In this document: piece after piece, positions 1-34,258 of the stretch
Numbering within the stretch: position 1 is the first letter of the stretch
How the letters are laid out: every line of letters starts with the position of its first letter
Notes under the pieces: generated by a model
The model's input: the letters and a program-made list of their open reading frames with translations, nothing else
Database searches by the model: none
What the model was told of the DNA's origin: nothing
Translations under genes and position numbers: made by a program
Origin: Chloroflexota bacterium
GTDB lineage: Bacteria > Chloroflexota > UBA11872 > VXOZ01
DNA length: 34,258 nt
Assembly: GCA_022824225.1 (NCBI GenBank)
Contig: JAJEAH010000069.1
Location: forward strand, 1-34,258
Reading direction: 5' to 3'

Positions 1-21
1 GCTGTCGCCTAAAACTGATGA

Positions 22-101
22 GCATTGTTCTCCCCGTTCGTGCTGAGCCCGCCTGTCCTGAGCTTGCCGAAGGGTCGAAGTATGAACGGGGAGAACAATG
101 C
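22..101. repeat. REP/MITE-like element with 18-bp perfect inverted ends
   Basis: Positions 22-39 (gcattgttctccccgttc) and 84-101 are perfect reverse complements. They flank a 44-bp loop containing the GTGCTGAGC..CTTGCCGAAGG..GTCGAAG motif that recurs at 1943, 4884 and 5291-5617. No coding sequence is needed to explain it. It looks like a non-autonomous palindromic interspersed element. Confidence 0.7.
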
Positions 102-127
102 GCCAGATGCCCCGACGTAAGCTTGCC

Positions 128-427
128 CTAGCTTGCCTCCGCCAGCGGCATGGGGGAAGCGCCGCTGTAGTGGACGCCGATGTCGCTGGCCATGGTCTGG
201 TCGTGCTGCCAGTCGGGCACGAGGCACCGGTACGGGCGCCGGAGCAGCACCTTCGGCTCGCCCTGCCACTGGGTAGCTGCCAGGGCGCGCTGCAAATTGA
301 CCTGCTGGTACTCCTCGGCATCGGCCAGCGACTTGTGCAACGAGTATCCGTCCGGATACGTGCGCCCCTCAGTGGCGCGCTTGCCCCACTCCACACACCA
401 CAACGCCTGTTCATCCCGCATCGGCAT
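128..427 (-). CDS. hypothetical protein, 99 aa
   Basis: This is a small soluble protein of unknown function. The ATG at 427 is preceded by AAAGGAGA about 9-10 nt upstream, which decides this start. The reading frame stays open further upstream, but that extension runs through an interspersed repeat at 471-496 and is not believable as protein. The sequence begins MPMRDEQALWCVEWGKRA and has a Trp/Tyr-rich, charged composition typical of a folded domain, including the segment RRPYRCLVPDWQHD near residue 75. There is no signal peptide or membrane segment. I do not recognise the family. It stands alone between repeats, with the next gene on the same strand ending at 646. Confidence 0.5.
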   Translation of the reverse strand: MPMRDEQALWCVEWGKRATEGRTYPDGYSLHKSLADAEEYQQVNLQRALAATQWQGEPKVLLRRPYRCLVPDWQHDQTMASDIGVHYSGASPMPLAEAS

Positions 428-470
428 CTTGGCAAGGTCTCCTTTCCTAGAAAAGAGAAGCAAAGTGTCC

Positions 471-496
471 GTCATTCCCGCGAAAGCGGGAATCCA
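471..496. repeat. REP-like palindrome GTCATTCC..GGAATCC
   Basis: The sequence gtcattcccg-cgaaag-cgggaatcca forms a short hairpin. The same family occurs at 5013-5038, 17601-17626 and 34097-34119. It lies in the 5' region of the small gene that starts at 427. Confidence 0.7.
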
Positions 497-645
497 TCTA
501 TAGCGCCTACAAATGCCGCTACACGCCCGAATTATATCCTCATGCACTCGCGTTCGCAAAAGCGGTTCGTCGCCCAATGTCTTCCTGTGATTGAGAGCAC
601 GCTAAGGGTGCGACCGTAATGCATCTCTTGGCCTATCGCTTCATG

Positions 646-1788
646 CTAGGGCACTACTGGCGAGAAAGTCTCTCTCAGCCAAGCGAGTACCCTTTCTAGA
701 GCAGCGCTGGCTTCCAGATGCACTATGCCGAATACCCATGTTCCATGCGAAAGCCATTGGGAAACAGCGTCCGCTTCCCGCAATACCCATTCAGAGGCAT
801 CTTCCAAGCGCTGCTGAAATTGCGCGAAAACACTCGAAGCTTCCTCCCACACCTGCATTGAGACAGCCTTTGACTCGTCCCAAGCTTCCTGCAATGGCGC
901 AAGTCCAACGCGCTGCTTCCACTCTGCGTCTAAGGTGTAGAACCGGTGCCCCACCAGAGCAAGACTCGCAAACGCCATTGGTAGGGTCATGTGGCTCAAG
1001 ACCGGCAAAAGTGGGGGAAAGACGATTGTCAAGCCGACCACGAGTCCTGCCACTACAATGGCGAGAGCGGCATTCTCTAGCACGTGCTGCGCGATCATGG
1101 AGTTCATCTCTGCTTGGCTCAGCTTGCCCTCTTGGTACAACAACCCGTACTCCATTACGGCGAACGTGAATTCCGTCGCGGCAACGACCAGGCTCACTCC
1201 TACCATGGATCCGGCCGTAAACTTTACGGCGCTTCTCACTGCCTCCGTGTTCAAGGCGGCTCGCGCCTGAGCGATTTCCTCCGCAGACATCGGCGCTGCG
1301 CCTCTAATGCGATTTAGCATCTTATCTTCGAAGATGCCGGCGGTGGCGCTATCACTTCCGCCCAGGCTTTGCGGTATGAAGTGACTCCAGTCGCGTGATG
1401 AGTGGAACTTCCGTAGCGCTTCCGACCCGCCCATGCGCACCTCCACCGGAATCGTCTCCCAGATCGACTGCGCCCCCACGAGATTCCGATACGCGCTGCC
1501 TGCGTTCCGATAATACCTGACCAAGTCCGGCGGTAGGTTATTGAAGTTCATGTTGTCCAGCCAATTCTTGGCGAACATGCCAGAGACCCAAAACGGCAGA
1601 GCACCGGTGCGAAGATACTGAAGCAGCAATGACTCCTGACTGTTGATCTCACGCTCTTCTTCCGCGACAACTTTCGACATGTCCTCTTGTTTAGAGTCAT
1701 CCGAGCCGCCACAGCCATAGGCCAGGATGCTAGCTCCCATCAAGAGAACTGCTTCCCTTCGGTGCAGCCCCGCCCTTGCTTGCTTCAT
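646..1788 (-). CDS. membrane/lipoprotein-like protein with HNH-like signature, 380 aa
   Basis: Function unknown. The ATG at 1788 has GCGAGG 9 nt upstream; another ATG three codons earlier sits too close to that SD. The N-terminus has an Arg pair, a hydrophobic stretch and then LAYGCGGSDD, which resembles a lipoprotein or Tat-like export signal with Cys 26 as candidate lipid anchor, although the -3 residue is atypical. Residues about 133-160 read DWSHFIPQSLGGSD...NR, the spacing of an HNH/His-Me finger nuclease-like motif. Hydrophobic segments follow at about 190-212, 237-259 and 264-283, then an amphipathic helical C-terminus. An HNH-like motif beside membrane helices could suggest a toxin-like or envelope protein, but no immunity gene is adjacent. 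The family is not recognised; the motif assignment is an inference. Confidence 0.65.
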   Translation of the reverse strand: MKQARAGLHRREAVLLMGASILAYGCGGSDDSKQEDMSKVVAEEEREINSQESLLLQYLRTGALPFWVSGMFAKNWLDNMNFNNLPPDLVRYYRNAGSAYRNLVGAQSIWETIPVEVRMGGSEALRKFHSSRDWSHFIPQSLGGSDSATAGIFEDKMLNRIRGAAPMSAEEIAQARAALNTEAVRSAVKFTAGSMVGVSLVVAATEFTFAVMEYGLLYQEGKLSQAEMNSMIAQHVLENAALAIVVAGLVVGLTIVFPPLLPVLSHMTLPMAFASLALVGHRFYTLDAEWKQRVGLAPLQEAWDESKAVSMQVWEEASSVFAQFQQRLEDASEWVLREADAVSQWLSHGTWVFGIVHLEASAALERVLAWLRETFSPVVP

Positions 1789-1884
1789 TGGACACATCCT
1801 CGCTGTTACCTATGCGTTCGTTGACCTCAGACCCAACAGTTCTAGCCCCCGTAGTTTCCCAGCGGGAGATTCCAGCGTAACCCT

Positions 1885-1938
1885 AGAACCACCGCGTTAT
1901 CACCACTTTCCGCTCGGTGAAGATGCCAATCGCGCCGC
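1885..1938 (-). pseudogene. stray copy of mmsA 3' end
   Basis: The 39 bases 1885-1923 are identical to 2031-2069, the last codons of the adjacent mmsA. Read in the mmsA frame the copy encodes GAIGIFTERKVVITRWF and ends in its own TAG at the same position as the functional gene's stop. Homology fades into the repeat at 1943. It is either the tail of a lost second dehydrogenase gene or a short duplication scar. Confidence 0.75.
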
Positions 1939-1942
1939 AGGC

Positions 1943-1983
1943 CTGCCCGTTCGGCCTGAGCCTGTCGAAGGCTGGACGGGCAG
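1943..1983. repeat. REP-like element
   Basis: Inverted 8-bp ends (ctgcccgt/acgggcag) flank the TCGGCCTGAGCCTGTCGAAGG core of the same family as 22-101 and 5291-5617. It abuts the duplicated mmsA tail. Confidence 0.65.
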
Positions 1984-2028
1984 CGGGCATGCGATGGCGA
2001 GCAGAGAGTAGACAGGTGGCAACTCACG

Positions 2029-3531
2029 TCAGAACCACCGCGTTATCACCACTTTCCGCTCGGTGAAGAAGTCTATCGCATCCCGGCCTTGGCCGTGGAG
2101 GGTGCCGAAAAAAGACTCCTTCGCGCCGCTGAAGGGGAAGTAGGCCATGGGTGCGGCCACGCCCACGTTGATGCCGATGTTGCCGGTGGGGGCGCGGTAG
2201 CGGAACTCGCGGGCGGCGGCGCCGTCCTGGGTGAAGATGGACGCGGCGTTGCCGTAGCGCTGGTTCTCGATCAGGGTGATGGCGTCGTCCAGGGTGTCCA
2301 CGTGGAGCATGCTGAGCACCGGGCCGAAGATTTCGTCGGTGAAGACGGACATATCCGGCTGCACCTCATCGAAGATGGTCGCGCCGACAAACGCGCCATT
2401 GGCGTCCTGTTCTGCCGCGGCCTGGCGGCCGTCCAGGAGCAGGGCCGCGCCTTCAGCCACGCCGCGATCGATGTAGCCGAGAATGCGCTCCTTGGCGGAC
2501 TGGGAGATCACCGGGCCGAGTTCCACGCTCTCGTCCACGCCGTCGCCGACGGTCAGCGACCCGGCGGCCTTCACAATGGCGTCGCGCACGCGTTCGTGTC
2601 CCGCGCCCACGGTCACCACCACCGAACCCGCCAGGCAGCGCTGTCCGGCGGAGCCAAACGCCGAGTTGATCACGTTGCCCACGGTCTCATCCAGCGCGGC
2701 GTCAGGCATGACCACGATCACGTTCTTCGCGCCGCCCTGGGCCTGCACGCGCTTGCCCTGCTCGCCCGCACGGGCGTAGATGTACCTGGCCGTGGGCGTA
2801 GAGCCGACGAACGAGAGGCCGCGCACGTGCGGATTGTCCAGGAGCGCATCCACGGCGTCTTTCGACCCGTTTACCACGTTGATGACCCCGGGCGGGAAAC
2901 CGCATTGGTCAAGCTCTTCGAAGACCATTTGCATGCTGGTCGGCACCTGCTCCGACGGCTTGATGATGTAGGTATTGCCGCAGGCCACTGCGTAGGGCCA
3001 GAACCAGAACGGCACCATGAGCGGAAAGTTGAAGGGACACACCGCCGCAAACACGCCCAGCGGCTGGCGCACCACGTCTTCATCGATGCCTTTTGCGGCG
3101 CCGTCTTCCAGCCCGTAGCCCATGAGCAGCGAGGGAATGCCGCAGGCCACCTCCACGTTCTCGATTGCCCGCCGCACGGAACCCCGCGCGTCCTCCAGGG
3201 TCTTGCCGTGTTCCCGCGTGACGGCTTGGGCGAAGTCCTCGAAGCGCTCTTCCATGCGCGCCTTGACGGCAAAGAGCAGGCGGGACCGCTCCAAAGGCGG
3301 CGTGGCGCGCCAGGCGGGAAAGGCCGCGTGCGCCGCCGCTACCGCCGCGTCGGTGTCTTCTTTGGTGGAAAGCGGTACCTGGGCGATCACCTCGCCGTTG
3401 GCCGGATTGGTTACGTCCAGGTAGTTGTCGGACTGCGGCGTCACCCACGCGCCGTCCACGTAATTGCGAATCTTGGGTAGAGTGGCGCTCGCTGCGGCGC
3501 CGGGGTCGTGCCGGTTGTCTTGCGTTTGCAT
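2029..3531 (-). CDS. mmsA: methylmalonate-semialdehyde dehydrogenase (CoA-acylating), 500 aa
   Basis: This is an aldehyde dehydrogenase of the MmsA/IolA family. The family oxidises methylmalonate or malonate semialdehyde to propionyl-CoA or acetyl-CoA in valine and inositol catabolism. The ATG at 3531 follows AAGGA with 7 nt spacing; an upstream in-frame ATG at 3564 lacks an SD. Visible landmarks are the N-terminal IRNYVDGAWV, the PFNFPLMVPFWFWPYA segment characteristic of MmsA, the Rossmann-type SFVGSTPTARYIY, and the catalytic motif FGSAGQRCLAG with nucleophile Cys at about residue 299. The C-terminus FFTERKVVITRWF is typical of the family. Length matches the usual value of about 500 aa. 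The gene appears monocistronic. Its last codons are duplicated just downstream at 1885-1938. Confidence 0.93.
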   Translation of the reverse strand: MQTQDNRHDPGAAASATLPKIRNYVDGAWVTPQSDNYLDVTNPANGEVIAQVPLSTKEDTDAAVAAAHAAFPAWRATPPLERSRLLFAVKARMEERFEDFAQAVTREHGKTLEDARGSVRRAIENVEVACGIPSLLMGYGLEDGAAKGIDEDVVRQPLGVFAAVCPFNFPLMVPFWFWPYAVACGNTYIIKPSEQVPTSMQMVFEELDQCGFPPGVINVVNGSKDAVDALLDNPHVRGLSFVGSTPTARYIYARAGEQGKRVQAQGGAKNVIVVMPDAALDETVGNVINSAFGSAGQRCLAGSVVVTVGAGHERVRDAIVKAAGSLTVGDGVDESVELGPVISQSAKERILGYIDRGVAEGAALLLDGRQAAAEQDANGAFVGATIFDEVQPDMSVFTDEIFGPVLSMLHVDTLDDAITLIENQRYGNAASIFTQDGAAAREFRYRAPTGNIGINVGVAAPMAYFPFSGAKESFFGTLHGQGRDAIDFFTERKVVITRWF

Positions 3532-3599
3532 CAGTTGGTCCTTCAGTATCGTACGCCCGCGCATCCGCTGTGCGGGCCGGTTGGCGCTAGATGGTAGCC

Positions 3600-3605
3600 A
3601 TTATA
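3600..3605 (-). promoter_or_regulatory. candidate -10 box of mmsA promoter
   Basis: A perfect TATAAT lies on the minus strand about 70 nt before the mmsA start. The -35 region at 17-nt spacing (CGTCCA) is a poor match, so only the -10 is persuasive. Confidence 0.35.
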
Positions 3606-4103
3606 GTGTATGCGGCTGGGGGTGGACGGCCGGTGACGCGTGAACGAGCCACCGGCCGCGTCAAGTGGCGTCGGCTGGTCGGATTCGGTGAGAGGGCTGC
3701 GGGAGACGGCAGGACTAGCCGGTGATAGCAGGGAGGCGGGGTTGCCCGCTAGTCAAAGGGCGGAGGGTGGCAGTTTCCGATGCAGGGGACAAGCCGGGTG
3801 TGGCAATGGTTGTCCCTGCCCCTGGAGTTGCAAGGGCTTAGGCGAGGGGACAAGCCTCCGCCTCCGGTTGGGCAACCGGCAAATGGGCGAACTGAGTGCA
3901 GTACGGCTAGAGCGGGAGCGCCGCCGTGGGCCAATACGCTGCTGGCCCACGGGGCTAGCAGCCCGCCGCGGCCAAATGTGCGAATCCACGTGCGCCTACC
4001 CAGACAAGTGGACCAGCTACTTCCCGAAGCCGTTTCCACCCGGATGCCTGCGCCGCCACCGAAGAACGGAGGCATTGGTATTCAGCCAAGCAAGAGCGCT
4101 GCG
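3606..4103. other. intergenic region, no supported gene
   Basis: It holds a 9-bp inverted repeat (3627-3635 with 3650-3658) and two degenerate copies of the GGGGACAAGCC repeat near 3784 and 3846 that is intact at 28390 and 34046. Open frames here lack SD sequences and have shadow-like Arg/Pro/Ala composition. Confidence 0.5.
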
Positions 4104-4424
4104 CTACGCGTCGGACTTCTGCTGGGCGCTGTGCAGGGCGATGGCTTCTTCCAGCAGTTCCGAGTTCGACTTCGCCAACACCTGGATGTCGGCCAGGAGG
4201 ATGGGCGCGGAATCCGTCACTTTGCTCTCCACCCGGCGCTTCATCCTTCTCAAGGTGACGACTAAGATCACCACGATCACGGCGGTTACGGCTGCCAGCC
4301 CGGAAGCAAGCTGCGCGGCGCGTTCGCTGTCCGTGAGCGCAGCATCGGTAATGGACGCCACGAATATCAGCGCACACACCCAGGCGGTGGTGGTCAAGCC
4401 GCCATATGAACGTAAGAAGCTCAT
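4104..4424 (-). CDS. small two-helix membrane protein, 106 aa
   Basis: Unknown function. The ATG at 4424 is preceded by a very strong SD (GGAGGAGGAACGGAT). Two hydrophobic segments lie at about residues 13-28 and 41-57, the second rich in Val/Ile and followed by the basic stop-transfer RRMKRR. The remaining about 45 residues are a charged, probably helical cytoplasmic tail (ADIQVLAKSNSELLEEAIAL). This is the arrangement of many small bacterial inner-membrane proteins of unassigned role. It is isolated between two noncoding stretches, so context gives no hint. Confidence 0.6.
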   Translation of the reverse strand: MSFLRSYGGLTTTAWVCALIFVASITDAALTDSERAAQLASGLAAVTAVIVVILVVTLRRMKRRVESKVTDSAPILLADIQVLAKSNSELLEEAIALHSAQQKSDA

Positions 4425-4883
4425 ATCCGTTCCTCCTCCAAGAAGCTCGTGTCAGGGACGCTAGCTGCGCAAAGCCAGGGTTGAGAGGTCTCGACCCGGC
4501 GGCTCGGTTCAGGCCGCAAGACAAACGGCGCGGGCCGTAGCCGGCGCACGGTTGCCGCACACCGGAGCCGGCGTACGGCCGCGACGCGTCGTTCGCTGCG
4601 CCCGGCTGGCTTCGCCCCGCATGCCGGCGCTCGCTCCCCCCGGGCAGCGGCGGCGCCTTGCGGTCCACCCACAGTATACCGCCGAAAGCTGTGATGAGAG
4701 GGCGCGCTTGGCTCCGTAATCAGCAAAAAAGAGGCGGCGCGGCCTGTTTCTGCACCTAGCGAACGCGCGCTTGGTCCGAGCCACGCCAAGCCGTGCCGCG
4801 CGGCGTTTGCTCTCTGCCGCGCCCCCCGGCAGCGACCTCGCGCGTCAGAGGCTGTGCCCGCGTGTGTGGCGCACGCCGGTAGC

Positions 4884-4907
4884 GCTTCGACTAGGCTCAG
4901 CGCGAAC
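4884..4907. repeat. REP-like element, inverted orientation
   Basis: The sequence GCTTCGACTAGGCTCAGCGC followed by GAAC is the reverse complement of the GTTCG-CTGAGC-GTCGAAGC family seen at 5291-5617. Confidence 0.6.
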
Positions 4908-5012
4908 GGTCTTGTGCCCGCGTGCGGGGCGTACGCTCTTCGTCACGCTGATCCACGCCGTATAGCCCGGCCAGCGGACCGGCTGTACCCGCGTGCCCGG
5001 CGTACGCTTAAC

Positions 5013-5038
5013 GTCATTCCGAGCGAAGCGAGGAATCT
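5013..5038. repeat. REP-like palindrome GTCATTCC..GGAATCT
   Basis: This is the second copy of the GTCATTCC family (gtcattccgagcgaagcgag then gaatct), with a GCGAAGC centre. Confidence 0.6.
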
Positions 5039-5160
5039 AGTGGCCGTACCCGCGTGCGCTGCGGGAGACCCCCCAACAGTGTCGCACAGAAGCCGAAGGC
5101 CAGGATCAGACTGCCGCTACCTGGACTGTCAACCACGGTAGGGGCACGATAATTGGTACG

Positions 5161-5202
5161 CAATGGTGTAGAGGCACGACATGTCGTGCCCCTACACCAT
5201 TG
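5161..5202. repeat. 42-bp palindrome
   Basis: The arms 5161-5181 and 5182-5202 are reverse complements with a single mismatched pair. The centre, GGCACGACATGTCGTGCC, is the same as in the perfect palindrome at 28566-28593, so this is a dispersed palindromic element. Confidence 0.8.
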
Positions 5203-5290
5203 AGACAACGTTGCCATCGCGTAAGCAAGTCAGTTTCGCCAAACTTGCCGCAGTCTGAGCTCAACGCGACAGCATTGGCCCCCCAAGAAA

Positions 5291-5617
5291 CCGTTCGTGC
5301 TGAGCCAGTCGAAGCACCTGGATGCGCCTGGAAAGCGGTCGGGGCGAAGGCGCCTGCACAGGCAGGTACGGCGCGCGCCTCAAAACCGTTCGTGCTGAGC
5401 TTGTCGAAGCACCTGGACATGCCTGGTAGGCGGTCGAGGCGAGGGCGCCTGCGCAGGCAGGTACGGCGCGCGCCCCAAAACCGTTCGTGTTGAGCCAGTC
5501 GAAGCACCTGGACGCGCCTGGTAGGCGGTCGAGGCGAGGGTGCTTGCGCAGGCAGGTACGGCGCGCGCCTCAAAACCGTTCGTGCTGAGCTTGTCTAAGC
5601 ACCTTAACGCGCCTGCG
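5291..5617. repeat. 95-bp tandem repeat, about 3.4 copies, each carrying a REP core
   Basis: CCGTTCGTGCTGAGC (or a one-base variant) recurs at 5291, 5386, 5481 and 5576, an exact 95-bp period. Each unit continues with GTCGAAGCACCTGGA, a GCGGTCGAGGCGA segment and GCAGGTACGGCGCGCGCC. The last copy is partial and diverged. Units are not identical, so this is an aged array. Confidence 0.85.
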
Positions 5618-5724
5618 CGGCGACCGGGACGACGAAACGTATGCAGAAAGGTGCGGCGCGGCGCTCCCCTCTACAATAGAAGGAAGACACGCGCGCAGAC
5701 TCATATAGGAACAAGGAGACGCCG

Positions 5725-6165
5725 GTGACCGAATCCCTCGATGACATCAAGGAACGCTACGCAGCATTGGACATAGAATTGGAGGTGGCCGGCGAAGACG
5801 CCATCGATCCCGCCTACTTGCTCACGTTCCCCTACGACTACCCCGACGATCCCGCCGAAGTGGTCATCAAGACCCACGAGTTCACGGCGGTGTGTCCCTG
5901 GACGGGGCTGCCCGATACCGGTGAACTGACCATCGCGTACGTGCCGCGCGCGCAGTGCCTCGAGCTCAAGTCGCTCAAGTACTATCTGCTCACATACCGG
6001 CAGGTCGGCATCGTGCAGGAACACGCCGCGAACCGCATGCTCGCCGACCTGGTGCAAGCGTGCGCGCCTCGGACGATGACGGTGAGCTTGGATTACACGC
6101 CCCGGGGCGGGCTGCACACGGTGGTTTCCGTGCGGTATCCGCCCGAGGAAGCGGCTGCAGAATAG
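5725..6165 (+). CDS. queF: NADPH-dependent 7-cyano-7-deazaguanine (preQ0) reductase, 146 aa
   Basis: QueF reduces the nitrile of preQ0 to the amine preQ1 in queuosine biosynthesis (tRNA wobble modification, cytosol). The start is GTG at 5725, chosen for the AAGGAG 6 nt upstream. Key family features are visible: HEFTAVCPWTGLPD gives the catalytic Cys 57 that forms the thioimide and the proton-donating Asp 64, and ELKSLKYYLLTYR (residues 80-92) is the QueF substrate/NADPH motif. Its 146-aa length fits the short unimodular class. It is convergent with a YhhQ-type transporter for queuosine precursors, which supports the assignment. No other que genes lie in the window. Confidence 0.95.
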   Translation: MTESLDDIKERYAALDIELEVAGEDAIDPAYLLTFPYDYPDDPAEVVIKTHEFTAVCPWTGLPDTGELTIAYVPRAQCLELKSLKYYLLTYRQVGIVQEHAANRMLADLVQACAPRTMTVSLDYTPRGGLHTVVSVRYPPEEAAAE

Positions 6166-6238
6166 CGGCGCAGCGGGAGAACTGGCGGCCGGTTCCTAAC
6201 CCACAGCGCGAATGAGGCCCTGAAAAGGGCGCGAACGT

Positions 6239-6991
6239 TTACGCCTCCGCGGTTTCGGCCTTGTTGACCATTGTCTCCGGATCGCCGCCGAAGATACCGA
6301 AGGGATTCATCGATCGCGGCGCGTCGTACACATCCATGCGCTCGGTGCGCTTCAGCCAGCCCACCACCAGATACGTCAGCGGCGTGGCAATGATCTCATA
6401 GGCGGTCTTGGCCACCCACGCGAGCACCATGGCGCGGAAAACGTCCATGGCCGGCCACAGGCCGGAGATGCCGAACGCGATGCCGTAGAACATGACCGAA
6501 TCGACGCCCTGGCCCACGAACGTTGACGATATGGTGCGCAGCCACAAGTGTCGGCCCGCCGTGCGGTTCTTGAGCACCACCATCACCATGGCGTTGGCGA
6601 ATTCCCCCACCAGGTACGCCGCAAACGAGCCCGCCAAGACCCAGCCGGTAGCGCCGAGGACAGTCTGGTACGCAGCCTCGTCTTCCCAGAACGCCGCGCC
6701 CGGTATCGCGCCGCCCAACCAGAAGAAGAAGACCATGAGCAGATTGCAGGCAAACCCCAGCCAAATCACGCCGCGGGCCACCCGGAAACCGTAGACCTCC
6801 GTCAGAATATCGCTGAGGATGTAGCTCAGCGGGAAGCAGATGACAGAAACGGACACCACGAACCCAACGCTGCCCAGGAACTCGAACGGCAGATCGAAGA
6901 GGGAGAGCGGCTTGGTGGCGATGGTGTTGCTGACGAGGAGTATGGTGACCGCGAACGCGATGATGATGACCAGTTTGCCGGAAAACCGCAT
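6239..6991 (-). CDS. yhhQ: queuosine precursor transporter (YhhQ/VUT family), 250 aa
   Basis: Integral inner-membrane protein of the YhhQ family, known to import queuosine precursors such as preQ0/preQ1. The ATG at 6991 is chosen because AAGGAGG lies 11 nt upstream; an in-frame extension to 7114 is Cys/His-rich and runs through the promoter. About six hydrophobic segments are visible, with family motifs FPLSYILSDILTEVYGF (the conserved SDILTEVYG) and LWLRTISSTFVGQGVDSVMF (the T-S-T-x-x-G-Q-x-x-D-S block). Convergent queF encodes the next metabolic step. A good sigma-70-type promoter lies at 7046-7075. I saw no preQ1 riboswitch signature in the roughly 50-nt leader. Confidence 0.9.
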   Translation of the reverse strand: MRFSGKLVIIIAFAVTILLVSNTIATKPLSLFDLPFEFLGSVGFVVSVSVICFPLSYILSDILTEVYGFRVARGVIWLGFACNLLMVFFFWLGGAIPGAAFWEDEAAYQTVLGATGWVLAGSFAAYLVGEFANAMVMVVLKNRTAGRHLWLRTISSTFVGQGVDSVMFYGIAFGISGLWPAMDVFRAMVLAWVAKTAYEIIATPLTYLVVGWLKRTERMDVYDAPRSMNPFGIFGGDPETMVNKAETAEA

Positions 6992-7045
6992 TGACCCATT
7001 GCCTCCTTGGTGGCGGCAGCATGGTTTGCCAAACGTGCCGCAGGC

Positions 7046-7075
7046 AGTATAGTGCACAAGGCGCTGCCGGTTCAA
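7046..7075 (-). promoter_or_regulatory. sigma-70-like promoter of yhhQ
   Basis: On the minus strand TTGAAC (7075-7070) and TATACT (7051-7046) are separated by 18 nt, placing the transcript start near 7039, about 48 nt before the ATG. Confidence 0.55.
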
Positions 7076-7291
7076 GCCGTGAAGACCAGGCCATTTGCAG
7101 ACGCGGCTTTCCATCCGGGCCGCGTGTGGTCCGGCTGCAGCGTGAGCGCCTGCGAGCCGGGGCCTGGCTGAGGGAGCGGCACGTGTCAGCGGGCAGTGGG
7201 GCAGAGACGCCGGCGGCGGGTGCGAAGTAGTATGCTGGATACTCGTGACATACGGCTAGACTGGGTGTGAAGCAAATGGGGAGGCAATCGC

Positions 7292-8899
7292 GTGGACGTT
7301 GAGACTGGCTTGGTGGGGCACTGGAAGCTGGACGGCAATAGCGAGGACCGCTCCGGCAACGGCAATCACGGTCGCAGCGAGGGCGCGCTTGAGTTCACCG
7401 CGCCGCTGCCGCTGGGCGGCGGACCGGGCGCGGCGTTGTTCGACGGGCGCAGCGCAAGTATCACAGTGCCGCAGAGCGAAAGCCTGGCGCTCGGAGCGGG
7501 GGAGTTCTCCCTGGCGGCGTGGGTGCGCGCCGACCGCGTTACCACCGACGTGCCCGGCGACATAATGAGCTCGTACAGCCCCGCTACCCGGCGCGGCTTC
7601 AACTTCGGCATCCAGTCGGCGGCGGGCGTGGGGTCGTCCCAGAGCAACTGGCGCAACGTCTTCTTTGGCATCGACGACGGCAAGATCGAGCCGGAATGGA
7701 CGAATCACGGCAGGCCCGGCAACGCGGTCTATGCCATGGCGCTGGCCGTGCACGAAGGCGCGCTGTATGCGGGCACGTACGAGGGCGGCGCGGGGGAGAC
7801 CGGCCATGTTTACCGCTTTGCGGGCGGCACGACGTGGGAGGACTGCGGCGCGCCCGCCGGCTGCAACGCCGTGAGCACGCTGGCGGTGTACGGCGGCGAT
7901 CTCTATGCGGGCGTGAGTTGCTACCGCGCCCAGGGTTCGGCCCAGCCGGACTCGCCCAACAAGCGTCCCGGCGGCAGTGTCTACCGCTACGCCGGCGGTA
8001 CCGAGTGGGTGGACTGCGGCCAGCTTGGCGATGCCGAGGACGTGTTCGGCCTGGCGGTCTACGCTGGCGAACTCTACGGCTCGGCCATGTACTCGGCGGG
8101 CATGTTCAAGTACGCGGGCGGCAAGACCTGGCTGCCGTGCGGCAATCCGGGCACGCGGGTGGCGGTGCTGGGCGTCTTCCAAGGCGGCCTCTACGCCACC
8201 GGCTACGACGTGGGCGGCGTCTTTCGTTATGAGGGCGACCAGCGCTGGTCGTTCTGCGGCAACGCAGGGGATTCCACCCAGCTCTATTCGTTTGCGTCGT
8301 ACCAGGGCCAACTCCATACCGGCGTGTGGCCCAGCGGTTCCGTCTATCGCACTGAAGACGGTCGCGCGTGGCTGGATTGCGGCCGCCTGGGCGAGGAACT
8401 GGAAGTCATGGGCATGATGGTCTACAACGGCAAGCTTTACGCCGGCACGCTGCCCTTAGCTGAGGTCTTTCGCTACGACGGCGAGAACGATTGGGTGTCC
8501 ACCGGCCATCTCGACGCCACGCCCGACGTGCGCTACCGCCGCGCCTGGACCATGGCCGTCTACCAGGGCCGCCTCTTCTGCACCACGCTGCCGTCGGGCA
8601 ACGTGCTCTCGCTGGAAGCCGGCAGAAACGTGACCCACGACCACGCCCTGCCCAACGGCTGGCATCACCTCACCGCCGTGCGTGCCAACAACGCGCTGCG
8701 GCTCTACGTGGACGGTGCGCTAGTTGGAGAATCCGCGACCTTCACCGCCTCCGACTACAACCTCGCTAACGGCGAGCCGCTGCAGATCGGCAACGGCCAG
8801 ATCGGCCCCCTCAGCGGCAGCCTCTCCGACGTGCGGTTCTACAACCGCGCTCTGAGCGATGGCGAAGTAGCCGCGATCGCTGAGAAACCGCGGCTGTAG
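7292..8899 (+). CDS. LamG/concanavalin-like protein with inserted beta-propeller, 535 aa
   Basis: Probable carbohydrate-binding or structural protein of unknown substrate. The GTG at 7292 follows GGGGAGG with good spacing. Residues 1-140 are the first half of a LamG-type jelly roll (GLVGHWKLDGNSEDRSGNGNHG, then EFSLAAWVRAD). Residues about 452-535 are the second half (NGWHHLTAVRANNALRLYVDGA, LSGSLSDVRFYNRALSDGEV). Between them lie seven repeats of about 40-50 residues with the pattern LAVY-G-LYAG...VYRYAGG--W-DCG, as in a seven-bladed propeller. There is no signal peptide, so either it stays inside or export is atypical. A decayed relative lacking the propeller lies at 17159-17488. The domain call is confident; the biological role is unknown. 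Confidence 0.85.
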   Translation: MDVETGLVGHWKLDGNSEDRSGNGNHGRSEGALEFTAPLPLGGGPGAALFDGRSASITVPQSESLALGAGEFSLAAWVRADRVTTDVPGDIMSSYSPATRRGFNFGIQSAAGVGSSQSNWRNVFFGIDDGKIEPEWTNHGRPGNAVYAMALAVHEGALYAGTYEGGAGETGHVYRFAGGTTWEDCGAPAGCNAVSTLAVYGGDLYAGVSCYRAQGSAQPDSPNKRPGGSVYRYAGGTEWVDCGQLGDAEDVFGLAVYAGELYGSAMYSAGMFKYAGGKTWLPCGNPGTRVAVLGVFQGGLYATGYDVGGVFRYEGDQRWSFCGNAGDSTQLYSFASYQGQLHTGVWPSGSVYRTEDGRAWLDCGRLGEELEVMGMMVYNGKLYAGTLPLAEVFRYDGENDWVSTGHLDATPDVRYRRAWTMAVYQGRLFCTTLPSGNVLSLEAGRNVTHDHALPNGWHHLTAVRANNALRLYVDGALVGESATFTASDYNLANGEPLQIGNGQIGPLSGSLSDVRFYNRALSDGEVAAIAEKPRL

Positions 8900-9154
8900 C
8901 TGAGTTCGCCACTTCGCGCGAGTGCGCGTTCAGACGAAAACGGACTATGCTTGGTGGGCAGATTTCTTCCGTCGGTCAACGGGCGCTCCGCGACCGATTC
9001 CACGACCTCTCCAGCCAGATTTATCGCCTCTTGGCTGCCGCCTATAGCGTGGATCTCAAGCAGACCGCAGCCAACGCGCCTGGGTATCCTCACACGCCAA
9101 CCGCCTTCGCCATCGGTGTTCACGGCGCGCGCGGGTCCGGGGTCCAGGCGTCGC

Positions 9155-10042
9155 TCAGCGGTCGTCGACTTCAATCAACACCAGGCTGAGCAAGGCACGC
9201 GCCCTGTCGGAAGGGTAGGCGTCGCTGCCCTCGTAGATGACGCCCTCCAGCCCGAACTTTGCCATGTCGGCCAGGGTGAATGTCCAGCCACCCGCCGCGG
9301 CGGCGGTCGCAAAGTGTTGGGGGAAGAACCCGTAGACGGAGATATCGGCGTCCACGCCGATACTCTCGTAGTAGGCGGCCTCCAGACTAATGCGCGTCTC
9401 GACGAGGGCGATATTGCTCACGATCGCCTCGTTGATCTCTGCCTGCGTGAGATCGCCGGCCCCTTCCTGGAGCGCAAGAAAGAGCGAGTCGATGATCTGC
9501 TGGCGGCTACTGGTGCCCTGCTGTTCAGCGAAGAACTGGCTTTGACGGGTTGAACCGTGCCAGCCAACGATCCCGCCGTTCTCAATGATCTTGTTTCGCC
9601 CTGCGGGGAAGACGTAGTTGGCGCAAGAGGAGAAGCACAGACCGCGCACGCGCACGTCCCAGCCGTTTTCGTAGACGATTTCACCGATCTTCATTCCCCA
9701 GTACACCTCACCACCGAGCGACGAGATCACGAGTTCGGAAATACCGCCCTGCTCCGCGAGCCGCAAGAGCGTGTCATAGCCCTCTGGGTGCATATCCCCC
9801 GAGTAGTTTACCGATGTGCCTTCAACTGATACCACAGGCGGTGCGCCACCGGGAAAGCTGCGCAAGGACGCTTCCAGTTCGCTTTCGCTGAGGAGTGGAA
9901 TCTCGAGGGCGTCAGCGTCCGGTTTGACAATTACACGTGCCTCGGGCGTCGCCGGCGGTTCGTCGGGACAATCGCAATCGCTACAGGCTGCAAACACGAG
10001 CAGCGCGACAACCGCCGTGACGACGAACAGGACTCTTTGCAT
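9155..10042 (-). CDS. predicted lipoprotein with ClpP/crotonase-like serine hydrolase fold, 295 aa
   Basis: Candidate cell-surface or periplasmic hydrolase. The ATG at 10042 gives a proper lipoprotein signal (MQRVLFVVTAVVALLVFAAC, lipidated Cys 20); only a weak GAGAG SD precedes it. Residues about 104-165 match the pattern of periplasmic Clp-like proteins (COG3904 type): ISSLGGEVYWGMKIGEIVYENG, then LCFSSCANYVFPAGRN with candidate nucleophile Ser 138 between two cysteines, then GGIVGWHGS with candidate catalytic His 162. This resembles the SppA/ClpP superfamily, which cleaves peptides, but the substrate is unknown. The C-terminal 120 residues are helical. It stands alone. Confidence 0.75.
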   Translation of the reverse strand: MQRVLFVVTAVVALLVFAACSDCDCPDEPPATPEARVIVKPDADALEIPLLSESELEASLRSFPGGAPPVVSVEGTSVNYSGDMHPEGYDTLLRLAEQGGISELVISSLGGEVYWGMKIGEIVYENGWDVRVRGLCFSSCANYVFPAGRNKIIENGGIVGWHGSTRQSQFFAEQQGTSSRQQIIDSLFLALQEGAGDLTQAEINEAIVSNIALVETRISLEAAYYESIGVDADISVYGFFPQHFATAAAAGGWTFTLADMAKFGLEGVIYEGSDAYPSDRARALLSLVLIEVDDR

Positions 10043-10424
10043 GGAAGTCTCTCTGTGTAAAGGGGGCGTGGCGCTTGGAGGCGCGAAAACTGGGAATAGT
10101 GTAGCAGCCGGCGAATCGCCCGGCAATACAGTCGCGACTGGCCTTGTTTCCATAGCGGCGCGGCGTCAAAGCGCGCGTGGTCACGGTCGAGGTGGCAGGC
10201 CGCGCCGTGGGCAAATCTTGTCCTACAAGGGTACCGAGGCAGCGGCTGTTTGGTAGCGAACTGGCCAGGCACTTTCAGATTGGCAAGCTCGCCACAAACC
10301 GCATAGCCGCCGACGTCGCGATGGCAAGGCAGCCTTCGCCGCGTCTTGCAGACCTCTCGGCAACCGTCGGCTCGACGTATTGAGTGTTAGCCCGACGGTG
10401 GCTCCTTCTCTGCCCCAAGCAAGC
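10043..10424. other. intergenic region, no supported gene
   Basis: It contains the region upstream of the Clp-like lipoprotein gene. The last about 35 bp before 10425 are similar to the sequence flanking the vapC pseudogene at 19150, so the duplicated segment extends slightly past the stop codon. Nothing else is recognisable. Confidence 0.4.
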
Positions 10425-10685
10425 TCACGCGACCGCTAACCGCACTCCTTCGGCGACGGCAGCCTTGGCGAGGGCCTCATCCAACGTCGCGAGTTCTGCG
10501 CTTTCCCTCTTAGCCAGTTCCAGATAGAGGGCGTCGTAGAAGGAGAGCCCGTGGGCTCTTGCCAAGGCACATGCGGATTGAAAACCGGGTTCCTCGTCCG
10601 TGCGGATAGGCAAGGACTTCAAGGCATCCAGTCGCTCGTTCACCCCTGCCGCGGAAACACGCCCGCGTCCCAGACGGGGCAGCAT
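10425..10685 (-). pseudogene. 5'-truncated vapC-type PIN toxin remnant
   Basis: It encodes only the C-terminal half of a PIN-domain (VapC-like) RNase: NERLDALKSLPIRTDEEP, then LSFYDALYLELAKR and LATLDEALAKAA, which carry the third and fourth acidic positions. The first catalytic Asp and the E..N motif are missing. The homologous part begins abruptly about 20-30 bp from the stop of the VOC gene upstream, so the 5' half was lost or displaced there. It is strongly similar at DNA level to the vapC pseudogene at 19150-19552. No antitoxin gene accompanies it. It is probably non-functional as a nuclease. Confidence 0.75.
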
Positions 10686-10697
10686 GGTCGGGCGTCG

Positions 10698-11081
10698 TTA
10701 CGTCTGCATTATCTGGATCAGGTTGCCGCAGGTGTCGTCAAAGACCGCAATAGAGACGTTGCCCAAGTCTGTCGGCTCCATCATGAAAGTCACGCCCAGC
10801 GACTTCAGTCTCTCATGCTCTGCCTGGATGTCCGTAACGCCAAAGGACTGCGCTGGGATGCCTTGGTCGAATAGCCCTTTCTGATAAGCTTGCGCTACCG
10901 GGTTTTCATTTGGTTCAAGCAGAAGCTCAGTCCCATCCGGGTCATCGGGCGAGACGACGGTAAGCCACTTGTGTTCCCCCGCGGGCACGTCATGCTTTTT
11001 CACAAAGCCGAGGGTTTCTGTATAGAACTTCAGGGCTTCGTCCTGGTCACTTACAAAAACGCCGGTGAGTACAATGCGCAT
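10698..11081 (-). CDS. VOC-superfamily protein (glyoxalase/bleomycin-resistance type), 127 aa
   Basis: Single-domain vicinal-oxygen-chelate protein: MRIVLTGVFVSDQDEALKFYTETLGF is the standard first beta-alpha-beta module, and GVTFMMEPTDLGNVSIAVFDDTCGNLIQIMQT the end of the second. ELLLEP supplies the usual first-module Glu. The SD upstream (AAAGGGACACCGGAT before the ATG at 11081) is acceptable. It lies 27 nt downstream of an ArsR-type regulator on the same strand and is very likely co-transcribed with it. Such pairs usually respond to a toxic small molecule, but the substrate cannot be read from the sequence. Confidence 0.88.
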   Translation of the reverse strand: MRIVLTGVFVSDQDEALKFYTETLGFVKKHDVPAGEHKWLTVVSPDDPDGTELLLEPNENPVAQAYQKGLFDQGIPAQSFGVTDIQAEHERLKSLGVTFMMEPTDLGNVSIAVFDDTCGNLIQIMQT

Positions 11082-11108
11082 ATCCGGTGTCCCTTTCTTT
11101 GCATAGTG

Positions 11109-11381
11109 TTACTTTAGCCATCGATTCATGACACCCCTGATCGGCTCATCGTTGAAGACAAGCATCCGATACTTGCCACGCTTCTCTGAGCGTACAAGCC
11201 CCGCCCGCTCCAACACATTAATGTGCTTGGCCATGGCCTGTCGGGAGATGGCGACTTCATGCCGCACGATCAAGCGCGCCGTGAGCTCGTACAGCGTCTG
11301 CTCCTTGCGCTCGCAGAGCTCGTCGAGCATCAACCGCCGTGTTGGGTCCGCAAGCGCCTTGTAGACCAAGTCTTTGTGCAT
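11109..11381 (-). CDS. ArsR-family winged-helix transcriptional regulator, 90 aa
   Basis: Small HTH repressor. MHKDLVYKALADPTRRLMLDEL is the typical ArsR N-terminus, and SRQAMAKHINVLERAGLV with KRGKYRMLVF form the recognition helix and wing. The metal-binding ELCVCD motif is absent, so metal sensing of the classic kind is unlikely. The ATG at 11381 is used. A GTG two codons upstream is the alternative, but it falls only 3 nt after the -10 box. No SD can fit between promoter and start, suggesting a leaderless or near-leaderless mRNA. It is first in an operon with the VOC gene and probably autoregulated through the palindrome in its promoter. Confidence 0.9.
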   Translation of the reverse strand: MHKDLVYKALADPTRRLMLDELCERKEQTLYELTARLIVRHEVAISRQAMAKHINVLERAGLVRSEKRGKYRMLVFNDEPIRGVMNRWLK

Positions 11382-11389
11382 GCACACAC

Positions 11390-11419
11390 ATTATACGCAA
11401 CCATAAGGTTGCATGTCAA
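11390..11419 (-). promoter_or_regulatory. consensus promoter with operator palindrome in its spacer
   Basis: The minus strand carries TTGACA (11419-11414), an 18-nt spacer and TATAAT (11395-11390), both perfect consensus. Inside the spacer, 11397-11412, lies a perfect 6-4-6 inverted repeat (GCAACC-ttat-GGTTGC), ideally placed for repressor binding. The ATG of arsR is 8 nt beyond the -10 box. Confidence 0.85.
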
Positions 11420-11722
11420 GGGAAGATTCTCCAGGCTGGCAGGAACCACATCCCCAGCCAAGAGCTTGCGATACAGGACACGTTGGCCCACCATGACGTA
11501 CCGATTTACGACTCCTCCGTTGAGGGCGATTTTAGCGGTGTCCGCTCCCCTAACGGGCTGTCATCAGGAGTAGGCATCGCCCTGGACGCCTGGGCGGCAA
11601 CCTCCAACTACCAATGCTGGTCCCGGTACTCCCAAATTCGTTAGAGAAGGCAGCCTTGGTCGATTCCTGACTTTCAAAAGCCCCTGAACCGTGATATAGC
11701 CCATCTTTTCGCATGTTGCTAG
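11420..11722. other. intergenic region upstream of the methylase gene
   Basis: There is no supported gene. It should contain the promoter of the methylase-nuclease pair, but I see no convincing -35/-10 pair and no SD immediately before 11723. Confidence 0.4.
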
Positions 11723-14700
11723 ATGGCGTACAATGCGCATATGTCGACAATGCCCAACCCATCCCCTCTCCTCGAATGTGTTTACACCGACCTTGATTTG
11801 GTCGGAGGAACACTGTTTGATGCTGCTGACTCACCGTCGGCTGATGACGCGGACCGGTGGAGTGAACTGGGTGATTGGCTCCTTCTTGCAGACCGAGTGA
11901 AAGCAGACCGGATCTTTTTTCTGAACGATGACCCCGTCCTGGTTTTTTCATCTCTCCCATCGGGCTCTGATGAAGACGATGTTTTCAATTGCTACCGGCG
12001 CACCTGGAGTCTCGCGAGACCGCGTTGTCTGTTCCTAGCGGTTGGGAGTGAATTGAGAGTCTATTCTCTGGCTAGCCCACCGGTTACTGTTGGAACCAAC
12101 GCCGTGACTCCCAAACCGCTGGAAGTCGTCACCCAAGCGGCCGAAGTCCTGGAGAAGCTCTCGGGCTTTCACCGGGAACGCTTGGAATCTGGAGCGGCTT
12201 TCGAAGACCAACATTTGTCCGAGCAGTCAGGTCGCGCCGACCAACAACTGCTACGGGATGTGCAGGTAGCCACCCAGGCATTGACCGATGCTGACCTTGA
12301 GCCGCCAATTGCCCATTCGCTCATCGAACGAGCGATTCTGGTACGGTATCTCGAAGATCGTGAAATCCTCACGGACGAATACTTTGACGAAGTTGCAAGT
12401 AAGCATTCTTACACATTGGGCGACACTTTGGATGAGGGACGGGCACCGGACTTTGGGAAGCCTAGTCGTTTTATCGAGTTTCTTGCTGACAAAAGTCTTA
12501 CTTACGGATTGTTCGATCAACTCGCCGAGGACTTCAACGGCGACCTGTTCGTGACCAGCACCGTAGAGCAGGAATGCGTTACTAGCGCCCAACTCCGACT
12601 GTTGATGGACATGCTACAAGGAGCAGTGAATGCGGTCCAGCAACCTCTGTTTCTTTGGGCTTATGACTTTAGCGTCATTCCCACTGACCTCATTTCCAGT
12701 ATGTACGAGCTGTTCTATCGCGAGGAGGTAAGCGAAAAAAAGTCTAGCACGTACTATACGCCAGCTGCTCTGGTAGAGTTCGTGTTGGCTGCCGTGCTCA
12801 ATGGGGAGGCACTAAACCGCAAGCCCACGGTCTGCGATCCTGCTTGCGGGTCAGGGATCTTCCTCGTTGACGCATATCGCCGGATTGTGAGACACGAGAT
12901 GTGGCGCGAAGGGAAGCCTCTTTCCAGCGACCGTCTTAGGGAACTGCTGCTCAGCCGTGTTGCGGGTTGCGACATCGATGAGGCGGCAATTCGCCTCGCC
13001 GCTTTCAGCCTATATGTGGCATTCTTGAGTTACCAATCGCCGCAGGATATACGGGAAGCTGGACCACTGCCACGGCTAATACATTCCGGTAGTGCTAATT
13101 GTGGATTTGCCCCCTTGGTCGTAGGTGATGCCTTCGCTCCTAGGGAAGGGGAATACGCTCCAACTCAACTGGAGGACCTAACCTACACTGGACAATTGCC
13201 CTGGCCGGTCTCGGGCTTCGATGTGGTAGTTGGCAACCCCCCCTGGACTGAGATATCGGAAAGCGAACAGACCCGACCTGAGGAGTGGGCCAAGATGCTT
13301 GGCCGCGTGATTGGAGGTCGAAACCCCTCACAGTTATTCCTGTGGCGAGCGTTGGATTTACTGAAGGACACCGGTACGGCTGCTCTCCTGATCGGCGCAA
13401 AAGCCATGCTCAACACAACCAATACCGCCCGCCTTTTCCGCGAACAATGGCTCCAAGAAGTGAGACTTGACCACGTGGTCAACTTCAGTAATGTCAGGAA
13501 GGACTTTTTCGCGAAAGGCGTTGCACCCTTCATGCTGCTTCGGTTCTGTCATGGTGATCGGCTATCCAATGAGATGGTAGTCTATGAAACCGCACGATCG
13601 GTAACTCCTGGAAGACGTGGCTCCGCGGCATTAGCACGCTTGGACCGCCAAGTGGTTTCTAAGGCGTCCTTGCTTGCGCGGCACTACCTGTGGAAAACGT
13701 ACAGCGCGGGCTCTCTCCGAGATGATGCTCTAGTGGCGAGACTAGAGGTCGAAGACCGTTTGAGCAACTATGTCTCAGGCACCCCACAGGGTTTTGGTTT
13801 TCAACGACCACATGGACAACAACAAGGTCATGCTACCCCACAAAGCATGGACGGTCTGCCCATTCTCTCGAAATTCGATTCGTGGGGGCCTCTCAGGCAA
13901 GAATGGTTCGAACCCGCTCCGTCACATGTGAAGTATATTCCCGACGAGCGGTTATTTAGGGGACGTCGATTGCTGGTACGGTGGGGCGTCTCTCCCAAGT
14001 TTGGGCCACATGCGAGATTGGAGACCGACCCGGTCGCCTTCCGCCACACAACCTATTCAATTTCCTTGGACCACTTAACTTCGTGGGAGGGGAAGATAAT
14101 CCTGGCAACACTCTTATCGTCTTTGGGGCGCTACTGGCTGTACATGGTTTCCGGATCTTGGGGTACGTGGCGAGACCAAGTCCGCATGAGTGACGTGCTT
14201 AATCTGCCTGTCAGGCTGAATCCTCCCACCGGAGAGATGATTAGGCGGATAGAACAAGTGGTTGACGACCTATCCCATATGTCCCCGCAAAGAAGGAAAG
14301 GCCTTGCAGTCACAGTTCCCCTCGAGATGAAATGCCTCGACGACAGCATTGCGGAGCTTTTTGAATTGACTGATGCCGAGCGGAGTCTTGTCGCAGACTT
14401 CTGGGCATCCCAAGAGTCTGACGCAACTCTGCCACTGCCAGTGTTGGACATCGCGGCAGGTACGGAGGCCGACCTAAGTTCCAGCAGGGCGGATGGGATT
14501 CGGCCGTATTTGAAGGTGTTGGTAAGAGCGTGGAATCGAAGATTAAGGGGAAGTGGGGAGTTTAGTTGGAAGGTATGGCGGGACGCTCCTACTGGCGTGG
14601 TAGCCGTAGTCTTGGAAACCCGTGAAATTGGGCAAGACTATCATTTCAGTCCTACGGGGGAAGAAACGGAAAGTTGGTCAGCAGCCTTGCGTCGCTTGGA

Positions 14701-14878
14701 AGTTCAATGGGACGTTCCGCAGACGCGATCAATCCTCCGATACGGTGTAGTCAGGATTGTGACTGATACAGCGATTGTAATCGCAAAACGCGACGAGCAA
14801 CGACTGTGGACTGCCACAGCGGCTTGGCAAGACGCTGATGCCACTACTGCGCAAATAATGTCGGTTAACAGGCAATGA
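11723..14878 (+). CDS. Eco57I-like N6-adenine DNA methyltransferase of R-M type, 1051 aa
   Basis: Large S-adenosylmethionine-dependent DNA methylase. Residues about 319-347 (IPTDLISSMYELFYREEV..SSTYYTP) are the conserved entry helix and YTP. DPACGSGIFLVDAYRR (372-387) is SAM-binding motif I, AGCDIDEAAIRLA follows, and VVVGNPPWTE (about 501-510) is catalytic motif IV of N6-adenine methylases. Residues 60-115 (DRIFFLNDDPVLVF..CLFLAVGSELRVYSL) and LIERAILVRYLEDREIL (201-217) resemble the N-terminal parts of large Eco57I-type R-M proteins. The C-terminal about 400 residues would hold target recognition. No nuclease motif is evident within it; the next gene, overlapping by ATGA, supplies one. The start is uncertain (11723 or ATG at 11741; no SD). 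The gene is visibly more A/T-rich than its neighbours, suggesting transfer. Confidence 0.88.
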   Translation: MAYNAHMSTMPNPSPLLECVYTDLDLVGGTLFDAADSPSADDADRWSELGDWLLLADRVKADRIFFLNDDPVLVFSSLPSGSDEDDVFNCYRRTWSLARPRCLFLAVGSELRVYSLASPPVTVGTNAVTPKPLEVVTQAAEVLEKLSGFHRERLESGAAFEDQHLSEQSGRADQQLLRDVQVATQALTDADLEPPIAHSLIERAILVRYLEDREILTDEYFDEVASKHSYTLGDTLDEGRAPDFGKPSRFIEFLADKSLTYGLFDQLAEDFNGDLFVTSTVEQECVTSAQLRLLMDMLQGAVNAVQQPLFLWAYDFSVIPTDLISSMYELFYREEVSEKKSSTYYTPAALVEFVLAAVLNGEALNRKPTVCDPACGSGIFLVDAYRRIVRHEMWREGKPLSSDRLRELLLSRVAGCDIDEAAIRLAAFSLYVAFLSYQSPQDIREAGPLPRLIHSGSANCGFAPLVVGDAFAPREGEYAPTQLEDLTYTGQLPWPVSGFDVVVGNPPWTEISESEQTRPEEWAKMLGRVIGGRNPSQLFLWRALDLLKDTGTAALLIGAKAMLNTTNTARLFREQWLQEVRLDHVVNFSNVRKDFFAKGVAPFMLLRFCHGDRLSNEMVVYETARSVTPGRRGSAALARLDRQVVSKASLLARHYLWKTYSAGSLRDDALVARLEVEDRLSNYVSGTPQGFGFQRPHGQQQGHATPQSMDGLPILSKFDSWGPLRQEWFEPAPSHVKYIPDERLFRGRRLLVRWGVSPKFGPHARLETDPVAFRHTTYSISLDHLTSWEGKIILATLLSSLGRYWLYMVSGSWGTWRDQVRMSDVLNLPVRLNPPTGEMIRRIEQVVDDLSHMSPQRRKGLAVTVPLEMKCLDDSIAELFELTDAERSLVADFWASQESDATLPLPVLDIAAGTEADLSSSRADGIRPYLKVLVRAWNRRLRGSGEFSWKVWRDAPTGVVAVVLETREIGQDYHFSPTGEETESWSAALRRLEVQWDVPQTRSILRYGVVRIVTDTAIVIAKRDEQRLWTATAAWQDADATTAQIMSVNRQ

Positions 14879-15546
14879 ATCAGCGTCCACAGTTGTCATC
14901 CATTGACTTTTGGAATGACCACGAAGAGCTCTGTAGACAGCTCCTTCGGGATGCGTTAGCCGACTTAGAAGACAGACCCATTGCAGCTGACGAGAACGAC
15001 CTCAATCGTCTTCTGTATCGGGCCATAATTAGGGTATCCCAGAAGGCCGTGCAAGACGGAGATCACATTCCTGTAGTTGTCCCGGAAGGTAGAAACCCGC
15101 CGGCGGCGTCCGATGTGGAGCGAGCCAAACGTGAGTTCAAGGTCCCAGATTTCTATTGGGCTTATATCGATCCTCTCGCACCTGACCCCAATGACGCTTC
15201 CAAGCAGTTCGTAGTTGAGTGCAAGAGACTTGCGAACCCTATCGCCCGATACACAAGGGAATATGTGAGGTCAGGTATCGAGCGTTTCATCAACTTCGGC
15301 CACGGTTATGGGAAGGGAATGAGGAGTGGTGCCATGGTCGGGTACTTGCAAGAGGTTTTTCTTGATGATGCATTAGCGAGGGTGAATGGCGTGGCCAAAG
15401 GTGACGCCATCCAGGCGCTGGCTGTCATTCTACGGCACGGTGAAAAGGGCGCGGAATTTGGGCACCAGGTTACCCGGCCAATTCCTGTTTCTCCCTTTTG
15501 TTTGACGCACATATGGACTCGGATTGGCCCCGACCCAGTTCCTTAG
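14875..15546 (+). CDS. PD-(D/E)XK-type endonuclease partner of the methylase, 223 aa
   Basis: Probable restriction endonuclease subunit. The ATG overlaps the methylase stop (ATGA), so the two are translationally coupled. Residues 91-92 (VPDFYWAY) and 115-117 (FVVECKRL) give the PD...E-x-K active-site signature on the expected beta strands, with 22 residues between. GHGYGKGMRSGAMVGYLQ (142-159) and the ending RPIPVSPFCLTHIWTRI look like conserved blocks, and FWNDHEELCRQLL begins the protein. I know of similar small proteins next to Eco57I-like methylases, but cannot name a characterised homologue. Like the methylase it is A/T-richer than the flanks. The restriction role is inferred from motif and coupling. 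Confidence 0.75.
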   Translation: MNQRPQLSSIDFWNDHEELCRQLLRDALADLEDRPIAADENDLNRLLYRAIIRVSQKAVQDGDHIPVVVPEGRNPPAASDVERAKREFKVPDFYWAYIDPLAPDPNDASKQFVVECKRLANPIARYTREYVRSGIERFINFGHGYGKGMRSGAMVGYLQEVFLDDALARVNGVAKGDAIQALAVILRHGEKGAEFGHQVTRPIPVSPFCLTHIWTRIGPDPVP

Positions 15547-16059
15547 TCCAATTCTCCCAGTCTAGGGTAATTGTTACTCGACTATGAGTAACGTCGCCAA
15601 TCTGCACTGGGTCCATTGCGAAGTGAAGCAGGGGCGACGACGATCGGGACCAATCCACGCCGCCGGACGGGTAGTTCACCTCCGACAGTACCGGCGACAA
15701 CCACACCTGCGGGGTGAGGTGGGTCGGCACTGTCGCCTGTTGGAGCGCTTAGTTCCGGGGATCGCTAGAGTGAGGTCGGGCCGGCCGGCGCTGCGTGGCA
15801 TTACTTCGACTTACATGCTCGGCCTCTCGGTCTTGGTGGTCCCGAAGCTCACAGCCCGCCGAGCCAAGGCTCAAAATCGGCTCATTCTATCGTAAAGATA
15901 GGCCCACCAGATGTGACTTTTCCATAGCGTAGTGCACGGTAGGTGGTACCTAAACCCGTCACTGAATGACATTTATCTGCCGGTGAGTACGAGCCCTTCT
16001 AGGCTGGGCAGGGTCTTGGGTCAAGACAATCCAGGCACAATCCGCGGTCAAGAATTGTA
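15547..16059. other. intergenic region, no supported gene
   Basis: About 510 bp of G/C-average sequence follow the nuclease stop. A minus-strand open frame at 15470-15730 overlaps the nuclease gene and is unconvincing. The part from about 15900 on may be further debris of the regulator remnant at 16060. Confidence 0.4.
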
Positions 16060-16250
16060 CTACGGGTTTTTCTTCATCGGCAGGCGGTAGCCGACGCGTG
16101 GCCCTGCTAGGAATAAATGCGGGCCACCGGCGTCGTCACCCAGCCTGCGACGGAGCCTCTTCACATTGGCACGCGCCGGACTCGAGCCACTGGAGTTGTC
16201 CTGGCCCGAGATTTCCTTTAGCAGTTACTCGTGTGCAGCCACCGTTCTTT
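16060..16250 (-). pseudogene. remnant of an OmpR-type response regulator DNA-binding domain
   Basis: The minus strand encodes LLKEISGQ, then VKRLRRRLGDDAGGPHLF and GPRVGYRLPM before a TAG at 16062-16060. This is the C-terminal winged helix of OmpR/PhoB regulators (LLREVWG, VSRLRRKLGDD, RGVGYRL). Upstream codons (ERWLHTSN) fit only after a one-base shift near 16225, and no receiver domain remains. It is therefore a decayed 3' fragment. Confidence 0.75.
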
Positions 16251-16287
16251 GACCTTAGGATGGCCGCCGGCAAGTCCTAGCTTCTGT

Positions 16288-16968
16288 CTATTGCCACAGG
16301 TCGGGGTCAGGTCTGTTCATCAGTCCGACGCCCAGGTATCCGTACCAGATAACCAGTAGCACGTAGAAACCCCGGGCCAGGGAGATGAAGGTGTCGCTAT
16401 TGTCGTTGCTGAGCACGGCCAACACGAAGAAGACCATCACGGCCAGGCTGACGAGGGCAGCCAACAGGGAGATAATCCGGTTGAAGTCTTCTCGCGTGGA
16501 GAGGCCCAACGCGAAAATGAAGCCGCCAAACCCGAGCGTGATGCCACCGGCGTAAAGGAGAGCGGAGCCGGTGGCATAGACGGGTACGGTTGCCATGATC
16601 TCGTCATCGGTCTGGGCATCGGCCAGAATGAAGTCAATGCCGCTGGCCAGAATCCAACCGGTCAGGCCGACGAAGACCATGAAGAATCCCATCTGAGCAA
16701 GCGCCTTGCCGTTGCCCTGCAAGGTCACGTTCCGCATGAGCGCGTAGAGGCCCGAAAGGATGAGCGCCAGGCCGAGGATTATCGCGGTGTTGGTTACGTT
16801 GGTCAGTAAGGCGTTGGAGCTCTTGGCCGTAATGGTGCCAACGGCGTCTGACACGACGGCGCTGTCAATCAGTAGTCCACCGGGCTCTAGGAGAAAGAAG
16901 ACGAAGGCGATTATCGGGCCGAATATGAGGGATAGACCCGCCAGCCGATTTACGGATATTGTGCCCAT
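16288..16968 (-). CDS. integral membrane protein of unknown function, 226 aa
   Basis: The ATG at 16968 is chosen for AGAGGAG 8 nt upstream; the frame extends further but without an SD. About six hydrophobic helices are visible: LAGLSLIFGPIIAFVFFLL near residue 10-28, TNTAIILGLALILSGLYALM near 60-79, MGFFMVFVGLTGWILASGI near 95-113, ALLYAGGITLGFGGFIFAL near 135-153, IISLLAALVSLAVMVFFVL near 164-182 and FYVLLVIWYGYLGVGLM near 200-216. An extracellular loop between helices 1 and 2 carries SDAVGTITAKSSN. The topology is reminiscent of DUF4386-like multipass proteins, but I cannot assign a family. It is a single gene. Confidence 0.75.
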   Translation of the reverse strand: MGTISVNRLAGLSLIFGPIIAFVFFLLEPGGLLIDSAVVSDAVGTITAKSSNALLTNVTNTAIILGLALILSGLYALMRNVTLQGNGKALAQMGFFMVFVGLTGWILASGIDFILADAQTDDEIMATVPVYATGSALLYAGGITLGFGGFIFALGLSTREDFNRIISLLAALVSLAVMVFFVLAVLSNDNSDTFISLARGFYVLLVIWYGYLGVGLMNRPDPDLWQ

Positions 16969-17158
16969 GTGTGCATCTCCTCTATGTGATGCATACGAAC
17001 GATCCACGGGGTTCAATCGCTACTAGCATACATTCTGACGCGAGAGTTGTCATACTGCAAGGGGGAGGGTCTCGGCGCTCTGGCGATCTTTAGCCATAGA
17101 CTCAGGCTGCGCGAAGCAGTCGACAGGTAGGGGCAGGACAGAACGCTTCAGCCGCATC

Positions 17159-17488
17159 CATAGCCGGCAATGGCTACCCACCGGGCAACGGCAACCATGG
17201 CGTCGGACTGCTCGTGAGTTCGCCGGAGAGAACAGCAGAGCCCGAAACGCCGTGGCCGGGTCACCTCATGACGGTCCGCGGCGGCTGCGCGTAGACGGCG
17301 CACCGGCAGCAGGGGCCGTGCCCTTCAAGCCCGCCGACTGCGACCTGACAACCGACGGCCCACTACAGATCACCTGCGGCCAAAGCCGTCCCCTCAACGG
17401 CAGATTGAGCAACGCGCGCCTCTCCAACCGCACGCTGAGCGATGGTGGAGTAGCCGCGACCGTTGAGAAACCGCGTTTGTGCGTTTAG
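17159..17488 (+). pseudogene. decayed LamG-domain gene lacking the propeller insert
   Basis: Two blocks match the protein at 7292-8899. The first, about 17163-17200, matches the DGNSEDRSGNGNHG coding segment. The second, 17249-17488, encodes LRVDGAPAAGAV..GPLQITCGQSRPLNGRLSNARL then NRTLSDGGVAATVEKPRL, matching the C-terminal LamG half through its last residues. The roughly 1.2 kb for the propeller is absent, and the join is out of frame. It is a dead paralogue that was deleted internally or never had the insert. Confidence 0.75.
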
Positions 17489-17962
17489 AAAGGGAGATTG
17501 CGGAGTCCACCAATCGGCATCTCGCATTGACCTGAGAGGTACTCGGACGTTTTTGCCGTCGACTGACCGAGGCTTGAGAGCGAGAGCTCTGCATACGTCC
17601 GTCATTCCGGCGAATGCCGGAATCCAGAAGAGTGGTTACAACTAAAGAAGGTGCGCTGGCAATCCCATAGTCCGCTCATTTCAACCTTCCCGCTCAGGTA
17701 GGAAGGGGTTTCGCAAAGTCCTCTGAGGGGGGCGACAGCCAGAGGCAAGCGGAGAGACGGACCAGAGTGAGATACATCACGTAGCCGAAGGTCACCGGCA
17801 TAAGTGGGCCGACGGTGGCGCATGGGCTAAGTGTCAGCCGTTAGCCAGCGTGGATCGCCGGAGGGGGAATACAGGTCGAGAGAACAAGGTGACGCGAATT
17901 CCCGGGGAAGCTAAGGGCACTCCTCTACCCACGCAGTCACGCCGCCATCTGTCAGGAATACC
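17489..17962. other. intergenic region with one REP-like element
   Basis: No gene is supported. The only recognisable item is the GTCATTCC-type palindrome at 17601-17626. Confidence 0.4.
17601..17626. repeat. REP-like palindrome GTCATTCC..GGAATCC
   Basis: The sequence gtcattccggcgaatgccgg followed by aatcca is an 8-10 bp hairpin of the same family as 471, 5013 and 34097. Confidence 0.7.
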
Positions 17963-18130
17963 ATGGAAGCGCGTAGGGTGTTGCCGAGGGATCGCGTAGC
18001 CGGCCTGAAAACGCCGCAAACTCCCTGGGCGAGAGTAGAGTATTTTCTGGCGGCTGCCCGGCTCATGCTCCATCCGGACCATCTACGGGCTCGGGCTGAA
18101 AGATTGCGTGTTGACTGGCACGAAACCTAG
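17963..18130 (+). CDS. possible small protein or gene fragment, 55 aa
   Basis: The ATG at 17963 follows AGGA with 5-6 nt spacing. The product begins MEARRVLPRDRVAGLKTP and ends with an amphipathic helical stretch (RVEYFLAAARLMLHPDHL) and WHET. Composition looks protein-like, but there is no recognised family and it is convergent with ybjQ only 9 bp away. It could be a C-terminal fragment of a lost gene. Confidence 0.3.
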   Translation: MEARRVLPRDRVAGLKTPQTPWARVEYFLAAARLMLHPDHLRARAERLRVDWHET

Positions 18131-18139
18131 AGCGCCGCG

Positions 18140-18454
18140 TCAGGCTATCTTGACCGCCGTGCCGTAGGCGACGATTTCGGCCGATCCCTGTGCGACACCC
18201 GCGGTGATGAACCGCGTACCCACTATGGCGTTGGCTCCCATTTTCTCCGCGCTCTCGACCATGCGCTGCAGGGACACTTCGCGCGCCTCTGCCAGCAGTT
18301 TTGTGTATTCCACCACCTCGCCGCCGACGACGTTGCGGAATGCTGCCATGATGTCCTTCCCAATGTGTCGGGAGCGCACGGTGCTGCCGCGCACCAAGCC
18401 TAACGTCTCGACAATATCGGCTCCGGGGACTGTGTCAGTTGTGGTTACGATCAA
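18140..18454 (-). CDS. ybjQ: YbjQ/UPF0145-family protein, 104 aa
   Basis: Heavy-metal-binding-type YbjQ family, homopentameric in known structures; biological role unclear. The start is a TTG at 18454 with GGAGGT 6 nt upstream. This gives the usual length and N-terminus (IVTTTDTVPGADIVETLGLVRG). Family landmarks are GSTVRSRHIGKDI, the long central helix (residues about 45-70) and GANAIVGTRF followed by the last strand EIVAYGTAVKI. The TTG overlaps the TGA of the upstream membrane-protein gene (TTGA), indicating translational coupling. Confidence 0.92.
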   Translation of the reverse strand: MIVTTTDTVPGADIVETLGLVRGSTVRSRHIGKDIMAAFRNVVGGEVVEYTKLLAEAREVSLQRMVESAEKMGANAIVGTRFITAGVAQGSAEIVAYGTAVKIA

Positions 18455-18693
18455 TTGTCGACCTCCAGGAAATCCTCTTGCTTCTTCTGGATGATTCTGT
18501 CTCGCAAGGCGGCGGCCAAGAAGACGGCCAGGCCGATCGGCACGGCGAGGAGAGCCGCCTTCAACAGGAGCGGGATATCTTCCGCCCGCACGATTGCGTA
18601 CACCCAGAATCCGCCCAGGACCAGCACACCCGCGCCAAGGATTGCCCCACCGATCCACAGCCAGGGCCTGCTGCTGCTTTCGGGTCTTGCCAT
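18451..18693 (-). CDS. small two-helix membrane protein, 80 aa
   Basis: The ATG at 18693 is preceded by GGGAGGGAATCAG. Two hydrophobic helices (about residues 11-33, WLWIGGAILGAGVLVLGGF, and 42-62, LLKAALLAVPIGLAVFLAAAL) are followed by a charged tail (RDRIIQKKQEDFLEVDN). It overlaps ybjQ by four bases and probably forms a two-gene operon with it, so it may be a membrane partner for the YbjQ oligomer; that role is inference. Confidence 0.75.
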   Translation of the reverse strand: MARPESSSRPWLWIGGAILGAGVLVLGGFWVYAIVRAEDIPLLLKAALLAVPIGLAVFLAAALRDRIIQKKQEDFLEVDN

Positions 18694-18730
18694 CTGATTC
18701 CCTCCCTATCACAGAAGAGACCTGCCACAA

Positions 18731-19149
18731 CTAGCATTATCGCACCCCAGCAAGGGGCTGTCATTGGTCTGCTAACTGAAGACAGGTGAGGCCGAGATGG
18801 TAGTTCTATGGGAGCAGGTGGAAAAGTAGCCTCCCCTATGACGGACGTTGCCACCCCATGTGCTATCGATTCGCTCTTACGAGGTTCAGCAAGCTGGCAG
18901 GGCGCCATGCCAACAGATATAGCGGAATGAACCGGCGCAATTCGCGGCGTTAAGGTCCGCTTGGTCACTGTGTAGGCGGCGGGCCATACCGTGGAGCAGG
19001 TGCTGCCATACGACGTCGCCGAGGCGGAGGCTGCGCATGGACGACCGTCTGTTGACGAAGTGGACAAACACATCCAAATGGGGATGTTCGCCATACACCA
19101 CACAGCCGCCGACAGCGCGATGGCGGCTCCTTCTCCGCCCCAAGGAATC
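18731..19149. other. intergenic region, no supported gene
   Basis: An 85-codon minus-strand frame (18886-19143) has no SD and no recognisable family. Its last about 50 bp before 19150 match the flank of the other vapC remnant at 10425. Confidence 0.4.
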
Positions 19150-19552
19150 TCACGCGACCGCTAACCCCACCCCTGCAGCGGCGGCAGCCTTGGCGAGCGC
19201 CTCGTCCAACGTAGCGAGTTCTACGCTTTCCCGTTTGGCCGGTTCGAGATGGAGGGCGTCGTAGAAGGAGAGTCCATAGGTTCTGGCCAACTCAAAGGCG
19301 GACTGAAAACTGGGTTCATCGTCAGTGCGGATGGGCAAGCCCTTTAGGGCATCCAGGCGCTCATTGACCCCTACTGCGGAATGACGCCCGCGTCTCTCTG
19401 CGTCCAGCAGCGTGTTGCGGGTTTCCAGCTTGCCGCAGGTGCGGCGCCGGCGCGCCTTTCTCCGCGAGAAGTGCGTGCGCCTAGTCTGCGCGCGGTTTGC
19501 CTGCCAGTCACTTGCACGCCAAGCTCGCATCCACCACAGCGCAATCGTTCAA
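19150..19552 (-). pseudogene. vapC: vapC toxin pseudogene (PIN RNase) with nonsense and frameshift mutations
   Basis: Full-length remnant of a VapC toxin. It begins at a TTG (19552) with AGGAG 6 nt upstream and reads NDCAVVDASLACK, a TGA where family members have Trp, LAGKPRAD, a TAG where Glu is expected, then AHALLAEK. After a frameshift the frame continues LETRNTLLDAERRGRH (the E..N motif) to LSFYDALHLEPAKR and LATLDEALAKAA. All four acidic positions are traceable, but the frame is broken at least three times. The TTG overlaps the vapB stop (TTGA), the usual coupling of such operons. The copy at 10425 is closely related. Confidence 0.82.
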
Positions 19553-19788
19553 GAGTTGCTCCTGGACTCGCGCGCCTCCCGGATCAAATCAGCCCCGTCT
19601 CCCGGCAGCGCTTCGTCGCCAAACGCATCCCTCATGCAGGTCTACGAGCCGCTCGATGTTGAAGCTGCCGGCAAACGCGCCGCTGGCCTCGCCTCGCGCG
19701 AGTTCCCGGTCGATGGCCTCTAGGCAAAACCGTCGCACGCCGAGGCCCTTCAGCGCGGCATCGGCTTTCAGGCGCCGCTGAACGCCGT
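19549..19788 (-). pseudogene. vapB: vapB-type antitoxin pseudogene
   Basis: The minus strand encodes RRLKADAALKGLGVRR then FCLEAIDREL, the ribbon-helix-helix type DNA-binding part of a VapB-like antitoxin. It continues FNIERLVDLH; a one-base shift is then needed to reach DAFGDEALPGDGADLI and REARESRSNS ending in TGA, which overlaps the vapC TTG. The N-terminus is missing where it meets the DUF1801 gene end at 19793. Together with 19150-19552 this is a dead vapBC operon. Confidence 0.7.
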
Positions 19789-19792
19789 CCCG

Positions 19793-20197
19793 CTAGTCCT
19801 CCGCCATTTCGGCGAGGCGGGCGCGCAGCGCCTTTTCGATCAGCGTCACCGGCAGGTCGCTGCCGGTCGTCACCGGCAGGTCGCTGCCGGTCTTGATATG
19901 AAGTGTGGCGCCGGACGTCCGGATGCCGGCGGCTTTGAGTTCGTCCCGCATAGCTTGGGGAACGGCTTTGCTCATGGTGTGCAGGCCGCAGTGCTGCTTG
20001 GCAGCCGATATGGCGACGAAGTCCTGCTGCAGGCGGAAGATGGGGATTTTGTAGCTGACACGTTCGGTACAATGGGGCGCGACCGCTCTGATCAATGCCC
20101 GCAACTGTGCGAGCGTGGCCCGGAAGGCGGGCTCCTGCGCGGCCAGGTACGCGTCGACTTCCTGCGGCGCGTGGCGGTCCGGCGTGGGCTTACTCAT
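19793..20197 (-). CDS. DUF1801/YdhG-like protein, 134 aa
   Basis: Small soluble protein of the DUF1801 (YdhG/YjhE-like) family, sometimes linked to iron chaperone activity; role here unknown. The ATG at 20197 has a weak GGAA 8 nt upstream. DAYLAAQEPAFRATLAQLRALIR (residues about 15-37) is the family opening, ERVSYKIPIFRL the conserved surface strand, and HCGLHTMSKAVPQAM the next block. Residues about 101-116 contain TGSDLPVT twice, from an in-frame 24-bp duplication. The N-terminal coding segment also exists as two degenerate copies upstream (20216-20349). It is downstream of the PhnB- and SnoaL-like genes on the same strand. Confidence 0.8.
   Translation of the reverse strand: MSKPTPDRHAPQEVDAYLAAQEPAFRATLAQLRALIRAVAPHCTERVSYKIPIFRLQQDFVAISAAKQHCGLHTMSKAVPQAMRDELKAAGIRTSGATLHIKTGSDLPVTTGSDLPVTLIEKALRARLAEMAED
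19845..19892. repeat. perfect 24-bp tandem duplication inside the DUF1801 gene
   Basis: Two identical units starting gtcaccggcaggtcgctgcc (19845-19868, 19869-19892) add eight residues in frame. It is a recent slippage or duplication event. Confidence 0.9.
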
Positions 20198-20349
20198 CAC
20201 CAAATTCCAGCGCGTGCGCTGGCGAGTGTTCGTCGATTTCCTGCGGCGCGCGGCGGTCGGGCTTGAGAATTTTCATCATCGAGCTTCAGTCCTTGCGCGG
20301 CCAGGTATTCGTCAACGTACGCCGGAGCGCGGCAGTCCGGCTTGGGCCT
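20137..20349. repeat. three degenerate 79-bp tandem copies of the DUF1801 5' coding end
   Basis: Units begin near 20137, 20216 and 20295. In the minus-strand direction they encode KPTPDRHAPQEVDAYLAAQ (the functional N-terminus), LKPDRRAPQEIDEHS and PKPDCRAPAYVDEYLAAQG. Only the first is joined to the rest of the gene; the other two are upstream debris. Confidence 0.75.
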
Positions 20350-20374
20350 ATTCAACGCCGCACGCATTCGCAAT

Positions 20375-20851
20375 TCACTCATCGCGAAACGCCCGCTCCA
20401 GCGCCGCGATGTCCAGCTTGTTCATCTGCAGAAACGCCTCGGTCACGCGTTCCACCGCCGCCGCGTCGTCGCTTCCCAGCATTTCGCCCAGCGCGGTCGG
20501 TATGATCTGCCACGAGACGCCAAAACGGTCGGTGAGCCAGCCGCACTGGCCCTCCTCGCCGCCGCCGGACGTCAGGCGCTCCCAGAGCCGATCCACCTCG
20601 TCTTGGTCGGCACACGTGACCGCAAGCGACATGGCCGGGCTATGGGTGAAGTGGGGGCCGCCATTGATGATGCAAAAGTCTTGTCCCGCCAACGCAAACT
20701 CGGCGGTCATGATGTCGCCGGTCTCGCCCATACCGGCATCCGCATAGCGCATTATGTTGGTGATGCGTGAGTCCGCAAAGCACGACGTGTACAGGTCGAG
20801 CGCTTCCTCGACGCGACCATCGAACCACAGATTGGTCACGATCTTCTGCAT
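20375..20851 (-). CDS. PhnB-like VOC-superfamily protein, 158 aa
   Basis: 3-demethylubiquinone-methyltransferase-like/PhnB-type VOC protein. The ATG at 20851 follows GGAGAC. KIVTNLWFDGRVEEALDLYTSCF is the classic opening, FALAGQDFCIINGGPHFTHSPAMSLAV carries the conserved NGGP and F.HSPA.S blocks, then CGWLTDRFGVSWQIIPTALGEML and AFLQMNKLDIAALERAF. Length fits the family. The start is only 3 nt after the stop of the SnoaL-like gene, so they are one operon. The family is often encoded near small stress proteins and ECF sigma factors; enzymatic activity is unknown. Confidence 0.92.
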   Translation of the reverse strand: MQKIVTNLWFDGRVEEALDLYTSCFADSRITNIMRYADAGMGETGDIMTAEFALAGQDFCIINGGPHFTHSPAMSLAVTCADQDEVDRLWERLTSGGGEEGQCGWLTDRFGVSWQIIPTALGEMLGSDDAAAVERVTEAFLQMNKLDIAALERAFRDE

Positions 20852-20854
20852 GGT

Positions 20855-21244
20855 CTAGTCTCCGTTGTTCAGGCTGATAGCGTAAGACGTCATGGACGAA
20901 ATCTGCGTGCTCGATGCCGACGCGAACCGGTACACGTCGCAGAAGGCAACTGCTCCCCCCTGCTCGGTTGTGATAATCCCGTTCACCGCGCCCTCAGCGC
21001 CGTGGGTGATGATGGCGTGGATGACCAACTCGATGGTAACGGTGTCTTGCATCGCTGTCAGCGCCGCCCGGACCGCCGCTTTACCGCGCAAATCGGCCTG
21101 GCCGACAATTTGCCAGCGGACGTCGTCGGTGAGGCGCTGCAGGATGCCCGCCACGTCGCTCTGCGCAAAAGCGATGTTCAGGTCTCTGAGCACGCGGTGC
21201 TTGGGGGTATTGCCGCAAGCGGGGTGGATGGTGAGTTTGGGCAT
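20855..21244 (-). CDS. SnoaL-like/NTF2-fold protein, 129 aa
   Basis: NTF2-like alpha+beta barrel protein, ligand unknown. The ATG at 21244 has AGGA 8 nt upstream; the open frame extends to 21463 but without an SD. LRDLNIAFAQSDVAGILQRLTDDVRWQIVGQADLRGKAAV is the standard first helix, strand and turn of SnoaL-like domains, followed by IELVIHAIITHGAEGAVNG and VAFCDVYRFASASSTQISSM. First gene of the unit that continues with the PhnB-like and probably the DUF1801 genes. Confidence 0.85.
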   Translation of the reverse strand: MPKLTIHPACGNTPKHRVLRDLNIAFAQSDVAGILQRLTDDVRWQIVGQADLRGKAAVRAALTAMQDTVTIELVIHAIITHGAEGAVNGIITTEQGGAVAFCDVYRFASASSTQISSMTSYAISLNNGD

Positions 21245-21478
21245 AGCAGAATCCTGGCTGGGCAACCTCGGTCCGCGGGCCGGCGGCAGGGCCGCAAGCG
21301 TGTCAATTCGTGTGACCGGCAGCCAAGCGGCTCTGCGCACAACCCGCCGCTGAAGCCGGTGTGCCGGCAGGCCGGCCTCGGCAACGGTCGGCGAGCATTG
21401 TGGTGATCTGGACGCAAACCATGGCCGTGTATGTGATCGAGAAGCGTAGGTAAGGCGCACCAAGCGGGATGCGCCGGT

Positions 21479-21901
21479 CTATTGTCCTGCCAACTCCTCC
21501 CGTAGGCGCTCTTCCTGTTCCACTTGTTCCTCAGTCATGGCATCACCGAAGTCAGCGGCCTCGTACAGTGGCCGGATCTCGATCTCGCTCGGCCCCGGCA
21601 TGGGATTGGGACAGCGCTTGGCCCACGCTACGGCCTCGTCCATGTCCTTGACCTCCCACAGCCAGTAGCCCGACACCAGTTCGCTCACGGCGGGGAAGGG
21701 CCCGTCTGTCACCGTGCGGCTGTCTCCGTCGAAGGCTACGCGCTTGCCCGCCGAGGTGGGCTTGATGCCATCCCCGCCGCGCATGATGCCGGCCGCGGCC
21801 AATTCCTGGTTGTATTGTCCCATAGCCTCGATGAGTTCGGCGGAGGGCATGACGCCGGCTTCACTTTCGGCAGTGGCTTTTATGAGAACGATGACGCGCA
21901 T
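21479..21901 (-). CDS. YCII-related (DGPF-domain) protein, 140 aa
   Basis: YCII/DGPF-type ferredoxin-like fold protein. The ATG at 21901 follows GAGGAG with 7 nt spacing. MRVIVLIKATAESEAGVMPS opens the domain, RVAFDGDSRTVTDGPFPAVSELVSGYWLWEV contains the hallmark TDGPF, and DEAVAWAKRCPNP the last conserved helix. Such proteins are frequently encoded beside ECF sigma factors, but none is visible here. It lies on the same strand as the SnoaL/PhnB unit but 234 nt upstream of it, so possibly separate. Confidence 0.92.
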   Translation of the reverse strand: MRVIVLIKATAESEAGVMPSAELIEAMGQYNQELAAAGIMRGGDGIKPTSAGKRVAFDGDSRTVTDGPFPAVSELVSGYWLWEVKDMDEAVAWAKRCPNPMPGPSEIEIRPLYEAADFGDAMTEEQVEQEERLREELAGQ

Positions 21902-22030
21902 CTGCTTTCTCCTCAGTCGATGAGTTTCGGGAGGGAGCGGTTGATTCTGCCTGGACTTACCGTACACCACTTCTGGCCGCAGAACCTATCGCGTAAGCGC
22001 CGATAGACGCCCAAGCCACGGGCGCGCCGG

Positions 22031-23329
22031 CTAGCTCGCGGCCCGGGCCATTCGCAACCGGGCCAGCGGCGTGTCGTTGATCGGCAGATGGACGAGGGCG
22101 GCGAAGATGCCGAAGCCGACGCCCGCCCACCACATGGCGTCATAAGAGCCGGTCTGGTCGTAGAGCAACCCGCCCAGCCACACGCCGAGAAAGCTGCCAA
22201 CCTGATGGCTGAAGAAGACGATGCCGAACAGCGTGGCCATGAACCGCAGCCCAAAAATCTGCGCCACGATACCTGTGGTCAACGGCACCGTTGACAGCCA
22301 GAGCAGTCCCATCGCCGCTGCAAAGAGGTAGATGGTCAACTCGTTAGCCGGGGCGAACAGGAACGCCAAGATGAGCAACGCCCGCAAGGCGTAGATGGCG
22401 GAGAGGCCGAGCTTCTTGGGATAGCGTTGTCCGAACGCCCCAGACAGCAGGGAACCACAGATATTGAACAACCCGACGAGCGAAAGCGCAAGTGCGCCGG
22501 CCCGCGCCGATAGGCCGATGTCGGTGACGTAGGTGGGGAAGTGGGCGGTGATGAACGCGACGTGAAAGCCGCAGACGAAGAAGCCCGCCGTGAGCAGCAG
22601 GTAACTCCGCTGGCTGAGTGCTTCGCCCAAGGCTGCGGTCAGGCCCTGGTTAGACGCCGGTTCGCCTTTGGCTGCCGTGCCGCGCGGCAGGCTGAACGCC
22701 AGCGGGACCAGCACCAAGGCCACGACTGACATCACCAAGAGAGAGTCGAACCAGCCGTAGTTGGCGATCAAGGTCTGGTTTATGGGCGAGAACAGCACCT
22801 GGCCCATGGAACCCGCGGCGGTGCCCAGCCCCAACGCTAGCGACCGCCGCTCCGGCCCGATGACGCGGGCGATGGCCGCCAGCACCAGGGAAAATGAACT
22901 GAACGCGACTCCCACGCCGACCAGAATCCCGCCAACCAGGTAGAGCTCGAGCCCGCTGTCTGCCAGCGCCATGCCGGCCACACCGGCCGCATACGCCACC
23001 GCCCCCAGCGCGACCACCTTGGCCGTGCCGTACCGGTCCGCGATCGCCCCGGCCACCGGCACGCCCATGCCCCACAGCAGATTCTGGATCGCCAGCGCCA
23101 GCGCAAAGGTCTCCCGCGACCAGCCGCGCTCCGTCGTAATCGGCTCCAAATACAGCCCAAAGCTGGACCGGATGCCAAACCCAATCAGCGAGATCAGACA
23201 CGCCGCCGCGATGACCGCCAATACGGTGAGGCGTCTGGGAGAGAGGTTAGAAACGGCCTGGCTCAAGACATTCTGCTCTGCGGCGAATAGGCGTGGTAGA
23301 GTGCGCGAGGTTCGCGCACTCGCAGCCAC
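22031..23329 (-). CDS. MFS transporter, 12 TM, about 432 aa
   Basis: Major facilitator superfamily permease resembling monocarboxylate/oxalate-formate-type carriers. Twelve hydrophobic helices can be followed. GAIADRYGTAKVVALGAVAY is the loop 2-3 A-like motif, and GPERRSLALGLGTAAGSMGQVLFSP follows helix 5. PRGTAAKGEPASNQGLTAALGEALS is the central cytoplasmic loop. The start is uncertain: GTG at 23329 has no SD, and a TTG near 23266 is an alternative just before helix 1 (SPRRLTVLAVIAAACLISL). It starts 23 nt after the Rid-family gene and is probably co-transcribed, so its substrate may be an organic acid or amino-acid derivative; that is inference. Confidence 0.88.
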   Translation of the reverse strand: MAASARTSRTLPRLFAAEQNVLSQAVSNLSPRRLTVLAVIAAACLISLIGFGIRSSFGLYLEPITTERGWSRETFALALAIQNLLWGMGVPVAGAIADRYGTAKVVALGAVAYAAGVAGMALADSGLELYLVGGILVGVGVAFSSFSLVLAAIARVIGPERRSLALGLGTAAGSMGQVLFSPINQTLIANYGWFDSLLVMSVVALVLVPLAFSLPRGTAAKGEPASNQGLTAALGEALSQRSYLLLTAGFFVCGFHVAFITAHFPTYVTDIGLSARAGALALSLVGLFNICGSLLSGAFGQRYPKKLGLSAIYALRALLILAFLFAPANELTIYLFAAAMGLLWLSTVPLTTGIVAQIFGLRFMATLFGIVFFSHQVGSFLGVWLGGLLYDQTGSYDAMWWAGVGFGIFAALVHLPINDTPLARLRMARAAS

Positions 23330-23352
23330 TCAAACAGAAAACGAGGAATCGC

Positions 23353-23745
23353 CTAGTCCAGCGCTGCCACCGCGTCGATCTCCACCAGCCAGTCCGTCGA
23401 TGCCAGGGAGCCGATCTGCACCATGGTGGCGGCGGGGAACGGGGGTTTCAGGATTTCGTTGCGCACCAAGGTAATGGTCTCGCGGAAGCGAATGTCGGTC
23501 ACGTACATGTTCATGAAGACGACGTTATCGAACGTCGCCCCGGCGGCTGCCAGGAGCGACTGGATGTTGCCGAAAACCTGGCGCACCTGGGCCTCGATGT
23601 CGCCCGCGCCGACAATGCTGCCGTCGCCGGCCGTCGGACCCTGACCGGAAATATAGAGCATCTCGTTGGCTTGCACCCGCAGGGCCATGGAATACGGCGC
23701 GGCAGGCGCGGACATGCCCGCGCCGAGGAGGGGTTCTTTCTTCAT
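23353..23745 (-). CDS. Rid-family (YjgF/UK114) protein lacking the catalytic Arg, 130 aa
   Basis: Rid/YjgF fold: ANEMLYISGQGPTAGDGSIVGAGDIEAQVRQVFGNIQSLLAAAG and VVFMNMYVTDI are family blocks, ending LVEIDAVAALD. The ATG at 23745 follows AGGAACACCACC. In RidA the block PARS/T carries the Arg essential for imine deamination. Here it reads PFPAATMVQIGSL, with Ala about position 106 in its place, so this is more likely one of the Rid subfamilies without that Arg, of unknown reaction. It forms a two-gene unit with the downstream MFS transporter. Confidence 0.9.
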   Translation of the reverse strand: MKKEPLLGAGMSAPAAPYSMALRVQANEMLYISGQGPTAGDGSIVGAGDIEAQVRQVFGNIQSLLAAAGATFDNVVFMNMYVTDIRFRETITLVRNEILKPPFPAATMVQIGSLASTDWLVEIDAVAALD

Positions 23746-24039
23746 GGTGGTGTTCCTATCAGTGGCATGTGGTACGCGTTACACCGTGGCATTATAGCCC
23801 TCGCACGGGCATTCTCCAAGAAAGGCCGGCGCCACGCGCGCCAAGCCGCCAGCAGACTTGCGCTGGGTTCCTCTGTTCAAGTTCCCCCATCATTGAACGC
23901 AAGAGGCGGGTGAACGTGCGGGCGGCGGAGCAGCGTGTCCGCGCTTGTGGTATACCTGTGGCGAATGAACGTACCATTGCCGGGCGCGGTCTTCAGCGCC
24001 GGCGGGATTTCACGTAGAATACGGAAGGATGTCGTTGCC

Positions 24040-24861
24040 ATGGCTGAGCGAACGGCCGCGGTCAATCCCTACTTGAGCGATGCGCAGATCGACTCCTATC
24101 ACGAGAACGGGTATTTGGTCCTCCCCGGTGTGCTGTCAGAGCAGGAACTTGCCGGGGTCAGAGCCGCTGCGGACGCGCTGGACGAGGAACGCCTGAGCCG
24201 CGGCGGGGCCGAGCGCACGGTTGCCATCCACGACGTAATCTTCATGCAGGCAGCGTTCATGCAGGCCGCGCACCATCCGGCCCTCATCGGGGCGGCCGTG
24301 CAGCTTATCGGCGAGAACCTTCATCTGATCCAGGCGCGTGTGCACTGGAAGCCCATCGCGAAAGGCGAAGGCGCCGTGGACTGGCACCAGGACTACCCCT
24401 TCCACCCGTTGACCAACTATGACGTGCTGGCGGTGACCTTCTTGCTGGACGACACCACTGTGCGGAACGGTGCGTTGCAGGCCATTCCCGGCAGTCACAA
24501 ACGAGGTCCTGTCAGCCATCACGATGCCGAGGGCGCTTTCCTGGGCCGCTGCACGAACGCGGACGACTACGCCGCCGACGTGGCCAACGGCAACCTCTAT
24601 GATTTGGTGGGGCCCGCCGGCAGCATGACCATTCATCACGCCAACCTGCTGCACTACACACATCCCAACCACAGCGATACACCCCGGCGGGCGCTGGTCT
24701 ACCAGATTGCCGCCGGCGACGCGGCATTGCTCGGCGGCAACTTCTTCAAGGTCTGGCCGGTCTACCTGCACGGCAGCGACCCGCTGGTGGCCCGCTTTGA
24801 GGATGGCACCCTCCGGCGCCTGCCCCAGCCGTTTCGCAACCTCGGGGGACTCGACTCCTAG
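24040..24861 (+). CDS. phytanoyl-CoA dioxygenase (PhyH)-family protein, 273 aa
   Basis: Fe(II)/2-oxoglutarate-dependent oxygenase of the PhyH family; substrate unknown. ATG at 24040 (AAGGA 12 nt upstream, weak); the frame stays open to 23935 but the extension overlaps the promoter area. DAQIDSYHENGYLVLPGVLS (residues 14-33) is the family N-terminus. VDWHQDYPFHP gives the iron ligands His 116 and Asp 118, the distal His is in ANLLHYTHPN (about 205), and PRRALVYQ provides the Arg (about 216) for 2-oxoglutarate. YDVLAVTFLLDDTTVRNGALQAIPGSHK is the usual core. A MerR-type regulator follows at 88 nt. Confidence 0.92.
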   Translation: MAERTAAVNPYLSDAQIDSYHENGYLVLPGVLSEQELAGVRAAADALDEERLSRGGAERTVAIHDVIFMQAAFMQAAHHPALIGAAVQLIGENLHLIQARVHWKPIAKGEGAVDWHQDYPFHPLTNYDVLAVTFLLDDTTVRNGALQAIPGSHKRGPVSHHDAEGAFLGRCTNADDYAADVANGNLYDLVGPAGSMTIHHANLLHYTHPNHSDTPRRALVYQIAAGDAALLGGNFFKVWPVYLHGSDPLVARFEDGTLRRLPQPFRNLGGLDS

Positions 24862-24865
24862 AACG

Positions 24866-24895
24866 TTGACTTTAGCGGAAACTGCCCCCTAAGAT
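24866..24895 (+). promoter_or_regulatory. candidate promoter of the merR-type gene
   Basis: TTGACT (24866-24871) and TAAGAT (24890-24895) are separated by 18 nt, about 55 nt before the ATG at 24950 and just after the dioxygenase stop. Confidence 0.45.
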
Positions 24896-24949
24896 AGAAG
24901 TGGGGACTTTTCTGGTGCGCTAGTTCAGGGGGAACACTGGGGATTTATC

Positions 24950-25417
24950 ATGTCTGCGGAACGCTATCTTCAGATCGGTGAGGTAGCAGAACAGCTTGGC
25001 TTGACACCACGTACGCTCCGGTATTACGAGGAGATTGGCTTGCTCGCGCCGCCCTCGCGCATGGAGGGCGGCTTCCGGCTCTACTCGCCGTCCGACATCG
25101 TCCGCCTGGAGAATATCGTGCAGCTCAAACGCCTGCTGGGATTCTCGTTGGCCGAGATCAAGCAGGTGGTGGAGGCGATGGAATCTCTGAAGCTGCTGCG
25201 CCGGGAGAGCAGGCGCGCCGGCGACTTGGAGACCAAGCGCGACTCGCTGCAGCAGGCGCTGGCGATCCTGGAGCAGCAGGTTGAGGTGCTGGATGGACGC
25301 ATGCGCCAGGTTGCGGAGCTACGCGACCGGTTCGCTGAACGCTCCCTGCGCGTCCGCGAACGCCTGCAGCAAATTGAGGCGGAGCTTGAGGCCGTCACGG
25401 TGAACGCTTCGTCCTAG
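24950..25417 (+). CDS. MerR-family transcriptional regulator, 155 aa
   Basis: YLQIGEVAEQLGLTPRTLRYYEEIGLLAPPSR (residues 6-37) is the canonical MerR helix-turn-helix and wing, GFRLYSPSDIVRLENIVQLKRLLGFSLAEIK (41-71) the second DNA-contact segment, and residues about 75-148 a long coiled-coil dimerisation helix. No cysteine pair or ligand domain follows, so metal sensing is unlikely. The ATG at 24950 has only a weak SD. It could control the upstream dioxygenase or the hydrolase at 26152, but neither promoter shows a recognisable MerR dyad. Confidence 0.93.
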   Translation: MSAERYLQIGEVAEQLGLTPRTLRYYEEIGLLAPPSRMEGGFRLYSPSDIVRLENIVQLKRLLGFSLAEIKQVVEAMESLKLLRRESRRAGDLETKRDSLQQALAILEQQVEVLDGRMRQVAELRDRFAERSLRVRERLQQIEAELEAVTVNASS

Positions 25418-26151
25418 GCGCTGTGCGCACGCTCAGAATTCTGCGCCGGCTCGCGGCGTGAAATGGGGTTTGCCCGTGGTAGTTTGCCGGCGACCCGGCG
25501 GCTGTTTGCGCTCCGGCCAGCGCTCCCCTTCTTGGTGTTAACGGGACTTCCTTCTTGGACGGGGCTTGGCTGCGATACCGCCGGCCGGTGAGACGCCTCC
25601 TCGCTCTTCTCCTCACTTTGCGGTGACCGCTGTGGCGCGGCGTGCTGGCTATGCGCCAGACCGGAGCGCGCTCCCGTCCCGGGCAGGGAACGCCCGCGCG
25701 GCTTTTTAGCCGGTCCCCATGGCCACACGACATCGGCCCCATGGGCCGCACGACGTCGGCCCACGTGCGCCTACTTCCGGCTATTTTGCCAACTCGCCGC
25801 GCCGCTTGCCCGGGTGCCCGGCGCATACGCGAAATTTTCCTGGCCGCCGTGCCCCTTCTCCGCTGCTTATCGCTTCCGGCTCGACACCTGTGCCCGCCGT
25901 ACGCCAGTGGTAAGCTGTGGGTAGCGCGTGTCCTGTCAACATGCCGGTACGGGTGCCGGATTCCGCCCCGCGGGCGGGGCTGAAGTCATTGCCGTGCGCG
26001 CACCCGTAACGCCCGCGAGTGCGCAGGGAGCAAGAGCAGCAGGCAGCCGCCCGGCAGGGCCGCCCCTCGCTCGTTCCCGATTCGCGGCTCGGTTGGGGCG
26101 TCAGCCGCGTGTGTGCCACAGTTTTTTTCACATAGCGGAAGGAATTCTCCC
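25418..26151. other. 735-bp G/C-rich intergenic region
   Basis: Open frames on both strands here are Arg/Pro/Ala-rich and lack SD sequences. A 7-bp inverted repeat (25965-25980, gccccgc-gg-gcggggc) has no following T-run. The TGTGCCCGCCGTACGCC near 25889 resembles the 4853-type repeat. No gene is supported. Confidence 0.5.
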
Positions 26152-27186
26152 ATGCGTCCGCTTGCGTTTGAATACGACCTCTCTCAGCACATCGACGAAG
26201 CGGAGCCGGCCATGCTCTTTGGCGGCGCCACGCCCGAAGAGTTGCGGGATTGGCAGGAGCGGTTTCGCGCTAAGGTGCTCAGCCTGCTGGGCAACTTGCC
26301 GGAGCGCGCCGCACTGGAAATCGAACACGTGGAGGAAGTAGACTGCGGCGCGTATACCAGGCACAAGATCCGGTATCAGACGGAAGAAGCCGTCTGGGTG
26401 CCCGCCTATCTCCTCGTGCCCAAGAGCGCTGCTGCTAACAAGCCGGCGGCGGCGATTCTCTGCCTGCACGGCCACGGGCAGTTTGGCAAGGATAGCGTAG
26501 TCGGCATCACGGACACGCCGGACCGGGAATCGGAGGTAACCCGCCTGCAGTACGATTTCGGCCGCCGCTTTGCCGAGCAAGGGTACGTGGTGCTGGCGCC
26601 CGATCTGCGGGGCTTTGGCGAACGCCAGCCCGACTACCCTAACCCCAAGCCCGACTACTGCTGCCGCAACTACATGGCCGCCACACTGCTGGGCCGCACG
26701 GTGGTGGGCTACCAGCTCTGCGACTTGCACGCCGCGCTGGATGTCTTGCAGTCCTTGCCATTCGTAAACGCAGATAAACTAGCGGCGGCGGGTCTCTCCT
26801 ACGGCGGGCGCATGACCATGCTGATCAGCGCCATGGATGAGCGCATTTCGGCTTGCGTACCTTCCGGCTGCCTGAACATGTACCAGGAGCGCTACCAGAA
26901 CCTGCACCAATGCGGCGCGCAACTGATCCCCAGTCTGCTGCTCTACGGCGACACACCGGAGATATTCTCGCTCATCGCCCCGCGCCCCATGGTCATCGAG
27001 TGGGGCCTGCAGGACAAGCTCATCCCCCACGAGTGGGCCAAACGCGCCTTGGAGCGCATTCGCAGCGCCTACGCCGCCTCCGGCCAACCGGACAACCTCA
27101 CCGTGCACCGGTTCGACAAAGGCCATGTGTTCGAAGGCACTGTCGGCGCGGAGATGCTTCACGCGTGGCGGCGCGGCACAACCTAG
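26152..27186 (+). CDS. alpha/beta hydrolase (acetyl-xylan-esterase/dienelactone-hydrolase-like), 344 aa
   Basis: Serine hydrolase of the large abhydrolase group often annotated as acetyl esterase or dipeptidyl-peptidase-like. The ATG at 26152 follows AAGGA with 9 nt spacing. AILCLHGHGQFGKDS (101-115) is the oxyanion region, VVLAPDLRGFGERQPDY the family strand and loop, and AAAGLSYGGRMTML carries the nucleophile Ser 216. APRPMVIEWGLQDKLIP gives Asp 288 and RFDKGHVFEG His 325, a complete triad. No signal peptide, so cytoplasmic. No clear operon partner; the substrate is unknown but sugar-catabolic genes lie downstream. Confidence 0.9.
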   Translation: MRPLAFEYDLSQHIDEAEPAMLFGGATPEELRDWQERFRAKVLSLLGNLPERAALEIEHVEEVDCGAYTRHKIRYQTEEAVWVPAYLLVPKSAAANKPAAAILCLHGHGQFGKDSVVGITDTPDRESEVTRLQYDFGRRFAEQGYVVLAPDLRGFGERQPDYPNPKPDYCCRNYMAATLLGRTVVGYQLCDLHAALDVLQSLPFVNADKLAAAGLSYGGRMTMLISAMDERISACVPSGCLNMYQERYQNLHQCGAQLIPSLLLYGDTPEIFSLIAPRPMVIEWGLQDKLIPHEWAKRALERIRSAYAASGQPDNLTVHRFDKGHVFEGTVGAEMLHAWRRGTT

Positions 27187-27428
27187 GAACGAGCCTGGCG
27201 GAGGGCCGAGATCTTCACGACATGGCCATAGGGGAGACAGGGAAGGGCAGAACTCAGACCCGAGACCCCCATGAGTGCAGCGCCTATACGCGCACGGCGA
27301 ATTGGGTTAGTCAATGGGGCGAGCACTGGCGCGAGAAGCCGGCACAACCATCGTCTGGTCCTGCCAGGGCGGGTGACTGGTGTTCGCCCCGGCGGCGGCC
27401 AACCGGCGTGGGTTGGCCATGGGTAATG

Positions 27429-28274
27429 CTACGCCGCGTGTTCCAGCCAACCGGCGAGCCACTCGCTGACTTCACCGGCCAGTTCTTCCAGGCTCTCGCC
27501 GCGGCTGGTCTTGGAGACCTCCATTGTCCACGGCCCGTGGTAGCCGATTTCGGCGAACGTGCGGCGGATTGCGGACCAGTCGAAGTAGTCCAAGGCGGGC
27601 GAGTGGTGGTCCACTAACCCGTCGCGGGAGTCGATGTCGTGCATGTGGGTGCCACAGAGGCGTTCGCCGGCGGCGCGCAACTCGTCCACCGGATCGCGCC
27701 CCACTCTGCCGGCGTGCCCAAAGTCCAAGATGAGCCCCACTGAAGCGCTGGGATAGGGCTCTATCACCGCGCGCAAATCCCCCATGTTATTCAGCGGGTA
27801 GTCCGGATACGGCAAGTTTTCCAGCGTCACCCGGACGCCGGTCTCCTCGATGGTGGGCAGCAGGGCATCGAGCGAGCGCCGGATGCCTTCTTCCATGCGC
27901 CGGCGCAGCGTAGGGTCCGCGGCGTCTGGCACCAGGGCCGCACTGGGGATAGGATGGATCACCACTTCGGTGAGGCCGAGACTGCCGGCCAGGCGCACGT
28001 ACGGCGCCAGAATGCCGACGCTCTCCCGGCGCCACTCCTCGTCCAAGGCGCCCAGAATGGAGCGGCCCGACGGCGCGTGCATCGTCCGCGCGTTCACGGT
28101 GTGTCCCGCAAAGAGCGCTTGCAAACGGCGTTCCTCTTCGGCGTCAGCCCCGTAAACGTGCGGCTCCCGCACGTTCAGTTCCACCTGCGGAAAGCCGACC
28201 GCCGAGATGGCATCCAGGGCCGCGGTCAGATCACGATCTTTGAAAAGCGCCGTCGAGCAGCTCGTATTCTCCAA
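27429..28274 (-). CDS. sugar phosphate isomerase/epimerase-like TIM-barrel protein, 281 aa
   Basis: Xylose-isomerase-like (AP-endonuclease-2 fold) TIM barrel. The start is a TTG at 28274 with GGGAGGATAAC upstream. The predicted metal site is intact: Glu 152 (VTLENLPYPDYP), Asp 184 (LILDFGHAG), His 210 with His 212 (GTHMHDID) and Glu 252 (WTMEVSK). SLGLTEVVIHP precedes. These proteins interconvert ketoses and aldoses or act as dehydratase partners; the specific substrate cannot be read. Monocistronic here, but two related genes lie at 32174-33955. Confidence 0.9.
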   Translation of the reverse strand: MENTSCSTALFKDRDLTAALDAISAVGFPQVELNVREPHVYGADAEEERRLQALFAGHTVNARTMHAPSGRSILGALDEEWRRESVGILAPYVRLAGSLGLTEVVIHPIPSAALVPDAADPTLRRRMEEGIRRSLDALLPTIEETGVRVTLENLPYPDYPLNNMGDLRAVIEPYPSASVGLILDFGHAGRVGRDPVDELRAAGERLCGTHMHDIDSRDGLVDHHSPALDYFDWSAIRRTFAEIGYHGPWTMEVSKTSRGESLEELAGEVSEWLAGWLEHAA

Positions 28275-28389
28275 GTTATCCTCCCACGTGGTTGCTACAA
28301 TACGGGCGCAACAAAATAGCTGCCAATGTGCAGGGAGAGTCCCTGTTCCAGATCCCTTTCCGCGCTAGCCAGGGCCTGCTCCTTGTAGC

Positions 28390-28408
28390 GCGGGGGCTTG
28401 TCCCCCGC
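28390..28408. repeat. 19-bp palindromic repeat GCGGGGGCTTGTCCCCCGC
   Basis: It is the exact reverse complement of 34046-34064. Degenerate copies occur near 3784 and 3846. Confidence 0.75.
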
Positions 28409-28565
28409 CTCCGGAGATTTGGTGCTTACGGCAGGGCTGTTACGCCTGAGTACTACGCTTGTCCCCCTTCTCCGAGGCTTGACCATGGTTGCCGACCAAA
28501 CGCGCAGAATCGTCGTTGCCTGGACGGTCCACCGGGCAGAATCGAGGCGTCGCCTCAACTTCGGC

Positions 28566-28593
28566 GCAGGGGCACGACATGTCGTGCCCCTGC
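28566..28593. repeat. 28-bp perfect palindrome
   Basis: Its core GGGGCACGACATGTCGTGCC is shared with the palindrome at 5161-5202. Confidence 0.85.
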
Positions 28594-28651
28594 CCTTTCA
28601 CGCGATAGGCGGCGGTCGTTCTTCTTCGCGCCAACGCCTGAGCCCAACGGA

Positions 28652-28917
28652 CGCAGGTTACAGACCTGCGCTACCGGGGCAGGGCCGCGTCTACGGCCTG
28701 CCATGCGAGACAGCACGTTGATCGGAACCGGCGAGGTTGTTCCGATTGCGGCCGTAGGGGCGGCTCGCGAACCGCCCCTACGCGGATGGGTGTTTGGGCA
28801 AGGTGCGGTGACGGCGTGAGGGCGGCCAAATTTACCAGGCAATGCCGGCAGGCAGTGCAGGCTGCAAACCTGTGCTGCCGGAGACGAGACGCTCAGGTTT
28901 CCAACCCGCGCTACCGG
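28652..28917. repeat. three copies of a CAGGTT..ACCTGCGCTACCGG repeat
   Basis: Copies at 28652-28676, 28856-28881 and 28892-28917 share an AGGTT/ACC inverted core and the tail GCGCTACCGG (one copy reads GTGCTGCCGG). Confidence 0.6.
28753..28782. repeat. 30-bp inverted repeat CGTAGGGGCGG..CCGCCCCTACG
   Basis: Two 15-bp arms are reverse complements with one mismatch and no loop. It is a dispersed-repeat-like element between the other palindromes. Confidence 0.75.
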
Positions 28918-28981
28918 ACCCAGGCGCCTATTCCGCGCTCTCGTACAAATTGTAGAGAGACGGGGCTGCCGCGCCCGCGAG

Positions 28982-29650
28982 TCAGCCGTAGCGTTCTTCG
29001 GTCCACGGATCGCCGCGCATGTGGTAGCCGCGTTGTTCCCAGAAGCCGGGGGCGTCGGCGTTCACGAACTCCAGGCCGCGCAGCCATTTGGCGCTTTTCC
29101 AGAAGTAGAGGTGGGGCACCATGAGGCGCAGCGGCCAGCCGTGGTCTACCGAGAGGTTGTCGCCGTTGTGCTTGTAGGCCAGCAGCACGTCGTCGCGCAG
29201 GAAGTCTGCCAGCGGCAGGTTGGCGGTGTAGCCCTGTTCGGCGTGGGCGATGACGTGGGTTGCTTCCGGTTTGATCCTGGCTTGCTCCGCCACGTACGCG
29301 GCCGGCACGCCCTCGAACACGTTGTCGAGCAGGCTCCACGTGGTGACGCAGTGGATGTCGCAGAGCACCTTCTTCGTCGGCAAGCCCATAAAGGTCTCGT
29401 AGTCCCAGGTTAGCGGGTTTTCCACCAGACCAAGAATGCGCAAGTCCCATCTGGCGGGATCGAAATTGGGAGCGTAGCCGTAGGTAAGCACCGGCCAGCC
29501 CCGCGTCACCCATTGGCCCGGCGGCACCCGGGACCGGTCCGTTGGTCGCGCGTCCAGCGCATCAGCCGCCTCTTCGCGCACCGCGTCCGGCATCTTCACC
29601 TCGTCGTCCGGCTGTCCCCCAAGACCGGCGAGGAAACGTCCCAAATTCAT
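28982..29650 (-). CDS. sulfite-oxidase-like molybdopterin oxidoreductase, 222 aa
   Basis: Oxidoreductase of the sulfite oxidase/MsrP (YedY) molybdopterin-binding fold. The ATG at 29650 (MNLGRFLAGLGG) has GGAGG 11 nt upstream; earlier in-frame ATGs have no SD. TRGWPVLTYGYAPNFDPARWDLRILG leads into the fold, and CDIHCVTTWSLLDNVFEGV contains the Cys (about 101) that ligates molybdenum. DNLSVDHGWPLRLMVPHLYFWKSAKW is the conserved cofactor-binding end, and EFWEQRGYHMRGDPWTEERYG-like residues close it. There is no Tat signal, unlike MsrP, so probably cytoplasmic. Substrate and electron partner are unknown. Confidence 0.9.
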   Translation of the reverse strand: MNLGRFLAGLGGQPDDEVKMPDAVREEAADALDARPTDRSRVPPGQWVTRGWPVLTYGYAPNFDPARWDLRILGLVENPLTWDYETFMGLPTKKVLCDIHCVTTWSLLDNVFEGVPAAYVAEQARIKPEATHVIAHAEQGYTANLPLADFLRDDVLLAYKHNGDNLSVDHGWPLRLMVPHLYFWKSAKWLRGLEFVNADAPGFWEQRGYHMRGDPWTEERYG

Positions 29651-29827
29651 CCTGCTTCTGTCCTCCATTTCGCATACGTCGCGGCGCATCTTCCGGCGCC
29701 GCCCTGGCAGAGGTCTGCCTGCGCGCACTCGATCTCAGCGGGGCCCGCCTGTTCCATGCCGTCCGGCGAGACCTGCCGCACACTCGTAGTTCCAGATTAG
29801 CACAGCCTCTTGGGCGCGTGTGTAATC

Positions 29828-30868
29828 TCAGCCGCACACCTGGCGAAAGACGCGCAGGTGGTTTAGGCCCAGCATCTTGCGCAGATCGTCCTCTTGCCAG
29901 CCCCGGGCCAGCAAGCCCTCGGTGATCTGCGGCACCACGGTAGCGTCTTTCAGCACGTCGCCGCCGCCGTCAAAGTCCGAGCCCAGGCCGATGCAGTCCG
30001 TGCCGCCGACCTGGACGATGTGGTCGAAGTGGTCGAGCAGCCGGTCGAGGGTTTGCTTGGCCGGGTCGGCGTCCACGAATGCGGGCACGTACGTCACGCC
30101 GATCACGCCGCCGTTGGCGGCCACGGCGCGGATTTGGTCGTCGGTGAGGTTGCGCGGGTGCTCGCACAGGGCGCGGCAGGCGTTGTGGGAGCCGATTACG
30201 GGCGCGCTTGTCACGTCCATCACGTCCCAGAAGCCCTGATCGCTGATGTGGGAGATGTCCACGATCATGCCGTGGTCGTTCATGTGCTTCACCAGGTCAC
30301 GTCCAAAGTGGGTCAGGCCACCGCCGGTGACGTTCTCGAACGCGCCGTCCGCGGCATGGGCGCGATAGCTCCACGTCAGCGTCATGGAGCGCACGCCAAG
30401 GCGGTGAAGCACCGGCAGCACCCACAGGCTGCGCTCCAATACCTCGGAATTCTCGATGGTGAGCACGGCGGCGATCCGGCCGCTCGCCACGATAGCTTCC
30501 ATCTCATCCGCCGTGGTCGCGATGGCAATCTGGTCGGCATGCGCGTCCACCTCGGCCAGGAACCAGCCGAAGGCGTCCATGGCGTAGAGCAGATGGTTGC
30601 CCCAGTTGCGGGTGACGTCCACGGCGCAGTAGACGACGTCGATGCCGCCGGCGCGGAGCTTGGGGATATTGACCTGCAGCTCCGGCCCGTCAGCGCCAAC
30701 CGTGCCCCGCAGAAACGCCACGGCGCTCTCCGGCTCCGCGCGGGCAGGCGCATCCGGCCCGGCGATGCTCTCTCCATTGCGCCGGATGTAGGCGACAATG
30801 GCGTCGTTGTGGGAGTCGATGACGAGGGAGGACTTATGCAGTTCTGAGGCAATAGATTCTGTACCCAT
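29828..30868 (-). CDS. membrane dipeptidase, peptidase family M19, 346 aa
   Basis: Renal-dipeptidase-type zinc hydrolase of dipeptides. The ATG at 30868 follows AAGGAG with 6 nt spacing. All metal ligands of the family are visible: His 20 and Asp 22 (VIDSHNDA), Glu 139 (AVLTIENSE), His 207 (VDISHIS), His 228 with the nearby Arg (GSHNACRAL), and Asp 298 (GLGSDFDG). MTLTWSYRAHAADGA and the C-terminal GLNHLRVFRQV are also characteristic. Length is normal and there is no signal peptide, so cytoplasmic. It is the first gene transcribed leftward of the A/T-rich spacer. Confidence 0.95.
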   Translation of the reverse strand: MGTESIASELHKSSLVIDSHNDAIVAYIRRNGESIAGPDAPARAEPESAVAFLRGTVGADGPELQVNIPKLRAGGIDVVYCAVDVTRNWGNHLLYAMDAFGWFLAEVDAHADQIAIATTADEMEAIVASGRIAAVLTIENSEVLERSLWVLPVLHRLGVRSMTLTWSYRAHAADGAFENVTGGGLTHFGRDLVKHMNDHGMIVDISHISDQGFWDVMDVTSAPVIGSHNACRALCEHPRNLTDDQIRAVAANGGVIGVTYVPAFVDADPAKQTLDRLLDHFDHIVQVGGTDCIGLGSDFDGGGDVLKDATVVPQITEGLLARGWQEDDLRKMLGLNHLRVFRQVCG

Positions 30869-31157
30869 GCTTGCTCCTTATGAACTTGAAGTGAGAAAAA
30901 CTAGAACGTTCAAAACAAGTGAGCAAATTCCATGTACTTTGCTCCATCTGGTCGAGAGCCTAGAATGTGAACGGATTCTAAGTTGAAAGGCAGGCGTGAA
31001 CGGCTCCCGAGGCGTAGGCAGTAGAGAGCGAACTTTGGAAACAACTCGGCTTGGCGCTACAATTCGACGTCAAATTCGGCAAAAACTTACGCTCAATTCA
31101 TGCGAAAAAAAGGCAAAAAACAGTCTCAAATCTGTCTCAATTCCTTTACGAATAGTC

Positions 31158-31163
31158 TATAAT
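31158..31163 (+). promoter_or_regulatory. candidate -10 box of NYN gene
   Basis: A perfect TATAAT about 108 nt before the ATG at 31271; no convincing -35 box. Confidence 0.35.
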
Positions 31164-31230
31164 AGATGCATATAAATCCATCGGCGGCATCAGTAACCCA
31201 CGTCGGGCAGCTGCTGATAGTCTAAACCCC

Positions 31231-31259
31231 AAGGGGTGCATTATTCCAATGCACCCCTT
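31231..31259 (+). promoter_or_regulatory. strong hairpin in leader of NYN gene
   Basis: The 12-bp perfect stem aaggggtgcatt/aatgcacccctt with a 5-nt loop ends 11 nt before the ATG at 31271. There is no T-run, so it is not a classic terminator. It could act as an attenuator or control ribosome access. Confidence 0.6.
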
Positions 31260-31270
31260 GAATCATACAT

Positions 31271-31927
31271 ATGCCAATGGCTACTGAACAACAATTCCGA
31301 CCTCAAAGACGGGACCGCGTCAGAGTTTTCATTGATTTCTGGAATCTACAGCTTGCCTTCAATAGTAGAGAGGCAGAGTCTACTGGGAATTCCAATGCAC
31401 GTTTCGAGATTGACTGGAGAGCCTTTCCTCAGGCCATCGCCTCCGAGGCCGCGAGAATTGTGGGAGCGCAAGACTTCTCCTATGACGGTACAATTGTCTA
31501 TGCCTCCTACAAAGTTGGCGATACAGATGCCCGACTCAAGAAGTGGCTGACGACTTGGCTAGACCGCCAGCCAGGCATACAGGTAGTGGTAAAGGAAAGA
31601 CACTCAAAACGAACTCCAACGTGTCCAAGTTGTAGAAAGCCAATCGAACAATGCCCCCATTGCGATGAGCCGATAGCTGCGACAGAATAAAAAGGCATTG
31701 ACACCGCTATGGTAACGGACATGGTTCGCCTGGCATGGGAAGAAGCCTACGACATTGGCGTTGTCGTTTCATCCGACAGCGACTTTGTACCGGCTGTTGA
31801 GTTCCTTGATTCTCGGGGTTTGAAGATTGTCCAGGCGGGCTTTCCTCCTTTTGGTGCTCATCTTGCCACGTCTTGTTGGGCGTCTTTTGACATTTTCCCT
31901 ATGAGGGAAAAATTCCGCAGGCAATGA
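31271..31927 (+). pseudogene. NYN-domain (PIN-like) RNase with zinc ribbon, split by one in-frame TAA
   Basis: Residues 17-110 (RVRVFIDFWNLQLAF.., catalytic Asp 22, NYN signature) and codons after the stop (KGIDTAMVTDMVRLAWEEAYDIGVVVSSDSDFVPAVEFL, Asp 144, 169, 171) form one continuous NYN/LabA-like metal-dependent RNase domain. A C-x2-C..C-x2-C zinc ribbon (118-131, TCPSCRKPIEQCPHCD) precedes the break. The TAA at 31688-31690 is the only stop in 219 codons, and both halves are in the same frame, so this is a single nonsense change. It may be a pseudogene, a sequencing error, a recoded stop or a reinitiating gene (an ATG at 31709 exists). The stop at 31925 overlaps the next gene (ATGA). Confidence 0.85.
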
Positions 31928-32112
31928 GCGTCGAGTTTCTGGCAACATTGGCAACAGTAGTTATTGCGGCCGTAGCCATTGGCGGCCTCGTTCTGCGTTT
32001 GCAGGGGCAGGTGTCCGACCTGGGGCAACGTGTAGCGCGCATCGAGGGGCTGCTCGAGGGTTACTTCATGCGCGACCGGTCCGAAAACGACACGCCGCCT
32101 CCGCAGCGATAG
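31924..32112 (+). CDS. small single-pass membrane protein, 62 aa
   Basis: The ATG overlaps the stop of the NYN gene by four bases, so it is likely translationally coupled. EFLATLATVVIAAVAIGGLVL (residues 4-24) is one transmembrane helix, followed by a short coiled coil (LQGQVSDLGQRVARIEGLLEG) and a charged tail. Function unknown. The coupling suggests it depends on translation of the NYN 3' half. Confidence 0.7.
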   Translation: MSVEFLATLATVVIAAVAIGGLVLRLQGQVSDLGQRVARIEGLLEGYFMRDRSENDTPPPQR

Positions 32113-32173
32113 CTGTCGTGGTGGGCGCCGCTTCAGGTTCAGTTACCGGTTGATCCCTGAACACCGTTAGCCG

Positions 32174-33136
32174 CTAGTTGCCATCTTTCGTCACCACGTC
32201 GATAAGCGCCTGGATGTAGCCGTTTGCAAACGCCCGGCCCCGGTGGCCCCAGGCGGAATCGCCGTCGGTCTGGGGCACGTGGTCGTCGATGAAGAAGCCG
32301 TCAAACCCCACCTCGTGGTAGATCTGCATCGTCTTGTGCATGTCCACGTAGCCGGTATTGATGAACTCTTCCTGGAACTTCGGCACGGGGCTGGAGACGT
32401 TGCGGAAGTGCACGTAGAGGATCTTCTGGCGCTCGCCGAAGTAGCGGATCATCTCGTAGATGTCCTCGCCCTGCATCTCGGCAAACGTGCCCTGGCAAAA
32501 CTCGATGGCGTTGTGGTCGGACGGGTAGATTTCGATGAGGCGCTTGTATGAGGCGAAGTTCCTGAAGAGCAGGGGAATGCCGCCGAGCCGCTCCATGGGC
32601 GGGTCGCACGGGTGGATGCCCAGGCGGATGCCCTCTTCCTCGGCAATGGGCGTGATGAGCCTGATCCAGTACTCCAGGTTCTCCCAAACTTCCTCTTCAG
32701 TGTAGTCGCGGCCGTGGGAGAGCGGCCTCTCCGCGGCTTCCGCGTAGTCGAACGCCGTGGCCACGGCCCCGCAGCGAATGGTGGCGGGCGTCGTCCGCCA
32801 CACCTGGGACGGCATCCAGTGGTAGCCGAAGATGGGTATGCCCGCCCGCGCCATGTTGCGGATGGTGGCAACCATGTTCTCGATCTGCTCGTCCCGGCGC
32901 GGACCGCCCAGCATGACGTGGTCGTAGAATTCGACCGGCACGTTTTCCAGCGCTGAGAGCGTGAGGCCGTACCCTTCGATGGTCTCGCGGAGCTTGACGA
33001 GGTCGTCGAGCTCCCAGCGCCCATTTTCGCCGGGCAGATTTGCCGTATTCAAGAGCACGTCCGTCGCGCCGTACTGCGCGGCAAACTGCAAGTACTCCGG
33101 CGACGGCTCGCGGAATTGACCAAACCCTACTCGCAT
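32174..33136 (-). CDS. uxuA: mannonate dehydratase-like protein (UxuA family), 320 aa
   Basis: TIM-barrel metal-dependent dehydratase; UxuA turns D-mannonate into 2-keto-3-deoxygluconate in glucuronate catabolism. The ATG at 33136 follows GAGGAGG. Family blocks are RLGIHPCDPPMERLGGIP (His 175), IEFCQGTFAEM (Cys 214), ILYVHFRNVSSP (His 243) and FIDDHVPQTDGD (284-292). At 320 aa it is shorter than E. coli UxuA (about 390), so it belongs to a short subfamily whose substrate could be another sugar acid. It starts 27 nt after a TIM-barrel isomerase gene, one operon. Confidence 0.85.
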   Translation of the reverse strand: MRVGFGQFREPSPEYLQFAAQYGATDVLLNTANLPGENGRWELDDLVKLRETIEGYGLTLSALENVPVEFYDHVMLGGPRRDEQIENMVATIRNMARAGIPIFGYHWMPSQVWRTTPATIRCGAVATAFDYAEAAERPLSHGRDYTEEEVWENLEYWIRLITPIAEEEGIRLGIHPCDPPMERLGGIPLLFRNFASYKRLIEIYPSDHNAIEFCQGTFAEMQGEDIYEMIRYFGERQKILYVHFRNVSSPVPKFQEEFINTGYVDMHKTMQIYHEVGFDGFFIDDHVPQTDGDSAWGHRGRAFANGYIQALIDVVTKDGN

Positions 33137-33163
33137 TGCAGCCCTCCTCGCATAGTCAGTGCG

Positions 33164-33955
33164 CTATACCATACAACTCTTGAGATAGGCCGCCGTGGCG
33201 GGCAGAGACTCCTCCGGATCGCCGGTGATGCCGCACTCCAGCGCCATGAAGCCGTCAAAGCCGATTTCCTGCAGCGCGGCAAAGCCGGAGTTGAACTCCG
33301 TGTGGCCGGTGCCGGGTTGGGTGCGGTTGCTGTCGGCCAGGTGGACGTGTTTGACGTATTGCGCCGCGCCGCGAATGCTCGCCGCGATGTCCGCTTCCTC
33401 AATGCTCATGTGAAAGAAGTCCGCCATGATGTTGACGTTGGGATGGTCCGCCGCCGCGCAGATGGCGGCGCCGTCTGCCAGCGAATTCGCCAGGTGGGTT
33501 TCGTAGCGATTGAGGGGTTCCACCAGGATGTTCGTGCCCTCCCGCGCGGCGCTCTCCCCGGCTTCGCGCAAGAGCTCGACGTATAGGTTCCGCTCCAGGT
33601 CCGTACCCGACTGATACGGCGACAGGTCGGGGAATATTGGTGTGCGGCCTCGCACGGGCACGGCAATCACACCCACCAGGCCCAACTCGCCGGCCAGCGC
33701 CAGCAACCCTTTGAAGCGTTCCATGCGCGCGGCGCGGTCTTCTTTGGTGACGCCCAGCAGATCGTGCTCAGAGCCGGTGCAAATCGTGCTGGCCTGCACG
33801 CTGCTGTTGCTCAGCGCCGCCTTGACTTCCTCCAGGCGCTCCGCCAGGTGGCCGTGCATCAGCTCCACGCCCTCGAAGCCGAACCGCTCCAGGTTATCGA
33901 TCTTCTTTTGAAAGGAATCTCCGGGAACCTTGTTCTCTTGGCAGGCAATTTTCAT
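33164..33955 (-). CDS. hydroxypyruvate-isomerase-like TIM-barrel sugar isomerase, 263 aa
   Basis: Xylose-isomerase-like TIM barrel of the sugar phosphate isomerase/epimerase group. The ATG at 33955 follows AGGAG (about 12 nt). Metal ligands are Glu 146 (NILVEPLNRYETH), Asp 179 (NIMADFFHMSIEE), His 205 (VKHVHLADSNR) and Glu 240 (FMALECG), all present and matching hydroxypyruvate isomerase/tagatose-epimerase-like enzymes. First gene of an operon with the UxuA-like dehydratase, supporting a role in sugar or sugar-acid breakdown; the exact ketose is unknown. Confidence 0.9.
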   Translation of the reverse strand: MKIACQENKVPGDSFQKKIDNLERFGFEGVELMHGHLAERLEEVKAALSNSSVQASTICTGSEHDLLGVTKEDRAARMERFKGLLALAGELGLVGVIAVPVRGRTPIFPDLSPYQSGTDLERNLYVELLREAGESAAREGTNILVEPLNRYETHLANSLADGAAICAAADHPNVNIMADFFHMSIEEADIAASIRGAAQYVKHVHLADSNRTQPGTGHTEFNSGFAALQEIGFDGFMALECGITGDPEESLPATAAYLKSCMV

Positions 33956-34097
33956 GAGGCGAAATCTCCTATTTTAGTCTGCATAAGAGCCCTGTCTAGC
34001 TGGGAGCATGCTCCGCTCCCCTTCTATGCGCATCCGTTTCCAAAAGCGGGGGACAAGCCCCCGCGTTACACAAGAAACCGCAGCGACATACGCTCCG
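33956..34097. other. intergenic spacer between the isomerase and the IS30 end
   Basis: Holds the 19-bp palindrome at 34046-34064 and the beginning of the GTCATTCC repeat; no gene. Confidence 0.4.
34046..34064. repeat. 19-bp palindromic repeat GCGGGGGACAAGCCCCCGC
   Basis: Exact reverse complement of the copy at 28390-28408. Confidence 0.75.
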
Positions 34098-34119
34098 TCA
34101 TTCCCGCGCACGCGGGAAG
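34097..34119. repeat. REP-like palindrome GTCATTCCCGCG..CGCGGGAA
   Basis: Fourth copy of the GTCATTCC family. It supplies the last codons and stop of the transposase on the minus strand. Confidence 0.65.
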
Positions 34120-34256
34120 GTGGATTCACATTTCAAGTGCAACACCTGGTTTATGAATACTTCGGCTGGCGTTTGGTACCCGAGGCACTTGCGCGGGGTA
34201 TGGTTGTAGGCTTGGACCAGTTGCGCAAAGCGTTCTTCAGACAGGGCTGCCAGGTC
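34098..34256 (-). mobile_element. IS30-family transposase, C-terminal end (runs off the window)
   Basis: The minus-strand frame enters at the window edge and encodes DLAALSEERFAQLVQAYNH, then TPRKCLGYQTPAEVF, INQVLHLKC and ESTFPRARE before TGA. The block R-K-C-L-G-[YW]-x-T-P-x-E is the C-terminal DDE signature of IS30-type transposases and contains the last catalytic Glu. Only 52 codons are visible, so family membership is clear but intactness is not. The final codons coincide with a REP-like repeat, suggesting the native 3' end may have been altered. Confidence 0.8.
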
Positions 34257-34258
34257 GG

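Follow-up and report, generated by a model that had tools for sequence, protein, structure and literature searches.

The window analyzed here, a 34,258-nucleotide stretch of a Chloroflexota genome (contig JAJEAH010000069.1), carries two overlapping genes that probably form a split restriction-modification system similar in design to Type IIG: reading and methylation of DNA would fall to the large chain, and cutting to a dedicated small nuclease. In the mechanism that we propose, the large chain would recognize a DNA sequence through an internal target-recognition domain and methylate an adenine within that sequence, using S-adenosylmethionine (SAM). The 223-residue nuclease would be translated coupled to the methylase and bind to it, possibly docking on a nuclease-like, catalytically empty domain at the methylase N terminus. 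It would then cut incoming DNA at unmethylated sites or close to them, in a metal-dependent reaction that uses no ATP. Alone it would have little or no sequence specificity, and it would be inactive without the large chain.

A preliminary description of the window had proposed a compact restriction or defense module composed of a methylase and a separate PD-(D/E)XK nuclease. Comparative evidence supports that proposal, with the activity predicted. What we show is the gene pair with its conservation and linkage, the topology of the modeled nuclease fold, the exchange of the recognition domain, and the setting of the slot; we infer methylation, cleavage, complex formation, the dependence of the nuclease on the large chain, and restriction of phages or plasmids. 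More tentatively, with a likelihood of slightly less than even, we suggest that such pairs make up an as yet unnamed architectural class of restriction-modification enzyme that is common in bacteria and archaea. The N-terminal nuclease domain of the Type IIG-like methylase would have died, the dedicated and conserved PD-(D/E)XK subunit would do the cutting in trans, and one exchangeable recognition domain would reprogram both proteins.

Gene pair in the window

The two open reading frames, their lengths, the ATGA overlap, and the motifs DPACGSG, NPPW, P91-D92, and E115-C116-K117 all lie where the preliminary description had placed them (Table 1). The overlap suggests probable translational coupling of the two genes. 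The pair had also been called A/T-richer than its surroundings, and this holds: G+C content is 53 to 55% over 11.0 to 15.5 kb, versus 60 to 68% in most of the remaining window. Its neighbors in the window encode a glyoxalase, a helix-turn-helix (HTH) protein, and a membrane protein.

The claim that the module has no specificity subunit or helicase stands in one respect, as no helicase or S gene adjoins the pair in the window. However, a specificity domain is found inside the methylase chain itself, at approximately residues 600 to 840. Neither chain matched an ATPase family in Pfam, and no ATPase gene is conserved near the pair across loci.

Table 1. Predicted features of the two-gene module and its chromosomal slot (positions in the window)
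Feature	Position	Strand	Evidence
Variable slot (module here, other cargo in congeners)	11460..16268	.	blastn of the window against loci L154 to L157 and their ORFs
Gamma-class N6-adenine DNA methylase chain, 1,051 aa, M and specificity domain fused	11723..14878	+	Pfam N6_Mtase/Eco57I; PADLOC PDLC03623, PDLC03603; AlphaFold; Foldseek
N-terminal domain, residues 1-125, HsdR_N-like without catalytic ExK	11723..12097	+	hhalign to HSDR_N_2
SAM-binding motif I DPACGSG, residues 372-378	12836..12856	+	D372, G376, G378 invariant in 78 homologues
Catalytic motif IV NPPW, residues 505-508	13235..13246	+	N505, P507 invariant in 78 homologues
Target-recognition domain, approximately residues 611-840	13553..14242	+	Identity drops and varies independently of the rest in six close relatives
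ATGA overlap of both genes	14875..14878	+	Sequence
Predicted PD-(D/E)XK nuclease subunit, 223 aa	14875..15546	+	Conserved residues; AlphaFold topology; hhalign to HSDR_N_2, Mrr_cat
D92 to E115-C116-K117, predicted metal-binding and catalytic residues	15148..15225	+	Sequence, homologue conservation, AlphaFold model

Methylase chain and its N-terminal domain

The large protein matched the Pfam families N6_Mtase and Eco57I and the PADLOC models REase_MTase_IIG PDLC03623 and PDLC03603. With a DPACGSG-type motif I and an NPP(F/Y/W) motif IV, it has the sequence hallmarks of a gamma-class N6-adenine methylase. The AlphaFold model of the chain (mean pLDDT, 88.6) has its closest solved folds, by Foldseek, in the orphan methylase CamA, BrxX/PglX, M.BseCI, BpuSI, MmeI, and DrdV.

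The first 125 residues gave a remote profile match to the nuclease family HSDR_N_2 (hhalign P = 5.6e-5 over 98 columns). As controls, other segments of the methylase gave P values of at least 0.019, and 60 column shuffles gave at least 0.19. The strand expected to carry E-x-K reads PVLVFSSL in the window protein, and no conserved E or K occurs at that aligned strand across the methylase family. Within residues 1 to 145, only P71 and W95 are conserved at 90% or above. We infer that this domain is nuclease derived and catalytically empty, a pseudonuclease, and it could plausibly serve as a dock for the separate nuclease. No homology between the methylase N terminus and the small nuclease was found by hhalign (P = 0.42).

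Small protein

Near-invariant residues mark the small protein as a candidate nuclease. Among 84 aligned homologues, the tetrad consists of E40 (83/84), D92 (82/84), E115 (83/84), and K117 (84/84); H212 is kept in all 84, and Y130 and Y145 are also conserved. Because the nuclease-like residues are near invariant over these 84 homologues, they are not there by chance. In a smaller alignment of 16 small proteins, which share no more than about 20% identity with the window protein, the invariant positions are E40, D92, E115, K117, Y130, F138, M154, G156, and H212.

Family searches gave little. The 223-residue protein alone matched nothing significantly in Pfam, PADLOC, NCBIfam, PHROGs, or the PDB sequences (the PHROG match was weak, at E = 0.019), and an alignment with 15 homologues added matched nothing significantly in Pfam, PADLOC, or PDB.

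The AlphaFold model, built with 84 sequences, has a mean pLDDT of 90.4. It contains a helix (residues 40 to 60), three strands (68 to 70, 93 to 98, and 109 to 120), a helix (123 to 139), and a strand (151 to 159), followed by one more helix and then three strands. D92 starts the second core strand, and E115 and K117 lie within the third. This confident model has the alpha-beta-beta-beta-alpha-beta order of the PD-(D/E)XK core, with its residues at the canonical places. The preliminary description would have counted the absence of a nuclease fold against its proposal, and the predicted fold instead shows this topology. Foldseek searches of PDB and BFVD with the model gave nothing significant; an Mrr-domain protein and a restriction endonuclease of a phage are among the weak viral matches.

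Profile comparison by hhalign related the small protein to HSDR_N_2 at P = 4e-4 and to Mrr_cat at P = 0.02. As a yardstick, HSDR_N_2 and Mrr_cat, both accepted members of the superfamily, match each other at P = 1e-4, and 60 trials with column-shuffled alignments of the nuclease yielded P values of at least 0.47 against HSDR_N_2. The comparison pairs PDFYW...FVVECKRL of the small protein with VDYAIL...LVLIECK of HSDR_N_2, and that with Mrr_cat aligns the D and the (E/Q)xK. We consider membership in the PD-(D/E)XK superfamily likely, though not proven.

Linkage and distribution

We scanned GTDB species genomes with the methylase alignment and kept the best 80 loci, which come from actinobacterial, chloroflexal, planctomycetal, acidobacterial, proteobacterial, bacteroidal, cyanobacterial, archaeal, and other genomes. 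The small-protein profile matches immediately downstream of the methylase in 77 of them. At one further locus (L054), the start of the nuclease is present before the contig ends, and at two (L068 and L107), linkage is untestable, as the contig ends inside the methylase. The nuclease thus lies directly behind the methylase in every testable locus (78/78) among the best 80. These loci were chosen by likeness to the window methylase, which biases the selection, but we also ran a search from the nuclease side that was independent of methylase presence. In the window's phylum, the nuclease profile was positive in 13 genomes; a methylase lies directly upstream in 11, and the other two hold only truncated nuclease fragments. 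The preliminary description had named homologues of the second gene that never stand beside a methylase as evidence against the pairing, and both searches found the reverse.

Most of the plasmid methylase relatives examined (about 25% identity) have an open reading frame of the same nuclease family, 215 to 250 residues long, directly behind them. In Rhizobium gallicum (L023) and pRSB223 (L033), the annotated methylase is in two pieces and the nuclease follows the second. Two loci (L034 and L035) have a different, two-methylase arrangement and were set aside. A single-sequence search for close nuclease homologues in plasmids, phages, and viral contigs found none; homologues were recovered solely through the methylase neighborhood and profiles.

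Among the pairs tallied, 36 have reading frames that overlap by 4 bases, and 15 have an overlap of a single base. No locus has the methylase and nuclease fused in one reading frame, and the nuclease is thus separate rather than fused as in Type IIG enzymes, as had been proposed. Across 619 neighboring reading frames around 103 pairs, no family was common to more than five loci. Genes that recur upstream on the same strand mostly encode HTH regulators of unrelated kinds, as would be expected of controller genes. Since no third gene recurs around the 103 pairs, we rejected a three-gene system; the module is a two-gene system, sometimes with a controller. Taken together, gene order and conservation indicate a genuine methylase-nuclease pair that is widespread in bacteria and archaea.

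Exchange of the recognition domain

We compared a cluster of six close relatives (L047, L048, L050, L051, L055, and L064) segment by segment. In the recognition domain (approximately residues 600 to 840), pairs are mostly either 36 to 41% or 54 to 63% identical, and the remaining methylase segments are near 60 to 78% identical. Nuclease identity is 60 to 68% in both recognition-domain classes, with the more distant L050 left out. Thus, the recognition domain of the methylase behaves as if swapped between relatives, and the nuclease does not. A swap without a change of nuclease fits a nuclease and methylase that share one recognition module, with cleavage as a predicted activity.

Among 142 close pairs, nuclease identity had a partial correlation of 0.72 with the methylase scaffold and of 0.35 with the recognition domain. 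The nuclease tracks the recognition domain less than expected of an enzyme that reads DNA by itself, which disfavors such reading. The weak correlation with the recognition domain is also consistent with some specificity of the nuclease's own.

Broken copies

At four loci, the methylase is interrupted by a frameshift or stop and the nuclease reading frame is complete: L062 (Paracoccus solventivorans), L065 (Methylovulum psychrotolerans), L076, and L095. The interruptions may be sequencing errors in draft genomes; if real, they suggest that the nuclease needs the methylase chain. Had the nuclease been autonomous, loss of its methylase should have killed the host, so host survival fits a nuclease that is harmless alone.

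Chromosomal slot and defense setting

The module was absent from the corresponding slot of the four congeners examined, whose flanking segments match those of the window at 73 to 91% by blastn. One congener (G004) has five genes in the slot, encoding a GNAT-ABC ATPase, a HerA-type ATPase, an HTH protein, a PLD nuclease, and an AAA protein. In another (G001), the gap is wider, corresponding to window positions 8892 to 15919, and is occupied by an HNH endonuclease. A third (G002) has two unknown open reading frames in the slot, and the fourth (G003) has its flanks in a rearranged order. Congeners thus carry other defense-like genes in the slot. Relatives of the module are carried by conjugative and mobilizable plasmids, and some of these copies have TIR and SIR2 genes nearby.

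The module is patchily distributed and sits in an exchangeable chromosomal slot, as a mobile defense module would. The slot differences, plasmid carriage, and TIR/SIR2 neighbors support horizontal acquisition and a role in defense, without proof of either. Acquisition had been raised as a possibility from the outset, and the differing contents of the slot in congeners and the plasmid copies now strengthen it, still short of proof.

Alternative explanations

The pair could instead be an orthodox Type II system, with an independent, sequence-specific nuclease that recognizes the same motif as the methylase and does not interact with it. The methylase-nuclease gene order on separate chains, a nuclease length of about 220 residues that is typical of such enzymes, and HTH controllers upstream in some loci would all suit it. 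We nevertheless consider this unlikely: the nuclease can be aligned over many phyla and does not diverge alongside the recognition domain, intact nuclease genes persist beside broken methylases, and the two genes are strictly linked and overlapping.

A minimal BREX- or MADS-like exclusion system is less probable still. Here, the methylase would mark self, and the nuclease-like protein would be regulatory or degradative rather than directly restricting. PglX and mad2 profiles do match the methylase, and BrxX is among its closest folds, but both profiles score far below PDLC03623 and below the curated NCBIfam cutoffs, and no other BREX or MADS genes recur near the pair. Least probable, and very doubtful in our judgment, is that the methylase chain is by itself a complete Type IIG enzyme with an unusual but active N-terminal nuclease, which would make the small protein an accessory. 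The REase_MTase_IIG model PDLC03623 covers family members nearly end to end, and the N terminus is HsdR_N-like. However, residues 1 to 145 show the sparse conservation described above, and the catalytic-strand E and K are absent there, yet near invariant in the separate nuclease. We therefore favor the split system, in which the large chain would direct a small nuclease that is its dedicated partner.

Database coverage and implications

PADLOC PDLC03623 represents this methylase family, labeled as a single-chain Type IIG enzyme: in the methylase of one relative (L028), residues 6 to 1021 matched on 8 to 1017 of 1,022, at E = 3e-216. The four libraries scanned (Pfam, PADLOC, NCBIfam, and PHROGs) have no family model for the nuclease, and the databases therefore list a one-protein enzyme only. 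The family, which the preliminary description could not name, is indeed unnamed, although PADLOC already models its methylase. We recognized no description of the pair in the literature searched, and REBASE may hold members under Type II names.

Pipelines that use PDLC03623 call the methylase alone a complete Type IIG system, and the nuclease stays a "hypothetical protein." A nuclease model would re-annotate many genomes and separate intact systems from methylase-only remnants. Such a model would also provide a testable case of how the cutting and reading parts of restriction enzymes are split or fused. Should the nuclease prove to follow the recognition domain of the methylase, the two genes would encode a restriction enzyme in two parts that can be reprogrammed.

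Comparison with known systems

The Type IIG enzymes (Eco57I, MmeI, BpuSI, and DrdV) are among the closest known systems, and the pair would work as they do. Like them, it has a gamma-class m6A methylase with a fused recognition domain and no helicase, and methylation and presumably cleavage would use that one domain. Unlike them, it has its predicted active nuclease in a separate protein of about 220 residues, and the large-chain N terminus lacks ExK. Type IIG enzymes are defined by having both the nuclease and the gamma methylase on one polypeptide (PMC4081073); by that definition, the pair falls outside the type, as its nuclease residues are in a separate gene and no fused reading frame occurs.

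Other systems share individual features with the pair. BREX PglX/BrxX and CamA are the closest folds of the methylase chain, and neither has this small nuclease partner. BREX, unlike the pair, has several further genes; the PglX score of 48.5 bits against a cutoff of 400, with no companion genes conserved nearby, places the pair outside BREX. Type I HsdR/M/S systems have, as is proposed for the pair, a nuclease that works as a subunit on a methylase core, with HsdR_N-type nuclease relatives, but the pair has no ATP-driven translocase, no helicase or ATPase family, and no separate S. The Type IIH enzyme AhdI, in which M and S are different chains and the nuclease is Type IIP-like (PMC4081073), resembles the pair in having a separate R protein adjoining a Type I-like gamma methylase. 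The pair differs from Type IIH in that its recognition domain is within the methylase chain, and no S gene recurs nearby.

The Type IIB enzymes BcgI and BsaXI are, like the pair, encoded by two genes, and RM.BsaXI is the best sequence match in PDB. The pair mirrors their arrangement: in BcgI and BsaXI, R is fused to M and S stands apart, whereas in the pair M is joined to S and R is the separate chain.

Partial copies and two plasmid loci

The nuclease ORF was whole and the methylase interrupted at four loci with relatives of the methylase (L062, L065, L076, and L095), where the interruption could be due to sequencing error, decay, or phase variation. At L123, the short ORFs and repeat-like motifs behind a truncated methylase look like a cassette array, and the nuclease fragments in L169 and L171 are probably remnants of this methylase-nuclease system. 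Two plasmid loci conserve a ribbon-helix-helix protein, a ~590-aa N-6 methylase, and a ~1020-aa Eco57I-type methylase, and this three-gene set lacks a nuclease of the module's family.

Variable contents of the slot

Besides the module, the window has a second G+C dip, perhaps a further acquired segment. In congener genomes without the module, the HNH_2 protein gene of G001 is the sole occupant between flanks matching those of the slot, and the two ORFs of G002 had no family matches. The G004 cluster encodes a GNAT plus ABC ATPase protein, a HerA/DUF87 ATPase, an HTH protein, a PLD-like nuclease, and an AAA (ORC-CDC6-like) protein. This cluster is possibly an uncharacterised HerA-type defence system; among PADLOC models, it matched mad8, HerA, and DpdK weakly.

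Features at the slot, elsewhere in the window, and at related loci
Feature	Position	Context
Five-gene cluster, all one strand	L157:11453-18034 (genome G004)	Occupies module's slot
343-aa protein, HNH_2 endonuclease domain at C-terminal end	L155:10750-11781 (genome G001)	Region of module's slot
Two ORFs, 524 aa and 394 aa	L156:10631-12205 and 12666-13850 (genome G002)	Region of module's slot
G+C dip, 49-56%	Window 30501-32500	
Three-gene set	L034:2450-7478 and L035:2408-7424	Plasmids from Mesorhizobium and Xanthomonas
Truncated methylase of module's family	L123:7572-11600	Short ORFs and repeat-like motifs follow
Nuclease fragments	L169:7030-7608 (genome G328); also L171	Methylase absent nearby
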